A stretch of DNA of 64,000 nt from Emcibacter sp. SYSU 3D8 (GTDB lineage Bacteria; Pseudomonadota; Alphaproteobacteria; SMXS01). The notes under the pieces were generated by a model. It was given only the letters and a program-made list of their open reading frames with translations. It had not been told where the DNA came from and did not search any database. The stretch covers positions 496,001 to 560,000 of the forward strand of contig NZ_JBBYXK010000002.1 of assembly GCF_039655875.1 (NCBI RefSeq), given 5' to 3'. The position numbers and the translations under genes were made by a program. Every line of letters begins with the position of its first letter. Position 1 is the first letter of the stretch. Positions 1-64,000 of this stretch are shown here, piece by piece.

Positions 1-5
1 ACCAG

Positions 6-944
6 ATGGCATTGGTGGCGGTATTCGGCGCGAGCGGGCGCCAGGGCCTGGCGCAGGTGCGCCAGCTGGTGAAGGCGGGCCATGACGTGCGCGCCCTATC
101 GCGCAGCAAGGACCCATTCTACGGCGAGGTTTTCGAGGGCGCCGGCAAGATCAGCGTGATGCCGGCCGATACCGCCGACGACGTCTCGCTGCAGAACGCG
201 GTGAACGGCGTCGATGCCGTGTTCTACACCCATCCGGTGCGCGGCGGCGACCGCGTGACCTGGGTCGAACGGGTCGGCAAGGCCTGCGCCAAAGCCGGGG
301 TCAAGCGCATGGTGTGGAACACCTCCATGTGGATTCCCGACCGGCCGGGCGATCCGGGCGCATATGGCGCCAACACCATCGCCATCAACAAGCTGTGGCG
401 CACCGGCTGCCCGGCCACCGTATTCGGCTCGGTGCTGTTCATGGACAATCTGCTGACCGGCTGGGCGTTCGAGTCGATCGTCCGCGACGGCATCTACACC
501 TATCCGCACAACCCCTTCCTGCAGGCCAACTGGATCAGCCTGGACGACGTGGCCAAGTTCATGATCGCGGCCATCGACCGGCCCGACCTGGAAGGCGCGT
601 GGATGAACATCGGCGGTCCCGAGCGCATGGTGCCCGAGGATGTGGCGCAGGTGCTGAGCGAGACCATCGGCCGCCCCATCGAATTCGTCCCGCGCACGCC
701 GGCCCAGTTCGGCAAGGCGCTGGCCGACGCGTTCGGCGACAGCGTATCGCCGGAAGAACATGCGGCCATTTCGGCCCGCATCGCCGAATTCTACATCTAC
801 AACAATTTCGCCCCGACCAAGCCGTTCGTGGTCGACATGAAGCCGGTGCTCGACCGCATCCCGATCAAGCTCGAGAGCATGCGCGAATGGGCGGCCCGCC
901 AGGAGTGGAAACTGACCAACAAGCCGCGCCCGCCGGCCGGCTGA
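6..944 (+). CDS. NmrA-like NAD(P)-binding protein (atypical SDR)
   Basis: A 312-residue Rossmann-fold protein of the NmrA/atypical short-chain dehydrogenase type. The dinucleotide-binding motif GASGRQG sits at residues 8-14, right after the first beta strand, and the C-terminal half carries the 'NIGGPE' stretch usual in NmrA-like sugar-epimerase relatives. Such proteins bind NAD(P) and act as redox sensors or as reductases/epimerases of unknown substrate; no substrate can be read here. The ATG lies five bases from the window edge, so the ribosome binding site is out of view and a longer N-terminus cannot be excluded, although the GASG motif is at the usual distance from the start. Confidence 0.8.
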   Translation: MALVAVFGASGRQGLAQVRQLVKAGHDVRALSRSKDPFYGEVFEGAGKISVMPADTADDVSLQNAVNGVDAVFYTHPVRGGDRVTWVERVGKACAKAGVKRMVWNTSMWIPDRPGDPGAYGANTIAINKLWRTGCPATVFGSVLFMDNLLTGWAFESIVRDGIYTYPHNPFLQANWISLDDVAKFMIAAIDRPDLEGAWMNIGGPERMVPEDVAQVLSETIGRPIEFVPRTPAQFGKALADAFGDSVSPEEHAAISARIAEFYIYNNFAPTKPFVVDMKPVLDRIPIKLESMREWAARQEWKLTNKPRPPAG

Positions 945-1074
945 TCAGGCACCGCACGACCCGATCGCGCCCAAGGGGTCATGGATTCGACACAAGCGAG
1001 GATGTATCCTGCGGCGCGTTTGGCGTCCCCGTGCCCCGTTTGGCCGGTCGGGCGCCCCGAGAGAGGAGCTTCCC

Positions 1075-1734
1075 ATGTCGCTGCGCATCAATTCCGACGC
1101 CCCGAATTTCACCGCCGAGACCACCCAGGGCACCATCAACTTCCATGAGTGGCTGGGCGACAGCTGGGGCGTGCTGTTCTCCCATCCCAAGGACTTCACG
1201 CCGGTTTGCACCACCGAGCTGGGCTATGTGGGCCGCCTCGCGCCCGAATTCGCCAAGCGCAACGTGAAGGTGATTGGGCTCTCCGTCGATCCGGTGACGA
1301 ATCACGGCGAATGGGCCAAGGACATCGAGGAAACCCAGGGTTCGCCGGTGAACTTCCCGATGATCGGCGACCCCGATCTGAAGGTGGCCAAGCTGTACGA
1401 CATGCTGCCCGAGGACGCGGGCACCACATCGGAAGGCCGGACCGCCGCCAACAACGCCACGGTGCGCACCGTGTTCGTCATCGGCCCCGACAAGAAGATC
1501 AAGCTGATGCTGATCTATCCCATGAGCACGGGCCGCAACTTCGACGAGATCCTGCGGGTGATCGACTCCCTGCAGCTCACGGCGAAGCACTCGGTGGCGA
1601 CGCCGGTGAACTGGAAGAGCGGCGAGGACGTGATCATCGTCCCGTCGGTCTCCGACGAGCAGGCCAAGGAAAAATTCCCCGGCGGCTGGAAGACGGTGAA
1701 GCCGTATCTGCGCGTGGTGCCCCAGCCGAAGTAA
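1075..1734 (+). CDS. 1-Cys peroxiredoxin (Prx6 family, AhpC/TSA fold)
   Basis: 219-residue peroxidase that reduces hydrogen peroxide and alkyl hydroperoxides. The active-site loop DFTPVCTTE gives the peroxidatic cysteine at residue 45 with the catalytic Thr42 and Pro43. No second cysteine occurs anywhere in the protein, so there is no resolving cysteine and it belongs to the 1-Cys Prx6 group; the C-terminal extension of about 50 residues after the thioredoxin core, and the total length, also fit that group. A strong GAGAGGAG ribosome site precedes the ATG. It stands alone, followed by an inverted-repeat element, and is convergent with the HAD gene downstream. Confidence 0.93.
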   Translation: MSLRINSDAPNFTAETTQGTINFHEWLGDSWGVLFSHPKDFTPVCTTELGYVGRLAPEFAKRNVKVIGLSVDPVTNHGEWAKDIEETQGSPVNFPMIGDPDLKVAKLYDMLPEDAGTTSEGRTAANNATVRTVFVIGPDKKIKLMLIYPMSTGRNFDEILRVIDSLQLTAKHSVATPVNWKSGEDVIIVPSVSDEQAKEKFPGGWKTVKPYLRVVPQPK

Positions 1735-1760
1735 GGGCCGTTCTCGCATTCAAAATATCG

Positions 1761-1908
1761 TCGTCATACCCGCGCACGCGGGTACCCAGTCGGGGCCGTC
1801 ACGTGGCCTCTCAACCGCGCCGTCACGAAGAATGCCTTTCGCTTAAGGGGCGGTCCCAGGTAACCGGCCCTACGAAGAGCTGGGTTTCCGCGTGCGCGGG
1901 AATGACGA
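1761..1908. repeat. Long inverted-repeat element between convergent genes, followed by a T-run
   Basis: The left end (1761-1789, gtcataccCGCGCACGCGGG...) and right end (1880-1908, CCGCGTGCGCGGGaatgacg) are imperfect inverted copies of about 29 bases. Each contains its own GC palindrome, a style typical of dispersed 'gtcattcccgcg' intergenic elements. The interior also has matching GC-rich pieces (ggggccgtcacg and its partner). Seven T residues follow at 1911-1917. The element fills the gap between the convergent peroxiredoxin and HAD genes, so it could terminate the peroxiredoxin transcript, and the arms could be read from both sides. Confidence 0.65.
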
Positions 1909-1923
1909 GGTTTTTTTAAATGG

Positions 1924-2526
1924 TCAGACCAACCCCAGCGTCCCCAACGCCGCCCTGATCTCCAGCGGCCCCTGCACATGGTGCGTGTCCCATCCGAACG
2001 CCCGGGCGCCGTCGACGATGTGGGCGTTGTCGTCGAAATAGACGATGCGCGCCGCACCCAGCGCGTCCGCCACATGGGCGAAGATCTCCGGGTCCGGCTT
2101 CCAGTGGCCGATCTCGTGCGAGGCGAAGGTGCGCTCGAACAGGCCGCCGAGGCCGTGGATGTCCATCAGCCCGGCCCAGTGCAGCTCGTTGGTGTTGCTG
2201 AGGCAGGCGGTGCGATAGCGCGCCCGGACCTCGGCCAGCAACTCCGCCGCCCCCGGCTTCAGCCCGCCCAGCCAGCCGACCCAGCGCTCCAGCAGTTCGC
2301 CGGGCGGCATGTCCAGCGCCAGTTCGTCGCGCAGGAGTACGGCGAACTCCTTGCCGCCGATCCTGCCGCTCTCGAACAGCCGGCAGGCCGGCGAATGTTT
2401 CAGCGAGGCATGGATGGTGTCGTAGCTGCGGCCGGTGATGTCCGCCAGCCCATGCACGCCATGAAAATCGAACAGCACGCCGCCGAGATCGAAGACGAGC
2501 CAAAGGTGTTGTTGCGTCATGCGCAC
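1924..2526 (-). CDS. HAD-superfamily hydrolase, subfamily IA
   Basis: A 200-residue haloacid-dehalogenase-type hydrolase. Motif I is VFDLGGVLFD: the nucleophile Asp is present but the second Asp of the usual DxD is Gly, as in the YihX/epoxide-hydrolase-like branch. Motif II is LSNTNE, motif III the lysine of HWKPDPEIF, and motif IV YFDDN. The reaction is likely phosphate-ester or related hydrolysis, but the substrate is unknown. A second in-frame ATG two codons in (2520) is an equally good start. The gene is convergent with the peroxiredoxin gene and lies just upstream of ecm on the same strand without an obvious link in function. Confidence 0.85.
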   Translation of the reverse strand: MRMTQQHLWLVFDLGGVLFDFHGVHGLADITGRSYDTIHASLKHSPACRLFESGRIGGKEFAVLLRDELALDMPPGELLERWVGWLGGLKPGAAELLAEVRARYRTACLSNTNELHWAGLMDIHGLGGLFERTFASHEIGHWKPDPEIFAHVADALGAARIVYFDDNAHIVDGARAFGWDTHHVQGPLEIRAALGTLGLV

Positions 2527-2592
2527 CTCCTGAAACGGGCGGCATGATGCCGGAAAGGTTGCGCACCGGCTAGCGACTGTGCGATCGGGCTT

Positions 2593-4608
2593 CTACGCCG
2601 CCTCGTCCTGCGACTTGTCCACCAGATCCACGATGTCGCTCATGATCTCGCTGATCTGGTAATCCTTGGGCGTGTAGACCGCCGCGGCGCCGGCCGCCTT
2701 CAGGGTCCGTTCGTCCTCGGGCGGGATGATGCCGCCGACCACGACCGGGATGTCGCCCATGCCGGCCGCGCGCATGCGGTCCATGACGTCGGTGACCAGC
2801 GCGACGTGGCTGCCGGACAGGATCGACAGGCCGACCACGTGCACGCCTTCCTCGAGCGCCGCGTTGACGATCTGGGCGGGTGTCAGGCGGATGCCTTCGT
2901 AGACCACTTCCATGCCGGAATCGCGGGCCTTCACGGCGATCTGCTCGGCGCCGTTGGAGTGGCCGTCGAGGCCGGGCTTGCCGACCAGGATTTTCAGCCG
3001 CCGCCCCAGCTTGGCCGAGACCGCGTCGACCTTGGCCTGCACCGCCGACAGATCCGCGCCCCGGTCATTGGAAGCGCGGCCCACGCCCGTGGGCGCGCGG
3101 TATTCGCCGAAGATCTCGCGCAGCACCTGGCCCCATTCGCCGGTGGTGACGCCCGCCTTCGCCGCTTCAATCGACGCCGGCATCATGTTGCGGCCTTCCC
3201 TGGCGGCGTCGGACAGGCCGGCAAGGGCGGCTTTCACCGCCGCCCCGTCGCGCTGGGCGCGCCAGGCCTTGAGGTGCTCGATCTGGTCGTGCTCGGCCGA
3301 ATCGTCCACCGTCAGGATCGCGCCGTCACCGCCGGTCAGAGGCGAGGGCGCCGTTTCGGCGAAAATGTTGACGCCGATCAACGGCAGCTCGCCCGCCTCG
3401 ATGGCGTTCATGCGCAGGCTGTTCGACTGCACCAGCGCCTGTTTCATATAGGATGATTCGATGGCCGAGACCGCGCCGCCCATGGCCTGGATGCGCTCGA
3501 ACTCCTCGAGGATTTCCTGTTTCAGCGCCGTCACCTTCTTCTCGATGGCGACCGAGCCGTCGAAGATATCGGCATATTCCAGCAGGTCGGTCTCATAGGC
3601 GACGATCTGCTGCAGCCTGAGACTCCATTGCTGATCCCACGGACGCGGCAGGCCCAGCGCCTCGTTCCAGGCCGGCAGCTGCACCGCGCGGGCGCGGGCG
3701 TTCTTCGACAGGGTGACCGCCAGCATGGACAGCAGGATGCGGTAGACGTTGTTCTCGGGCTGCTGCTCGGTGAGACCCAGCGAATTGACCTGCACGCCAT
3801 AGCGGAAGCGGCGCAGGCTGGCGTCCTCGATGCCGTAGCGCGTCGCCGTCAACTCGTCCCACAGCTCGGTGAAGGCGCGCATCTTCGACATCTCGGTGAT
3901 GAAGCGCACCCCGGCATTGACGAAGAAGCTGATCCGGCCGACGACCGTCGGAAACTCGTCCGCCGGCACCTGGCCCGAATCGCGCACCGAATCGAGCACG
4001 GCAATGGCGGTGGCCAGCGCGAACGCCACCTCCTGCACCGGCGTCGCGCCGGCTTCCTGCAGGTGGTAGGAGCAGACGTTGGTCGGATTCCACTTCGGCA
4101 GCTCGCGGTAGGTGTAGCTGATCACATCCGTGGTCAGGCGCATGGACGGCGCCGGCGGGAAGATGTAGGTGCCGCGGCTGAGATATTCCTTGATGATGTC
4201 GTTCTGCACCGTGCCGCTGAGTTTCGAGCGGTCGGCGCCCTGCTCGTCGGCGGCGGCGATATACAGCGCCAGCAGCCACGGCGCGGTGGCGTTGATGGTC
4301 ATCGAGGTGTTCATCTTCTCGAGCGGGATGCCGTCGAACAAGGCGCGCATGTCGCCCAGATGCCCGACCGGCACGCCCACCTTGCCCACCTCGCCCCGCG
4401 CCAGCGGATGATCGCTGTCGTAACCGGTCTGGGTGGGCAGGTCGAACGCCACTGAAAGGCCGGTCTGGCCGCGCGCCAGATTGGTCCGGTAGAGCTCGTT
4501 CGACGCCTTGGCTGAGGAGTGGCCGGAATAGGTGCGGATCAGCCATGGTTTGTCCCTGGCCGTCTTCGGCTTTACTGAGTCGGCCCCCTTGCCTGACGTC
4601 TCGCTCAT
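2593..4608 (-). CDS. ecm: Ethylmalonyl-CoA mutase (MeaA type)
   Basis: 671-residue, single-chain coenzyme-B12 mutase that converts (2R)-ethylmalonyl-CoA to (2S)-methylsuccinyl-CoA in the ethylmalonyl-CoA pathway. The N-terminal TIM-barrel substrate domain (about 20-530; GLSVAFDLPTQTGYDSDHP, then NTSMTINATAPW) is followed by the cobalamin-binding domain, where the DxHxxG motif reads DGHSNG at 548-553 with the lower-ligand His550. Methylmalonyl-CoA mutases are longer or two-subunit, and the neighbours ccrA and mcd are the other signature pathway genes, so Ecm is preferred over MCM. Divergent from ccrA; AdoCbl can be supplied by the adenosyltransferase encoded 4 kb away. Confidence 0.95.
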   Translation of the reverse strand: MSETSGKGADSVKPKTARDKPWLIRTYSGHSSAKASNELYRTNLARGQTGLSVAFDLPTQTGYDSDHPLARGEVGKVGVPVGHLGDMRALFDGIPLEKMNTSMTINATAPWLLALYIAAADEQGADRSKLSGTVQNDIIKEYLSRGTYIFPPAPSMRLTTDVISYTYRELPKWNPTNVCSYHLQEAGATPVQEVAFALATAIAVLDSVRDSGQVPADEFPTVVGRISFFVNAGVRFITEMSKMRAFTELWDELTATRYGIEDASLRRFRYGVQVNSLGLTEQQPENNVYRILLSMLAVTLSKNARARAVQLPAWNEALGLPRPWDQQWSLRLQQIVAYETDLLEYADIFDGSVAIEKKVTALKQEILEEFERIQAMGGAVSAIESSYMKQALVQSNSLRMNAIEAGELPLIGVNIFAETAPSPLTGGDGAILTVDDSAEHDQIEHLKAWRAQRDGAAVKAALAGLSDAAREGRNMMPASIEAAKAGVTTGEWGQVLREIFGEYRAPTGVGRASNDRGADLSAVQAKVDAVSAKLGRRLKILVGKPGLDGHSNGAEQIAVKARDSGMEVVYEGIRLTPAQIVNAALEEGVHVVGLSILSGSHVALVTDVMDRMRAAGMGDIPVVVGGIIPPEDERTLKAAGAAAVYTPKDYQISEIMSDIVDLVDKSQDEAA

Positions 4609-4656
4609 TGGTTCTCCTGTGGTTTGTTAGCGCTACCGGGTGGTAACGGAGTCGTT

Positions 4657-4686
4657 TATTTCCGGATGGACCGCCTACCGGAAATA
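4657..4686. promoter_or_regulatory. Putative operator: 9-bp perfect inverted repeat between ecm and ccrA
   Basis: TATTTCCGG (4657-4665) and CCGGAAATA (4678-4686) form a perfect inverted repeat with a 12-base spacer, 49 bases from the ecm start and about 100 bases before ccrA. AT-rich -10-like stretches flank it (CATAAT on + and TATTAT on - just to its right). Symmetry, spacing and position suit a dimeric regulator controlling both divergent units; the protein is not identified. This is inference from symmetry only. Confidence 0.5.
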
Positions 4687-4784
4687 TCATAATAGATGCT
4701 GCGCCGCAAAATGACTTGAACGACAATGTTGCTTTGGAAGGTCTGCCTTCCGGGAAAGCAGCCCGGCGACAGGAGTGAACGCCC

Positions 4785-6098
4785 ATGACCCAGCAGCCCG
4801 CAACCGCAGAAAACGCCCCGCCCACCGGACAGGTCCTGAAAGACCTGTATGAAGTCGGCGAAATCCCGCCGCTGGGCCATGTGCCGCCAAAGATGTACGC
4901 ATGGGCGATTCGCCGGGAACGTCACGGCCCGCCCGAGGAGGCCATGCAGATCGAGGTGGTCGATACACCCGATGTGGACCCGGACGAGGTGGTCATTCTG
5001 GTGATGGCGGCCGGCGTCAACTACAACGGTGTCTGGGCTGGCCTGGGCATTCCGCTGTCGCCGTTCGACGTGCACAAGGCCGAATACCACATCGCCGGAT
5101 CGGACGCGTCGGGCATCGTCTACAAGATCGGCTCGCGCGTGAAGCGCTTCAAGGTGGGCGACGAGGTCGTGGTCCACTGCAACCAGGACGACGGCGACGA
5201 CGAGGAGTGCAACGGCGGCGACCCGATGAATTCGCCGTCGCAGCGGATCTGGGGTTATGAAACGCCGGACGGCTCGTTCGCCCAGTTCGCCAAGATCCAG
5301 GCGCGCCAGCTGATGCACCGGCCCAAGCACCTGACCTGGGAAGAGAGCGCCTGCTACACGCTCACCCTGGCGACCGCCTACCGCATGCTGTTCGGGCATC
5401 GGCCGCACATCATCCGCCCGGGCCACAATATTCTTGTCTGGGGCGCATCGGGCGGACTCGGCTCCATGGCGATCCAGCTCTGCGCCACCGCCGGCGCCAA
5501 CGCCATCGGCGTGATTTCCGACGAAAGCAAGCGCGACTTCGTGCTGTCGCTGGGCGCCAAGGGCGTGATCAACCGCAAGGATTTCGATTGCTGGGGCCAG
5601 CTGCCGCCGGTCGGCGATCAGGCTGTCTATGCCGACTACATGAAGCGCAGCCGCGAGTTCGGCAAGGCGATCTGGAACATCACGGGCAAGGGCAACGACG
5701 TCGACATGGTGTTCGAGCACCCGGGCGAATCGACCTTCCCGGTGAGCTGTTTCGTGGTCAAGCGCGGCGGCATGGTGGTGTTCTGCGCCGGCACCACCGG
5801 CTACAACCTGACCATGGACGCCCGCTTCGTGTGGATGCGCCAGAAGCGTATCCAGGGCAGCCATTTCGCCAATCTGAAGCAGGCCAGCCAGGCCAACCAG
5901 CTGGTCATCGAGCGCCGCATCGACCCCTGCATGTCGGAAGTGTTCTCGTGGGAGGATATCCCGCGCGCCCACACCAAGATGTGGAAGAACGAGCACAAGC
6001 CCGGCAACATGGCCGTGCTGGTGTCGGCCCGCTACCCGGGCCTCAGGACGATCGAGGACGCCATCGAGGCCGGCAACGAACCGGGCCTGGGCGCCTGA
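4785..6098 (+). CDS. ccrA: Crotonyl-CoA carboxylase/reductase
   Basis: 437-residue medium-chain dehydrogenase/reductase that reduces crotonyl-CoA with NADPH and captures CO2 to give (2S)-ethylmalonyl-CoA, the committed step of acetyl-CoA assimilation by the ethylmalonyl-CoA pathway. The N-terminal catalytic part has the family signature AGVNYNGVWAGLGIP, the insertion rich in Asp/Glu (DDGDDEECNGGDP) that marks Ccr, and the nucleotide-binding loop WGASGGLGSMAIQ. The Asn of VNYNG and the His of QGSHFANL are probably the CO2-pocket residues known in this family (my alignment by eye). AGGAG ribosome site precedes the ATG. It is likely co-transcribed with mcd. Confidence 0.96.
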   Translation: MTQQPATAENAPPTGQVLKDLYEVGEIPPLGHVPPKMYAWAIRRERHGPPEEAMQIEVVDTPDVDPDEVVILVMAAGVNYNGVWAGLGIPLSPFDVHKAEYHIAGSDASGIVYKIGSRVKRFKVGDEVVVHCNQDDGDDEECNGGDPMNSPSQRIWGYETPDGSFAQFAKIQARQLMHRPKHLTWEESACYTLTLATAYRMLFGHRPHIIRPGHNILVWGASGGLGSMAIQLCATAGANAIGVISDESKRDFVLSLGAKGVINRKDFDCWGQLPPVGDQAVYADYMKRSREFGKAIWNITGKGNDVDMVFEHPGESTFPVSCFVVKRGGMVVFCAGTTGYNLTMDARFVWMRQKRIQGSHFANLKQASQANQLVIERRIDPCMSEVFSWEDIPRAHTKMWKNEHKPGNMAVLVSARYPGLRTIEDAIEAGNEPGLGA

Positions 6099-6185
6099 CC
6101 GGACGGCTGGATTTGCGGGGCTTCATCCGCTAAGGAAGCGCCTCCGTATAGCGAAGCCTACCGACGAAACGAGAAGGACTGCGAC

Positions 6186-7877
6186 ATGGCCTCCACCCTG
6201 CCAAAGGACGAAACCCAGAGCGTGCATCTCGACAATCTGGTGCCGCTGTGCGAGCAGGCGCTGGAAGCCGCCGAGACCCTGGCCCTTGCCGTTCGCGCCG
6301 CCGTTGCCGCGCTGATCGTCCGCGACGGCCGGGTCGACCGCAAGCTGCTGGAGGCCCACCAGTCCGTCGCCCACGGCTATGGCTGGTACGCCACCTATAT
6401 CGAGGCGCTTCGCCAGACGCTGGCATGGCGCAAGGCCCTGACGGAAGAAGGCCGAGGCGGCGAGCTCGAGACGCTGATCCTGCAGGCCGGCTTCGGCGAA
6501 TATTGCGCCCAGCTGATCGGCGGGCTGCAGATGAGCCAGGTGGAATGGGCACGCCCGTCGGAGATGGGCGCCTCGGACGCGCAGATCGCCGCCTTCGCGA
6601 GCAATCCGGCCGTACGCGCGCTGGTGCGCGGCGGTAATACCGAGTCGGTGCGCGCCCGCATCGCCGAACTGGTGCAGGACGGCCTCGCCACCGGCGCCTT
6701 CGGCGACACGGGCCTGGACGAGACGCTGGGCATGATCCGCGACCAGTTCCGCCGTTTCGCCCAGGAAGAGGTCGCGCCCTATGCCCATGACTGGCACCTG
6801 AAGGACGAGCTGATTCCGGCCGATGTGGTCAACCATATGAGCGAGTTGGGCGTGTTCGGCCTGACCATCCCCGAGGAATATGGCGGGCTGGGCCTGGGCA
6901 AGACCGCCATGTGCGTGGTGTCCGAGGAACTGAGCCGGGGCTATATCGGCGTCGGCTCGCTGGGAACACGCTCGGAGATCGCTGCCGAGCTGATACTGAA
7001 CGGCGGCACCGAGGAGCAGAAGCACCAGTGGCTGCCCAAGATCGCCTCGGGCGAGACGCTGCCGACCGCCGTCTTCACCGAGCCCAACACCGGCTCGGAC
7101 CTGGGCAGCCTGCGCACCCGGGCCGTGAAGGACGGCGACGTCTACAAGATCACCGGCAACAAGACCTGGATCACCCACGCGGCCCGCGCCGACGTGATGA
7201 CCATGCTGGTCCGCACCAATCCCGAAACCAAGGATTACCGCGGCCTGTCCATGTTCCTGGCCGAGAAGCCCCGTATGAACAGCGAGACCGATTTTCCGGC
7301 CAAGGGCATGACCGGCGGCGAAATCCACGTGCTGGGCTATCGCGGCATGAAGGAATACGAACTGGGCTTCGACGGCTTCGAGGTCAAGGCCGAGAACCTG
7401 CTGGGACAGCAGGAAGGCAACGGCTTCAAGCAGCTGATGGCCACCTTCGAGTCGGCCCGCATCCAGACCGCCGCCCGCGCCATCGGCGTGGCCCAGTGCG
7501 CCATGGAGCTTGGCCTGAAATATGCCCTCGACCGGGTGCAGTTCGGCAAGCCGATCTATAATTTTCCGCGCGTGTTCGGCAAGATCGCCTGGATGGTGGT
7601 CGAGATCATGATGGCCCGCCAGCTTTCATACTTCGCTGCCCGCGAGAAGGACGAAGGCCTGCGCTGCGACCTGGAGGCCGGCATGGCCAAGCTGCTGGGC
7701 GCCCGCGTCGCCTGGGCCGCCGCCGACAACGCCATGCAGATTCATGGCGGCAACGGCTATGCGCTGGAATATCCGATCAGCCGCGTCCTGTGCGATGCCC
7801 GTATCCTCAACGTGTTCGAGGGCGCGGGCGAAATCCAGGCCGAGGTGATTACGCGCAGATTGCTGGAAAGCAACTGA
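6186..7877 (+). CDS. mcd: (2S)-Methylsuccinyl-CoA dehydrogenase
   Basis: 563-residue FAD-dependent acyl-CoA dehydrogenase that oxidises (2S)-methylsuccinyl-CoA to mesaconyl-CoA. It is about 170 residues longer than ordinary acyl-CoA dehydrogenases because of an N-terminal helical extension (residues 1 to about 160), a known hallmark of Mcd. The ACAD core follows, with TEPNTGSDLGSLRTRA and KTWITHAARAD, and the C-terminal VFEGAGEIQAE places the catalytic glutamate near residue 545. The position directly after ccrA makes the assignment secure. Electrons should pass to the ETF encoded 1 kb downstream. Confidence 0.95.
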   Translation: MASTLPKDETQSVHLDNLVPLCEQALEAAETLALAVRAAVAALIVRDGRVDRKLLEAHQSVAHGYGWYATYIEALRQTLAWRKALTEEGRGGELETLILQAGFGEYCAQLIGGLQMSQVEWARPSEMGASDAQIAAFASNPAVRALVRGGNTESVRARIAELVQDGLATGAFGDTGLDETLGMIRDQFRRFAQEEVAPYAHDWHLKDELIPADVVNHMSELGVFGLTIPEEYGGLGLGKTAMCVVSEELSRGYIGVGSLGTRSEIAAELILNGGTEEQKHQWLPKIASGETLPTAVFTEPNTGSDLGSLRTRAVKDGDVYKITGNKTWITHAARADVMTMLVRTNPETKDYRGLSMFLAEKPRMNSETDFPAKGMTGGEIHVLGYRGMKEYELGFDGFEVKAENLLGQQEGNGFKQLMATFESARIQTAARAIGVAQCAMELGLKYALDRVQFGKPIYNFPRVFGKIAWMVVEIMMARQLSYFAAREKDEGLRCDLEAGMAKLLGARVAWAAADNAMQIHGGNGYALEYPISRVLCDARILNVFEGAGEIQAEVITRRLLESN

Positions 7878-7898
7878 TCCCCGCACTAGGTTAGGCCC

Positions 7899-8093
7899 AT
7901 GTCAACGCCGCTGCTCGTCATCATCGGTCTTCTCGCCATCGCGCTGGTGGTCGTGCTGGGCATGGGCATCGTCGGCCTGGCGCGCAATGGCGGCACCAAT
8001 CCGCGCCGCTCCAACAAGCTGATGCAGATGCGCGTGGCGATCCAGTTCGTCATCCTGCTGATCCTGTTCGCCGCCCTGGCCCTCGGCAGCTAG
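7899..8093 (+). CDS. Small twin-transmembrane protein (HIG1-like)
   Basis: 64 residues with two hydrophobic helices (about 4-27 and 47-62) joined by a basic loop GGTNPRRSNKLMQMRV. This arrangement, including the 'SNKLMxxRVxxQ' loop, is that of the bacterial HIG1-domain 'twin transmembrane' proteins found widely in alphaproteobacteria; relatives in mitochondria associate with respiratory complexes. Its role here is unknown. It sits 21 bases after mcd and 2 bases before the adenosyltransferase gene, so it is probably in the same operon. Confidence 0.8.
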   Translation: MSTPLLVIIGLLAIALVVVLGMGIVGLARNGGTNPRRSNKLMQMRVAIQFVILLILFAALALGS

Positions 8094-8095
8094 GG

Positions 8096-8659
8096 ATGGT
8101 CAAACTCAACAAAATCTATACGCGCGGCGGCGACACCGGCAAAACCTCGCTGGTCAGCGGCGACCGGGTGCTGAAATCGGCGCCGAGGGTGGCGGCCTAT
8201 GGCACGGTCGACGAAACCAACGCCACCATCGGCCTGGCCCGGGTTCATACCATCGGCGAGGCGGACGCGGCGCTGTCGCGAATCCAGAACGACCTGTTCG
8301 ACCTGGGCGCCGACCTGGCGACTCCGGGCGAGGATTTCGAGAACACATCCAATCTGCGCATCGTCGAGGCCCAGGTGGCCCGGCTGGAACATGAGATCGA
8401 CCTGCTCAACGACCGGCTGCTGCCGTTGACCTCGTTCATCCTGCCCGGCGGCACGCCGGCGGCGGCGGCGCTGCACCTGTCCCGCACCGTGGCGCGCCGC
8501 GCCGAGCGCGACATGGTGACCATGGCCGAAACCGAGCCGGTCAATCCGGCGGCGATCCGCTACATCAACCGGCTGTCCGATTACCTGTTCGTGCTCGCCC
8601 GTCACCTGAACGACAATGGCGCTCAGGACGTCCTGTGGGTGCCTGGCGCGAACCGATAG
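8096..8659 (+). CDS. Cob(I)alamin adenosyltransferase, PduO type
   Basis: 187-residue ATP:cob(I)alamin adenosyltransferase, which makes adenosylcobalamin from ATP and reduced cobalamin. The N-terminal ATP-binding motif YTRGGDTGKTSL (residues 6-17) and the C-terminal helix motif RYINRLSDYLFVLARHLN are diagnostic of the PduO/MMAB family. Its place in the ccrA-mcd unit makes biological sense, since Ecm, encoded on the other side of the divergent promoter, needs AdoCbl. The ATG lies 2 bases after the upstream stop, pointing to translational coupling. Confidence 0.93.
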   Translation: MVKLNKIYTRGGDTGKTSLVSGDRVLKSAPRVAAYGTVDETNATIGLARVHTIGEADAALSRIQNDLFDLGADLATPGEDFENTSNLRIVEAQVARLEHEIDLLNDRLLPLTSFILPGGTPAAAALHLSRTVARRAERDMVTMAETEPVNPAAIRYINRLSDYLFVLARHLNDNGAQDVLWVPGANR

Positions 8660-8757
8660 GGTCCACCGATCATGGACCTCCCGATCCGCCCGATCCCGGA
8701 GGAGCCTCGCAAAGCGCGTTGGGGAATCTGCGACGCCCTTCCTGCGGGGGTGGGTCG

Positions 8758-8786
8758 TTGACACTAATATGCCCTTGGGTTAATTG
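8758..8786 (+). promoter_or_regulatory. Putative sigma-70-type promoter of etfBA
   Basis: A perfect -35 hexamer TTGACA (8758-8763), a 17-base spacer and TAATTG (8781-8786) lie 45 bases upstream of the etfB start in a 172-base gap. The -10 is a weak match; the -35 and spacing are the real support. The start of transcription would be near 8793. Confidence 0.5.
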
Positions 8787-8831
8787 GTGCACTGCGAAAA
8801 AATGCTAGAAAATGCGGGAGAGACCTCAGGC

Positions 8832-9581
8832 ATGAAGATTCTGGTCCCTGTGAAGCGGGTCATTGATTACAACGTCAAGGCGCGCGTGAAGGCCGACAAG
8901 ACGGGCGTGGACCTGGCCAACGTCAAGATGTCCATGAATCCGTTCGACGAAATTGCCGTTGAAGAGGCAATTCGAAAGAAGGAAGCGGGACAGGCGGAAG
9001 AAATCATCGCCGTGTCCATCGGCCCGGCACAGGCCCAGGAAACGCTGCGTACCGCCCTCGCCATGGGCGCCGACCGCGCGATCCTGATCCAGACCGACGA
9101 GGCGGTAGAACCGCTTGCGGTCGCCAAGCTGCTGAAGGCCGTCGTCGATGCCGAACAGCCCGGCCTGGTGATCCTTGGCAAGCAGGCCATTGACGACGAC
9201 AGCAACCAGACCGGCCAGATGCTGGCGGCCCTGCTGGGCTGGCCCCAGGGCACCTTCGCCTCCATCGTCAAGGTGACGGACGGCGGCATCGAGGTGACCC
9301 GCGAGGTTGACGGCGGTCTCGAGACCGTGGCGCTGACCATGCCGGCCATCGTGACCACCGACCTGCGCCTCAACGAGCCGCGCTATGCGTCGCTGCCGAA
9401 CATCATGAAGGCCAAGAAGAAGCAGCTCGACGTCAAGACTCCCGCCGATTACGGCGTGGACACCGCGCCGCGCCTGAAGACGCTGAAGGTGGAAGAACCT
9501 CCCAAGCGCACCGGCGGCGTCAAGGTGAAGTCCATCGAGGAGCTGATCGACAAACTGAAGAACGAAGCGGGAGTGATCTAA
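8832..9581 (+). CDS. etfB: Electron transfer flavoprotein beta subunit
   Basis: 249-residue AMP-binding subunit of the ETF heterodimer that carries electrons from acyl-CoA dehydrogenases to ETF-quinone oxidoreductase. The start [14 protein letters not shown] is the invariant family N-terminus, so the ATG at 8832 is chosen over an in-frame TTG 48 bases upstream. The AMP-site signature is seen as LAKLLKAVV...[15 protein letters not shown], and the C-terminal recognition helix arm (KAKKKQLD) is present. The stop overlaps the etfA start by one base (TAATG). Confidence 0.97.
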
Positions 9582-10510
9582 TGACGGCGCTGGTCCTCGC
9601 AGAACACGACAACAAGGAACTCAAGCCCGCCACCCTGAACGCGGTCACCGCCGCGTCCCAGCTCGGCGGCGACGTGCATGTGCTGGTCGCCGGTGGCGGC
9701 GCCCAGGCCGTGGCCGATGCAGCCGCCCAGATTGCCGGCGTCTCGGCCGTGCTGCTGGCCGAAGACCCGTCCTACGAGAACAAGCTGGCCGAGAATGTCG
9801 CGCCGCTGATCGTCTCGCTGGCCGGTGACTACGACGCCATCGTCGCGCCCACCACCACCTCGGGCAAGAACATCCTGCCGCGCGTCGCTGCGCTGCTCGA
9901 CGTCGCCCAGATTTCCGACGTCATGAAGATCGAATCGGCCGACACCTTCGTCCGGCCGATCTATGCGGGCAACGCGCTGGCCACGGTGCAGTCCACGGAC
10001 TCGAAGAAGGTGATGACCGTGCGCGGCACCGGCTTTGCCGCGGCCGCCGCCACTGGCGGCTCGGCCGAGATCCGCAATGTCGCCGCTGCCGCCAATCCGG
10101 GCAATTCGCGCTTCGTGGGCGCGGACCTGGCCCAGTCGGACCGTCCCGAGCTGACCGCCGCCAAGGTGATCGTGTCGGGCGGACGCGGCATGGGCTCGAG
10201 CGAGGCGTTCTCGATCATCGAGAGCCTTGCCGACAAGCTCGGCGCCGCCGTTGGCGCCTCGCGCGCCGCCGTCGATGCGGGCTTCATCTCCAACGACCAT
10301 CAGGTCGGCCAGACCGGCAAGATCGTGGCGCCGGAGCTCTACATCGCGGTCGGCATCTCGGGCGCCATTCAGCATCTGGCTGGCATGAAGGATTCCAAGG
10401 TGATCGTGGCGATCAACAAGGACGAAGAGGCGCCGATCTTCCAGGTGGCCGATTACGGCCTTGTCGCGGACCTGTTCCAGGCCGTGCCCGAGCTCGAAAA
10501 GGCTCTGTAA
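9581..10510 (+). CDS. etfA: Electron transfer flavoprotein alpha subunit
   Basis: 309-residue FAD-binding subunit of ETF. The C-terminal FAD domain is clear: GGRGMGSSEAF, then GASRAAVDAGF and HQVGQTGKIVAPELYIA with GISGAIQHLAGM, the family signature. Standard length. Translationally coupled to etfB by the overlapping stop/start. In this setting Mcd is an obvious electron donor, although one ETF normally serves many dehydrogenases. Confidence 0.97.
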   Translation: MTALVLAEHDNKELKPATLNAVTAASQLGGDVHVLVAGGGAQAVADAAAQIAGVSAVLLAEDPSYENKLAENVAPLIVSLAGDYDAIVAPTTTSGKNILPRVAALLDVAQISDVMKIESADTFVRPIYAGNALATVQSTDSKKVMTVRGTGFAAAAATGGSAEIRNVAAAANPGNSRFVGADLAQSDRPELTAAKVIVSGGRGMGSSEAFSIIESLADKLGAAVGASRAAVDAGFISNDHQVGQTGKIVAPELYIAVGISGAIQHLAGMKDSKVIVAINKDEEAPIFQVADYGLVADLFQAVPELEKAL

Positions 10511-10552
10511 AATCGGACTTATCCCACACTCCAACGGCTCGAGGCAGACGCC

Positions 10553-11425
10553 ATGATAGAGACAGTCGGGATCATCGGCGCCGGCCAGATGGGCAACGGC
10601 ATCGCCCACGTTGCTGCCTTGGCCGGATTCAACGTGCTGCTGGTGGACGCCAATCCGGACGCCGCCCAGAAGGCGTTGGGGATCATCGACGGCAATATGT
10701 CTCGTCAGGTTGCCCGCGGCCGTATCAAGGAAGACGAGCACCGCCAGGCCATGAACCGGATTCGTCTGGTGGACGGCCTTGCGGCGCTGTCCGACTGCCA
10801 TCTGGTCATCGAGGCGGCGACCGAGAAGGAGACGGTGAAGGTCGCCATCTTCCAGGAGCTGTGCAAGACCCTGAACAAGGACGCCTATATCGCGACCAAC
10901 ACGTCGTCGATCTCGGTGACCCGTCTTGCCTCGACCACCGACCGCCCCGAGCGTTTCATCGGCATGCACTTCATGAATCCGGTGCCGCTGATGGAACTGG
11001 TGGAGATCATCCGCGGCATCGCTACGGTGGAAGACACCTACAAGGCGGTGAAGGTTTTCGCCGACAAGCTGGGCAAGATCACCACCAACGCCGAGGATTT
11101 CCCGGCCTTCATCGTCAACCGCATCCTGGTGCCGATGATCAACGAGGCGGTCTATACGCTCTATGAGGGCGTCGGCAATGTGGAGGCCATCGACACCGCC
11201 ATGAAGCTGGGCGCGCATCATCCGATGGGCCCGCTGGAGCTGGCGGATTTCATCGGTCTCGACGTCTGCCTGTCGGTCATGCAGGTGCTGTATGACGGCC
11301 TGGCCGACAGCAAGTACCGGCCCTGCCCGCTGCTGGTGAAGTATGTCGAGGCCGGCTGGCTGGGCAAGAAATCCGGCCGCGGCTTCTACGATTATTCCGG
11401 CGAGAAGCCTGTCCCGACCCGGTAA
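10553..11425 (+). CDS. hbd: 3-Hydroxybutyryl-CoA dehydrogenase
   Basis: 290-residue NAD(P)-dependent 3-hydroxyacyl-CoA dehydrogenase of the stand-alone (non-FadB fusion) type. The Rossmann motif GAGQMGNGIA starts at residue 8; NTSSISVTRLA and GMHFMNPVPLMELVEI carry the catalytic His-Glu region, and the C-terminal domain ends with KKSGRGFYDYS. It interconverts acetoacetyl-CoA and 3-hydroxybutyryl-CoA, upstream of crotonyl-CoA, so it can feed Ccr or serve butyrate/PHB turnover. It lies 42 bases after etfA, the usual etfBA-hbd order in alphaproteobacteria. Confidence 0.95.
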   Translation: MIETVGIIGAGQMGNGIAHVAALAGFNVLLVDANPDAAQKALGIIDGNMSRQVARGRIKEDEHRQAMNRIRLVDGLAALSDCHLVIEAATEKETVKVAIFQELCKTLNKDAYIATNTSSISVTRLASTTDRPERFIGMHFMNPVPLMELVEIIRGIATVEDTYKAVKVFADKLGKITTNAEDFPAFIVNRILVPMINEAVYTLYEGVGNVEAIDTAMKLGAHHPMGPLELADFIGLDVCLSVMQVLYDGLADSKYRPCPLLVKYVEAGWLGKKSGRGFYDYSGEKPVPTR

Positions 11426-11447
11426 AGGGTCCTTTCCTCTAAATTCT

Positions 11448-11546
11448 CCGTCTTTGCGAGGAGCGAGGCGACGCGGCAATCCAGCCGTGCCGTTGACGGC
11501 TGTGCGACGGAACGGCTGGATTGCCGCGCTGCGCTCGCAAAGACGG
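11448..11546. repeat. Long hairpin-forming intergenic repeat
   Basis: About 99 bases made of two inverted arms: 11448-11488 (ccgtctttgcgaggagcg... ending atccagccgt) and 11512-11546 (acggctggattgccgcgctg... ending agacgg). The outer 12 bases (ccgtctttgcga) and the inner cggcaatccagccgt pair perfectly; the middle differs. It looks like a non-coding, dispersed alphaproteobacterial palindromic element. It separates hbd from the carboxylase gene and could process or stabilise the mRNA. It is not of the same sequence family as the repeat at 1761. Confidence 0.7.
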
Positions 11547-11598
11547 GTTATGGATTAAAGCGGCCAGCCTGCGTTACAACTGCTGCAGGGGAGACGTC

Positions 11599-13206
11599 AT
11601 GCAGCCGCTTGCGACCGCGATCAAGACCACGTCAGACACCTTCCGTGACAACGCCGCCGCCATGCGCGCGCTGGTCGGCGATCTGCGCGCGAAGGCCGCC
11701 GCCATTTCCCTGGGCGGCGACGCGCGCTCCCGCGAGCGGCATGTGGCGCGCGGCAAGCTGCTGCCGCGCGACCGGATCGACGCCCTGCTCGATCCCGGCG
11801 CGCCGTTCCTCGAGCTGTCCCAGTTCGCCGCCCACGGCATGTACGAGGACACCATCAACGCCGGCGGGCTGATCACCGGCATCGGCCGCGTGTCCGGCGC
11901 CGAATGCATGATCGTGTGCAACGACGCCACGGTGAAGGGCGGCAGCTACTATCCGGTCACGGTGAAGAAGCACCTGCGGGCGCAGGAGATCGCGGCCGAG
12001 AACCGGCTGCCCTGCGTCTATCTTGTGGATTCGGGCGGCGCCAATTTGCCGCGCCAGGACGAGGTGTTTCCCGACCGCGACCATTTCGGCCGCATCTTCT
12101 ACAACCAGGCCAACCTGTCGGCGGGCGGCATCCCGCAGATCGCCGTGGTGATGGGCTCGTGCACGGCGGGCGGCGCCTATGTGCCGGCCATGGCCGACGA
12201 GAGCGTCATCGTCCGCAACCAGGGCACCGTCTTCCTCGGCGGCCCGCCGCTGGTGAAGGCGGCGACCGGCGAGGTGGTGAGCGCCGAGGAGCTGGGCGGC
12301 GGCGACCTGCATTCGCGCATCTCCGGCGTCACCGACCATCTGGCGGGCAACGACGCCCATGCGCTCGCCATGACGCGGCGGATCGTCGCCAACCTCAACC
12401 GGCGCAAGGCCCACGGGCTCGACATCGCCGCGCCGGAAGCACCGCTTTATCCGGCCGAGGACATCTACGGCATCATCCCGAAGGACGGCCGCCAGTCCTA
12501 CGACGTGCGCGAGATCATCGCCCGGCTGGTGGACGGCTCGCGCTTCGACGAGTTCAAGCGGTTCTACGGCGATACCCTGGTCTGCGGCTTCGCGCGGCTG
12601 TGGGGCTTTCCGGTCGGCATCGTCGCCAACAACGGCATCCTGTTCTCGGAAAGCGCGCTGAAGGGCGCCCATTTCATCGAGCTGTGCTGCCAGCGGCGCA
12701 TCCCGCTGGTGTTCCTGCAGAACATCACCGGCTTCATGGTCGGCCGCAAATACGAGGCCGGCGGCATCGCCAAGGACGGCGCGAAGATGGTCATGGCCGT
12801 CGCCAACGCGAAAGTGCCCAAGTTCACAGTGATCATCGGCGGCTCGTTCGGCGCGGGGAACTACGCCATGAACGGCCGCGCCTACGGCCCGCGCCTGCTG
12901 TTCACCTGGCCCAACGCGCGGATTTCGGTGATGGGCGGCGAGCAGGCGGCGACCGTCCTCGCCACCGTCAAGCGTGACGGCATGGAGGCGCGCGGCGAGA
13001 GCTGGCCGGCCGAGGACGAGGAGGCGTTCAAGGCGCCGATCCGCGCCCAGTACGACGAACAGGGCCATCCCTATTACGCCAGCGCCCGGCTGTGGGACGA
13101 CGGCATCATCGACCCGGCGGACACGCGCCGCGTGCTGGGCCTGTCGATCTCGGCCAGCCTCAACGCGCCGATCCCCGAAACCCGCTTCGGCGTCTTCAGG
13201 ATGTAG
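11599..13206 (+). CDS. mccB: Methylcrotonyl-CoA carboxylase, carboxyltransferase (beta) subunit
   Basis: 535-residue biotin-dependent carboxyltransferase. The crotonase-like N and C halves are typical: [37 protein letters not shown] (first oxyanion region), then [20 protein letters not shown] and [16 protein letters not shown]. These match the methylcrotonyl-CoA rather than propionyl-CoA carboxylase group, as does the 535-residue length. The ATG at 11599 follows GGGGAGACGTC; longer readings run into the repeat and are rejected. Geranyl-CoA carboxylase is the main alternative. Two bases separate it from the alpha subunit gene. Leucine degradation is the expected role. Confidence 0.9.
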
Positions 13207-13208
13207 CC

Positions 13209-15191
13209 ATGTTCCGTTCGGTCCTCGTCGCCAACCGGGGTGAGATCGCGCTGCGCGTCATGCGCACCGCGCGGCGCATGGGCATGCGGACCATCGCCGT
13301 CCATTCCGAGGCGGATGCCGGCGCGCCCCATGTCCGCTTCGCCGACGAGGCGCACCTGATCGGCCCGCCGCCGGCGCTGGAAAGCTACCTGAAGATCGAC
13401 CGGATCATCGAGGCGGCCGTCAGGTCGGGCGCCGAGGCGATCCATCCGGGCTACGGCTTCCTGTCGGAGAACGCGGTCTTCGCCGAGGCCTGCGCGGCGG
13501 CGGGGATCGTGTTCGTCGGCCCGCCGGTCGAGGCGATCCGCCAGATGGGCAACAAGAGCGCGGCCAAGGCGCTGATGGACAGGGCCGGCGTCCCCGTCGT
13601 CCCCGGCTATCACGGCGCCGACCAGTCCGACGAGATGCTGGCGCTGGCCGCCGAGCATGCCGGCTATCCGGTGCTGATCAAGGCGGCGGCGGGCGGCGGC
13701 GGCAAGGGCATGCGCCGGGTAAACGATCCGGCGTCGTTCGACAAGGAACTGAAGGCCGCGCGGCGCGAGGCGATGAGTGCGTTCGGCGATGACACCATGC
13801 TGGTCGAGAAATTCGTGTCCCGCCCGCGCCACATCGAGATCCAGGTGTTCGCCGACATCCATGGCGACGCGGTCCATCTGTTCGAGCGCGAATGCTCGAT
13901 CCAGCGCCGCCACCAGAAGGTGATCGAGGAAGCGCCCGCGCCCGGGATGACCGGAGAGCTGCGCGGCCGCATGGGCGGCGCGGCGGTGGCGGCGGCCAAG
14001 GCCATCGGCTACCGGGGCGCGGGCACGGTCGAGTTCATCGTCGACGGCAGCGAGGGGCTGGCCAACGCCGACTTCTTCTTCATGGAGATGAACACCCGGC
14101 TGCAGGTCGAGCATCCGGTGACCGAGATGATCACCGGCACCGATCTGGTCGAATGGCAGTTCCGCGTCGCCTCGGGCGAGGCGCTGCCGCTGACGCAGGA
14201 CCAGCTCGCCATCAACGGCCACGCCATCGAGGCGCGGCTCTACGCCGAGAACCCGGCGAAGAAGTTCTTCCCGCAGGCCGGGCCGCTGAAGCGCCTGCGC
14301 TTCCCGCCGGAGAGCGCACATGTCCGGATCGATTCGGGCGTCGAGGAAGGCCAGGACATCTCCATCTTCTACGACCCGATGATCGCCAAGGTGATCGCCT
14401 GGGACACAACCCGCACCGGCGCGGCGCGGCGGCTGGAGACGGCGCTGGAGCAGACCAGGCTGGCGGGCATCGCCTCCAACCTCGGCTTCCTCGCCGCCAT
14501 CGCCGGCAACGCGGCGTTCCTGAAGGGTGACCTGCACACCGGTTTCATCGACGAGCACGCCGCCGACCTGATCCCGGCGGCCCAGCCTGCCGACAGGGAA
14601 ACGCTCGGCGCGGCGGTGCTGTCGATCCTGTCGGCGCGCACGCAGCCCGCCGCCGACCCGTGGGACGACCGCACCGCATGGCGCATGAACCTGCCGCCGT
14701 GCGAAATCTTCGTGCTGAAGGACGGCGACGCCGAGCGCCGCGTGACCGTGACCCATGCGCCGTCGCTGACCCTCGAGATCGACGGCGAAAGCCTGCCCGC
14801 CGCCTTCGCGCAGGAGGCCAACGGCGACCTGGCCGTCAGCCTCGGCGGCGTGCGCTCATCGGTCCACGTGCTCACCGAGGGCGACGCGATCACCGTGCTG
14901 CGCAGGGGCCATGCCCACAAGCTGGAACTGGTGCAGGCCGACGCGGCGGGCGACGACGCCGCAGCCAGCGCATCCGACATCCGCGCGCCGCTGCCGGGCC
15001 GCGTGGCGCAGGTGCTGGCCGAGCCGGGCAAGGCGGTGGCGAAACACGCGCCGCTGGTGATCCTCGAGGCCATGAAGATGGAGCACGTTCTGGTGGCGCC
15101 CGCGGCCGGCACCGTCGACGAGGTGCGCGTTACCGCGGGCGATCAGGTGGCCGAGGGCACTGTGCTGGTGACGTTCGTAGGGAGAGCGTAG
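13209..15191 (+). CDS. mccA: Methylcrotonyl-CoA carboxylase, biotin carboxylase/carrier (alpha) subunit
   Basis: 660 residues: a biotin carboxylase domain (about 1-445; HPGYGFLSENAVFAEAC, ATP loop KAAAGGGGKGMRRV, EMNTRLQVEHPVTEM) and a C-terminal biotinyl domain with LEAMKMEHVL, the biotinylated Lys being residue 623. The ATG at 13209 begins the standard MFRSVLVANRGEIALRV sequence, two bases after the beta stop. Together with mccB it forms the alpha6-beta6 enzyme that carboxylates 3-methylcrotonyl-CoA. Other leucine-pathway genes (isovaleryl-CoA dehydrogenase, methylglutaconyl-CoA hydratase, HMG-CoA lyase) are not next to it. Confidence 0.92.
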   Translation: MFRSVLVANRGEIALRVMRTARRMGMRTIAVHSEADAGAPHVRFADEAHLIGPPPALESYLKIDRIIEAAVRSGAEAIHPGYGFLSENAVFAEACAAAGIVFVGPPVEAIRQMGNKSAAKALMDRAGVPVVPGYHGADQSDEMLALAAEHAGYPVLIKAAAGGGGKGMRRVNDPASFDKELKAARREAMSAFGDDTMLVEKFVSRPRHIEIQVFADIHGDAVHLFERECSIQRRHQKVIEEAPAPGMTGELRGRMGGAAVAAAKAIGYRGAGTVEFIVDGSEGLANADFFFMEMNTRLQVEHPVTEMITGTDLVEWQFRVASGEALPLTQDQLAINGHAIEARLYAENPAKKFFPQAGPLKRLRFPPESAHVRIDSGVEEGQDISIFYDPMIAKVIAWDTTRTGAARRLETALEQTRLAGIASNLGFLAAIAGNAAFLKGDLHTGFIDEHAADLIPAAQPADRETLGAAVLSILSARTQPAADPWDDRTAWRMNLPPCEIFVLKDGDAERRVTVTHAPSLTLEIDGESLPAAFAQEANGDLAVSLGGVRSSVHVLTEGDAITVLRRGHAHKLELVQADAAGDDAAASASDIRAPLPGRVAQVLAEPGKAVAKHAPLVILEAMKMEHVLVAPAAGTVDEVRVTAGDQVAEGTVLVTFVGRA

Positions 15192-15323
15192 ATTGGCCGC
15201 CGTAGGGTCCTTGGACAGCAAAACTGTAATCCGCTATGGGTGAAAGCGAACCTTTGCCTCGAACGGTCGTCAAGGCAGCCCTGCGCCCTAAACGGCGCCC
15301 AGAGCACCGCTCACGGCCGGACG

Positions 15324-16226
15324 TCAATCCACGTCGGTAGGAGTGCAGGCCTGCCTTATGCATGCGCGGAGCCACCGGTGGACCGGGTCGGCGTCCAACC
15401 GAGGATGCCAGACCATTGAGACCGTAAAGCCTGTCGTCCTTACCGGCACGGCAAAGCTGAACATTCCTTTCCTCAGCGCGGAAGTGTGCAGTTCAGGAAC
15501 CGTGGCGACGAGATCTGAATTGCGCGCCAGCGCGAGCGCAGTTGCAAAGCCGCTCACAGCGCTGACGACGCGGCGTGAGAGGTTGTTTGGCAGGAAAGGC
15601 CGCTCGACAGCATCTTCGTCGAAGCCGCTACGTGAGACGATAACGTGCAACGCCTGCACGTAGTCCTTGGCGGTAACACCCTCTGCTGCAAATGAATGGT
15701 CCATGCTCACGGCGCCGACGAGGCGATCGTGAAACAGTGCTTGAGCACGCAATTCCGGCCCCATAGACGGCTCGACGACAGCCGTCTCCAGATCGACCGC
15801 ACCCTCGCGCAGAGGCGTGCTGTCCTTGTCTGGCTTCTGGAGAAAGTTGAGCCGGACGCCTGGTGCCGTGGCTTTGACGCGGGCCAAGAGGCGCGGTCCG
15901 AAGTTCTCAACGAAGCCATCGCTGGTGCGCAGTGTGAAGGTGCGCTCCAGCGTCGAAAGACTCATTGCGTCAGCGGGACGTAAAACGGACTGCGCCTCCT
16001 GCACCAGCGCCCCAACGCGCCCACGTAGCTCAAGTGCGCGGGGCGTCGCAACGAGGCCGCGACCAGCCCGCACGAGCAGCGGATCACCGGTCGTCTCCCG
16101 CAGCCTGGCAAGAGAACGGCTCATCGCTGACGGGCTAAGACGGAGCCGGCGGGCGGCACGTACCACACTGCCTTCCTCGAGCAGAACATCGAGAACTACG
16201 AGCAGATTGAGGTCGGGGCCTGACAT
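15324..16226 (-). CDS. LysR-family transcriptional regulator
   Basis: 300 residues from the ATG at 16226 (an in-frame ATG at 16244 overlaps a palindrome and adds six residues). The N-terminal winged helix has NLLVVLDVLLEEGSVVRAARRLRLSPSAMSRSLARLRE, a standard LysR HTH, followed by the effector-binding fold. It is divergent from the cupin-MFS pair, the normal arrangement for a LysR regulator of its neighbours. Base use is less GC-rich than in the flanking genes, and rare codons are common, as in its two partners. The effector is unknown. Confidence 0.88.
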   Translation of the reverse strand: MSGPDLNLLVVLDVLLEEGSVVRAARRLRLSPSAMSRSLARLRETTGDPLLVRAGRGLVATPRALELRGRVGALVQEAQSVLRPADAMSLSTLERTFTLRTSDGFVENFGPRLLARVKATAPGVRLNFLQKPDKDSTPLREGAVDLETAVVEPSMGPELRAQALFHDRLVGAVSMDHSFAAEGVTAKDYVQALHVIVSRSGFDEDAVERPFLPNNLSRRVVSAVSGFATALALARNSDLVATVPELHTSALRKGMFSFAVPVRTTGFTVSMVWHPRLDADPVHRWLRACIRQACTPTDVD

Positions 16227-16237
16227 GACTCGACTTT

Positions 16238-16249
16238 GCCACATGTGGC
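16238..16249. promoter_or_regulatory. 12-bp perfect palindrome upstream of the LysR gene
   Basis: GCCACATGTGGC reads the same on both strands. It lies 12 bases before the preferred LysR start and about 110 bases before the divergent cupin gene. A second, weaker inverted repeat, CTAGG-N12-CCTAG, is at 16306-16327 nearer the cupin gene. Either could be an operator for the LysR protein; no binding evidence exists. Confidence 0.4.
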
Positions 16250-16355
16250 GTCAAATGCACTAATAACCTGCAATCGTTGCGCATTCCGCCACGTATTCGG
16301 CCGTCCTAGGCTTGTTGTGAAACCTAGCTGCAGTCCTAAGCCGAAAGAGGATGGA

Positions 16356-16901
16356 ATGACTAAGAATACTCTCGAAGACTCCATGGCAGCCCTGAGTTCA
16401 ATGTGGGGGCCGCTAACGACAGAGCTGGCCGATGCAGCCCGGCTGCATCTGGAGACCCTAGCGCGGGCTTCGACCGACGAACCGTGGCTTGCGGACTTAC
16501 ACCGCGATCTGCCGGCCAGAAGCGAACTGTATCGTGATCCGGTGCATGGGTTTGTCCTTCTCGCCCACGTCGAGATGACCAGCCTCTACCGCCCGCCGCA
16601 CGACCATGGGCGGAGCTGGGTGGTCTATGCCGTCCAGCAAGGCGAGAGCGAGATGGGAACCTACGGCCGGACCGAAACTCCGGCTGGTCAGGTCCGCCTA
16701 GCGAAGCGCAACACCAAACTCCTAAAGCCCGGGATGGCGCAGGTGTACCTGCCCGGCGATATCCATGACACCTTGTGCGTCTCCGGTCCCGCAATCCTGT
16801 TCCGCTTCACCGAGCGGGATCTGAAGGTGGAGGATGAAGTCGACCATCGGGTGAGCCGGTACGTCCAACGCGATGGCTACTGGACGACGAGTGGCCAATG
16901 A
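16356..16901 (+). CDS. Cysteine-dioxygenase-like cupin protein
   Basis: 181 residues with a cupin core that resembles type I cysteine/3-mercaptopropionate dioxygenases: a PPHDHGRSWVVYAV segment giving two candidate iron-binding His, GESEMGTY, then GDIHDTLCV giving the third His. Such enzymes oxidise small thiols to sulfinic acids with a three-His iron centre. The substrate is not certain and the family also holds proteins of unknown role. The ATG at 16356 is chosen because upstream frame runs through the intergenic control region. The stop overlaps the MFS start (ATGA), so the pair is coupled and probably regulated by the divergent LysR protein. Confidence 0.7.
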   Translation: MTKNTLEDSMAALSSMWGPLTTELADAARLHLETLARASTDEPWLADLHRDLPARSELYRDPVHGFVLLAHVEMTSLYRPPHDHGRSWVVYAVQQGESEMGTYGRTETPAGQVRLAKRNTKLLKPGMAQVYLPGDIHDTLCVSGPAILFRFTERDLKVEDEVDHRVSRYVQRDGYWTTSGQ

Positions 16902-18316
16902 CCGCCCCCTCTGTCTTAGCGCTCGATGACTGGGAGCGATTCGCCGAGCCGCGGCGCACCCTTGCCATCGCCGCAGTGCTGGCCGCGATGGTACTAGTGG
17001 TGCTCGGCGCGGCTATCGCCAACATTGCCCTCCCGACCATTGAGCGGGCCTTGCATGTGACGCCGGCGGCGGCGGTCAGGGTCGTGACCGCCTACCAACT
17101 TGGCCTTGTCATTAGCCTGCTTCCGGCCGCTGCGCTTGGTGAAAGCTTAGGTTACCGACGTGTATTCCTGACGGGCGCCGCAATATTCACCCTCGCGTCC
17201 ATCATTTGTGCGCTGTCGCCATCGCTAAACATCCTGGTAGCCGCGCGTTTTGTCCAAGGGCTTGGCGGCGCCGCCGTAATGTCCCTCGGAATCGCACTGC
17301 TGCGTTTCATAGTTCCAAAGGATCGCCTAAGCGCCGCTATCGGCTGGAACGCGCTGACTGTGGCGCTTACGTCAGCAGCGGGCCCGATGCTCGGTGCGGC
17401 GATCCTTTCCGTGGCGCCATGGCCTTGGCTGTTCGTTGTCAATTTGCCAATCGGGTTGATGGTGCTGCTTGCAGCGTGTTCGCTTCCGAGGGTGAGGGGT
17501 ACGGGCCAACCCGTTGACTTCCTGAGCGTTGCGCTCAGCGCATGCTTCTTCGCCCTTATAGTTATCGGAGTCCAGATTGCGCCGAACTGCCCTGTGCTCG
17601 CAGGGGCGCTCGTTGTTGGAGCTGCGGCAATTGCGGTTCTGCTGGTGAAGAGAGAGTCGCGCTACGCTTCACCTCTCATTCCGCTTGACCTGCTGCGCAC
17701 GCCGTCTTTGGGTATATCGGTCATCGCGTCCGTGATGTGCTTCACGGGTGTGAGTGCAGCGTTGGTCGCCTTGCCGTTCCACTTCCAGAACGCGCGTGGC
17801 ATGTCGCCAGTGATCACTGGTCTGTACCTCACGCCTTGGCCGCTGGCCGTGGCATCCATGGCGCCGGTTGTTGGCCGGCTGGCGAACCGGATTTCGCCGG
17901 CATGGCTTTGCTTTGCTGGTGGGGTACTCCTCTCGGTCGGACTGGGCCTCGCCGCGATCCTGCCGGTGTACTTCGGACCATTAACATTGAGCTTTTGCAC
18001 TATCCTCTGCGGAATCGGATTCGGTCTCTTCAACGTGCCTAACAACCGCAATATATTCCTGTCCGCACCGCGCGAGCGCAGCAGTGCTGCCGGTGGGCTG
18101 CAGAGCCTCGCTCGGCTTTCTGGACAGACCGCTGGCGGCTTATTGATGACGGTGTTGTTCACTCTGGTGCCTGTGGACACGGCGCCCAGGCTTGGACTTT
18201 CCATCGGTGCGGTGATGTCGCTCTCCGCCGGGGTGGTAATGTTCCTGTGGTCTGGTGCGCTGAGGACCGTCTCGAAACAAATCATCGATGACCGTGGGGC
18301 GGCAATTGATCCATAG
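16898..18316 (+). CDS. MFS transporter, DHA2-like (14-helix) drug/metabolite exporter type
   Basis: 472 residues, almost entirely hydrophobic helices with short loops. Motif A-like GESLGYRRVFLTGA after helix 2, the RFVQGLGGAAVMSLGIALL stretch in helix 4, and motif C-like WNALTVALTSAAGPMLGAAI in helix 5 are those of proton-driven exporters of the EmrB/QacA branch. Substrate unknown; coupling to a thiol-dioxygenase-like gene suggests a sulfur compound or the product of that enzyme. Codon use includes TTA, CTA and ATA, which are nearly absent in the neighbours; hand counts of two lines gave about 57-58% GC against about 67% in mccB. Probably imported. Confidence 0.85.
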   Translation: MTAPSVLALDDWERFAEPRRTLAIAAVLAAMVLVVLGAAIANIALPTIERALHVTPAAAVRVVTAYQLGLVISLLPAAALGESLGYRRVFLTGAAIFTLASIICALSPSLNILVAARFVQGLGGAAVMSLGIALLRFIVPKDRLSAAIGWNALTVALTSAAGPMLGAAILSVAPWPWLFVVNLPIGLMVLLAACSLPRVRGTGQPVDFLSVALSACFFALIVIGVQIAPNCPVLAGALVVGAAAIAVLLVKRESRYASPLIPLDLLRTPSLGISVIASVMCFTGVSAALVALPFHFQNARGMSPVITGLYLTPWPLAVASMAPVVGRLANRISPAWLCFAGGVLLSVGLGLAAILPVYFGPLTLSFCTILCGIGFGLFNVPNNRNIFLSAPRERSSAAGGLQSLARLSGQTAGGLLMTVLFTLVPVDTAPRLGLSIGAVMSLSAGVVMFLWSGALRTVSKQIIDDRGAAIDP

Positions 18317-18511
18317 CCCACCTCCAAGGGACCGGTCCTCATAGACAGCTCGAACGTCCGCAGTGGGTTGTCGATTGCGGACAGTGCGCTTTGCCAACTA
18401 TGAATTCCAACAGCCGATCGAGCACGGGGACGTCCTCATTTCCGCGCCAGTTCGGCGACTTCGGCGTACCACCATGCTCGGGATGACAGCCGATTTAGGA
18501 GCCGCCACCGA

Positions 18512-20344
18512 TCAACCCGGCGATGCCGCCCCCGCCGTCCCTATCGTCAAAGCGGTGCAATAGCCCTTCCACCCTCCAAAGCCGGTGATGTCCTCGGCGC
18601 CGCGCACGGCCCATTCCTCGCAGAGGAAGCTCTTCACGCTGGTGCCGTCCTCCAGCTCGATGGTGCCGATGCCGAGCGGGCCGGGGATGCGGCCGACGAA
18701 GCGGCCGAAGGCGGCGTCGGTCAGGCGCCAGACCTCGATCTCCAGCCCCTTGCCCTTGAAGTCCGGATCGCGGATCAGCCCGGGCTTGGGCGGCGTGGTG
18801 TCGGGCAGCGCGAACAGCCGGTAGCTGCCGGCGGTGCGGCAGGCGCGCACGAATCGGGCGTCGAGTTCGGTGAGCTGGTGGTGCAGCGGCATGCCGCGCA
18901 GGTGGGCGCCGACCACGGCCAGGTCCACCCAGGCGGCGCCGGCCGGTTCGGCGACCAGCGAGCGGGCCGACAGCAGCTGGCCGGTGGCGCCGGCGCTCTC
19001 GACCAGCGCCCGGTGCAGCCGGTCGCCCAGCACGCCGAGCGCGTCGTCGGTGAAGGCCGGGCCGATCAGGGTCACGCCCAGCGGCAGGCCGTCGCGGCGC
19101 TTGCCGGCCGGCACGGCGAGGCCGCAGCAATCCAGCAGGTTCACGAAATTGGTGTAGAGGCCCAGATTGGCATTGTACTCGACCGGATTGGCCTCCATGT
19201 CCGCCACCGTGTAGGTGGTCGGGCAGGTGGGCAGCAGCATGAAGTCGAACTTTTCCCACTCGCGCGCCGCCACCCGTTCCAGCGCCTTCAGCCGGTATTG
19301 TCCCTCGAACCCATCGACGGCGCTGAACCGGCGGCCGCCCTGGATGATCTGGCGCACCACCGGATGCACCATCAAGGGGTTGTTGTTGAAGAAGGTCTGG
19401 ATCGCCGCCAGCCGCTCGGCCACCCACGGCCCGTCATAGAGCAGCGCGGCGGCGGCGCGGAAGGGCTGGTAATCGAAGGAAACCGCCTGCCCGCCCAGAC
19501 TGGCAAGCCGCTCGCAGGCGCGGTCGTAGAGGCCGGCAGCATCCCGGTCGCCCAGGAACTTGCGGTCTTCTTCCGCCAGCACGCCGAAGCGGAAGCCGCG
19601 CAGCGGAAGGGCTTTTGGCGTCATGGTCCGGCCATAGGGATCGTCGCCGTCATTGGCCGAGGCGATGCGCCGCACCCGGTTGCCGTCGCCCACATTGAGC
19701 GCGAACACGGTGACGCAATCGAGCGACCGGCACGCCGGCACCACGCCCGCCGTGCTGAGCAGGCCCTTGGTCGGCTTGACGCCGACGATGTTGTTGAGCG
19801 CCGCCGGCACCCGGCCCGACCCGGCCGTGTCGGTGCCGAGCGAGAACGAGACCATGCCCGAGGCAACGGCCACGGCAGAGCCCGAGCTGGAGCCGCCGGA
19901 GATATAGTCCTGGTCGAACACGCAGCGCGGCGCGCCATAGGGCGAGCGCGTGCCGTTGAGGCCGGTGGCGAACTGGTCCAGATTGGTCTTGCCGATGACG
20001 AGGGCGCCGGCGTCGAGCAGGCGTTGCACCGCCGTGGCGTTCTCCCAGGGCTGGTAGGCGTAGTCGGGGCAGGCCGCCGTGGTCGGCAGGCCGGCCACGT
20101 CGATGTTGTCCTTCACCGCGAACGGGATCCCGTAGAGCGGCAACCCGTCGACGCCCTCGGGCCGCGCGGCCACCGCCCGAGCCTTGTTCAGCGCCTCCTC
20201 GCGCGGGAACAGGCTGATCCACACCGCCTTGTCGGGCCAAGCCTCGATCCGGTCATAGACCTCGGCGATCACCGCCTCGGGCGTGGTGTGGCCCTCGCGA
20301 TAGGCGGCAAGGAGGTCTTCGATCTGAAACGATGACAAGGGCAT
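18512..20344 (-). CDS. atzF: Allophanate hydrolase
   Basis: 610-residue amidase-signature enzyme that splits allophanate to two ammonia and CO2, last step of the guanidine/urea carboxylase route. Catalytic Lys78 lies in FAVKDNIDVAG, the Ser-rich loop GGSSSGSA is at 151-157, and the nucleophile is Ser176 of GTDTAGSGRVPA. A C-terminal allophanate-hydrolase domain (about 465-610) is present. The ATG overlaps the carboxylase stop by one base (TGATG); a longer upstream frame is a shadow. After the usual GFGGWKGY ending there are about 14 unusual residues, and the 195 bases beyond carry no gene, so the 3' end may have been changed when the neighbouring low-GC module arrived. Confidence 0.94.
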   Translation of the reverse strand: MPLSSFQIEDLLAAYREGHTTPEAVIAEVYDRIEAWPDKAVWISLFPREEALNKARAVAARPEGVDGLPLYGIPFAVKDNIDVAGLPTTAACPDYAYQPWENATAVQRLLDAGALVIGKTNLDQFATGLNGTRSPYGAPRCVFDQDYISGGSSSGSAVAVASGMVSFSLGTDTAGSGRVPAALNNIVGVKPTKGLLSTAGVVPACRSLDCVTVFALNVGDGNRVRRIASANDGDDPYGRTMTPKALPLRGFRFGVLAEEDRKFLGDRDAAGLYDRACERLASLGGQAVSFDYQPFRAAAALLYDGPWVAERLAAIQTFFNNNPLMVHPVVRQIIQGGRRFSAVDGFEGQYRLKALERVAAREWEKFDFMLLPTCPTTYTVADMEANPVEYNANLGLYTNFVNLLDCCGLAVPAGKRRDGLPLGVTLIGPAFTDDALGVLGDRLHRALVESAGATGQLLSARSLVAEPAGAAWVDLAVVGAHLRGMPLHHQLTELDARFVRACRTAGSYRLFALPDTTPPKPGLIRDPDFKGKGLEIEVWRLTDAAFGRFVGRIPGPLGIGTIELEDGTSVKSFLCEEWAVRGAEDITGFGGWKGYCTALTIGTAGAASPG

Positions 20345-23300
20345 CAGGCGGCCTTCAATACGGCGACGACCTGTCCCGCCTGCACGGGACGGCCGGGTTG
20401 ACAGCGATATTCGCTGACCACGCCCGCAACCGGGGCAATGATGGCCAGCTCCATCTTCATGGATTCGACGATGACCAGGGTGTCGCCGGCCTCGACCGAC
20501 TGGCCCGGCTCGGCGACCAGCTTCCAGACATTGCCGGGGACGTGGGATTCGACGCCCACCGATCCTTCCGGCAGCGCGGCCTCGTCGGGAATGGCGGCGA
20601 CGGTCTCCTCGCCCACATAGGTGGCGAGGCCCTGCTCGGCCCAGCGCTGGCGCTCGGCCTCGAACGCCGACTGTTGCGTCGCCTTGAAAGCGGCAATGCC
20701 GTCGGCGTTGGCATCGAGAAAATGCGTGTATTCCTTGAGGCTGAAGCTGGTCTCCTCGATGTCGACCTTGTAGCGGCCATGGGGAAAGTCGGCGCGGGCC
20801 TCCAGCAGCGCGTCGGCCGACACCGGAAAGAACCGGATCTGGTCGAAATACCGGAGCAGCCACGGCACTTTGGGCTCGAACGGCTTCGGCTGGCGCCAGG
20901 TGTTCCACACCTGGATGGTGCGGCCGACCAGCTGGTAGCCGCCCGGCCCTTCCATGCCGTAGATGCACAGATAGGCGCCGCCGATGCCGACCGCGTTCTC
21001 CGGCGTCCAGGTGCGCGCCGGATTGTACTTGGTGGTGACCAGCCGGTGGCGCGGATCGACCGGCGTGGCGACGGGCGCGCCCAGATAGACGTCGCCCAGG
21101 CCGAGCACCATGTAGCTGGCGTCGAAGAACAGCTTGTAGACGTCGTCGACGCTATCGAGCCCGTTGATCCGGCGGATGAACTCGATGTTGGACGGGCACC
21201 ACGGCGCGTCGGGCCGCACCAGCTCCATGTATTTTTGCGCCGCAAGCTGCGCCTGGTCGTCGTTCCACGACAGCGGCAGATGGACAATGCGCGACGGCAC
21301 CCGCATATCCTTGGCGTCGGGCAGGCTCACTTCCAGCGCCTTCAGGCCGTCCAGCAGCTTGCCCAGCGGCAGGGCGATGCTGTCGTAATGGATCTGCAGC
21401 GAGCGGATGCCCGGTGTCAGGTCGATAATGCCGGGCCAGTTCTCGGCTTCGATGGCCTGCATCAGCGCGTGGACCCGCATGCGCAGCGCGATGTCGAGCA
21501 CCAGCGGGCCGTATTCCACCAGCAGGTAGGAATCGCCGGCCGCGCGGTAGCACACCGGCACGTTATCCTCGGAATAACGCTCCAGAACGGCGTCCCGGTG
21601 ATGGGTGACCGGCGCCACGACCGGCGGCGGCGCGGCCAGGTTCATCACCGCCGCGTCCTGCGCCCTTCGCAGCGCCGCGGCCTCTTCCAGCTCCAGCCGC
21701 CGGAACCGCACCTTGTCGCCCGGCTTGAGCTGTCCGGTCTTCCACAATTCGGCATCCACGATCACCGCCGGGCAGACAAAGCCGCCCAGGCTGGGGCCGT
21801 CGGGGCCGAGGATGATCGGCATGTCGCCGGTAAAGTCGACGGCGCCGATGGCGTAGGCATTGTCATGGATGTTGGACGGATGCAGGCCCGCCTCGCCGCC
21901 GTCGGCCCGCGCCCATTGCGGCTTCGGCCCGATCAGCCGCACGCCGGTGCGCGAGGAGTTGAAGTGCACCTCGTATTCCGCCGCGAAGAAGGTCTCGATG
22001 TCGGCTTCGGTAAAGAAATCGGGTGCACCGTGCGGGCCGTAGAGCACGCCGATCTCCCAGGTCCGCGTCAGCGGCGGCAGCGCATCGGCGCGCAGCGTCT
22101 GGGGAACAGGAGCAACGTCCGTGCCGCTCAGCCGGAGCACGTCGCCGGTGCGCAAGGTGCCGGTGGCATGGCCGCCGAAGCCGCCCAGCCCGAAGGTAGC
22201 GCCCGAGCCCAGATAGTCGGGCACGTCGAAGCCGCCCGCGACCGCCAGGTAGGCCCGGTTGCCGGGTCCCTCGATGCCGCCGATGGCGAGGGTCTGCCCG
22301 GCTTTCACCGTCAGCGTCCGCCACCAGGCGACCGGCTCGCCGTCGAGCGCCGCCTTCATCTTCGCCCCGCCCAGCGCGATGACCGCGTCGCAGCCGAAGC
22401 GCAGGGTCGGGCCCGTGAGCGTGATCTCGAGGCCCGGCGCGCCTTCGTCATTGCCGACCAGCCGGTTGGCGAGGCGGAAGGAGAACGCGTCCATAGGGCC
22501 GCTCGGCGGCACGCCGACATTCCAGTAGCCGATGCGGCCGGGCCAGTCCTGGATGCTCGACTGGGCGCCGGGCGCCAGCACCTCGACCGACTTCGACACG
22601 AACGGGAACGACTTCAAGGTCGCCGTGATCGCCTTGCCGTCGCGGAATACCTGTGACCGGGCGATCTCGCGAAGATAGGCCAGATTGGTCTCGATGCCGT
22701 AAAGGGCGGACTTGTCGAGCGCGTCGGCCAGCTTCTCGACCGCGGCGGCGCGGGTCGGGCCGGAGACGATCAGCTTGGCCAGCATGGGATCGTAATAGGG
22801 CGGCACCTCGGTGCCGGACTCCACCCAGCCATCCACACGCGCCGAGCAGGGGAATGTCACCTGGGTCAACCGGCCGGCGCTGGGACGGAAATCCTTGGCG
22901 GGGTCTTCGGCGTAGATCCGCACCTCGATGGCCGCACCCTTCGGCTCGGGCACGTCCAGCGACAGTGTCTCGCCGGCCGCCTGGCGCACCATCCATTCCA
23001 CCAGATCGACGCCGAACACCTCTTCGGTGACGCAATGCTCGACCTGCAGCCGGGTATTGACCTCGAGAAAGTAGAAGGCCTCGGCGTCGACATCGTAGAC
23101 GAACTCGACGGTGCCGGCGGATTCGTAGTCGACGGTCTTGCCCAGCGCGACCGCGGCGGCGTGCAGGTCGAGGCGATTCCGGGCCGACAGGTTCGGCGCG
23201 GGGGTTTCCTCGACCACCTTCTGGTTGCGCCGCTGGAGTGAGCAGTCGCGTTCGCCCAGGGCAACCACATTGCCCTTGCCGTCACCGAAGACCTGCACCT

Positions 23301-23925
23301 CGATGTGCCGCGCCCGCGAGACGAATTTCTCGATGAACAGGCCCGCGTCGCCGAAATTGTTCTGGCTGAGGCGCTTCACTTCCTCGTAGCGGGCGCTGAG
23401 TTCAGCCTCGCCGTGGCACAGTTGCATGCCGATGCCGCCGCCGCCCGCCGTGCTCTTGAGCATGACCGGATAGCCGATTTCAGCCGCGGCGCGCATCGCT
23501 TCGCCGACGTCGGCCAGCAGGCCGGTGCCGGGAAGGAGCGGCACGCCGCTTCTCTCCGCGATCTCGCGCGCCGTGTGCTTCAGGCCGAATGCGCGCATGT
23601 GGTCCGCGCTCGGACCGATGAAGCGGACGCCATGAAGATCGAGCGTCTCGGCAAAGCCGGGGTTCTCGCTGAGGAAACCATAGCCGGGATGCACCGCCTC
23701 GGCGCCGGTCGCGGTGCACGCGTCGATGATGGCCTGCTGGTCAAGGTAGCTTTGGGCGGCGGGCGCCGGACCGATGCGGACCGCCTCGTCGGCCATCAGC
23801 ACGTGGCGCGCATGGCGGTCGGCGTCGGAATAGACGGCGACCGAGCCGACGCCCATGCGGCGCAGGGTACGGATGATCCGGCAGGCGATTTCGCCTCGGT
23901 TGGCGATCAGGACCTTGTTGAACAT
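20344..23925 (-). CDS. Guanidine (urea-type) carboxylase, biotin-dependent
   Basis: 1193 residues in the order biotin carboxylase (about 1-450; MFNKVLIANRGEIACRI, HPGYGFLSENPGFAETL), KipI/KipA-like carboxyltransferase (about 470-1080) and biotinyl domain with ESMKMELAI (biotin on Lys1157). It carboxylates urea to allophanate or guanidine to carboxyguanidine with ATP and bicarbonate. Many 'urea carboxylases' preceded by a guanidine-I riboswitch and linked to UAAP1/2 genes are known to prefer guanidine, and both markers are present here, so guanidine is the inferred substrate. I did not locate the Asp/Asn residue that is reported to separate the two groups. Confidence 0.92.
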   Translation of the reverse strand: MFNKVLIANRGEIACRIIRTLRRMGVGSVAVYSDADRHARHVLMADEAVRIGPAPAAQSYLDQQAIIDACTATGAEAVHPGYGFLSENPGFAETLDLHGVRFIGPSADHMRAFGLKHTAREIAERSGVPLLPGTGLLADVGEAMRAAAEIGYPVMLKSTAGGGGIGMQLCHGEAELSARYEEVKRLSQNNFGDAGLFIEKFVSRARHIEVQVFGDGKGNVVALGERDCSLQRRNQKVVEETPAPNLSARNRLDLHAAAVALGKTVDYESAGTVEFVYDVDAEAFYFLEVNTRLQVEHCVTEEVFGVDLVEWMVRQAAGETLSLDVPEPKGAAIEVRIYAEDPAKDFRPSAGRLTQVTFPCSARVDGWVESGTEVPPYYDPMLAKLIVSGPTRAAAVEKLADALDKSALYGIETNLAYLREIARSQVFRDGKAITATLKSFPFVSKSVEVLAPGAQSSIQDWPGRIGYWNVGVPPSGPMDAFSFRLANRLVGNDEGAPGLEITLTGPTLRFGCDAVIALGGAKMKAALDGEPVAWWRTLTVKAGQTLAIGGIEGPGNRAYLAVAGGFDVPDYLGSGATFGLGGFGGHATGTLRTGDVLRLSGTDVAPVPQTLRADALPPLTRTWEIGVLYGPHGAPDFFTEADIETFFAAEYEVHFNSSRTGVRLIGPKPQWARADGGEAGLHPSNIHDNAYAIGAVDFTGDMPIILGPDGPSLGGFVCPAVIVDAELWKTGQLKPGDKVRFRRLELEEAAALRRAQDAAVMNLAAPPPVVAPVTHHRDAVLERYSEDNVPVCYRAAGDSYLLVEYGPLVLDIALRMRVHALMQAIEAENWPGIIDLTPGIRSLQIHYDSIALPLGKLLDGLKALEVSLPDAKDMRVPSRIVHLPLSWNDDQAQLAAQKYMELVRPDAPWCPSNIEFIRRINGLDSVDDVYKLFFDASYMVLGLGDVYLGAPVATPVDPRHRLVTTKYNPARTWTPENAVGIGGAYLCIYGMEGPGGYQLVGRTIQVWNTWRQPKPFEPKVPWLLRYFDQIRFFPVSADALLEARADFPHGRYKVDIEETSFSLKEYTHFLDANADGIAAFKATQQSAFEAERQRWAEQGLATYVGEETVAAIPDEAALPEGSVGVESHVPGNVWKLVAEPGQSVEAGDTLVIVESMKMELAIIAPVAGVVSEYRCQPGRPVQAGQVVAVLKAA

Positions 23926-23926
23926 G

Positions 23927-24562
23927 TCACGCCGCGTCCCAGATCAGCACGCGGATCGGCGTGGGATTGAAGCCGTTGCAGGGATTGTTCACCTGCGGGC
24001 AATTGGAGATCACCACCAGCACGTCCATGGCCGCCTCCAGATCGACATAGCCCAGCGGCTCGGAGATGCCGTCGTCGATGTTGACCTCGCCGTCCGGACT
24101 GATCGGCACATTCATGAAGAAGTTGATGTTGCCGACGATGTCCCGCTTGGACATGCCGTATTTCGAGACCTCGAGCAGGAAGTTCTCGCGGCAGGCATGC
24201 ATGTATCTGGTCTGGTGGCCGAACCGCACGGTGTTGCTCTCGCATGAGCAGGCGCCGGCCGAGGTGTCGTGGCGGCCGCAGGTGTCGGCGACCAGCGTCG
24301 CCATCACGTTGCCCTCGTTGGACATCAGCGCCGTCCCCGCCTCGATATAGGCGGCGCCCTGGGCTGTCAGCGTGTCCTGGGCGCTGTACCGCTCGGTGGT
24401 GTTGTGGGCGTTGTAGAGAATGGTGTCGACGGCCTGCTGGCTTTCCAGGTCGACGATGCGCAGCACCTGGCCCTGCTTCACGACACCCGACCACGGCTTC
24501 TGGGCGGGAATGACGAAATCGTAGGCAGCAGCCGCGTAATCACGCTCGATGAACTTTGTCAT
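23927..24562 (-). CDS. Carboxyguanidine deiminase subunit (urea carboxylase-associated protein 2, DUF1989)
   Basis: 211-residue DUF1989 protein. It has the family Cys/His cluster ADTCGRHDTSAGACSCESN, the MHACRENFLLE stretch, and the closing SNCPQVNNPCNGFNPTPIRV. Proteins of this type, once named urea carboxylase-associated, form with their partner the CgdAB enzyme that deiminates carboxyguanidine to allophanate and ammonia, explaining how guanidine carboxylase feeds allophanate hydrolase. The ATG at 24562 follows a GGAGG site; the longer frame upstream is out of register with the family start. One base separates it from the carboxylase gene. Confidence 0.87.
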   Translation of the reverse strand: MTKFIERDYAAAAYDFVIPAQKPWSGVVKQGQVLRIVDLESQQAVDTILYNAHNTTERYSAQDTLTAQGAAYIEAGTALMSNEGNVMATLVADTCGRHDTSAGACSCESNTVRFGHQTRYMHACRENFLLEVSKYGMSKRDIVGNINFFMNVPISPDGEVNIDDGISEPLGYVDLEAAMDVLVVISNCPQVNNPCNGFNPTPIRVLIWDAA

Positions 24563-24572
24563 GTCCGCCTCC

Positions 24573-25400
24573 CTATGCCTTGCCGTCGAACAGCGGATCG
24601 GTGTTCTCGAAGCCTCGTATGGCTTCCTCCGTCGCCGTGCGGCAGAGGTCGTCGTCGCCGGGGCCGGGCGACCTCCAGACGATCGCCTCGACGGCTTTAG
24701 GCGCATAGACCGGCGATGGATCGAGCGGGTGCGGGCAATTGGACAACACCGCCAGCACGTTCATCTCGGCGCGCAAATCCACATAATCGCCGGCCTTGTC
24801 GTGACCACCGGCCCAGGTGAAGCGGCCATCCTCGCCGACCCTGACGCCGGCGAAGAAGGTGACGCATGGCGGCACGTCCTTGACGCCCATGCCGTGCTTG
24901 CCCGCCGCCAGCCGGAAATTGTCGCGGCTGTTCCGCAAGGTGTCGTCACCGTATTTGCGGACGTTGCTGAACGGCGTCGAGCCGCCCGCGATAAAATCGT
25001 GCCGGCCCGCCGCCGTGTCATCGGTGATCGACATCAACACCCGGCCCATGTCGGAAAACAGCACCCGGCCCTTCGACAAATTGGCGTGCCATTGCACCTT
25101 GACGGTGTCGCCGGCGTTGTAGCGCTCGCTGGTATCGTCGATGTTCCAGAACAGCGCCGACACGCTGCCGGTGCCGCCATTGACGATGCGCAGGGTTTGC
25201 CCGCGCGGGATCACCATGCCCCAGTACCAGCCGCCGGGGATGATTTCCCGGTGGACGACCTTCCTGGGCTTGATGCGTGCGGGGTTGGATGGTTCCTGCG
25301 CCGCCTGGGCGAGACGCGGCGACATGTCGTGGGCGCCGGCCCTCAGTTGCTCGTAGCGGCGGCGGAATTCCTCCGGGGTGGCCTGGTCTGGCGCGGTCAT
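24573..25400 (-). CDS. Carboxyguanidine deiminase subunit (urea carboxylase-associated protein 1, DUF1989)
   Basis: 275-residue paralogue of the downstream DUF1989 protein, with the matching segments QTLRIVNGGTGSVSALFWN, SITDDTAAGRHDFIAG and SNCPHPLDPSPVYAPKAVE, and an N-terminal extension of about 60 residues. The Cys cluster seen in the partner is not preserved here (AAGRHD without the two following Cys), so the subunits are probably not equivalent and the metal or active site may lie mainly in the other. Start at the ATG at 25400 (GGAGG six bases before). Ten bases from the partner gene; same operon. Confidence 0.85.
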   Translation of the reverse strand: MTAPDQATPEEFRRRYEQLRAGAHDMSPRLAQAAQEPSNPARIKPRKVVHREIIPGGWYWGMVIPRGQTLRIVNGGTGSVSALFWNIDDTSERYNAGDTVKVQWHANLSKGRVLFSDMGRVLMSITDDTAAGRHDFIAGGSTPFSNVRKYGDDTLRNSRDNFRLAAGKHGMGVKDVPPCVTFFAGVRVGEDGRFTWAGGHDKAGDYVDLRAEMNVLAVLSNCPHPLDPSPVYAPKAVEAIVWRSPGPGDDDLCRTATEEAIRGFENTDPLFDGKA

Positions 25401-25410
25401 GATGTCCTCC

Positions 25411-26229
25411 TTATTGACCGACGCCGGGCCGTCCCGGCAAAGCCTCGAGCTCGTCGAGCAGGTGGGTCGTCCCACCCGAGGCAGTGTGCGTGTCTGATAC
25501 GGGGTATTTCGGCGGCCAGACGGCCAGATCATGGGTGATGGTGGCGCCGTAGCGTTCGCGTTCCTCGGGCCGGTTGCGAAGCCGGTCGAAGGCGATGACC
25601 CGGGTGCCGAGATGAAACGCCTCGGACAGGTCGTGGGTGACCATGAACACGGTCATCCGGGTTTCGCGCCACAGCTTCAGCATCAGCACGTGGATCTCGG
25701 CGCGGATGCCCGGATCGAGCGCGCCGAACGGCTCGTCCAGCAGCAGGATGCGCGGCCGCTTGACCAGCGCCTGGGCAATGGCGAGGCGCTGCTGCATGCC
25801 GCCCGACAGCTGGCTGGGATAAAGGTTGATGAAATCGCCCAGCCCGACGGCGGTCAGCATTTCGGTCGCCTCGTCGCGGGCTTTCCGCTTCGCCTTGCCG
25901 AACAGCATGCCCAGGAATGGCGCGGCGGCGAATTCCATGCCCAGCATCACGTTCTCCAGCACCGTCAGGTGCGGAAACACGGAATAGCGCTGGAACACCA
26001 CACCCCGATCGGCGGTGGGCTCATCGGGGAGACGCTCGCCCTCGACCAGGATGTCGCCCCTGGTGGGCGTCTCCGCCGAGAGCAGCATGCGCAGGAAGGT
26101 GGACTTGCCGCAGCCGGAGGGGCCGACCAGCGACACGAAGGAATGGGGCTCGACCTCGAGCGACACCTGCTCGAGCACGATGCGCCCGTCATATTCTTTC
26201 CAGACGTTCTGGACGCTGACGGCGGTCAT
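25411..26229 (-). CDS. ABC transporter ATP-binding protein, guanidine/urea-carboxylase-linked
   Basis: 272-residue ATPase of the nitrate/sulfonate/taurine class. Walker A is GPSGCGKSTFLRM (near residue 40), the signature is LSGGMQQRLAIAQAL, Walker B is ILLLDEPFGALD and the switch is VTHDLSEAF. The ATG at 26229 overlaps the permease stop by one base; the longer in-frame reading runs through the permease gene in another frame and is a shadow. With the next two genes it forms a complete importer, expected to bring guanidine or a guanidino compound into the cell. Confidence 0.92.
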   Translation of the reverse strand: MTAVSVQNVWKEYDGRIVLEQVSLEVEPHSFVSLVGPSGCGKSTFLRMLLSAETPTRGDILVEGERLPDEPTADRGVVFQRYSVFPHLTVLENVMLGMEFAAAPFLGMLFGKAKRKARDEATEMLTAVGLGDFINLYPSQLSGGMQQRLAIAQALVKRPRILLLDEPFGALDPGIRAEIHVLMLKLWRETRMTVFMVTHDLSEAFHLGTRVIAFDRLRNRPEERERYGATITHDLAVWPPKYPVSDTHTASGGTTHLLDELEALPGRPGVGQ

Positions 26230-27086
26230 CAGCTTCTCCCCTGCGCGAACCAGGGATAGGCCTTGCGCTGCAACCGCCGCAGACCGAAATCGAGGGCGAA
26301 GGCGAGCAGGGTGATCCAGGCCACATAAGGCAGGATCGTATCCATGGCGAGATAACGCCTGAGCAGGAAGATGCGGTAGCCGAGACCCGCCTGGGAGGCG
26401 ATGGCTTCCGCCGCGATCAGGAACAGCCAGGCCGAGCACAGTGACAGCCTGACCGAATCGATCAGTCTGGGCATCATCTGCGGCACGACCACGCGCAGGG
26501 CGATCTGCCACGTCGAGGCGCCGAGCGTCTGGGCCTTCACCATCAACTCCCTCGGCATCTCGTCGACCCGAAGGATCATGTCCCGCATCACCACGGGCGC
26601 GACGCCAATGACGATGAGCGCCACCTTGGACGTCTCGCCCAGCCCGAAGATGATGAACAGGATCGGCAGGATGGCGAGCGGCGGGATCATCGCGATGACC
26701 CCGACGAAGCCATTGAAAGTGGTCCGCATATAGGGCACCAGGCCGATGGCGATGCCGAATACCCCGGCCATCACCGTGGCGATGGCCAGCCCGGCCAGCA
26801 ATCGGGCAAGGCTGGCCGCGGTGTCGACCCACAAAAGCACGTCACCGGTTCGTGGATCGGCCTCGAACGCCATGCGGGCGAAGCCGGCGCCGATAGACGC
26901 GAGCGACGGCAGCAGCTTGTCGTCAGGGTTGATGGCAAGCCGGGCCGCCGATGCGAAAAGGTAGGCGAGCAGCAGCAGAATGAAGGGGAGCGCCGCCAGG
27001 AACAGCGCCGTACCCCGCGTCGGATAGACATTGATCATGCGCTTGCGCTTGACCGGTCTGCCGCCCGCCGTCGCGTCCATCGTCAC
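26229..27086 (-). CDS. ABC transporter permease, guanidine/urea-carboxylase-linked
   Basis: 285-residue inner-membrane permease of the SsuC/TauC type. About six hydrophobic helices are visible, beginning with TALFLAALPFILLLLAYLF, and the EAA loop that contacts the ATPase reads AQTLGASTWQIALRVVVPQMMPRLID. It is one base overlapped with the ATPase start and starts four bases after the binding-protein stop. An internal Met at residue 3 is an alternative start. The full transporter is typical of operons classed as 'urea carboxylase region' transporters. Confidence 0.92.
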   Translation of the reverse strand: MTMDATAGGRPVKRKRMINVYPTRGTALFLAALPFILLLLAYLFASAARLAINPDDKLLPSLASIGAGFARMAFEADPRTGDVLLWVDTAASLARLLAGLAIATVMAGVFGIAIGLVPYMRTTFNGFVGVIAMIPPLAILPILFIIFGLGETSKVALIVIGVAPVVMRDMILRVDEMPRELMVKAQTLGASTWQIALRVVVPQMMPRLIDSVRLSLCSAWLFLIAAEAIASQAGLGYRIFLLRRYLAMDTILPYVAWITLLAFALDFGLRRLQRKAYPWFAQGRS

Positions 27087-27090
27087 GTCC

Positions 27091-28161
27091 TTATTCGGCC
27101 TTGGCGGCTTCGTTCATATAGGCGGCGGTGAAGCGGAACTTCACATTGTCCTTGTCGCCCAGCACCTTGCCGTCGGGGAAGGCGATGCCCACCACGTCGG
27201 CGCTGGCCGCGCCCTGGCCCAGCAGGCCGTGCGAGAACAGGAAGTTCCGCACCAGGTCCATGGTCTTGTAGAGGGTGCCGCCCATGGTGAACGAGGTGGC
27301 TTCCGCAGGCTTGTAGAACATGCGCGTGGTGGCAAGCTGCGCATCGTAGCCGGCCAGGTCGGTGCCCGAGGCCTTGCCCATGGCCTCGCGGGCGGCCTTA
27401 CCTTCGGGCGTGTCCGAGCTCATGATCTTCATGGTCTCGTACCACGCGCCGGTCAGCGCGCGCCCGAAGTTGGGATTATCCTTCAGGGTTTGGGTATTGA
27501 CCACCGAAAGGTCCATGATCTCGCCGGGGATCTGGGCGGAATCGAAGACCTTGTGAGCATTGCTGTCGGCAAGAATCTCGGCAACCAGCGGGTTCCAGGT
27601 GACCACAGACGTCACGTCACTGGTTTTCCAGGCCGCCACCATGTCGGCGTCCGAGGTGTTGACCACGGTGACGTCCTTCTCGGCCTTGTCGATGGATTGC
27701 AAGGCGCGGGCCAGCAGATAATGCGACACCGACAGCTCGACCAGGTTCACCTTCTGGCCGACGATGTCTGGCAGCTTGGTCTTGCCCTTGAGGATGAGCG
27801 CATCGTTGCCGTTGGAGAAATCGCCGACGATCAGCGCCGTGGTGTCGACGCCGCCGACCGACGGGATGGCGAGCGTGTCCATATTGGTGGCGACGACGCC
27901 GTCATAGGCGCCGGCGGTATATTGGTTGATCGATTCCACGTAGTCGTTGAACTGCACCACCTCGATCTTGATGCCGTATTTGTCGGCCCATTTCTTGACG
28001 ATGCCCTGATCGGCGGCCCAGCCCCATGGCATCCAGCCGGCGTAGATCGACCACGCGAACTTGAATTCGGTTTTCTTGGCGGCGCTTGCCGGTGCGGCAA
28101 AGGCCGTCAGCGTCATGGCGGCGATCGCCAGCGCGGCGATGAACCTGGATGTTTTCTGCAT
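27091..28161 (-). CDS. ABC transporter periplasmic substrate-binding protein, guanidine/urea-carboxylase-linked
   Basis: 356 residues with a Sec signal peptide (MQKTSRFIAALAIAAMTLTA, cleavage likely after AFAAPASA), then a NitT/TauT-like binding fold. The mature start KKTEFKFAWSIYAGWMPWGW is typical of the binding proteins encoded next to urea/guanidine carboxylases. First gene of the operon; its GGAGG ribosome site (28171-28175) is nine bases from the ATG and is embedded in a sequence that can be sequestered by the riboswitch expression platform. Ligand not shown by the sequence; guanidine is inferred from the riboswitch and enzymes. Confidence 0.93.
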   Translation of the reverse strand: MQKTSRFIAALAIAAMTLTAFAAPASAAKKTEFKFAWSIYAGWMPWGWAADQGIVKKWADKYGIKIEVVQFNDYVESINQYTAGAYDGVVATNMDTLAIPSVGGVDTTALIVGDFSNGNDALILKGKTKLPDIVGQKVNLVELSVSHYLLARALQSIDKAEKDVTVVNTSDADMVAAWKTSDVTSVVTWNPLVAEILADSNAHKVFDSAQIPGEIMDLSVVNTQTLKDNPNFGRALTGAWYETMKIMSSDTPEGKAAREAMGKASGTDLAGYDAQLATTRMFYKPAEATSFTMGGTLYKTMDLVRNFLFSHGLLGQGAASADVVGIAFPDGKVLGDKDNVKFRFTAAYMNEAAKAE

Positions 28162-28165
28162 AGTT

Positions 28166-28237
28166 CCAATCCTCCAAATACGAGTGCTGATCCGAGGATT
28201 GGCGAGGCCGAAAGTATGATGCCAATCCCAGCATCAT
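28166..28237 (-). promoter_or_regulatory. Riboswitch expression platform: competing hairpins that can hide the ribosome binding site
   Basis: Three overlapping hairpins can form in the leader RNA. A: ATGATGC (28231-28237) with GCATCAT (28216-28222). B: GGATTGGC (28221-28228) with GCCAATCC (28196-28203). C: CCAATCCTC (28194-28202) with GAGGATTGG (28166-28174), which contains most of the ribosome binding site. A and B share bases, and B and C share bases, so they exclude each other in turn. The 5' arm of A also overlaps the 3' strand of aptamer stem P1 (28235-28237). Expected logic: guanidine bound, P1 formed, A blocked, B formed, ribosome site free. No U-tract terminator is seen. Pairings are direct; the logic is inferred. 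Confidence 0.7.
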
Positions 28238-28349
28238 GGTGACCTCCCGGGCTTTTGTCCCGCCGTGTACTCGGCCGCTGTTCACCGGACGAGCGGCGGC
28301 TCTCGGACCAGTCGCGCGATTTGTTCGCGCCGGAACCCTAGCCACCATG
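28235..28349 (-). ncRNA. Guanidine-I riboswitch (ykkC class) aptamer
   Basis: Read on the minus strand, the leader holds the conserved guanidine-I segments in order: CTAGGGTTCCG, then TGGTCCGAGAGC, then ACACGGCGGGACAAAAGCCC followed by GGGAG. These are the near-invariant parts of the class. A closing stem P1 is formed by CATGGTG (28343-28349) and CACCATG (28235-28241), seven perfect pairs. It lies directly upstream of the substrate-binding-protein gene. Known family members sense free guanidinium and switch expression on. It sets the biological meaning of the whole downstream operon. Confidence 0.96.
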
Positions 28350-28360
28350 CCTTGGGTAAC

Positions 28361-28377
28361 AAGCAACTCCCGTGCCA
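28361..28377 (-). promoter_or_regulatory. Sigma-54 (RpoN) promoter of the guanidine operon
   Basis: On the minus strand TGGCACGGGAGTTGCTT matches the -24/-12 consensus TGGCACG-N4-TTGCW completely, with GG and GC exactly ten bases apart (28375-28376 and 28363-28364). Transcription would start near 28351, a base or two before the first base of riboswitch stem P1. Sigma-54 control usually means activation by an NtrC-type protein under nitrogen limitation, which suits a nitrogen-scavenging operon. A single TGCACC half-site resembling an NtrC site is at 28526-28531, too little to assign. Confidence 0.85.
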
Positions 28378-28461
28378 AGCGGGCAATTTCCGGGTTACCG
28401 GCAGTATGAGGGCCGCCGCAGCGCCGGCCCGGACAATCCATGGGCAGGCATTGTGCATTTT

Positions 28462-28491
28462 TTGGTCAATTAAGAGTTTCGCTCATATTAT
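28462..28491 (+). promoter_or_regulatory. Possible promoter of the aminopeptidase gene
   Basis: TTGGTC (28462-28467), an 18-base spacer and TATTAT (28486-28491) lie about 80 bases upstream of the preferred aminopeptidase start, in the 410-base gap that also holds the riboswitch and sigma-54 promoter of the opposite strand. The match is moderate. The remainder of this gap (28378-28461) shows nothing else clear. Confidence 0.35.
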
Positions 28492-28571
28492 AGCCACGCC
28501 GCGAAGCCCTTGGTCCGCCGCGCCTGGTGCATTACATACGGAGCGACCGAAATTCACAGGCAGGGGCGCTC

Positions 28572-29969
28572 GTGTTCGATTTCCTCACCGACAACCGTCC
28601 GGACGATACCGTCGCCATCACGGCGCTGACCGAGGCCGCCCTGCCGGGCTGGCTGGAAGCGCAACCCGGACCGGTCCGCAAATGGGCCGATCTTCATGGC
28701 TTCAAGGCAAAAAAGGCGCAGATCGTCACGCTGCCCGGCAGCGATGGCAATGTTGGCCGCGTGCTGCTGGGGCTGGGCAGCGGCGACGGGCCGCTGTCGC
28801 CATGGACCTTCGCCGGGCTGCCCGCCATCCTGCCACAGGGAAATTATGCCTTCGACGGCGTCCCCGATGCCGCCTTCGCCACCACCGCGGCGCTGGGCTG
28901 GGCGCTCGGCACCTACCGTTTCGAGCGGTACAAGCTGTCGGACGCCGAACCGCCGCGGCCGCATCCGCATCTGGCGATCCCCGACGGCTGCGACCGCGCC
29001 TATGTGGAGGCAGCCGCCCGGGCCACGTTCCTGGCCCGCGACCTGATCAACACGCCGCCTAACGACATGGGGCCGGCCGAACTGGAGCGCGAGGCGTTCG
29101 ACCTGGCCGCGCGCATCGGCGCCGAAGCGACCAGCGTCATCGGCGAGGATCTTCTCGACAGCAACTTCCCCGCGATCCACGCGGTCGGCAAGGGCAGCGA
29201 GCGGCCGCCGCGGCTGATCGACCTGCGCTGGGGGGATCCGTCCCATCCCAAGGTGACCCTGGTCGGCAAGGGTGTGTGCTTCGACACCGGCGGCTATAAC
29301 CTGAAACCCGGTTCGGGCATGGCGCTGATGAAAAAGGACATGGGCGGCGCGGCCCATGTGCTGGGCCTGGCCCATATGATCGCGGCCCTGAACCTGCCGG
29401 TTCGCCTGCGGGTGCTGGTGGCGGCGGTCGAGAACAGCGTGTCCGGCGGCGCGTTCCGGCCCAGCGATGTGATCGACACCCACAAGGGCCTGACGGTCGA
29501 AATCGGCAACACCGACGCCGAGGGAAGACTGGTTCTGGCCGACGCCCTGTCGCTCGCCAGCGAAGAATCGCCCGAATTGATCGTCGATTTTGCAACCCTG
29601 ACGGGTGCCGCACGCTCGGCTCTTGGCCCCGAAGTCGCGCCTTATTTCACCGATGGCGAGGACCTGGCGACGGCGCTTTCCCGAGCCGGAGAGGCGACGG
29701 CCGACCCGGTCTGGCGGCTGCCGTTGTGGCCGGCCTATGCGGACAACCTGAAAAGCAATATCGCCGATTTGCGCAATGACGGCGGCCCCTTCGCCGGCGC
29801 GGTGGTGGCGGCGCTGTTTCTGAAGCGTTTCGTGGCCAGGCCAGAACGCTGGATCCACCTTGACATCTATGCGTGGAATCCCGACAAGCGGGCCGGCCGC
29901 CTCATTGGTGGCGAAGTGATGGCAATGCGGGCTGTCTTCGACCTAATAAGGTCCCGGTTTGCCCGTTAA
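28572..29969 (+). CDS. M17 leucyl aminopeptidase family protein
   Basis: 465 residues from the GTG at 28572, which has AGGGG six bases upstream; an in-frame GTG at 28527 lacks a ribosome site and would add 15 residues. The C-terminal catalytic domain has the M17 metal-site sequences VGKGVCFDTGGYNLKPG, MKKDMGGAAHVLG and the signature NTDAEGRLVLADAL. It removes N-terminal residues from peptides in the cytoplasm using two metal ions. Followed 51 bases on by a MarR gene and an NlpC/P60 gene, a trio commonly kept together in alphaproteobacteria. Confidence 0.92.
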   Translation: MFDFLTDNRPDDTVAITALTEAALPGWLEAQPGPVRKWADLHGFKAKKAQIVTLPGSDGNVGRVLLGLGSGDGPLSPWTFAGLPAILPQGNYAFDGVPDAAFATTAALGWALGTYRFERYKLSDAEPPRPHPHLAIPDGCDRAYVEAAARATFLARDLINTPPNDMGPAELEREAFDLAARIGAEATSVIGEDLLDSNFPAIHAVGKGSERPPRLIDLRWGDPSHPKVTLVGKGVCFDTGGYNLKPGSGMALMKKDMGGAAHVLGLAHMIAALNLPVRLRVLVAAVENSVSGGAFRPSDVIDTHKGLTVEIGNTDAEGRLVLADALSLASEESPELIVDFATLTGAARSALGPEVAPYFTDGEDLATALSRAGEATADPVWRLPLWPAYADNLKSNIADLRNDGGPFAGAVVAALFLKRFVARPERWIHLDIYAWNPDKRAGRLIGGEVMAMRAVFDLIRSRFAR

Positions 29970-30020
29970 AATCGTTGTGGGGCCGCTTGTAAAAGAACCG
30001 CGCAAACCGATAATCTTTCT

Positions 30021-30368
30021 ATGACTTTACAACTTACAAATCCCCAGGCACTGAGCCTTTGGCTGAACACCGTAAGCACGCTGGTCCGTGGCGAGGAAAC
30101 GCACGATCTGACATCGCGTCAGATGGCGATCCTGCTTACCGTCTATCTCACTCCCGGCCCGCACACGGTACGCGGTCTCGCCGCCGAACTGGACATCACC
30201 AAGCCGGTGGTGACCAGGGCGCTCGATACCCTCGGCAGGCTCGGCCTGCTGAAGCGCCGGCGCGACATGACCGACAAGCGGAACGTGCTGATCGACCGGA
30301 CGCCGCGCGGCTCAAGTTATCTGGGCCAGCTTTCGGACATCATCGTCACGGCAGGCTTCGACGCGTGA
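30021..30368 (+). CDS. MarR-family transcriptional regulator
   Basis: 115 residues, shorter than the usual 140-150. The winged helix is clear: LTSRQMAILLTVYLTPGPHTVRGLAAELDITKPVVTRALDTLGRLGLLKRRRDMTDKRNVLI, where the DKR of the wing is the MarR signature. The dimerisation helices at both ends are short. It probably controls itself and the adjacent peptidase genes; ligand unknown. Thirteen bases precede the NlpC/P60 gene. Confidence 0.87.
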   Translation: MTLQLTNPQALSLWLNTVSTLVRGEETHDLTSRQMAILLTVYLTPGPHTVRGLAAELDITKPVVTRALDTLGRLGLLKRRRDMTDKRNVLIDRTPRGSSYLGQLSDIIVTAGFDA

Positions 30369-30381
30369 CAGGTGCCAGCCC

Positions 30382-31230
30382 GTGAGGGGCGACCCACGCA
30401 TCACGCCGGCCCGCGAGGATCTGGCCGCCGATTATCTGCGCGCCGTCGTCAAGGTCGCCAATTACGCCAAGGGCGTGGCCAAACAGGTGCGGCTGCCCTA
30501 TGCGCCGCTGCACAAGCGGCCGGACACAGGCTCGGGCCGGTTGACCGAGGCGCTGATGGGCGAGGCGGTGACCGTCTACGAGGACGCGGGCGGCTGGTCC
30601 TGGTGCCAGCTCGCCGCCGATGGTTATGTGGGCTACATGCCGAGCGTAGCGCTGGGCGACCCCGGACCCGAGGCGACCCACAAGGTAGCCGCGCTGCGCA
30701 GCTTCATCTACCGTCAGCCCGACCTGAAGTCGCCGGTGCTGGGTGCCGCCAGCCTGGGCGCGACCGTGTCCGCGACGGGCGACGACGGCGAATTCACCGC
30801 CATCGATGGCGGCGGCTATCTGTTCACTGGGCACCTGAAGCCCGTGGCCGAGGTGGAAGCCGATTACCTGACCACCGCCATCCGATTCATCGGCGTGCCC
30901 TATCTGTGGGGCGGCAACACCAGCATGGGCCTCGACTGCTCGGGGCTGGTGCAGACCTCGCTGCGCTTTGCCGGCATCCTCAACTGCCCGCGCGACAGCG
31001 ACATGCAGGCCGCCGGCCTCGGCGAGCCCATCGAGCCCGACGCCCGCCTCGCCCGGCGCGGCGACCTGGTGTTCTTCCCCGGCCATGTGGGTCTGGTGAT
31101 CGACGACGGCGTGCTGCTCCACGCCAACGCCTGGGACATGATGGTCTCGCCCCACCCGCTGCGCTACGTGGCCGCCGAAATCGCCAAGAAGAACCCGGTG
31201 CCGATCACGGCGATCCGGCGGTTGGTCTAG
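30382..31230 (+). CDS. C40-family NlpC/P60 cysteine peptidase with SH3-like domains
   Basis: 282 residues. The N-terminal part (about 30-160) has two bacterial SH3-like segments (SGRLTEALMGEAVTVYEDAGGWSW...; SFIYRQPDLKSPVLGAASLG), and the C-terminal NlpC/P60 domain (about 165-282) has the catalytic Cys in LDCSGLVQTS, His in GDLVFFPGHVGLVID and the third polar residue in LLHANAW. Such enzymes cut gamma-D-Glu-diamino acid bonds in cell-wall peptides. No signal peptide is visible, so it may act in the cytoplasm on recycled muropeptides, in line with the aminopeptidase and the Yej-type peptide importer next door. Confidence 0.9.
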   Translation: MRGDPRITPAREDLAADYLRAVVKVANYAKGVAKQVRLPYAPLHKRPDTGSGRLTEALMGEAVTVYEDAGGWSWCQLAADGYVGYMPSVALGDPGPEATHKVAALRSFIYRQPDLKSPVLGAASLGATVSATGDDGEFTAIDGGGYLFTGHLKPVAEVEADYLTTAIRFIGVPYLWGGNTSMGLDCSGLVQTSLRFAGILNCPRDSDMQAAGLGEPIEPDARLARRGDLVFFPGHVGLVIDDGVLLHANAWDMMVSPHPLRYVAAEIAKKNPVPITAIRRLV

Positions 31231-31242
31231 GCCGGCGGTTCG

Positions 31243-32865
31243 TCAGGTCCCCACCGCGTCCGCGTGGGCCACTTCCAGGTTGAAGGCGGCGGCCATCAAC
31301 GCCCTGGTGTAGTCGGTCTGGGGGCTGTCGAAGATGCGGTCGGCGGGGCCATGCTCGACCACCTTGCCGTCCTTCAGCACCAGCACCTGGTCGGACAGGG
31401 CGCGCACCACCCGCAGATCGTGGCTGATGAACATGTAGGTCAGGTCGTGGCGCGCCTGCAAATCGCGCAGCAGATCGACGATCTGGGCCTGCACCGACAT
31501 GTCGAGCGCCGAGGTGGGCTCGTCCAGCACCAGGAAGCGCGGTTTCAGCACCAGGGCCCGGGCAATAGAGATGCGCTGGCGCTGGCCGCCGGAAAATTCG
31601 TGCGGATAGCGGTGGCGCATGTCCGGGTCGAGACCGACCTCGCCCATCACCTGCACCACGCGCACGTCGCGCTCGGCCTCGTCCAGCTGCGTCTCGTGGA
31701 TGGTCAGGCCTTCCTCGATGATCTGGGCGACGGACAGGCGCGGACTGAGCGAGCCGAACGGGTCCTGGAAAACGATCTGCATCTCGCGCCTGAGCGGACG
31801 CATGTCGCCGAACGACCGGCCCGCGATATCCTGGCCCGCGAAACGGATCGGCCCGTCGCTGGAGATCAGCCGCAGGATGGCGAGACCGAGCGTGGTCTTG
31901 CCCGAACCGGATTCGCCGACGACGCCAAGCGTCGTGCCGGCCTTCACGGAAATGGTCACGTCGTCGACGGCGCGCACGTAATCGACGGTCTTGCGCAGCA
32001 GGCCGCCCTTGATCGGGAAATAGACCTTCAGGTGATCGGTCTCGACCAGCACCGGCAGGCCGTCCGGCTTGGCTGCCGGCCGGCCGCGCGGCGCCGAGGC
32101 CAGCAGCTTCTGGGTATAAGGGTGCTGCGGCCGGGAGAATACCTCCTGCGAAGGGCCGTTCTCGACGACCTCGCCGTCGGTCATGACGCAGACCCGGTCG
32201 GTGAACTTCTCGACGATGCCCAGGTCGTGGGTGATCATCAGGATGGCCATGCCCAGGCGGCGCTGGAGGTCGCGCAGCAGCGCCAGGATCTGGGCCTGGA
32301 TGGTGACGTCGAGCGCTGTGGTCGGCTCGTCGGCGATCAGCAGATCGGGCTCGTTTGCGAGCGCCATGGCGATCATCACCCGCTGGCGCTGGCCGCCGGA
32401 CAGTTCATGGGGATAGGCCTTCAGCCGTGCGGTGACGTCGCCGAGGCCGACGAGATTGAGCAGTTCGATGATCCGGGCCCGCGCCTGCTGCCCCTTCATG
32501 CCCTTGTGGAGCGCCAGTACCTCGCCGATCTGGCGCTCGACACTATGCAGCGGGTTGAGCGAGGTGAGCGGCTCCTGGAACACCATGGAAATGCGGTTGC
32601 CGCGGATCGAGAGCAGGGTCTTCTCGTCGGCGCCCACCAGTTCGCGACCCTCGAACAGGATCGAGCCGGTCGGATGGAAGGCCGTTGGATAGGGCAGCAG
32701 CTGCAGGACGGAGAGGGCGCTGACCGACTTTCCCGAGCCGGATTCGCCCACCAGCGCCAGGGTCTCGCCCCTGTCGATCGAGAACGAGACACCGCGCACC
32801 GCCTCGACGATCCGGTCCTCGGAGCGGAAATTCACCGACAGGTCCCTGACCTCGAGCAGGCTCAC
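31243..32865 (-). CDS. yejF: Peptide ABC transporter, double ATP-binding protein (YejF-like)
   Basis: 540 residues with two complete ATPase domains. Domain 1: Walker [13 protein letters not shown], signature [15 protein letters not shown], Walker [13 protein letters not shown]. Domain 2 (from about 285): [39 protein letters not shown]. This fused arrangement is typical of the YejABEF oligopeptide/microcin C importer. The start overlaps the YejE stop by four bases (ATGA). Confidence 0.93.
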
Positions 32866-33935
32866 TTGCGCTCACCCATGGTCTTGCGCGGATCGAACGC
32901 GTCGCGCACCGCCTCGCCGATGAAGATCAGCAGCGACAGCATGAACGCCAGCACCAGGAACGCCGAGATGCCGAGCCACGGCGCCTGCAGGTTATTCTTG
33001 CCCTGCTTCAGCAACTCGCCCAGCGACGCCGAGCCCGGCGGCAGTCCGAAGCCCAGGAAATCCAGGGCCGTCAGGGTGGTGATCGAGCCATTGAGGATGA
33101 ACGGCATGAAGGTGAGCGTCGCCACCATGGCGTTCGGCAGCACATGCTTGACCATGATCCTGCCGTTGCCCAGCCCCAGCGCACGGGCGGCGCGCACATA
33201 ATCGAAATTGCGCGCGCGCAGGAACTCGGCGCGGACCACATCGACCAGGCTGGTCCACCTGAACAGCACCATGATGCCCAGCAGCCACCAGAAGCTTGGC
33301 GTGACGATGCTCGCCAGGATGATCAGCAGGAACAGCTCGGGCAGCCCGCTCCACACCTCGATGAACCGCTGACCGGCGAGGTCGATCTTGCCGCCGAAAT
33401 AGCCCTGTATGGCGCCGGCCCACACACCGATGATCGAGGATGCGATCGTCAGCAACAGGCCGAACAGCACCGAGATGCGAAAGCCGTAGATGACGCGGGC
33501 GGCCACGTCGCGGGCCTGGTCGTCGGTGCCCAGCGGGTTGTCCCAGCTCGGCGGCGCGGGCGCCGGCACCGGGATTTTCCGGTTGATGGTGTTCTCGCTG
33601 TAGGGAATCAGCGGCCAGACGATCCAGCCGCCGCTGTCCTTGATCAGGTTCTGGACAAAGGGATCGCGGTAGTCCGCCGGTGTCTCGAAGAAGCCGCCGA
33701 ACTCGGTTTCCGGGTAGTCGCGCAGCACCGGCACGTAGATGCCGCCATTATATTGCAGGACCAGCGGCCGTTCGTTGGCGATGAGCTCGGCGAACAGCGA
33801 CAGGCCGAACAGCACGCCGAATACCCACAGCGACCAGTAGCCGCGCCGGTTGCGCTTGAACACGGTCCAGCGCCGCTCGTTGAGCGGCGTCATCTTCCAG
33901 AACAGGAATCGGCGGGCGGCGGGTTGACCGGTCAT
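32862..33935 (-). CDS. yejE: Peptide ABC transporter permease (YejE-like)
   Basis: 357 residues: a cytoplasmic N-terminus, an early helix ([17 protein letters not shown]), a large periplasmic loop, and five C-terminal helices with the coupling loop [29 protein letters not shown]. The loop with [19 protein letters not shown] is the YejE mark. The ATG at 33935 overlaps the YejB stop by four bases; a longer upstream frame is a shadow of YejB. Forms the membrane channel with YejB. Confidence 0.93.
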
Positions 33936-35053
33936 CCGACATCTCGCGTGGCAAAATCGATGCGGGGGTCGACCCAGACATAGGTGAGATCGCCGATGAG
34001 CTTCACGATCAGTCCGATCAGGGTAAACACGTAGAGCGATCCGAACATGATCGGATAGTCGCGCTGGATCAGCGCCTCGAAGGTCAGCAGGCCCAGCCCG
34101 TCGAGCGAGAAGATGTATTCGATGAGCAATGAGTTGGCGAACAGGATCGAGACGAACAGGCCGGGAAAGCCGGCAATGACGATCAGCATGGCGTTGCGGA
34201 ACACGTGGCCGTACAGCACCCGGTGTTCGGTCAGGCCCTTGGCGCGGGCGGTCATCACATATTGCTTGTTGATCTCGTCGAGGAACGAGTTCTTGGTCAG
34301 CATGGTCAGGCTGGCAAAGCCGCCGATGGTCATGGCGAGCACCGGCAGGCAGATGTGCCAGAGATAATCGAGCGTCTTGCCGAACCAGCTCAACTGGTCC
34401 CAGTTGTCCGAGGTCAGTCCACGCAGCGGGAAGATGTCCCAGTAGGACCCGCCCGCGAACAGCACGATCAGCAGCACGGCGAACAGGAAGCCGGGAATGG
34501 CGTAACCGACGATGATCGCCGCGCTGGTCCAGGTATCGAACCGGGTGCCGTCGCGCACCGCCTTGCGGATGCCGAGCGGGATCGAGACCATGTAGACGAT
34601 CAGCGTGGTCCACAGGCCCAGCGTGATCGATACCGGCAATTTGTCGAGGATCAGGTCGATCACCGGCCTGCCCTTGAAGAAGCTCTCGCCGAAATTGAAC
34701 GTGGCGTAGTCGCGCACCATGATGAAGAAGCGCTCATGGGCCGGCTTGTCGAAGCCGAACTGCTTTTCGATGCGGGCAATCAGCGCCGGATCGAGCCCCT
34801 GCGCGCCCCGGTACTTGACGTCGCTGCCCGCGCCCTGGCCCGCCACGTCGGTCTGGCGCGCGGCCGAGCCCATGTCGCCGCCGGTGCCGCCGCCAAGGCG
34901 CGCCGTCGAACCCGCATCGGTGCCGGTGATCTGGGCGATCATCTGCTCGACCGGGCCGCCTGGCGCAACCTGGACGATGGCGAAGTTGATGACCATGATG
35001 CCGAACAGGGTCGGGATGATCAGCAGCAGGCGGCGGAGGATATAGGCGGCCAT
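33932..35053 (-). CDS. yejB: Peptide ABC transporter permease (YejB-like)
   Basis: 373 residues beginning [24 protein letters not shown], the classical DppB/YejB opening. About six helices are visible, with the coupling loop [20 protein letters not shown] 70-residue periplasmic insertion ([20 protein letters not shown] and following) is longer and more glycine-rich than in E. coli YejB. The start overlaps the binding-protein stop by one base. Confidence 0.93.
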
Positions 35054-36909
35054 CAGCGTCCCCGTGCGGCGGCCAGCGCCTTGGCCCTGGCGGCATCGTA
35101 CCACCACAGATCCTCCACGCCCCGCTCGAACGGCGGCTTCACCTTGGGACGGCCATACTTGTCCCACCAGGCGATGGTGTGGCTGCCCTTGAAGTACTGC
35201 GGAACCATGTAGTGGTTGAACATGATCACCCGGTCCAGCGCGCGAGTCGCCGCGATCAGGGCGGGCCGGTCCCTGGCGTCGAGGATCGCGCCGATCAGGA
35301 CGTCGACCACCGGGTTCTTGATGCCGGCCAGATTGAAGCTGCCCTTCACATCGGCCACGGTCGATGACCAGTAGGCGCGCTGTTCGACTCCGGGCGTGTT
35401 CGGCCACGCAATGCGTTCCATGGTCAGGTCGAAGTCGAAGTCCTTCACCCGCTGCTCGTACTGGGCGGGGTCGACCGTACGCAGGCTTCCCACGACACCG
35501 ATCCGCTTGAGACTTTCGATATAGGGCAGCAGCACCCGTTCGAAGCCGGGCTCGTAGTTCAGGATTTCGACGGTAAGCGGCTTGCCGTCCTTGCCCGTCA
35601 GGACGCCGTTCTTCGTCACATAGCCCGCCTGCTGCAGCAGGATGACGGCGCTGCGCAGATTCTCGCGGTTCCGGCCCTTGCCGTCGCTTTTCGGCGGCTC
35701 GAAAGCGGGACCGAAGACGGCCGGCGGAAGCTGGTTACGGAACGGCTCGAGCAGCGCAAGCTCGGCCGGGCCAGGCATGCCGGTCGCAGCCAGGTCGGAA
35801 TTCTCGAACACGCTGCTGGTGCGGCCGTAGGCGCCATAGAAGATCGCCCTGTTGGTCCATTCGAAGTCGAACGCCAAATCGAGCGCCTCGCGTACCCGGA
35901 TGTCGCTGAAGGTGCGGCGGCGCTGATTGATGAAAAAGAACTGCGCCCCCGATGGCCGGTTGTCCTTCAATGTGTCGCGCAGGATCCATTTCCTGTCGAT
36001 GCCGGGGCCCTTGTATTCGGTGGCCCAGGTTTTCGATGTGAATTCCTCGCGGAAGTCGTAGGCGCCGGCCAGGAACGCCTCCATGGCGATGGCGCGGTCC
36101 TGGTAATATTCGAGACGGATGGTGTCGAAGTTCATGCGGCCGACGCTGACCGGCAAATCCTTGCCCCAATAGTCCCTGACGCGCTCGTAGCTCACCGAGC
36201 GGTTCGGCACGACCTTGCCGATGCGGTAGGGCCCGCTGGTCAGGGGCGGCTGCAGCGAGGGCCTGGTGAACTCATGCGCCGTGTACCAGGCTTTCGACAG
36301 GATCGGCAGTTGGGCGACCGTCATCGGCAGGTCGCGCACCGCCCCCTTGGGATCGAAACTGAACTTCACCTTCGAGGGCGACAGGGCCACGGCGTTCTTC
36401 ACGTCGGCCAGCTTGGCCGCGTATTTTGGATGCCCCTTGTCCTTGAGCGCCTTGAACGTGAACACCACGTCGGCCGCCGTGATCGGCGTGCCGTCATGCC
36501 ACCTGGCCTGGGACCGGATATTGAACACGACCCAGGTCCGGTCGGCCGCCAGTTCAGCGCTTTCCGCGACCAGCCCATAGACCGCATCCGGCTCGTCATA
36601 GGCGCGGGTCATCAGGGAATCGTAGACCAGGCTGCGCGGATCATCGTTGTCGATGCCCTCGGCGCCGGTGCCCGCCAGAATAAATGGATTGAGGCTGTCG
36701 AAGGTGGTCTTGCCGCTGACCGGCAGCAGCGCCATGGCGCCGCCCTTTGGCGCCCGCGGGTTCACATAATCGAAGTGCTTGAAATGCGGCCCGTATTTCA
36801 ATGCGCCAAACGCCGAAAGGCCATGAACAGGCGCAGCCTGGACCGGTCCGGTGATGGTGCTGCAGATGGACAGAAAGGCCACGAGCGTGGCCACGGCGAA
36901 GGCTCTCAT
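35053..36909 (-). CDS. yejA: Peptide ABC transporter substrate-binding protein 1 (YejA-like)
   Basis: 618 residues with a signal peptide ([20 protein letters not shown], cleavage likely after VQA), then a cluster-C solute-binding fold: [61 protein letters not shown]. These match the YejA group of peptide-binding proteins. It is a paralogue of the protein encoded just upstream, and belongs to the same transcript (52-base gap). Probable ligands are short peptides, perhaps cell-wall-derived. Confidence 0.92.
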
Positions 36910-36961
36910 GCGGCGATCATACCGGCATCGGCGCGTGCTGCCACCATGTTGCTGGACGCCT

Positions 36962-38803
36962 CTATTTCATCTTCGTCTTGAGCGCCGCGTCCTTGGCGGC
37001 ATCGAGCCACCAGATGAGCGGGAAGCCGTGATGATATTCCGGCGGATTGGCGGGGCGGCCGAACTTGTCCCAATAGGCGATTCGGAACACGCGGGTGTGC
37101 CACATGGGAATCACGTAGTGGTTGTTCAGCAGCACCCGGTCCAGCGCCCGCGTCGCGGTCAGCAGGCCGGCCCGGTCGGGTGCATAGATCACCTTGTCGA
37201 TCAGCGCATCCACCGCCGGGTTCCTGATGCCGATGACATTGCGGCTGCCCGCGCGGGCCGCCGCGCCGGAACTCCAGAATTCGCGCTGCTCGTTGCCGGG
37301 GGAATTCGACTGCGGGAAGGTCTCGACCGTCATGTCGAAATCGAAGTCCTTCATGCGCTGCTCGTACTGAGCCGGATCGACGGTGCGGATATGAGCCTCG
37401 ATGCCCAGCTTTTTCAGCGTCTCGACAAACGGCAGCATGATCCGCTCGAACGCCGGCTGGGCGTTGAGGATCTCGAATGCCAGGGGCTTGCCGGTCCGCT
37501 TGTTGACCAGAATGCGGCCCTTGATCTCGTAGCCGGCCTGCTGCAGCAGCATGGCGGCCCGGCGCAGGTTGGCGCGGTTGCCGCCCGTGCCGTCCGAGGC
37601 CGGCGCCTTGTAGGCCTGCGTGAACACGGCCGGCGGAATCTTGCCCTTGAGCGGATTGAGCAGGGCCAGTTCTGCCGGCGAGGGCAGGCCGCTGCTGGCC
37701 AGGTCGGAATTCGAGAAGAAGCTCTGCGTCCGGGTGTACTGGCCGTAGAACATGTTCTTGTTGGTCCATTCGAAGTCGAAGGCCAGGTTCAGCGCCTCAC
37801 GCACTCGGACGTCCCTGAACACGTCGCGGCGGATATTGAAGGCAAAGGCCTGCATGCCGGTCGGGTTCTTGTGGCGCAGCTCCTCCTTCTTGACCAGGCC
37901 GGCCCTCAGCGCCGGGAAGCTGCCGGGCTGGTACTGGGTTGCCCAGGTCTTGGCGGTATTCTCGTTGATGAAATCGAACTTGTAGGTCTTGAGCGCCTCC
38001 AGCTCGACCGTCTCATCCTGGAAATACTCGTAGCTGATCCGGTCGAAGTTGTAGAAACCCCTGTTTACCGGCAGGTCCTTGCCCCAGTAGTTCTTGACCC
38101 GCTCATAGGAGATCGACCGGCCCGGCTTGACCTCGGCGATGCGATACGGCCCGCTGCCCAGTGGCGGGTCCTGGGTCGGCGCATCGAAACGGCGGCCCTG
38201 CCAATAATGCTTCGGCAACACGGGCAGCTGCCCCATGATCATGGGCAGCTCGCGGTTACCGGCCTGATCGAAGGTGAATTTCACCTTTCTCGGGCCGGAT
38301 TTCTCGGCCTTCTTCACATTGTGATAATACTGGGCCCAGAACGGCGTGCCCTTGTCCATCAGCGTATTGAACGAGAAGATTACGTCCTCGGGCGTGATCG
38401 GCTTGCCATCATGCCACTTCGCTTTCGGGTTCAGCGCATATTCCACCCAGGAAGAATCGGAGGGCACGGTAATGGTCTCGGCGATCAGCCCGTAGGCGGT
38501 CGACGGCTCGCCCAAGCTGTCCTGGGTGAGGGATTCGAACACCAGGCCGACGCCCCGCGGCGGCGTGCCGGCGACGATATAGGGATTGAGGCTGTCGAAA
38601 CTGCCCGGCGCCACGGAAAGGCGCGCGCTGCCGCCCTTGGGCGCATCCGGATTGACGAAATCGAAATGGTCGAAGCCTGGCTTGTATTTGGGCTCGCCGA
38701 TCAGCGACAGGGCGTTGACGGTTTTCGTCGTGACCGGCTGCTGCGCCAGCGCCGGGACCATGGCCGCCAGAATCAGCGCGCCAGCCAGAATCATGTTCTT
38801 CAT
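36962..38803 (-). CDS. Peptide ABC transporter substrate-binding protein 2 (YejA-like)
   Basis: 613 residues with a signal peptide (MKNMILAGALILAAMVPALA). Same fold and segment order as the downstream paralogue (GEPKYKPGFDHFDFVNPDAP, SFDSLNPYIV, SLTQDSLGEPSTAYGLIAET). The ATG at 38803 is chosen because the frame upstream runs through the terminator and the cytochrome gene. First gene of the importer operon: two binding proteins, two permeases, one double ATPase. Duplication presumably widens the range of peptides taken up. Confidence 0.92.
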   Translation of the reverse strand: MKNMILAGALILAAMVPALAQQPVTTKTVNALSLIGEPKYKPGFDHFDFVNPDAPKGGSARLSVAPGSFDSLNPYIVAGTPPRGVGLVFESLTQDSLGEPSTAYGLIAETITVPSDSSWVEYALNPKAKWHDGKPITPEDVIFSFNTLMDKGTPFWAQYYHNVKKAEKSGPRKVKFTFDQAGNRELPMIMGQLPVLPKHYWQGRRFDAPTQDPPLGSGPYRIAEVKPGRSISYERVKNYWGKDLPVNRGFYNFDRISYEYFQDETVELEALKTYKFDFINENTAKTWATQYQPGSFPALRAGLVKKEELRHKNPTGMQAFAFNIRRDVFRDVRVREALNLAFDFEWTNKNMFYGQYTRTQSFFSNSDLASSGLPSPAELALLNPLKGKIPPAVFTQAYKAPASDGTGGNRANLRRAAMLLQQAGYEIKGRILVNKRTGKPLAFEILNAQPAFERIMLPFVETLKKLGIEAHIRTVDPAQYEQRMKDFDFDMTVETFPQSNSPGNEQREFWSSGAAARAGSRNVIGIRNPAVDALIDKVIYAPDRAGLLTATRALDRVLLNNHYVIPMWHTRVFRIAYWDKFGRPANPPEYHHGFPLIWWLDAAKDAALKTKMK

Positions 38804-38864
38804 CAACGTCTCGCCTCGATACCCAACCCGTTCGGCAAGATATAACACCTTGTCGGCTGGTCGC

Positions 38865-38889
38865 AAAAAGGGCCGCCGAAGCGACCCTT
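38865..38889 (-). terminator. Rho-independent terminator after the cytochrome c gene
   Basis: On the minus strand GGGTCGC-TTCG-GCGGCCC forms a seven-pair stem (one U-G pair) with a stable UUCG tetraloop (38870-38887), followed by five T at 38865-38869. It lies 24 bases after the cytochrome stop and separates that gene from the peptide importer operon on the same strand. Confidence 0.85.
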
Positions 38890-38913
38890 GTGATCCGGGA
38901 ATGTCCGGGTGCC

Positions 38914-39582
38914 TCAGCCTTGCGGCGCGGGCGCCGGAGCGGCCTCTTCCGCAGGGACCGCGCCGTCCGCAGGGGCCGCGCCGTCCGCAGGCGCGGCGCC
39001 GTCGGCCGGCGTTGCCTCGTCGGCCGGTTCCTCGGCAGGTGCTTCGGGCGGCGGCTCCGGCAGCGGCGGCGGATTTGCCGCATTGGCAGCCAGATAGAGG
39101 ATGACATTTGCGCGGTCCTGTCCATCGGGCAGTCCGGCGAAACCCATCTTGTTGCCGGGGATGTAGGAGCGCGGGCTGGCCAGCCAATGGTCCATTTCCT
39201 CGTAGCCCCAGGTGCCGCCATGGCTCTTCAGGGCCTCGGAATAGGAGAAGCCTTCCATGTGGGCGAAATGATTGCCCACGGTGTTGTACAGATTGGGGCC
39301 GACCTTGTTGGCGCCGCCCTGCTCGATCGTGTGGCATGCCAGGCATTTCTTGAACACCTTGGCGCCGTCCTCGGCGCTGCCCTTGGCCAGCAGCACGGCC
39401 AGCGGCTCCTCCTTCGGCGCTTCGGCCGCGGTCTCGGTCGCTTCGACGCCGGGAACCTGCCAGCCTTTTTCGGCCACTTCAGGTTCGTGATTCACGATCT
39501 CGTTGACCTGGCGAAGGCCCATGACCACGAGCATCGCAAACAGCACCGCGCCCGCGATCTTGTTCCACTCAAAACTGTCCAC
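38914..39582 (-). CDS. Membrane-anchored c-type cytochrome (CycM-like) with Ala/Pro/Glu-rich tail
   Basis: 222 residues. An uncleaved N-terminal anchor (IAGAVLFAMLVVMGLRQVNEIV, about 8-29) leads to a class I cytochrome c domain: haem motif CLACH near residue 80, GPNLYNTVGNHFAH, the Met ligand in GNKMGFAG, and LYLAANAA. The fold is that of the alphaproteobacterial CycM/c552 proteins which shuttle electrons between the bc1 complex and oxidases. The last 50 residues are a low-complexity tail rich in Ala, Pro, Glu and Asp, including hexapeptide repeats. Monocistronic, with its own terminator, divergent from pheA. Confidence 0.9.
   Translation of the reverse strand: MDSFEWNKIAGAVLFAMLVVMGLRQVNEIVNHEPEVAEKGWQVPGVEATETAAEAPKEEPLAVLLAKGSAEDGAKVFKKCLACHTIEQGGANKVGPNLYNTVGNHFAHMEGFSYSEALKSHGGTWGYEEMDHWLASPRSYIPGNKMGFAGLPDGQDRANVILYLAANAANPPPLPEPPPEAPAEEPADEATPADGAAPADGAAPADGAVPAEEAAPAPAPQG
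38948..39001. repeat. Three tandem 18-bp units in the cytochrome c tail
   Basis: Three consecutive 18-base copies of TCCGCAGGGRCCGCGCCG (38948-38965, 38966-38983, 38984-39001), the third diverged. On the coding strand they give Ala-Asp-Gly-Ala-Ala-Pro-like hexapeptides in the disordered tail. Copy number may vary between strains by slippage. Confidence 0.8.
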
Positions 39583-39736
39583 TGTTTCCGCCCTTCTTCT
39601 TCAGGCCGTGCTTCAGGCCCCTGGGGTCCGAAATTTGCGCGGAATTTAGCCGCTTCCCCCGTTCGTTTGCAAGCCGTATAACCGGCCACCTGCCCGCACA
39701 TTTATGCGGCCTAGGATTGCACGGAAAGAGCAGAGC

Positions 39737-40600
39737 GTGACCATCGCGGACGGCGCCAGCCCCAACAGGACCATCGCCTTCCAGGGCGAACCGGGCGCGT
39801 ATTCGCACCTGTCGTGCCGCAATGCACGGCCCGATATGTCGCCGCTTCCCTGTGCCACGTTCGAGGATACCTACCAGGCCGTTGCCGATGGCCGCGCGGC
39901 ACTCGCCATGATCCCGATCGAGAATTCCCTGGCCGGACGCGTGGCGGACAACCACCATTTGCTGCCGGATTCGGGCCTGCACATCATTGGCGAGCACTTC
40001 CAGCGCGTGAACCATAAATTGCTGGGTCTGAAGGGTACGACCATCGCCGACCTGCGCGAGGTCCACAGCCATGTCCAGGCGCTGGGACAGTGCCGCGAAC
40101 GGCTGCGCGGGCTGGGCCTGAGGCCGGTCGCCAATGCCGATACCGCGGGCGCGGCCAAGATGATCGCCGGGAAAGGCGACAGGACTCTCGGCGCGCTGGC
40201 CTCTTCGCTCGCCGCCGAGATCTACGGCCTCGACATCCTGCTGGAAGAAGCGGAGGACGCGGGACACAACACCACCCGCTTCGTCATCCTGTCGCGCGAG
40301 CCCGCTGTGCCCGCGCCCGGCACGCCCACCATGATGAGCTTCGTGTTCGAGGTGCGGAACGTGCCGGCAGCGCTCTACAAGAGCCTGGGCGGCTTCGCCA
40401 CCAACGGCGTCAACATGACCAAGCTGGAAAGTTACCAGCTCGAGGGCAGCTTCAAGGCCACCATGTTCTATGCCGACATCGAAGGGCACCCCGAAGACCG
40501 AGCGGTGCAGCTGGCCATGGAAGAGCTGCGGTTCTTCTCGACCACGGTGAAGGTGCTGGGCGTCTACCCGAAGAATGCGTTCCGCGACACGCTGGACTAG
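39737..40600 (+). CDS. pheA: Prephenate dehydratase
   Basis: 287 residues from the GTG at 39737, which has GGAAAGAG seven bases upstream; an in-frame ATG at 39704 has no ribosome site. The catalytic domain opens with TIAFQGEPGAYSHLS and contains the HNTTRFVILS motif with the essential Thr-Arg-Phe, followed by an ACT domain (about 200-275; FVFEVRNVPAALYKSLGGF, NMTKLESYQLEGSF) for phenylalanine feedback. It converts prephenate to phenylpyruvate. No chorismate mutase domain is fused. Confidence 0.95.
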   Translation: MTIADGASPNRTIAFQGEPGAYSHLSCRNARPDMSPLPCATFEDTYQAVADGRAALAMIPIENSLAGRVADNHHLLPDSGLHIIGEHFQRVNHKLLGLKGTTIADLREVHSHVQALGQCRERLRGLGLRPVANADTAGAAKMIAGKGDRTLGALASSLAAEIYGLDILLEEAEDAGHNTTRFVILSREPAVPAPGTPTMMSFVFEVRNVPAALYKSLGGFATNGVNMTKLESYQLEGSFKATMFYADIEGHPEDRAVQLAMEELRFFSTTVKVLGVYPKNAFRDTLD

Positions 40601-40730
40601 CGTTCTTTGTGCGCCGCCGTCGTCGTGCGCCAGGCGAAGCAGACCAGGCTATTCTCCGCGCGAGCGGCAACAGCACGGCTGGATGACCGCGTCGCCACGC
40701 GCCTGGCAACGGCGATAAAGGGGCGACCGG

Positions 40731-41675
40731 CTAGTCTACCGACGCCCAGCTCTTGATGAGTTGGTGGGCGATGGCATGAGGCGGCGGCATCCAGACCCGG
40801 TCGCGGTGCTTGCCTTCCAGCGCCTCGCGGATCAGTCCCTTCTCGAACCAGACCGCTTCCTCGAGCTCGTCTCCGGGCAGCTCGATCTTGTCGTCGAGCG
40901 CGATGGCATGGCAGCCGATCATCAGCGAGGCGGGGAACGGCCAGGGCTGGCTGGAGTGGTAGCGCACCTCGCCGACCGGCACGCCCGATTCTTCCTGGAT
41001 CTCGCGGCGCACCGCCTCCTCGAGGGATTCGCCCGGCTCGATGAAGCCCGCCAGCGCCGAATACATGTGCGGTGGAAAGATTTTCTGCCGGCCCAGCAGG
41101 CAGCGCCCTTCATGGATCGCGAGCATGATCACCACAGGATCGGTGCGCGGGAAGTGCGACGCCTTGCACGCCTCGTTGGTGCAGATGCGCGACGCGCCGG
41201 ACTGGCGCATCGCGGTCAGCGAGCCGCATACCGAGCAGAAGGTTCGGCGGCTGTGCCAGTCGATCAGCGGCTTGGCCTGGGCGATGATCGCCGCGTCGCC
41301 CCGGTCGAGGCTCGCCGCGCTCATGCGCAGGTCGGGAAAGATGCCCATGCCGGCAAAATCGCCGCTGTTCTCGGGATCCTTCTCCGCCGAGATGTCGACG
41401 GCGAAATGGGCGCGTCCGTCGGCCGTTCCCAGGAACACCCAGGCGGCGCCGGCGTCGATGATCGGCAGTGCCATCAACCCGTTGACCCACTGGATGCGCA
41501 GGGTCTCGCCTGGCTTGATCAGCGGCTTGGTGCGCCAGATGCAGATGAAGCGTGTATCGGCCGCGCGCATCATGGCATCGACCCTGCCCGAATCGCCGCG
41601 CAGGATCTCGCAGCGATCGAGCGGACTGCCGGCGAACACGTTATGGGTTTCGAGAACGGGAATATGGTTCAGCAT
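40731..41675 (-). CDS. nudC: NAD+ diphosphatase (NudC), Nudix hydrolase
   Basis: 314 residues. A zinc ribbon (CSVCGSL...CTNEAC) precedes the Nudix domain, whose box reads GFIEPGESLEEAVRREIQEESG; SQPWPFPASLMIG is the NudC marker after the box. The enzyme hydrolyses NAD(H) to NMN(H) and AMP and removes NAD caps from RNA. The 130-base gap to pheA contains no gene, only a weak resemblance to the repeat at 11448. Confidence 0.94.
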   Translation of the reverse strand: MLNHIPVLETHNVFAGSPLDRCEILRGDSGRVDAMMRAADTRFICIWRTKPLIKPGETLRIQWVNGLMALPIIDAGAAWVFLGTADGRAHFAVDISAEKDPENSGDFAGMGIFPDLRMSAASLDRGDAAIIAQAKPLIDWHSRRTFCSVCGSLTAMRQSGASRICTNEACKASHFPRTDPVVIMLAIHEGRCLLGRQKIFPPHMYSALAGFIEPGESLEEAVRREIQEESGVPVGEVRYHSSQPWPFPASLMIGCHAIALDDKIELPGDELEEAVWFEKGLIREALEGKHRDRVWMPPPHAIAHQLIKSWASVD

Positions 41676-41722
41676 GGCGCGCAGATTAGCCGCTCATTCG
41701 CCGGGGCGAAACTCCAATAAAT

Positions 41723-42208
41723 CTAAGAGCTGCGGCTGGGTATCACGCTCAGCGCGCCGTCCGTTTCAAGAACGACGGCGGCCACTTTGGCGATGTCGTC
41801 GTGGCCGTGTTTCCGGAGGGCGGCCTCGATCTCCTCGCGGGTAACCCGCTGCCGCCGCATGGCCCCGGGCAGATAGGCGCCATCGCGCACCAGCAGCGAA
41901 GGCTCGCTCTTGATCATGCCGCGAAACCACCGGTTCCGGACCGACATCCAGGTGATGACAAACTGGAGGACGATGAGCAGCGCGAACGCCAGCAGCCCTT
42001 CCGCCAGGGGCACCGAACGGTCCAGCAACACGCTCGCCAGGGTCGAGCCCAGCGCAACGGTCACCACCAGATCGAAGGCGTTCATCTTGCTCAGCGTACG
42101 CTTGCCGGAAATGCGCAGCAGGACAATCAAGCCCGCATAGGCCAGCACGCCGATCAACAGGGCCCGGCCCAGGCCGCTCCAGCTATTGAAGAAAATGTCA
42201 GGCGTCAT
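41723..42208 (-). CDS. YetF/DUF421-family membrane protein
   Basis: 161 residues: three N-terminal helices (GRALLIGVLAYAGLIVLL; AFDLVVTVALGSTLASVLL; EGLLAFALLIVLQFVITW), then the cytoplasmic YetF domain with SEPSLLVRDGAYLPGAMRRQRVTREEIEAALRKHG and a short end. The family includes B. subtilis YetF and spore-germination proteins; its molecular role is unclear. The start overlaps the MgtC-like gene stop by four bases, so the two membrane proteins are made together. Confidence 0.88.
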   Translation of the reverse strand: MTPDIFFNSWSGLGRALLIGVLAYAGLIVLLRISGKRTLSKMNAFDLVVTVALGSTLASVLLDRSVPLAEGLLAFALLIVLQFVITWMSVRNRWFRGMIKSEPSLLVRDGAYLPGAMRRQRVTREEIEAALRKHGHDDIAKVAAVVLETDGALSVIPSRSS

Positions 42209-42666
42209 GACTCGTCCTCCCCAGGATCGCCCACCACCCTGTCACTCACCCGGGAAAGCACCAGCAGGCTGAGGATGTTTATCAATGCCAGGACGACGGC
42301 GATGTTCGCCCGCTGGAACCCTATCGCGGTGCCGATCGCGCCGGCGTTCCAGATGCTGGCGGCGGTGACCAGTCCGCGGACATTGGCGCCGCCGCCAATG
42401 AACCCGATCCCCGTCACCACACCCTGCAGGACACGCGCCCGCGCCTCCACGTTGTTCGCCGCCTCGGCGTCTATGATCATGGCAAATCCGCAGGCGGCCA
42501 TGGCCACGACCGGGAAGGTGCGAAAGCCGACACTGTGCCGGCCCCGCCCGCGCTCCCAGCCAATCGGCAGCACCAGCAGAAAGGCCAGGACGACCAATCC
42601 CAGACCAGACGCTGCATGTCCAAACCGATTGCCGCCACCCGCTACTCCCTTACAGGACGAGTTCAC
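42205..42666 (-). CDS. MgtC/SapB-family membrane protein
   Basis: 153 residues from a GTG at 42666, with four or five helices. The family signature is seen in LLVLPIGWERGR, VGFRTFPVVAMAACGFAM, RVLQGVVTGIGFIGGGANVRGLVTAASIWNAGAIGTAIG. The C-terminal ACT-like domain of classical MgtC is missing, as in many SapB-type members. Proteins of this family support growth under low magnesium or membrane stress. The start is uncertain: no clear ribosome site is visible, and the real N-terminus could be a little shorter. Confidence 0.82.
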   Translation of the reverse strand: MNSSCKGVAGGGNRFGHAASGLGLVVLAFLLVLPIGWERGRGRHSVGFRTFPVVAMAACGFAMIIDAEAANNVEARARVLQGVVTGIGFIGGGANVRGLVTAASIWNAGAIGTAIGFQRANIAVVLALINILSLLVLSRVSDRVVGDPGEDES

Positions 42667-42824
42667 CGCGGCTGCAGACTCGCCGACACACGAACGCCCG
42701 CGAGGCGGGTCGGTTCCACGCCGGAGCGCGCGGGTCGTTCCGGATCCGGACGGGAAACCGGCCTGCCGGACGAGGCGCGAATTTCGGGTAATTCAACGCT
42801 GATGAAGAAGCGACATACCGTATC

Positions 42825-42853
42825 TTGATATTTCGCTCGGTTCGTTCAATATG
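42825..42853 (+). promoter_or_regulatory. Promoter of the 22-residue ORF transcript
   Basis: TTGATA (42825-42830), a 17-base spacer and AATATG (42848-42853) place a transcription start near 42860, thirty bases before the tiny ORF. The -35 is one base from consensus; the -10 is partial. The flanking part of this 400-base gap without larger genes (42667-42824) shows nothing recognisable. Confidence 0.5.
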
Positions 42854-42889
42854 GATGGTGTCGTCAACATATAGAAAGGAGGTGGTCCG

Positions 42890-42958
42890 ATGTCTCATTG
42901 TCACACGCCGAAAGGTGCACTGAGGGCACTGACCTCCGCCGTGGAGTTCGGTCGCTAG
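42890..42958 (+). CDS. Tiny ORF (22 residues) with near-perfect Shine-Dalgarno
   Basis: ATG at 42890 preceded by AGAAAGGAGGTGG (42874-42885), an almost complete anti-16S match with seven bases between GGAGG and the start. The product begins MSHCHTPKGALRALT and ends AVEFGR. The unit has its own promoter (42825-42853) and a strong terminator (42982-43017), so a transcript of about 158 bases is expected. It is not a signal peptide or membrane segment, and no amino-acid run suggests classical attenuation. Function unknown; it may be a real microprotein or an abundant small RNA with a translated start. It lies directly upstream of the SRP RNA gene. Confidence 0.6.
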   Translation: MSHCHTPKGALRALTSAVEFGR

Positions 42959-42981
42959 TCGCGCCATAACGGCTGACAATG

Positions 42982-43017
42982 GAAGGGCCGCTCCGAAAGG
43001 GGCGGCCCTTCGATTTT
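42982..43017 (+). terminator. Strong rho-independent terminator after the tiny ORF
   Basis: AAGGGCCGCTCC-GAAA-GGGGCGGCCCTT (42982-43009) gives a twelve-pair stem, one of them U-G, closed by a GAAA tetraloop; five T follow at 43013-43017. It isolates the tiny ORF from the SRP RNA promoter twelve bases downstream. Confidence 0.93.
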
Positions 43018-43028
43018 TGCACCTGCCC

Positions 43029-43057
43029 TTGCCACGCTGAAACAAATGCCCGATATA
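43029..43057 (+). promoter_or_regulatory. Promoter of the SRP RNA gene
   Basis: TTGCCA (43029-43034), a 17-base spacer and GATATA (43052-43057), with the mature RNA beginning seven bases later at 43064. Position relative to the RNA end is the main support. Confidence 0.6.
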
Positions 43058-43063
43058 GAGGGC

Positions 43064-43160
43064 GGGAGGTTGGCGGTGGGCAGATCACTCGCCAACCCGG
43101 TCAGGTCCGGAAGGAAGCAGCCGTAACGAGCCCGATTTGGGTCACTCGTCCAGCCTCCTC
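43064..43160 (+). ncRNA. ffs: Signal recognition particle RNA, bacterial small (4.5S) type
   Basis: About 97 bases folding into one long hairpin: the ends GGGAGGTTGG and CCAGCCTCCTCCC pair, and the apical domain has the universal GGTCAGGTCCGGAAGGAAGCAG sequence split as GGTCAGG with its GGAA tetraloop and AGGAAGCAGCC symmetric loop that binds Ffh. It targets ribosomes making membrane proteins to the membrane. Located directly upstream of dnaX, a common alphaproteobacterial arrangement. Ends are estimated from the pairing. Confidence 0.95.
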
Positions 43161-43211
43161 CCATACATCGCGGCACCGCCAGACAGCAGGCCGCCCCGGC
43201 GCGCGGAACGG

Positions 43212-44993
43212 ATGACGGACGGCACAGCCCAGATCCCCGAGACCAACACGCAGGCCACCCCCTACCGGGTGCTGGCGCGCAAGTACCGCCCGGGTACCTT
43301 CGCGGCGCTGATCGGCCAGGAGCCGATGGTCCGCACCCTCAAGAATGCCATCGACAGCGGCCGCCTGGCGCACGCCTTCGTGCTGACCGGCGTGCGCGGC
43401 GTGGGCAAGACCACCACCGCGCGGCTGATCGCCCGTGCGCTGAACTGCGTCGGCGCCGACGGGCAGGGCGGTCCGACGGTCGATCCCTGCGGCGTCTGCC
43501 GCCAATGTCTCGCCATCGCCGAATCGCGGCATGTGGACGTGATCGAGATGGACGCCGCCAGCCGCACCGGCATCGACGACATCCGCGAGATCATCGACGG
43601 CGTGCGCTATGCGCCCGGCGACGCGCGCTACAAGATCTACATCATCGACGAGGTCCACATGTTGTCGAAGCAGGCCTTCAACGGCCTGCTGAAGACGCTG
43701 GAAGAGCCGCCGCCACACGTGAAATTCATCTTCGCCACCACCGAGATCCGCAAGGTACCGATCACGGTGCTGTCGCGGTGCCAGCGATTCGATCTGCGCC
43801 GGGTGGAAGGCGCCACGCTGAAGCAGCACTTCGCCTCGCTCGCTGCACTGGAGAATGTGGAAATCGACGACGACGCGCTGGCCATGATCGCCCGCGCGGC
43901 CGACGGCTCGGTGCGCGACGGGCTGTCGCTGATGGATCAGGCCATTTCCCACGGCGCGGGCAAGGTCGACGCAGCGCAGGTGCGCGACATGCTGGGCCTG
44001 GCCGACCGGGCCCGCGTGCTCGACCTGTTCGAGGCGGTGATAAGCGGCGACATCCGCACCGCCCTGGCCAATGTCCGCGAGCAATACAATTCGGGCGCCG
44101 ATCCGGCCACCATCATCGAGGACCTGCTGGGCGTCACCCACTGGCTGACCCAGATGAGGCTCGCCCCCGAGGCCAGCACCGACGGCCTGCCCGAGGCCGA
44201 ACGCCAGTTCGGCGAGAAGATCGTCAGCAGCCTCACCATGCCGTCGCTGACCCGCGCCTGGCAGATGCTGCTGAAGGGCCTGGAGGAAACCCGCGCCGCG
44301 CCAGCGCCGATCAGCGCGGCAGAAATGGTGCTGATCCGCCTCGCCTATGCCGCCGACCTGCCTAGCCCGGCCGACCTCGTGAAAAAGCTGCAGGGTACAC
44401 CGGCCACGAGCGCGGGCGCCGCGCCGTCTGCGCCAGCCGCACCCCAGCCGTCGGGCGGCAATGGCGGCGCCTCGGCCGTCTCCCATGGCGGATCGGCGCG
44501 TGCCGAGACCGCGCCCATGGCCCACGCCGCCCCGCAGCCGCAGGCCAGCGGTTTGCCGCAGCCGCGCAGCTTCCTTGATCTGGTCGCGCTAGCCGTCGAG
44601 CAGAAGGAAGGCGTGCTGGAGGCCCATCTGATCGACAACGTGCACCTGGTGCGCTTCCAGCCCGGTCGCATCGAGCTGCGCCCGGCCGGCCGTGCCCCGC
44701 CCGACCTGATCGGCAAGCTCAGCCAGCGCCTCCACGAATGGACCGGCGTGCGCTGGGTGGTGACGGTCTCAAGCGAACCGGGCGAGCCGACCCTGCGCGA
44801 GCAGCGGCAGGCCGCCGAGCGCCAGCGCCACGATGAAGTCAACGAGCATCCGCTGGTAAAGGCCGCGCTGCGCGCCTTTCCCGGCGCACAGGTAACATCG
44901 ATCATCGATACCGCCGCGGCGGACCCGGCACCGTCAGAGGCCGATTCCGTTATCGACGCGGACCCGGACGATTTGGAGGAACTGGACCTATGA
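43212..44993 (+). CDS. dnaX: DNA polymerase III subunits gamma/tau
   Basis: 593 residues from the ATG at 43212; an earlier in-frame start would lie within the SRP RNA and is rejected. The clamp-loader ATPase has [18 protein letters not shown], Walker [14 protein letters not shown], the zinc cysteines in [21 protein letters not shown]-like spacing, Walker [11 protein letters not shown] and SRC motif LSRCQRF. A Pro/Ala/Gly linker (about 400-455) joins the tau-specific C-terminal domain that binds the polymerase. Coupled to ybaB by a four-base overlap. Confidence 0.96.
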
Positions 44994-45313
44994 AGAATCT
45001 TGCCGGCATGCTGAAACAGGCCCAGCAGATGCAGCAGAAGATGGCCGATATGCAGGCCGCACTTGACGGTGCCGAGGTGGACGGCAGCGCCGGCGGCGGC
45101 ATGGTCGTTGTCACCCTGTCGGGCAAGGGCGAGATGAAGCGCATCCGCATCGACAAGTCGATCGCCACGCCCGACGACGTGGAAATGCTCGAGGACCTGA
45201 TCCTGGCCGCCCACAAGGATGCCAAGGCCCAGGCCGAGGCATATGCCGCCGAGGAAATGAAGAAGGTCACCGGCGGCCTTGAGCTGCCGCCCGGCATGAG
45301 CCTGCCGTTCTAG
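44990..45313 (+). CDS. YbaB/EbfC-family nucleoid-associated protein
   Basis: 107 residues, [25 protein letters not shown] with the N-terminal helix typical of the family, followed by a small beta sheet ([20 protein letters not shown]) and a C-terminal helix. It forms a tweezer-like dimer that binds DNA. The dnaX-ybaB-recR order is highly conserved in bacteria. ATGA overlap with dnaX. Confidence 0.95.
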
Positions 45314-45402
45314 AGCGGTTCATTGAAGACCCCACCACGCCTTTCCGGTTTGTCGCGGCTTTCGGGCAGCAGGGCGAGCCCGCCTCGCAGGGCTGCGCTT
45401 TA

Positions 45403-46005
45403 GTGGCCGCGCCCGTCATCAGCCCGGAGATCGACGGGCTGATCCAGATTCTCGCCAAGCTGCCGGGGCTCGGCCCCCGCTCGGCCCGGCGCGCGACCCT
45501 TCACCTGTTGAAGAAGGGCCCGTCGGCCATGGAATCCCTCGCCCGGGCGCTGACCGAGGCGGCGATCAACATCAAGCCCTGCGGCGTCTGCGGCAATCTG
45601 GATACAGTGGACCCGTGCCACATCTGCACCGATCCCCGGCGCGACCCGTCGATCCTGTGCGTCGTCGAGGAGGTGGCCGATCTGTGGGCGCTGGAGCGGG
45701 CCGCCTACAAGGGCCGCTATCACATATTGGGCGGCGTGCTGTCGGCGCTCGACGGCGTCGGCCCCGACGACCTCAACATCGCCGGGCTGATCGACCGGGC
45801 AAGCCGCCCCGAAGTGACCGAGATCATCCTGGCCATGAACGCCACGGTCGACGGCCAGACCACCGCCCACTACGTCACGGACCGCCTGCAGGATGCGGGC
45901 GTGACCGTTACCAGCCTGGCGCACGGCGTGCCCATGGGCGGCGAACTGGATTACCTGGACGACGGGACGCTGACGACGGCGCTCAGGGCGAGACGGCCGT
46001 TCTAG
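45403..46005 (+). CDS. recR: Recombination protein RecR
   Basis: 200 residues from a GTG start. It has the helix-hairpin-helix [20 protein letters not shown], the four-Cys zinc finger [16 protein letters not shown], and a Toprim domain starting [14 protein letters not shown]. RecR works with RecO (and RecF) to load RecA at gaps. The 89 bases between ybaB and recR show no promoter of note, so the three genes are probably one operon. Convergent with rmuC, three bases apart. Confidence 0.96.
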
Positions 46006-46008
46006 GCC

Positions 46009-47085
46009 CTAATTCTCCACCACCAGCTTCACCACCGGTTCGGCCTTGTCGAGCTCCAGCTCCTCGATCTTGCCGGCGCGGCTGGTCACCTTCTTGCTGG
46101 AGATGACGATCTCGTCGATGTCGCGGCTGGCCTGGTTGAAATGGGTCTGCAGATTGTCGACCCGCTTGTCGAGCCGGCGGATGTCCTCCATCAGCACGGC
46201 CACTTCCTTCTGGATCAGGCCGGCCTGCTCGCGCATCCGCACATCGCGCAGGATTGCGCGCACGGTGTTCAGCGTCGCCATCATGGTGGTGGGCGACACA
46301 ATCCACACCTTGGCGGCGAACGACTTTTCCACCACCTCGCGGAAATTGGCGTGCAACTCGGCATAGACCGCCTCGGACGGCAGGAACATCAGCGCCGAAT
46401 CGGCGGTGCCCTCGACCGCCACGTAGCGTTCGGCGATATCGGCCACGTGCTTCAGCACGTCGACCCGGAAGGCGCGCTCGGCCAGCTTGCGTTCGTCACC
46501 GCGCTCGGCGGCCCGCAGCAGCCGATAGCTTTCCAGCGGGAACTTGGCGTCGATGGCGATCGAGCCTGGCGGATTGGGAAGGTGAATCAGGCAATCCGCG
46601 CGCTTGCCGTTGGCCAGCGTCACCTGGAACTCGTAGGCCGAGGGCGGCAGGACCTGGGATACCAGGTCGTTGAGCTGGATCTCGCCGAAGGCGCCGCGCG
46701 CCTGCTTGTTGGACAGGATATCCTGCAGGCCGACCACGTCGTTGGACAGCTTGACCAGATTGTCCTGGGCCTTGTCGATGACGTTGAGCCGTTCCTGGAT
46801 CTCGCCCAGCGACTTGGCGGTTTTCTCGGCGTTCTGGCTGAAGCCTTCCCCCAGCCGGTGGGTGACGCTGTCGAGCCGCTGGTTGATGGCGCCCTGCAGG
46901 TTGACCTGGCTTTCCGCCAGCGCCTGGAGCCGCGCGGTCAGGCTGGCGAGCTGTTCGGCCTGCCATTGGGCCATCGGGTCCTGGCGCGGCTGCTTCAGAT
47001 GATTGAGCACCAGCCAAAAACCGCCGGCGACCAGCAGGACGACAACGATCAGGCCGAAAACGAGCAAGGCGCCTGTGTCTTCCAT
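46009..47085 (-). CDS. rmuC: DNA recombination protein RmuC
   Basis: 358 residues from the ATG at 47085; an in-frame TTG at 47118 would add 11. An N-terminal membrane helix ([21 protein letters not shown]) is followed by a coiled coil (about 40-130) and the nuclease-like RmuC domain ([65 protein letters not shown]). It limits inversions at short repeats in E. coli. Divergent from def. Confidence 0.94.
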
Positions 47086-47219
47086 CAATATGTCGTCGCT
47101 CCCGATATTGGCGGCCAATCCGTGACATAGGGTACCATGCCGGGATTCGCCGTGCCCAGCGCCGCTTGACGCTCCCGGCCACCCGTACTAACTACCGGCA
47201 AACAGACCAGCGAGCAAAC

Positions 47220-47738
47220 ATGGCCATCCGCACCATCGTCACTGTCCCCGATCCAATCCTGAAACAGGTGTCAAAGCCTGTGGAGACGGTCGACGACGCG
47301 CTCCGCGCGTTGATGGATGACATGCTCGAGACCATGTACGACGCGCCCGGCATCGGTCTCGCCGCCATCCAGGTGGGCGTGCCCAAGCGGGTGCTGGTGA
47401 TGGACATCGCCACGGAAGAGGAGGGCCGCATGCCGCGGCACTTCGTCAACCCGGAGATCGTCTGGGAATCCGAGGAACTGGCCTCCTACCAGGAAGGCTG
47501 CCTGTCGGTGCCGGAGTCTTTCGGCGACGTCGACCGCCCGGCCGAGGTCAAGGTCCGCTACCTGGACTACAATGGCGAGCCGCGCGAAATCCACGCGACC
47601 GGCCTGCTCGCCACCTGCATCCAGCACGAGATGGACCACCTGAACGGCGTGCTGTTCATCGATCACCTGTCGCGGATGAAGCGCGACATCATCGTGCGCA
47701 AGCTGACCAAGGCGCGCAAAATCGAAGCCGCCGAGTAA
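47220..47738 (+). CDS. def: Peptide deformylase
   Basis: 172 residues. All three motifs are present: GIGLAA (44-49), EGCLS (92-96, metal ligand Cys94) and the HEXXH motif HEMDH (136-140). It removes the N-formyl group from new proteins. The ATG at 47220 gives the standard start [16 protein letters not shown]; an upstream in-frame start is rejected. First gene of def-fmt-truA, the usual cluster; fmt starts 13 bases on. Confidence 0.97.
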
Positions 47739-47751
47739 CCGGACGCCAACG

Positions 47752-48675
47752 ATGCGCATTGCCTTCATGGGCACGCCCGATTTCGCGGCGCGCATCCTCG
47801 CCGATCTTGCCGACTGGTCGCGGATCCACGGACACGAGGTCGTCGCCGTTTACAGCCAGCCGCCGCGCGAGGCAGGCCGCGGCAAGAAACCGCAGCCGTC
47901 GCCGGTGCACCGCCTGGCTGACGCGCTGGGCATTCCCGTCCTGACGCCCGGGAACCTGAAATCCGCTACGGACCAGCACGACTTCGCCGCGCTCGATCTC
48001 GACGTGGCGGTTGTCGCCGCCTACGGGCTGATCCTGCCGAAGCCGATCCTCGATGCGCCGCGCCTTGGCTGTCTCAACGTCCACGCCTCGCTGCTGCCCC
48101 GCTGGCGCGGCGCGGCGCCGATCCAGCGGGCGATCATGGCCGGCGACCAGACTACCGGCGTGTGCATCATGCGCATGGAGGAAGGCCTCGACACCGGCCC
48201 GGTCTACCGCCGCGAGGAAATTCCCATCGGTCCCGAGATGACCGCAGGCGAGTTGCACGACGTCCTGGCCGCGCTGGGCAGCGCGCCCTTGTTCGCGGCA
48301 CTGTCCGACCTCGAGGCCGGCGCGGCGCCCGTGCCGCAGGCCGTGGACGGCGTCACCTACGCGAAGAAGATCGACAAGGCCGAGGCCCGCATCGACTGGA
48401 CCCGCCCCGCGATCGAGGTGGACCGGCAGATCCGCGGCCTCAGCCCGTTTCCCGGCGCGTGGTTCGAGCTGCGCGGCGAGCGTATCAAGGCGCTGCGCAG
48501 CCGGCTCGCCGCCGGATCGGGCGCGCCCGGCACGGTACTCGACGACCTGCTGACCGTCGCATGCGGCGACGGCGCGGTCGCGTTGACCCAATTGCAGCGA
48601 GCCGGGAAGGGCGCCATGGACGCCAGATCGTTGCTGCGCGGTTTTCCCGTCGCATGCGGCGAGGCGCTCGCCTGA
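47752..48675 (+). CDS. fmt: Methionyl-tRNA formyltransferase
   Basis: 307 residues, [16 protein letters not shown] followed by the formyltransferase signature [22 protein letters not shown] and the C-terminal OB-like domain (from about 205) that holds initiator tRNA. It formylates Met-tRNAfMet with 10-formyl-tetrahydrofolate. The stop overlaps the truA start by one base (TGATG). Confidence 0.97.
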
Positions 48676-49421
48676 TGCCCCGCTATCGGCTGACCATCGA
48701 ATATGACGGCGGGCCGTTCGTCGGCTTCCAGCGCCAGACCAATGGACCATCGATCCAGGCGGCGCTGGAGCGCGCCATCGAGCGGTTCAGCGGCGAGGCG
48801 GTGACCATCATCGGCGCCGGCCGCACCGACGCCGGCGTACACGCGGAAGGCCAGGTGGTGCATTTCGACCTGCTGGCGGACAAGGGTCCGAACGAGGTCC
48901 AGGGCGCGCTCAACCATCACCTGAAGCCCGATCCGGTGGCCGTGCTGGACGCGGCGGTCGCCGCGCCGGACTTCCATGCCCGGTTCGACGCCGTCGGCCG
49001 CGCCTACCGCTACCGCATCGTCAACCGGCGCCCGCCGCTGACTCTGGACCGCGGCCTCGCCTGGCAGGTGCCGGTACCGCTCGACGCGGGCGCCATGCAC
49101 GCGGCGGCCCAGCACCTGGTCGGCAGACACGACTTCACCACGTTCCGCTCGGCCCATTGCCAGGCGCAGTCGCCGCTCAAGACCCTGGACCGGCTGGACG
49201 TCTCGCGCCACGGCGCCGAACTCACCGTGATCGCCGAAGCGCGCTCGTTCCTGCATCACCAGGTGCGCTCCATGGTCGGCACCCTGAAGCTGGTGGGCGA
49301 AGGCAAATGGACGCCAGACGACGTGGCGGCGGCGCTGGAAGCGCGGGACCGGCAGCGGCTGGGGCTGAATGCGCCGCCCGACGGGCTTTACCTGACGCGG
49401 GTGGTCTATCCGGCGAAATAA
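48675..49421 (+). CDS. truA: tRNA pseudouridine(38-40) synthase TruA
   Basis: 248 residues, [21 protein letters not shown], catalytic Asp in [15 protein letters not shown], and the C-terminal [13 protein letters not shown] motif. It modifies the anticodon arm of many tRNAs. Coupled to fmt. Its last 16 bases overlap the end of dapE on the other strand, so the two mRNAs are complementary at their 3' ends. Confidence 0.97.
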
Positions 49422-50554
49422 CGCCGCAGGACTTCCTCATAGATCGTCGTCAGGCCGTCGATGTCGGAGACCGCGACCCGTTCATCGACCTTGTGCATGG
49501 TGCCGCTCGCCATGCCGAACTCGATCACCGGGCAATAATCCTTGATGAATCGCGCGTCGGACGTGCCGCCGGTGGTGCTCAACTCCGGCTCCCTGCCCAG
49601 CACGGCCTTGCAGGCATCGACGACCAGCCGGCTGAGCTTGCCGGGCGGCGTGAGGAAGGATTCGCCGCTGACCTTGACGGCGAGGTCGTAAGGGATCAGT
49701 TCGTGGTCGAGCGCGTGGCGCACCAGCCGCTCGACGTCCTGGGACGAATGGTCGCTGTTGAAGCGCACGTTGAAGCGGCAACGGGCCCAGGCCGGGATGA
49801 CATTCTCGGCCCCCGGACTGGTCTCGATGGCGGTGATCTCCAGGTTCGACGCCTGGAAGTGGGCATTGCCCCGGTCGAGCTCCAGCCCGGCCAGCCGGGT
49901 CATCAGCCGCACGAGCCTTGGCGCCGGATTGTCGGCCAGGTGCGGATAGGCCACGTGCCCCTGCACGCCGTTGACCGTAATGAGGCCATTGAGGCTGCCG
50001 CGCCGGCCGATCTTGGCCATGTCGCCCAGCCGGATGGGATTGGTCGGCTCGCCGACGAGGCAATGGGTGAGTTGCTCGCCTTCCTCCCGAAGCGCTTCCA
50101 GCACCTTCCTGGTGCCGTTGATCGATGGGCCTTCCTCGTCGCCGGTGATCAGCAGGCTGATGGAGCCTGGAAAGCCCGGCGCCGCTTCGGCGAAGCGCCC
50201 GGCGGCAGCGGCGAAGCAGGCGATGGCCGCCTTCATGTCGGCGGCGCCCCGGCCGAACAGGACGCCGTCGATGATCTCGGCGCCGAACGGATCGACGGTC
50301 CAGCCGGCCAGGTCGCCCACCGGCACCACGTCCGTGTGGCCGGCGAAGCAGAAATTCGGCAGCGCCGTGCCGAGCCGCGCATAGAGGTTGTCGATGTCGG
50401 GCGTGCCCTCCTCGGAGAACACATACCGCCGGCACACGAAGCCGACCTGCTCCAGCGCCCGCTGCAGCACGTCGAGCGCCCCCGCATCCGCCGGCGTCAC
50501 GCTCGGACAGCGGATGAGTTCCTGGGTCAGCTTGATTGGATCAATGCCTGCCAC
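49406..50554 (-). CDS. dapE: Succinyl-diaminopimelate desuccinylase
   Basis: 382 residues from the GTG at 50554, giving the family-like opening [21 protein letters not shown]; an ATG at 50575 adds seven residues that fall in a repeat element. Zinc-site motifs are [26 protein letters not shown] and [14 protein letters not shown]. It converts N-succinyl-LL-diaminopimelate to LL-diaminopimelate for lysine and cell-wall synthesis. It lies after dapD on the same strand with only the repeat between; its end overlaps truA tail to tail. Confidence 0.95.
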
Positions 50555-50569
50555 ACCACACCCCAAAAT

Positions 50570-50598
50570 CGTCATCCCCGCACACGCCGGGATGATGG
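50570..50598. repeat. Short palindromic element between dapD and dapE
   Basis: CATCCCCgcacacgCCGGGATG within 50570-50598 forms a single GC hairpin, similar in outline (gtcat-CCCGCGCACGCGGG) to the ends of the element at 1761. It could stabilise the dapD mRNA or adjust dapE translation. Confidence 0.6.
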
Positions 50599-50611
50599 CA
50601 GAGAGAGGCGG

Positions 50612-51457
50612 TTAAGTCCGCAGAAGTTCGTTGATCGAGGTCTTCGACCGCGTCTTCGCGTCGACCCGCTTCACGATCACCGCGCAATAGAGGCTCGGGC
50701 CGGGCGAGCCGTCGGGCAGGGCCTTGCCGGGAAGTGTTCCCGGCACCACCACCGAATAGGCGGGCACGCGGCCAAAGAACACCTCGCCGGTCTCCCGGTC
50801 GACGATCTTGGTGCTGGCGCCGATATAAACGCCCATGGACAGCACCGAGCCTTCCTCGACGATGACGCCTTCGGCGACTTCCGAGCGGGCGCCGATGAAC
50901 ACGTGGTCCTCGATGCGGACCGGGTCGGCCTGCAGCGGCTCGAGCACGCCGCCGATGCCGGCGCCGCCGGAGATGTGACAGTTCTTGCCGATCTGGGCGC
51001 AGGAACCGACCGTCGCCCAGGTATCGACCATGGTGTTTTCGCCCACATGGGCGCCCAGATTGACGAAGCTGGGCATCAGCACCGCGCCGGGCGCGATATA
51101 GGCCGAGCGGCGCACGAAGCAGCCGGGCACGGCGCGGAAACCGGCAGCGCGGAAATGCTCGCCGGTCCAGCCCTCGAACTTGGACGGCACCTTGTCGAAC
51201 CAGCGGGCGTGGTTGCCCGGGCCGCCCATGATCGGCTCCATGTCGTTGAGCCGGAACGACAGCAGCACCGCCTTCTTCAGCCACTGGTTGACCACCCAGC
51301 CGCCATCGGCCTTCTCGGCCACGCGCGCCTTGCCGGCGTCGAGCGCATCGAGCGCCGAATCGACCGCGTCGCGCACTTCGCCGGTGGTGGTCAGGGAAAT
51401 CCCGTCGCGCTCGTCCCAGGCGCGGTCGATGATGGGCTCCAGGCTCGTCAGGCTCAT
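50612..51457 (-). CDS. dapD: 2,3,4,5-Tetrahydropyridine-2,6-dicarboxylate N-succinyltransferase
   Basis: 281 residues. After a helical N-terminal domain comes a left-handed beta helix made of hexapeptide repeats (about 105-235; [35 protein letters not shown]). It adds succinyl from succinyl-CoA in the lysine/DAP pathway, two steps before DapE. AAGGAT ribosome site. Confidence 0.96.
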
Positions 51458-51511
51458 GGTTTTATCCTTAAATCTTGAGGCGCGGAGACCATAGCCGCGC
51501 CGGAGGTCGTG

Positions 51512-52183
51512 TCAATCGGCTAGACCGGCCACCTCGGCCAGCCAGGCGGACAGGTCGTCGGCCACATAATCGATGAAGCCGCCGTCGGCGCCCGCGCGCG
51601 ACCATTCGGAGGCGGTCGGCACCCAGACCGTTGTAATGCCCAGGTCGTGGGCCGGGATCAGGTTCTTGGCCAGATCCTCGACCATCACCGCGTCGTCCGG
51701 GTCGATGGCATAGGCCTCGATCAAGGCGGTGAACGCACCGGGATCGGGCTTCGGGATGAAATCCGAGGCGAGCACGTCGAAGGTGCCCTCGAACAGGTGG
51801 GTGATCCCCAGCCGTTCCATGACCCGCGCCGCGTGCCCGGCCGAGCCGTTGGTGTAGACGATCTTGCGCCCCGGCAGCACCGCCAGCGCCTTCGCCATGC
51901 GCTCGTCGGGCATGACAACGCTGACGTCGATGTCGTGCACATAGTCGAGGTAATCATGCGGATCGATGTCGTGATGGCGCATCAGGCCGGCGAGCGTGGT
52001 GCCGTACTGCATGAAGTAGTCCTTCTGCACCCGGCGCGCCTCGATCAGGTCAACGCTGAGGAGCCTGGAGATATAGGCGCCCATCTTCACGTCGATCTGG
52101 GCGAACAGGTCGCAGGCCGCCGGATAGAGCGTGTTGTCCAGATCGAAGATCCAGGTAGCCTTGCCGTGGAGTTCGTGTGCCAT
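51512..52183 (-). CDS. HAD-family pyrimidine 5'-nucleotidase-like hydrolase
   Basis: 223 residues from the ATG at 52183. Motif I FDLDNTLYPA, motif II YTNGSAGHA, motif III the Lys of IPKPDPGAF, and motif IV VMVEDLAKNL are complete. The DLDNTLY start is the mark of the SDT1/YjjG-like pyrimidine nucleotidase group found next to dapD in many alphaproteobacteria. It probably hydrolyses a nucleotide monophosphate. Its start overlaps the aminotransferase stop by one base. Confidence 0.88.
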   Translation of the reverse strand: MAHELHGKATWIFDLDNTLYPAACDLFAQIDVKMGAYISRLLSVDLIEARRVQKDYFMQYGTTLAGLMRHHDIDPHDYLDYVHDIDVSVVMPDERMAKALAVLPGRKIVYTNGSAGHAARVMERLGITHLFEGTFDVLASDFIPKPDPGAFTALIEAYAIDPDDAVMVEDLAKNLIPAHDLGITTVWVPTASEWSRAGADGGFIDYVADDLSAWLAEVAGLAD

Positions 52184-53091
52184 CAACCGCCCAGCGTCTG
52201 GAACGCCGCCTCCGGGTCGGCCGCGAACGACGCCAGGTGCCGCCGGTAGAGGCCAACCAGTTTTTCAGTGATCTCGCCCGGCGCGCCGTTCGCCACCGGT
52301 TTGCCGTCGATGGTCACCACCGGGATCGGGCCGCCGGTGGTGCTGGTGAAAAACGCCTCCTTCGCGGCCTGTGCCTCGGCCACGGTGAAGGCGCGCTCGT
52401 CAACCTTCAGGCCCGCATCCCGCGCCTGGACGATCACCACCTGCCGGGTGATGCCGGCCAGGATGTTGTTGGACAGCGGCCGGGTGACAATCGTTCCATC
52501 CGCCTCGACGATCCAGGCATTGGTGGACGCGCCTTCGGTCACCTTGCCGTCCGCGCCGACCATCCATGCCTCGAACGCGCCGGATTCGCGGGCCGCCTGC
52601 TTGGCCAGCGCATTGGGCAGCAGCGACACGGCCTTGATGTCGACCCGGCCCCAGCGCTGGTCCGGCATGGTCGCGACGGCGACGCCCGACGCCGCCCGGG
52701 CCGCGACCCTGGAAAAATCCAGCGGGCGGCAGGTCATGATCACCGAAGGCTTCACGTTCAGGGGAAAGGCGCTGTCGCGCGGCGAATGGCGCAGGCCGGG
52801 TGCGCCCCGTCCCACCTGAACGTAAAGCAGGCCGTATTGCAGGCGGTTCCGGCGCAGCATCTGGTTCGCGATCACCATCAGCGCCGCGCGGCCCGGTTGG
52901 CCTTCGATGCGCAACTCGGCGAGCGACCGGTCGAGCCGGTCGAGATGCGGCTCCAGGTCGGCGATCCGGCCGCCGATGACCGCGATCACCTCATAGGCCG
53001 CGTCGGCGAACTGTACCGCCCGGTCGTCCACATGGATCGCCGCGTGGGCATAGGGCACATAGCGGCCGTTGACGTAGGCGACCCGCGACAT
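52183..53091 (-). CDS. Class IV aminotransferase, D-amino-acid aminotransferase type
   Basis: 302 residues, PLP-dependent. MSRVAYVNGRYVPYAHAAIHVDDRAVQFADAAYEV is the D-alanine aminotransferase opening; the cofactor Lys is in the SLLPNALAKQAARESGAFEAW segment, and TEGASTNAWIV and GITRQVV bind the phosphate. Branched-chain aminotransferase (IlvE) is the alternative, but the N-terminus favours the D-amino-acid group. Start at 53091; longer frames run into nadB. Two bases separate it from the nadB stop. Confidence 0.87.
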   Translation of the reverse strand: MSRVAYVNGRYVPYAHAAIHVDDRAVQFADAAYEVIAVIGGRIADLEPHLDRLDRSLAELRIEGQPGRAALMVIANQMLRRNRLQYGLLYVQVGRGAPGLRHSPRDSAFPLNVKPSVIMTCRPLDFSRVAARAASGVAVATMPDQRWGRVDIKAVSLLPNALAKQAARESGAFEAWMVGADGKVTEGASTNAWIVEADGTIVTRPLSNNILAGITRQVVIVQARDAGLKVDERAFTVAEAQAAKEAFFTSTTGGPIPVVTIDGKPVANGAPGEITEKLVGLYRRHLASFAADPEAAFQTLGG

Positions 53092-53093
53092 GA

Positions 53094-54674
<1,581 letters not shown>

Positions 54675-54675
54675 G

Positions 54676-55635
54676 TTATTTCCGGCTGGTCAGACTGATG
54701 AAGATGTCCTCGAGATCAGCCTCGCGCATGGTGAGGTCGAGGATGGAATAACCGGCGCCATGCACCGCGCCGAGCACCTCGTCCACCTTGTGCAGGCTGG
54801 CCGAGTAGCGCACGCACAGCTCGTTGTCGGCCAGCGTTTTCGTCTGGAAACCGAGCAGCCCCTCCGGAACGCCCGTCACCGGACGATCGAGACGCAACAC
54901 CAGCTCGCGCTCGTCGATCCGCTGCAGCAGGGTCTGGGTCGGCTCGTTGGCGACCACCGCGCCCTTGTCGATGATGGCGATGCGGTCGCAGAGACGCTCG
55001 GCCTCTTCGAGGTAATGAGTGGTCAGCATGATGGTGACGCCGCCGCTCTTCAGTGCCTCGATATGCTCCCAGAGCTGCTGGCGAAGCTCGATGTCGACAC
55101 CGGCGGTGGGCTCGTCGAGCACCAGGATCGGCGGGCTGTGCACCATGGCCTTGGCCACCAGCAGCCGGCGCTTCATGCCGCCCGACAGGGCGCGGGCATA
55201 GGCGTTGGCCTTGTCGGTCAGGTGCATGGCCGCGAGGATTTCCATGGTGCGGCGCTCGGACTTGGGCACGCCGTAGAGGCCGGCTTGCAACTCCAGCGCC
55301 TCGAACGGCGTGAAGAACGCGTCGAAGCTGATCTCCTGCGGCACGACGCCGATGCTGGCGCGGGCGCCGCGCGGATGCTTGTCGATGTCGTAACCCCACA
55401 CCCGAACCTCGCCCTCGGTCTTGTTGACCAGTCCGGCGAGGATGTTGATCAGGGTGGACTTGCCGGCGCCGTTGGGGCCCAGCAGACCGAAAAACGAGCC
55501 GCGCGGAATGTCGAGGTCGATGCCTTTCAGCGCCTCGTGCGGACTGAAACCCTTGCCGCCGCGATACTGCTTCCGCAGTCCCCGGATCTCGATGGCGTTA
55601 TCGGGCGCGATCATGGGGCGACGGATTTCCTGCAT
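54676..55635 (-). CDS. ABC transporter ATP-binding protein (ABC-2/YadG type), no adjacent permease
   Basis: 320 residues from the ATG at 55635 (55614 also possible). Walker [14 protein letters not shown], signature [16 protein letters not shown], Walker [13 protein letters not shown] and H-loop LTTHYLEEA identify an ABC-2 exporter ATPase. A C-terminal domain of about 80 residues follows. In many genomes an ABC-2 permease gene is next to it; here nadB follows within one base and a small zinc-protein gene lies on the other strand, so the membrane partner must be elsewhere. Confidence 0.87.
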
Positions 55636-55741
55636 GCCTGTTGTGTGGCGCGCACTATCGGTTGAAGTGCGAGCGGCAATCCGTATCATCCGCTCAGGCA
55701 AACCTCAACGACCCTGGCGTCATAAAAAGCGAACAATCACT

Positions 55742-55933
55742 GTGCCGAATTCCGCAGCACCCGCGCCCGAGGCGCCAGAAGTCATCCACACCCATACGAT
55801 CGAGGTCGTCTGCGACGGCGGCGACGGCGCGCTGGGCCATCCCCGCGTCTACCTCCACATGGACGAGACCGGCCGGGTAGAGTGTCCCTATTGCGACCGG
55901 CTGTTCATTCTCGACGGCGACGGCAGCCACTAG
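55742..55933 (+). CDS. Small CHCC-type zinc-finger domain protein
   Basis: 63 residues from a GTG start. The sequence HPRVYLHMDETGRVECPYCDRLFIL gives a His-Cys-x2-Cys zinc site as in the CHCC finger proteins related to the NDUFS6 subunit of mitochondrial complex I; these are widespread in alphaproteobacteria as stand-alone small proteins. The start is uncertain (weak ribosome site), and the N-terminal 15 residues are Ala/Pro-rich. Confidence 0.78.
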   Translation: MPNSAAPAPEAPEVIHTHTIEVVCDGGDGALGHPRVYLHMDETGRVECPYCDRLFILDGDGSH

Positions 55934-55937
55934 GCTT

Positions 55938-56231
55938 TCACGCCCCTTCATCTCCCCGGCGCGGCAATTTGCCGATCGCCTCGCCCGCCCGAAGCGCGGC
56001 TACACGGAGGTCGTGGGCGGATTGAAGATTCATCCAGAATTGCGGCGTCGTGCCCAGCCAGTGGCTGAGCCGCAGGGCGGTATCGCCGGTGATCGAGCGT
56101 CGGCCGCGGATGATCTCCGAGAGTCGGTTGGCGGGTACGTCGATCTGCCGCGCCAACTCGGTCGGCGTCACCCCGATGTCCTGCAACGCATCGGCAAGAT
56201 ACTGGCCGGGATGGACGGGCGCCTTTGACAT
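55938..56231 (-). CDS. HigA-family antitoxin-like HTH protein (orphan)
   Basis: 97 residues with an XRE-type HTH: VHPGQYLADALQDIGVTPTELARQIDVPANRLSEIIRGRRSITGDTALRLSHWLGTTPQFWMNLQ, the HigA/VapI signature. GGAGG ribosome site six bases before the ATG at 56231. HigA genes normally follow a higB toxin gene, but the 168 bases upstream hold only a promoter, and no HigB remnant is readable. It is therefore an orphan antitoxin or a stand-alone regulator. Convergent with the zinc-finger gene, four bases apart. Confidence 0.88.
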   Translation of the reverse strand: MSKAPVHPGQYLADALQDIGVTPTELARQIDVPANRLSEIIRGRRSITGDTALRLSHWLGTTPQFWMNLQSAHDLRVAALRAGEAIGKLPRRGDEGA

Positions 56232-56259
56232 ATCGCCTCCTGAACACCACAACCCTTTG

Positions 56260-56288
56260 ATATTGCGGATATGTATTATGTACGTCAA
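56260..56288 (-). promoter_or_regulatory. Promoter of the orphan higA
   Basis: On the minus strand TTGACG (56283-56288), a 17-base spacer and CAATAT (56260-56265), giving a start near 56253 and a leader of about 20 bases. The AT-rich surroundings, rare in this region, support it. HigA proteins usually bind their own promoter, though no clear operator palindrome is seen. Confidence 0.5.
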
Positions 56289-56399
56289 GCATACTTCTTC
56301 TGATCTAACAGGTCTGAAGCCGCTGTGCGCAGCCGCGTTCATCCGCCAGCCGCACGAAGGGCTGGCCTCGGCGTGTCCGGCTCGGCATGATGCGGCCCC

Positions 56400-59177
56400 A
56401 TGAGCGAACGCGAGCACATCTTCCTGATCGACGGGTCCGGCTACATCTTCCGGGCCTACCACGCCCTGCCGCCGCTTTCGCGGCCGTCAGACGGCACGCC
56501 GGTGGGCGCGGTCTATGGCTTCTGCAACATGCTGTACAAGCTGCTGGAAGACAGCGGCGCCGAGGCGCCGACCCATCTGGCGGTGATTTTCGATGCCGGC
56601 AAGATCACCTTCCGCAACGAACTTTATCCGGCCTACAAGGCCAACCGGCCCGAGCCGCCCGAGGACCTTGTCCCGCAATTCGCATTGATCCGCGACGCGG
56701 TCCGCGCCTTCGACGTGCCCTGCATCGAGCTGGAAAACTACGAAGCCGACGACATCATCGCCACCTATGCCCGGCAGGCCCGCGAACGGGGCGCCACGGT
56801 GATCATCGTCTCGTCGGACAAGGACCTGATGCAGTTGGTCGACGACAGCGTGATGCTGCTCGACACCATGAAGAACAAGCGGCTGGGCATTCCCGAAGTG
56901 TTCGAGAAGTTCGGCGTGGCGCCCGAGAAGGTGGTCGACGTGCAGTCGCTGGCCGGCGATTCCGTCGACAACGTGCCCGGCGTTCCCGGCATCGGCGTCA
57001 AGACCGCCGCCCAGCTCATCACCGAATATGGCGATCTGGATACGCTGCTGGCCCGGGCCGGCGAGATCAAGCAGCCGAAGCGCCGCGAATCCCTGATCGC
57101 CTTCGCCGACCAGGCCCGCATCAGCCGCGATCTGGTGCGCCTCGACGACCGGGTGCCGATACCCGAGGGCATCGACGACATCAAGGTGCGGCCCATCGAC
57201 TATGCAAGGGCGGTCGCCTTCGTCGAGGCCAATGGCTTCCGCGGCCTGGCCACCAAGCTGGGGGCGCGTGCCGGCGGCGGCTCGGCGGCGTCCGGCCCCA
57301 TGCCGGCGCACCCCCGGCAGAAGATCGAGACCACCGGCTACGACACCATCCTGAGCCTCGAGGCGCTCGACATGTGGATCGAGTCGGCAGCGGACCAGGG
57401 ATTTGTCGCGGTCGATACCGAGACCACATCGGTGCAGCCCATGCTGGCCAGCCTGGTCGGCGTCTCGCTCGCCATCCAGCCCGGCAAGGCCTGCTACATT
57501 CCGGTCGGTCACACCGGCTCGGGCGGCGCGGGCACGCTGGATCTGGACGGCGACCGGCCGGAGCAGCTGCCCAAGCAGGCGGTGCTCGACCGGCTGAAGC
57601 CGTTGCTCGAGGATCCGGGCGTGCTGAAGATTGGCCAGAACATCAAGTACGATGCGGTGATGTTCGCCAAGGAAGGCATCTCGGTCGCGCCGATCGACGA
57701 CACCATGCTGATCTCCTACGTGCTGGAAGGCGGCGCCCACGGCCACGGCATGGACGAGTTGTCCGAACTGCATCTGGGCCACAAGCCCATCAAGTTCTCC
57801 GAGGTGGCGGGCAGCGGCAAGAGCCAGGTCACCTTCGACCGGGTGGCCATCGACACCGCCACCGCCTATGCGGCCGAGGATGCCGACGTCACGCTCCGGC
57901 TGCATCAGGCGCTGAAGCCGCGGCTGGTGCCGGAACATCTGGTGACGGTCTACGAGACGCTGGAGCGGCCCTTGTCGCCGATTCTGGGCGCCATGGAGCG
58001 CGACGGCATCAAGGTTGACCGGGAACGCCTTGCCACCCTGTCGCGGGAGTTCGCCGACGGCATGGCCTCCTTGGAGAAGGAAATCTACCGGCTGGCCGGG
58101 CGCGAGTTCAATATCGGCTCGCCCAAGCAGCTGGGCGAGCTGCTGTTCGACGAGATGAGCCTGGGCAGTACCCGCACCGGCAAATCCGGCGCCCGTTCGA
58201 CCGGCGCCGATGTGCTCGAGGACCTGGCGGCGCAAGGCCACGACCTGCCCGCCCGCGTGCTGGACTGGCGCCAGCTGTCCAAGCTGAAAAGCACCTATAC
58301 CGACGCCCTGCAGCAGCAGATCGACCCGGTCACGCAGCGGATTCACACCTGCTTTTCCATGGCCTCGACCACGACCGGCCGCCTGTCGTCGACCGAGCCC
58401 AACCTGCAGAACATCCCGATCCGCACGGCGGAAGGCCGCAAGATTCGCCAGGCCTTCATCCCGAAGGAACGACACAAGCTGATGTCGGCCGACTACAGCC
58501 AGATCGAACTGCGTGTCCTGGCGCACATGGCCGACATCGCGGCCCTGAAGCAGGCATTTGCAGACGGCCTCGACATCCATGCCATGACCGCGTCGGAAGT
58601 CCTCGGCATTCCCATGGAAGGCATGCCGCCGGAACAGCGCCGCCGCGCCAAGGCGATCAATTTCGGCATCATCTACGGCATCTCGCCCTTCGGCCTGGCG
58701 CGCCAGCTGTCGATCCCGCAAAGCGAGGCCAAGGCCTATATCACCCGCTATTTCGAGCGCTTCCCGGGCATCAGGGCCTATATGGACGAGACCATCGCCC
58801 AGGCGCGCGAGCGCGGCTACGTCACCACCCTGTTCGGCCGCCGGGTGCATATCAAATCCATCAACGACAAGAACCCCGCGCTGCGCCAGTTCGGCGAGCG
58901 CGCGTCGATCAATGCGCCGATTCAAGGCTCGGCCGCCGATATCATCCGCCGCGCCATGGTGCGCATGCCCGCGGCGCTGGAGAAAGCCGGACTGCGCACC
59001 AGGATGCTGCTGCAGGTGCACGATGAACTGGTGTTCGAGGTGCCCGCCAACGAGATCGATGCCGCAGGCGATCTGGTTCGCACCGTGATGGAAGGCGCAG
59101 CCTCGCCGGCGGTCGATCTGTCCGTGCCGCTGACGGTCGGCGTCGGCGTCGGCGACAACTGGGACGAAGCCCACTAA
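56400..59177 (+). CDS. polA: DNA polymerase I
   Basis: 925 residues with all three domains. The 5' nuclease (1 to about 290) has FLIDGSGYIFRAYHALPPL and the DNVPGVPGIGVKTA helix-hairpin-helix; the 3'-5' exonuclease (about 320-520) keeps the catalytic acids in FVAVDTETTS, so proofreading is probably active; the polymerase domain ends with MSADYSQIELRVLAHM, RRAKAINFGIIYGIS and LLQVHDELVFEV. Used in Okazaki fragment maturation and repair. Confidence 0.97.
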   Translation: MSEREHIFLIDGSGYIFRAYHALPPLSRPSDGTPVGAVYGFCNMLYKLLEDSGAEAPTHLAVIFDAGKITFRNELYPAYKANRPEPPEDLVPQFALIRDAVRAFDVPCIELENYEADDIIATYARQARERGATVIIVSSDKDLMQLVDDSVMLLDTMKNKRLGIPEVFEKFGVAPEKVVDVQSLAGDSVDNVPGVPGIGVKTAAQLITEYGDLDTLLARAGEIKQPKRRESLIAFADQARISRDLVRLDDRVPIPEGIDDIKVRPIDYARAVAFVEANGFRGLATKLGARAGGGSAASGPMPAHPRQKIETTGYDTILSLEALDMWIESAADQGFVAVDTETTSVQPMLASLVGVSLAIQPGKACYIPVGHTGSGGAGTLDLDGDRPEQLPKQAVLDRLKPLLEDPGVLKIGQNIKYDAVMFAKEGISVAPIDDTMLISYVLEGGAHGHGMDELSELHLGHKPIKFSEVAGSGKSQVTFDRVAIDTATAYAAEDADVTLRLHQALKPRLVPEHLVTVYETLERPLSPILGAMERDGIKVDRERLATLSREFADGMASLEKEIYRLAGREFNIGSPKQLGELLFDEMSLGSTRTGKSGARSTGADVLEDLAAQGHDLPARVLDWRQLSKLKSTYTDALQQQIDPVTQRIHTCFSMASTTTGRLSSTEPNLQNIPIRTAEGRKIRQAFIPKERHKLMSADYSQIELRVLAHMADIAALKQAFADGLDIHAMTASEVLGIPMEGMPPEQRRRAKAINFGIIYGISPFGLARQLSIPQSEAKAYITRYFERFPGIRAYMDETIAQARERGYVTTLFGRRVHIKSINDKNPALRQFGERASINAPIQGSAADIIRRAMVRMPAALEKAGLRTRMLLQVHDELVFEVPANEIDAAGDLVRTVMEGAASPAVDLSVPLTVGVGVGDNWDEAH

Positions 59178-59187
59178 GGAAATCGAC

Positions 59188-59970
59188 ATGACGAACGGGA
59201 AAACTGGCCGGGTCGCCGGTAAGGTGGCAATCGTGACCGGCGCGGCGGGCGGGCTGGGATCGGCTATCGCACGGCGGCTGGCGCAGGAAGGCGCGAGCGT
59301 CGTGCTGACCGACATCAACCTGGCCGCGGCAGAGGCCATCGCCTCGGAAATTCCCGGCAGCCTTGCCCTGCAGCACGACGTCACCGACGAGACGCGCTGG
59401 CAGGAAGTCCTCAAGACGGCGGCCGACCGGTTCGGCGCGATCCATGTGCTGGTCAACAACGCGGGAATCGGCTCGGTGGGGAACATCGAGCAGGCCGAAT
59501 TCGCCGAGTGGAAAAGGGTTCACGCCATCGACCTGGACAGCGTTTTCCTGGGTTGCAAGTACGCGGTGCCGTATCTGCGCGCGGCGGCGACGCCCGAACG
59601 GGGCTGCGCCATCGTCAACATCTCCTCCATCGCCGGCATCGTCGCCGGGCACAATGTGCCGGCCTATAATTCCGCCAAGGCGGCGGTCCGGCACCTGACC
59701 AAGTCGGTGGCGCTGCATTGCGCGCGCAAGGCGCCGGGTGTCCGCTGCAATTCGGTGCACCCCGCCTTCGTGGACACGCCGATTCTCGATGACATTGCCG
59801 TCAACATGAGTCGCGAAGAAGCCCTCGGAAAGCTCGGCCGCCAGATTCCGCTGGGCAAGGTGGGCGAGCCCGACGACGTGGCCTGGGGCGTGGTCTACCT
59901 GGCGTCCGAGGAATCCAAGTTCATGACCGGCTCGGAGCTGGTGCTGGACGGCGGAATCAGCGCGATGTAG
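59188..59970 (+). CDS. Short-chain dehydrogenase/reductase (classical SDR)
   Basis: 260 residues. The cofactor motif TGAAGGLGSAIA, NNAG, catalytic Ser in IVNISSIAG and YNSAK are complete, and an Asp after strand 2 (VVLTDINLA) points to NAD over NADP. It resembles cyclopentanol/3-alpha-hydroxysteroid-type dehydrogenases; the substrate is unknown. It starts ten bases after polA with an AAGGAAAT site, so it could be read from polA. Confidence 0.9.
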   Translation: MTNGKTGRVAGKVAIVTGAAGGLGSAIARRLAQEGASVVLTDINLAAAEAIASEIPGSLALQHDVTDETRWQEVLKTAADRFGAIHVLVNNAGIGSVGNIEQAEFAEWKRVHAIDLDSVFLGCKYAVPYLRAAATPERGCAIVNISSIAGIVAGHNVPAYNSAKAAVRHLTKSVALHCARKAPGVRCNSVHPAFVDTPILDDIAVNMSREEALGKLGRQIPLGKVGEPDDVAWGVVYLASEESKFMTGSELVLDGGISAM

Positions 59971-59996
59971 CACGCCGGACCCGGCCGGACGCCCAG

Positions 59997-60014
59997 ACTG
60001 TAAATTCTTACAGT
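59997..60014. promoter_or_regulatory. lux-box-like palindrome (LuxR binding site candidate)
   Basis: ACTGTAAATTCTTACAGT: seven-base perfect arms with a four-base centre. It fits the CT-N12-AG rule for LuxR-type sites, and its CTGTA-N6-TACAG frame is the same as in the Vibrio fischeri lux box. It lies 90 bases upstream of the unknown 87-residue gene; a CTATCC -10-like hexamer at 60041-60046 would put the box about 45 bases upstream of the transcript start, the normal activating position. The LuxR gene is 400 bases downstream on the same strand. Confidence 0.65.
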
Positions 60015-60103
60015 TCCCCTGAAGCGAATTTTGGCGTGTCCTATCCCCTGGGTGGAAACGCCGTAAAAAGCGGCTCGGAACACGAGATCGGGGGTCCCAG
60101 GGA

Positions 60104-60367
60104 ATGCCGGTGGCTAAACCCACGTCAGTGGTCAGGGAACAGCCAAGGCTGCGCATCGAGCACCGCGTCATGGTGGCGGCGACGGGCGGCGCCTTGCACG
60201 ACCAGTCGCACAGGCTGGAAAAAATGCTCGATGAATTCTATGTTGAACATGGGTCGGCGTGGGAACTGGTGAACATGTTCAAGGTGGGAACATCGGACTT
60301 CATGGCCAACCATCAAGAATTGTTGTTCATTTTCCAGCGCAGGACCTACCAGGCGGCTTCAGACTAA
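60104..60367 (+). CDS. Hypothetical 87-residue protein between lux box and luxR
   Basis: Not recognised. The sequence is soluble, with a basic N-terminus (VAKPTSVVREQPRLRIEHR), a middle region ALHDQSHRLEKMLDEFYVEHGSAWE that should form a helix, and an aromatic C-terminal part (FMANHQELLFIFQRRTY). No signal peptide, membrane helix or cysteine. It is the first gene after the lux-box palindrome and 43 bases ahead of luxR; a CGCGCC/GGCGCG hairpin (60369-60386) without a T-tract stands in between. Likely a co-regulated partner or target of the LuxR protein. Confidence 0.6.
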   Translation: MPVAKPTSVVREQPRLRIEHRVMVAATGGALHDQSHRLEKMLDEFYVEHGSAWELVNMFKVGTSDFMANHQELLFIFQRRTYQAASD

Positions 60368-60410
60368 TCGCGCCGCATTTGGCGCGGCAACAGGTTTACC
60401 GAGGGTTATT

Positions 60411-61166
60411 TTGAGACAAATTCACGTTGAGAGGCTTGCTCCCATTCAGGGGGTTGAGCCGAACAGTTCGCTCATTGACTTCGTGCGCAAGGCGCCCGAC
60501 GAAGGCGCGCTGGGCCGCCGTTTTCAGAAGGTCATCCAGAGTCTCGGCTTTTCCCATTACATCTATTCCCAGATCGACGTCAGCCAGCCGCGGCTGTACA
60601 TGATCTGCTCGACCTATCCGGACGAGATCCGCCGCGTCTGGGCGGATACCAGCGTCGCCGTCCGCGACCCGCTCATCGCCTACGTCATCACCAAGACCAC
60701 GCCCGTCCGGCGCAGCGACATCGACGACGACGGCTCCTGGGCCAGCGACATTTTCCACGGATTGAAGGATTTCGGCATCTATTCGCCGGCCTGGCACTTT
60801 CCGGTGCGCGACCAGACCAATTACATGGGGCTGTTCGCCGTGACGCCGACCAAGGCCGACTACGAGGCGCTGGGCCCGCAACATTTCGAGCACGCGGAAA
60901 TGCTGATGCCGGCGCTGTGCAATCAGGCGCACGAGACCTGGTGCCAACTGACGGCCGGCGGCGGCGACAACACGCCGATGCTCAGCGACCGCGAGGTCGA
61001 AATCCTGAGCTGGCTGAGCCACGGCAAGTCCACCGAGGACATTGCCGAGATCATGCAGATCGCCGAGCGGACGGTGAACTACCATGTGGCGAACCTGAAG
61101 ACCAAGCTGGGCGTCGAGACCCGCGCCCATGCCGTGGCTCAGGCCATGCGGCTGCGGATCATTTGA
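60411..61166 (+). CDS. LuxR-family regulator with autoinducer-binding-like domain (LuxR solo)
   Basis: 251 residues from a TTG with GAGGG upstream. The N-terminal domain (about 20-165) aligns with TraR/LuxR ligand pockets: Asp86-Pro87 (TraR D70-P71) and Trp110 (W85) are kept, but the W57 position is Ile73, the Y61 position is Trp77, and the G113 region reads GIYSPAW. The C-terminal HTH (about 185-250) has LSDREVEILSWLSHGKSTED and AERTVNYHVANLKTKLGV. No luxI-type synthase is in the window, so it is a solo receptor, probably for a non-standard signal. Confidence 0.88.
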   Translation: MRQIHVERLAPIQGVEPNSSLIDFVRKAPDEGALGRRFQKVIQSLGFSHYIYSQIDVSQPRLYMICSTYPDEIRRVWADTSVAVRDPLIAYVITKTTPVRRSDIDDDGSWASDIFHGLKDFGIYSPAWHFPVRDQTNYMGLFAVTPTKADYEALGPQHFEHAEMLMPALCNQAHETWCQLTAGGGDNTPMLSDREVEILSWLSHGKSTEDIAEIMQIAERTVNYHVANLKTKLGVETRAHAVAQAMRLRII

Positions 61167-61179
61167 TCCGGGGCCGACG

Positions 61180-61494
61180 TCAGCGTGCGTAGGGCACCTT
61201 CTGGACCATGGTGACCACTTCTTCCTCGAGCGTTTCCTCGAGCAGCTTCCAGAACGCCGGATAATCGGGACGCTCGGCAACCTTCTTCATCACCTCGGCA
61301 TAGGCGTTCGCATCGGGAATTTCCCAGATGTCGATCACCGTGTGAAGCCGGCCGACCGTGGTTACCCACGCACCGATCAGCTTCCAGCCGTAGCTCTCGA
61401 TGATCGGCACCTGTTTGGCCATGCCTTCGCAGAAGCGGTGGTAACCGTCCATGCGGACCTTCAGGGTGACGTGCAGATAAAGCGGTGATGACAT
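61180..61494 (-). CDS. NIPSNAP-family protein
   Basis: 104 residues, dimeric alpha-beta barrel type: LYLHVTLKVRMDGYHRFCEGM, then GWKLIGAWVTTVGRLHTVIDIWEIPDANAY and VVTMVQKVPYA. The first-strand/W-x-T-x-G-R pattern is that of NIPSNAP domains. Function not known; such proteins often sit beside degradation enzymes. ATG at 61494; the longer upstream reading has no support. It is convergent with luxR and shares strand with the isochorismatase gene 147 bases upstream. Confidence 0.8.
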   Translation of the reverse strand: MSSPLYLHVTLKVRMDGYHRFCEGMAKQVPIIESYGWKLIGAWVTTVGRLHTVIDIWEIPDANAYAEVMKKVAERPDYPAFWKLLEETLEEEVVTMVQKVPYAR

Positions 61495-61641
61495 GAGGCT
61501 CTCCCGGTTTCTGGCGGTCCCAAGCATGGCGCCCGCCAGCCGCGCTTTTCCAGAGAAAAATTTGCCGCGACACGCCCTCGCTTCTGCCCGCGAAAACCTG
61601 CCTGCCCGGCACGCTGCCGGGCGCCTTCCCGTCACGAGCCG

Positions 61642-62250
61642 CTAGAGGCGCCAGGATTCGATCACTTCCGCTGCGCTCAGGGTCTGGATCTGCTGGCTGT
61701 ACCGCCGGCGATAGAGGCCCATCAGCGCATCGTGCCCCTCGTCGGAAGAGCTGCACACCGCATCGGTCACCAGATAGACCCGGTACCCCCGGTCGACCGC
61801 GCCCAGCACGGTCGCGAGCACGCAGGAATCGGTCTCGGCACCGGTCACGATCAGGCCATCCACGTTCTTGGCCTGCAACAGCCGGTCCAGCGCCGGAGTG
61901 CCGAACGCCGAGTAGGTTGCCTTGTCGACGATTGCGGCGGGCGGCACGTACCGGTCGAGGGGAGGCGCCAGATCAAGCATGCGGGCCGGCAGCCGGTCGC
62001 GGGTGATATGGCGCCAACGCCGGTAATAATGTTGCCAGGCTCCGGGCATATCCTCGGGTTCGAGCGGCGGTATGAACCGGGTGAACACGGTGCGCTCGGG
62101 ACTGCGCTGCGCGATCCCGGCGGCGACTGGCAACACCGAGTCCATCCAGGGCGCGGCCCATGGCCCGCCCGGCGCGAACAGGCGCTGCATGTCGATGCAC
62201 AGATGCACCGTGCGCTCGTCGGGCGGCCCAAATCCGCTGTCGGTCCCCAT
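61642..62250 (-). CDS. Isochorismatase-family cysteine hydrolase
   Basis: 202 residues. The catalytic triad is visible: Asp of LCIDMQRLF, Lys of IVDKATYSAF, and the nucleophile Cys of TGAETDSCVLATVLGAVDRGY. The family includes nicotinamidases, N-carbamoyl amidohydrolases and maleamate hydrolases; the substrate cannot be told. The ATG at 62250 is preferred over a start 36 codons upstream, which would sit in the shared promoter gap with the divergent P450 gene. Confidence 0.88.
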   Translation of the reverse strand: MGTDSGFGPPDERTVHLCIDMQRLFAPGGPWAAPWMDSVLPVAAGIAQRSPERTVFTRFIPPLEPEDMPGAWQHYYRRWRHITRDRLPARMLDLAPPLDRYVPPAAIVDKATYSAFGTPALDRLLQAKNVDGLIVTGAETDSCVLATVLGAVDRGYRVYLVTDAVCSSSDEGHDALMGLYRRRYSQQIQTLSAAEVIESWRL

Positions 62251-62454
62251 GCATGTGTCTCCACTGGTCTGGCCGCGTGAAAAACCTCGCCCGGCGCGGA
62301 TGGTTCCTGCGGGAGCCCGCCGGAAAGCAGCTGAATGCGCGGATTGGCGCGGCCACAATATCTGTGGCCGGATCCAATGCGCCGGAACGCCAGCGCCATA
62401 TGCAGTCGAATCGTCGGGAACTCTCGGTTAGTCTCGATGCCGGAGGACCAGAGC

Positions 62455-63648
62455 ATGACCGATTCGGAAGTGGCGCGGCGTCTTTACACGGACTTCCACA
62501 TCGAGGACCCGCTGTTCGACGAGCACTTCGAGGAAACGCTCGACGACTTGCTGGACGGCTGCCCAGTTGCCCGCAGCCGCGATGGCAGCGGCTATTTCGT
62601 GATCAATCGCTACGAGGATGTGTACCGCTGCGCCCGCGACTGGCGCACCTTCTCCAGCGCCGATGGCTGGATGCTGAACGCACCCGAAGGCTCGATCCCC
62701 ATCCTGCCCGAGGATTCCGACCCGCCCTATCACAACACCTGGCGTCACGTGCTGAACCCCTTTTTCAGCCGCGGCAAGGTCGGCGGCCTGGAGGACTTCG
62801 CCCGGGCTTGCGCCCGCGAGTTGATCGAGGCCTTGGCGCCCAGGGGCGCGTGCGAGTTCATCGCCGACTACGCGGCCATCCTGCCGGGCCGCATCCTGTT
62901 CGAGCGCATCCTGCCGGTGCCGGTGGCCGACCTGCCGGTGCTGTTCCAGGACATCGACACCTTCTCGTTCGGCCCTGTCGAGGAGCGCGGACCGGCATTT
63001 GCCCGGGTCCACGCCTATCTCGAGGCCTTCCTCCGCGACCGCAGCGCACAACCGCCCCAGGGCGACCTTGTCGACCTGATCGTCGCGGGCGTGGACAAGG
63101 ACGGCGCGCCGTGTCCGTGGGAGGACAAGGTCTATATTATCCTCGACGTGGTGTTCGGCGGGCTGGCGACGACGACGCATGTCATGTCGGGCGCCATCCA
63201 TCACCTTGCGACCCATCCCGAAACCCGCGATATGCTGCGGGCCGATCCGGGTCTGATCGACGCAGTTGTCGAGGAGGTCATTCGGCTCTATCCGCCCGTG
63301 GTGGCCGCCGCGCGCACCGTGCGCGCCGACACAGAGGTGGCTGGCGTGGTTTTGAAGCCGGGCGATCGGGTGGCGCTGAACTTCGCCGCCGCCAGCCGCG
63401 ATCCGGCGGCTTGCGATGCCCCCGGCACCTTCGATCCGAAGCGCAGCCAGATCGTCCACACCACCTTCGGCGTCGGCCCGCACCGCTGCCTGGGCGAGCA
63501 TCTCGCGCGGCTTGAGATCAAGGTGACGGTGGAGGAATTCCTGCGCCGCATCCCGGCGTTCGAGTTGGTCCCGGGATCACCGCCTGTCTACGAGAGCGGC
63601 CAACTCCGGACCATGAAGAACCTGGCGTTGCGCTGGCCGGTCGGATAG
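62455..63648 (+). CDS. Cytochrome P450
   Basis: 397 residues from the ATG at 62455 with GGAGGA upstream. The ExxR motif is Glu274-Arg277 (EEVIRLYPPV), the haem loop is FGVGPHRCLGE with ligand Cys345, and the I helix reads FGGLATTTHVM (234-244). There the acidic residue of the usual (A/G)Gx(D/E)T is Ala238, while the Thr after it is kept, so proton delivery may differ or the enzyme may use a substrate-derived acid. Soluble bacterial type, needing a separate ferredoxin and reductase that are not nearby. Substrate unknown; divergent from the isochorismatase gene. Confidence 0.93.
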   Translation: MTDSEVARRLYTDFHIEDPLFDEHFEETLDDLLDGCPVARSRDGSGYFVINRYEDVYRCARDWRTFSSADGWMLNAPEGSIPILPEDSDPPYHNTWRHVLNPFFSRGKVGGLEDFARACARELIEALAPRGACEFIADYAAILPGRILFERILPVPVADLPVLFQDIDTFSFGPVEERGPAFARVHAYLEAFLRDRSAQPPQGDLVDLIVAGVDKDGAPCPWEDKVYIILDVVFGGLATTTHVMSGAIHHLATHPETRDMLRADPGLIDAVVEEVIRLYPPVVAAARTVRADTEVAGVVLKPGDRVALNFAAASRDPAACDAPGTFDPKRSQIVHTTFGVGPHRCLGEHLARLEIKVTVEEFLRRIPAFELVPGSPPVYESGQLRTMKNLALRWPVG

Positions 63649-63824
63649 CGCCTTGCCGGCCGGGACGCCGTGCCCGGTCCGACCGGACGTTTCTTGGAGA
63701 AGTCGCCGCCGCCGCTGGGGCCTGCGGTTCCACCGGCGCCGGGTCAGCCGGCCACGGATTGATCTGTCTCAATGGCCGATCCCTCCGGATGCGCGATACA
63801 ATGAAGTCATTCAAAAGGAGTCAG

Positions 63825-64000
63825 ATGATGCCCGAACAGCCGGTGGAACCAATTCGGGAAGCGGTAGGCGTGTTCACCACATTCGAGTCGCTTCAGAGTG
63901 CCATCGACGAGCTGCTCACGTCAGGCTTCGACCGGGCCGAGCTCAGCCTGCTGGCGGGCGAGCACGCGGTCGAGGAGAAGCTTGGCCATACCTATCGCAG
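63825..64000 (+). CDS. Stress-protein-like (general stress protein 17M-type) gene, 5' part
   Basis: Only the first 58 codons lie in the window. After AAAGGAG come two adjacent ATG codons (63825 and 63828; the second has the better spacing). The visible part PVEPIREAVGVFTTFESLQS...AIDELLTSGFDRAELSLLAG resembles the N-terminal domain of GSP17M/YflT-like proteins, a short ferredoxin-like repeat often followed by a glycine-rich membrane region. Downstream content is unknown. The 176 bases before it hold a TACAAT (-10-like) at 63798-63803 but no good -35. Confidence 0.6.
   Translation, partial: MMPEQPVEPIREAVGVFTTFESLQSAIDELLTSGFDRAELSLLAGEHAVEEKLGHTYR

Follow-up and report, generated by a model that had tools for sequence, protein, structure and literature searches.

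Translational riboswitches that combine an anti-Shine-Dalgarno strand with an anti-anti-Shine-Dalgarno strand are known, the TPP type of E. coli among them. For guanidine-I riboswitches, excerpts of three papers speak of transcription: the class is "usually" a transcriptional ON switch that works through a terminator (PMC12186494), the Vreelandella example "presumably" acts on an intrinsic terminator (PMC12508155), and guanidine-I is called a "transcriptional suppressor" (PMC11410670). Among the matches listed in our literature search, which covered titles and the starts of abstracts, no translational guanidine-I riboswitch was found; Nelson 2017, Reiss 2017 and Battaglia 2017 lay outside its scope, and the original guanidine-I papers may already name translational examples. 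At the level of the phylum, an excerpt of PMC12452182 places terminators in about 10% of Pseudomonadota riboswitches and makes translational platforms common there. The original prediction for the locus described here set its translational design against the transcriptional guanidine-I switches: the contrast is fair for the class (PMC12186494, in excerpt) and weak for the phylum (PMC12452182, in excerpt).

The locus lies in a window of 64,000 nucleotides, the whole stretch of Emcibacter sp. SYSU 3D8 DNA that was analysed, and its features are collected in Table 1. Judged by its sequence, the aptamer is an ordinary guanidine-I member, RF00442 being the sole Rfam family above threshold at the site in an Rfam comparison. 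It stands ahead of genes for an ABC importer, for two DUF1989 proteins, which we take to be the deaminase subunits of carboxyguanidine deaminase, and for a biotin-dependent carboxylase; gene order and spacing suggest that the operon genes downstream of 28161 share one transcript. The cluster resembles the importer, carboxyguanidine deaminase and guanidine carboxylase genes found in excerpts of PMC12186494 and PMC12508155, where operons of this type are guanidine-induced in other organisms, and by analogy with these published relatives guanidine is probably the substrate of the operon.

A guanidine-II aptamer gives the operon a second sensor. The 3' end of the coding frame of the ABC ATPase (stop codon 25413-25411) contains it entirely, and GGAGG and the start codon of the first DUF1989 gene (ATG, 25400) come directly after it. 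The distance from the guanidine-I aptamer down to the guanidine-II aptamer is 2764-2767 bases in G000, G003, G004 and G007; an RF01068 match is present in 6 of the 10 genomes of the window's order, and the window's genome holds a second guanidine-II match elsewhere (G000:C10:3774-3818, locus L118), at 41.4 bits.

Table 1. Features of the guanidine operon and its leader, in coordinates of the window.
Feature	Position	Strand	Evidence or remark
Guanidine-I aptamer, RF00442	28352-28242	-	97.6 bits, gathering 63, E 1.5e-16, model 1-107 of 107
Aptamer P1 (RF00442)	28346-28341 with 28300-28295	-	
Conserved aptamer 3' end GGGAG	28248-28244	-	
Helix D	GAGGUC 28246-28241 / GGCCUC 28209-28204	-	folds, cross-partner test, covariation
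Hairpin A	ATGATGC 28237-28231 / GCATCAT 28222-28216	-	sequence, fold, covariation
Hairpin B	5' strand b5 GGGATTGGC 28229-28221 / 3' strand GCCAATCCT 28203-28195	-	nine pairs, one G-U
Hairpin C	anti-Shine-Dalgarno strand CCAATCCTC 28202-28194 / GAGGATTGG 28174-28166	-	nine perfect pairs
Shine-Dalgarno GGAGG	28175-28171	-	9 nt ahead of start codon
First operon gene, NMT1-like substrate-binding protein, 356 aa	28161-27091, ATG at 28161	-	PF13379 3.4e-9
Permease ORF	27086-26229	-	
ABC ATPase ORF	26235-25411	-	
Guanidine-II aptamer, RF01068, second sensor in operon	25478-25424	-	39.9 bits, gathering 32
DUF1989 proteins, two ORFs	25400-24573 and 24706-23927	-	
Biotin-dependent carboxylase ORF	23925-20344	-	

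Three hairpins of the leader overlap in a chain. The strand b5 of hairpin B is an upstream copy of the ribosome-binding-site sequence, and occupies the loop of A together with the first two bases of A's 3' strand, the overlap of A and B being 28222-28221. The strand x (28203-28194) is common to B, where it pairs with b5, and to C, where it pairs with the Shine-Dalgarno region, and these two hairpins overlap in 28202-28195. The folding energy of the leader 28246-28159 is -34.1 kcal/mol (z -3.73, with 0 of 200 shuffles equally stable), and the three-strand pattern B/x/C reaches a z of 4.8 in the window (0 of 60 dinucleotide shuffles). The hairpins A, B and C of the original prediction are present in the sequence, conserved and covarying; its nine perfect pairs of C over the ribosome binding site were recovered as well, save that the 3' strand of C leaves out the first base of GGAGG. 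It had also seen no terminator, and our scan agrees: the minus strand from 28000 to 28700 contains no terminator-like site, and nowhere in the window's leader do five T stand in a row. Of the features by which expression platforms are told apart, a Shine-Dalgarno sequestered by an alternative helix is found in C, by fold and covariation; a competing helix, tied to the aptamer, that would free it is found in B and D as computed structures, D being less certain; and an intrinsic terminator between aptamer and gene, the mark of the terminator type, is absent.

The reading that we prefer, with a probability of roughly 0.6, is that the element serves a guanidine-I ON riboswitch as its translational expression platform, operated by exclusions among D/A, B and C. 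Without guanidine, the GGGAG at the 3' end of the aptamer and its flank (28248-28241) would pair with 28209-28204 to form helix D, closing over A; D and A together (-14.6 kcal/mol) would outcompete B (-12.5) and keep b5 from strand x, so that x, once the ribosome binding site is transcribed, would pair with it in C (-12.8) and translation would be off. With guanidine, the folded aptamer would hold GGGAG, as its conservation suggests, and D could not form; A alone (-7.2) would lose to B, which would take x while the ribosome binding site is still inside the polymerase or just leaving it, and a ribosome could load. Presumably B would persist long enough, and translation would follow. What sequence and comparison themselves establish is the aptamer, the four helices (D, A, B and C) and the two exclusions, D/A against B and B against C. 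The translational design and the chain A-B-C of the original prediction are supported, and its polarity, in which the ligand favours B and B removes C, is supported as the expected direction. Of its four-part relay, the chain A-B-C stands and the first part, a stem that it called P1, falls; helix D is the link absent from that chain.

The comparative evidence draws on 113 loci, obtained by a search with the protein of the first gene (80 kept of 291) and by RF00442 searches of genomes (8 of the 10 in the order; 31 of 385 in the class, 27 over the cut-off). An aptamer pattern matched 106 of them, missing L062, L064, L067, L070, L085, L112 and L113, and left 101 unique leaders in 56 clusters. The invariance of GGGAG in this set of loci is by construction, since the pattern requires CCCGGGAG. 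The cluster representatives are mutually related, and the p values that follow are guides.

When the pairing of strands from the same leader is compared with that of strands from different leaders over the 56 clusters, both C (p 5.8e-6) and B (p 4.3e-6) stand out; these values describe a shift of the whole set, not of single clusters, and 8 clusters for C and 11 for B pass 5% singly. L084 gave no C duplex, which distorts the printed mean and leaves the rank test unaffected. In the three-strand test, from which the same locus was dropped for its short leader, 24 of 55 representatives were equalled by at most 3 of 60 shuffles (about 3.6 expected, Fisher 5e-14), and the other 31 missed this threshold.

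Two alignments were used to look at individual pairs. Alignment A1 starts from the 66 leaders in which a b5 motif can be recognised; dropping near-identical ones reduced them to 46, and with L037 and L043 left out 44 were aligned; because its leaders were chosen by that motif, the sample favours B. There, 94.8% of the cells of B are paired, with 28 double-change cells, against at most 54.1% in slid registers; for C the figures are 79.5%, 38 double-change cells, double changes in 6 of 8 pairs, and at most 57.4%. Alignment A2, made of 11 leaders chosen by eye for an A resembling the window's, has 94.8% of the cells of A paired, 8 double-change cells, double changes in 3 of 7 pairs, and at most 64.9% in slid registers. 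For A, B, C and D alike, 0 of 500 shuffles equalled the helix in paired percentage, double-change cells or covariation score; in these four helices the numbers of pair types and of doubly changed pairs did not exceed those of the shuffles. In A1, whose 44 leaders were selected, B and C vary jointly in their three strands: one triple of columns is G-C-G in 30 leaders, A-U-A in 7, A-U-G in 4 and G-C-U in 3, and on a quick tree of 42 first-gene proteins (L094 and L100 left out) it changes 6 times in the b5 column, 6 in the x column and 5 in the ribosome-binding-site column. Independent pairs of b5 and x changes on strongly supported branches number only 2, too few for a test. The alignments show A, B, C and D to be conserved, to differing degrees, and the check across homologous leaders that had been suggested for the hairpins returns a covariation signal for A, B and C.

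Two observations concern single lineages. The first-gene proteins of L012 and L017, from metagenome-assembled genomes labelled Thermodesulfobacteriota and Deltaproteobacteria, fall beside L007 and the window's genus on the quick tree, a placement that points to horizontal transfer or misbinned contigs. In L011 (Methyloligella sp. GL2), the 3' strand of D and the 5' strand of C overlap (GGGGCCUCC and GCCUCCGA), which would reverse the logic of the switch.

Helix D, whose 5' strand includes the last three bases of GGGAG, encloses A and, pseudoknots apart, is mutually exclusive with B. Over the 56 clusters its pairing beats that of mismatched partners (p 3.6e-5), with 3 clusters singly past 5%. 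Its three alignable pairs are 95.5% paired, with 6 double-change cells, all in one pair whose two columns change 3 and 2 times on the tree; one slid register, of 9 cells only, is 77.8% paired. The mean probability that GAG pairs with the leader is 0.79, against 0.66 in shuffled leaders (p 8e-4, 56 clusters), and exceeds 0.8 in 31 clusters; for the window's own leader, 3 of 20 shuffles pair GGGAG equally well. Whole GGGAG motifs are taken into D in L017 (GGGAGAC/GUCUCCC) and in L107 (GGGAGAACG/CGUUCUCCC). Because its double changes are confined to one pair, so few clusters pass singly, and shuffles match the window, D counts as the weakest link in the proposed mechanism and its least secure element. 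It is nevertheless a better-supported trigger than the outer stem considered below.

We now turn to folding. While the leader grows, with 3' ends from 28195 to 28170, P(B) is 0.83-0.97 if GGGAG is held against 0.00-0.53 if it is free, the leak of the free state reaching 0.46-0.53 at 3' ends 28180-28175. Beyond a 3' end of 28168, C prevails: in the full-length leader P(C) is about 0.99 with GGGAG held or free, and the B state is worse in ensemble energy by 6.9 (bound) or 9.8 kcal/mol (free), the openness of the Shine-Dalgarno being 0.42 in the bound B state versus 0.20. An equilibrium ON state of the window's full-length leader was sought by folding and not found, and in silico the accessibility of the Shine-Dalgarno changes with ligand in the growing chain only, not at equilibrium. 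Since C wins at equilibrium, at full length and in both states, the switch probably decides kinetically, during transcription; under the energy model used, it would work in the window only if B lasts long enough for ribosome loading.

The same contrast was computed for 44 leaders picked by hand. With x out, holding GGGAG raises the mean P(B) from 0.36 to 0.91, with 33 leaders up by more than 0.05 and 0 down; part of this rise is built in, and 12 of the 44 are already at 0.8 or more unbound. Scrambled spacers reduce the mean shift from 0.49 to 0.18 (p 6e-4) in the 31 representatives with a triple score of at least 14, 10 of which shift by at most 0.06. At full length the mean P(C) of the 44 leaders is 0.74 free and 0.71 bound. 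Three of the loci (L012, L094, L035) shift from C towards B at equilibrium, and three (L007, L018, L022) keep B over C in both states; L007, of the window's family, has B and an open Shine-Dalgarno (0.88) at full length in both.

The alternatives to this mechanism differ in what would trigger it, in its sign, or in what is read out. In the original prediction the trigger was an outer stem, CATGGTG 28349-28343 with CACCATG 28241-28235, which would form on ligand and pull A apart, leading to B and translation. This stem is a perfect match of 7 bp that can be extended; its -14.1 kcal/mol is equalled by 1.4% of mismatched partners, A loses and B gains when the 3' strand of the stem is held, and a similar outer helix joins the ends of the guanidine-I aptamer in L032, L063, L109, L111 and L124-L128. 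However, it shares 28346-28343 with the strand that RF00442 pairs in the aptamer's P1, so that the two cannot both form in full, and it replaces P1 in the fold. Nor is it kept in seven members of the same family (L002-L008), where it has -4.9 to -10.3 kcal/mol, energies reached by 13 to 81% of mismatched partners, and where no conserved helix of the P0 type known from PRPP riboswitches joins the aptamer ends. Over the 56 clusters it pairs no better than mismatched partners (p 0.26, or 0.089 with longer strands; 5 clusters singly past 5%), and an excerpt of PMC6031431 has the P0 region absent from guanidine-I. We reject the outer stem as a ligand-formed trigger, and consider a mechanism built on it rather improbable. 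An opposite polarity, in which CATGGTGGC / GTCACCATG forms without ligand, breaks P1 and turns B on, with guanidine as the repressor, makes use of that very collision between the helix's 5' strand and P1. When aptamer and leader are folded together unconstrained, with the 3' end at 28192, the outer stem (0.57) and B (0.55) stand against P1 (0.40) and D (0.38), and forcing P1 there gives D 0.95 and B 0.00. However, the helix drops to at most 0.01 at 28170 and 28150, with D at 0.97 and 0.93, and it is not conserved; the more conserved helix D gives the other sign, and an uptake and degradation operon repressed by guanidine would go against the ON behaviour of the class (PMC12186494, PMC12508155, in excerpt). 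At 28192, 28170 and 28150 alike, a forced P1 brings D to 0.95-0.99 and B to 0.00, and the folds favour P1 and D going together; the outer stem, since it competes with P1, accompanies a broken, unbound aptamer in them. In the unconstrained fold at 28150 the Shine-Dalgarno is 0.23 open and C is only 0.58, because leader bases pair with the aptamer. As secondary-structure folding is blind to the tertiary structure of the aptamer, these folds are a warning, not a verdict: an outer stem that competes unbound at one length weakens our explanation and strengthens the opposite polarity, which the folds may allow and to which we give a small chance.

The remaining alternatives concern the readout. The same helices could act at the transcript level, C blocking ribosomes and Rho or an RNase removing the untranslated mRNA; this would suit a window without an intrinsic terminator, but it supplements occlusion of the ribosome binding site and does not replace it, and we think it unlikely as the explanation. 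In Bradyrhizobium-type leaders, B and a T run might form an intrinsic terminator, hence transcriptional control there. A run of five T occurs in 6 of the 56 representatives, directly after B in L034, L048 and L049; however, it also pairs with AAGAGGG or AAAAGGG of the Shine-Dalgarno region in C, and the window has neither T run nor terminator-like site. We give this reading next to no chance. As an observation on those three leaders, their TTTTT after B could double as a weak terminator.

The P0 helices of the other lineages named above are 6 to 11 bp long, mostly compatible with P1, and different in sequence (GUGCAG/CUGCAC, GGUACAG/CUGUACC); an RF00442 search in another order (6 of 36) was used for this observation only. 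Their presence contrasts with the statement on guanidine-I in the excerpt of PMC6031431. In L032 the 3' strand of P0 lies inside the D/A hairpin, and there the idea of an outer stem as trigger may hold.

Returning to the translational ON platform built on D/A, B and C, we tentatively put forward a stronger form of it, possible though on balance doubtful: a one-pass kinetic translational switch, in which a decoy copy of the ribosome binding site captures the anti-Shine-Dalgarno during transcription, is exposed only when guanidine keeps GGGAG from D, and gives way in the finished mRNA, which would relax to OFF regardless of ligand; this would be the common form of guanidine-I in Alphaproteobacteria. 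Because C wins in both states, refolded RNA could show no probing change at 28166-28175 even with the right mechanism, and equilibrium probing of such RNA might wrongly report no switching. If the proposal is true, a translational guanidine-I switch kept across many alphaproteobacterial lineages, whose decoy of the ribosome binding site evolves along with the real site, would extend the picture of the class, and the leader would be a natural test case for whether a riboswitch makes its choice while being transcribed or at equilibrium.

Among known systems, translational riboswitches of the E. coli TPP type are like this locus in that a single strand has two possible partners, the Shine-Dalgarno and a decoy upstream, the choice being co-transcriptional. 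They have other aptamers, and in the window an additional D/A hairpin would hide the decoy by taking up the 3' end of the aptamer itself. The PRPP riboswitch (ykkC subtype 2b) carries P0, an outer helix that joins the aptamer ends and is part of the expression platform (PMC6031431, in excerpt), whereas in the window the outer helix overlaps P1 and lacks conservation, and RF00442 alone passes the threshold. With guanidine-I (ykkC subtype 1, RF00442) the locus shares aptamer sequence, structure, gene association and the expected ON sense; the terminator usual in that class (PMC12186494, in excerpt) is missing, and C would occlude the ribosome binding site instead. Guanidine operons with two riboswitches are described in excerpts for Raoultella, Erwinia and Klebsiella (PMC12186494) and for Vreelandella boliviensis (PMC12508155), and like the present one they have guanidine-I at the head, guanidine-II inside the cluster, and an ABC importer with the carboxylase pathway. 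In Vreelandella the guanidine-II element stands between cgdB and gca, and here it lies within the coding sequence of the ATPase, upstream of the first DUF1989 gene; and whereas guanidine-I is presumed there to act on a terminator (PMC12508155, in excerpt), the guanidine-I element of the window looks translational.
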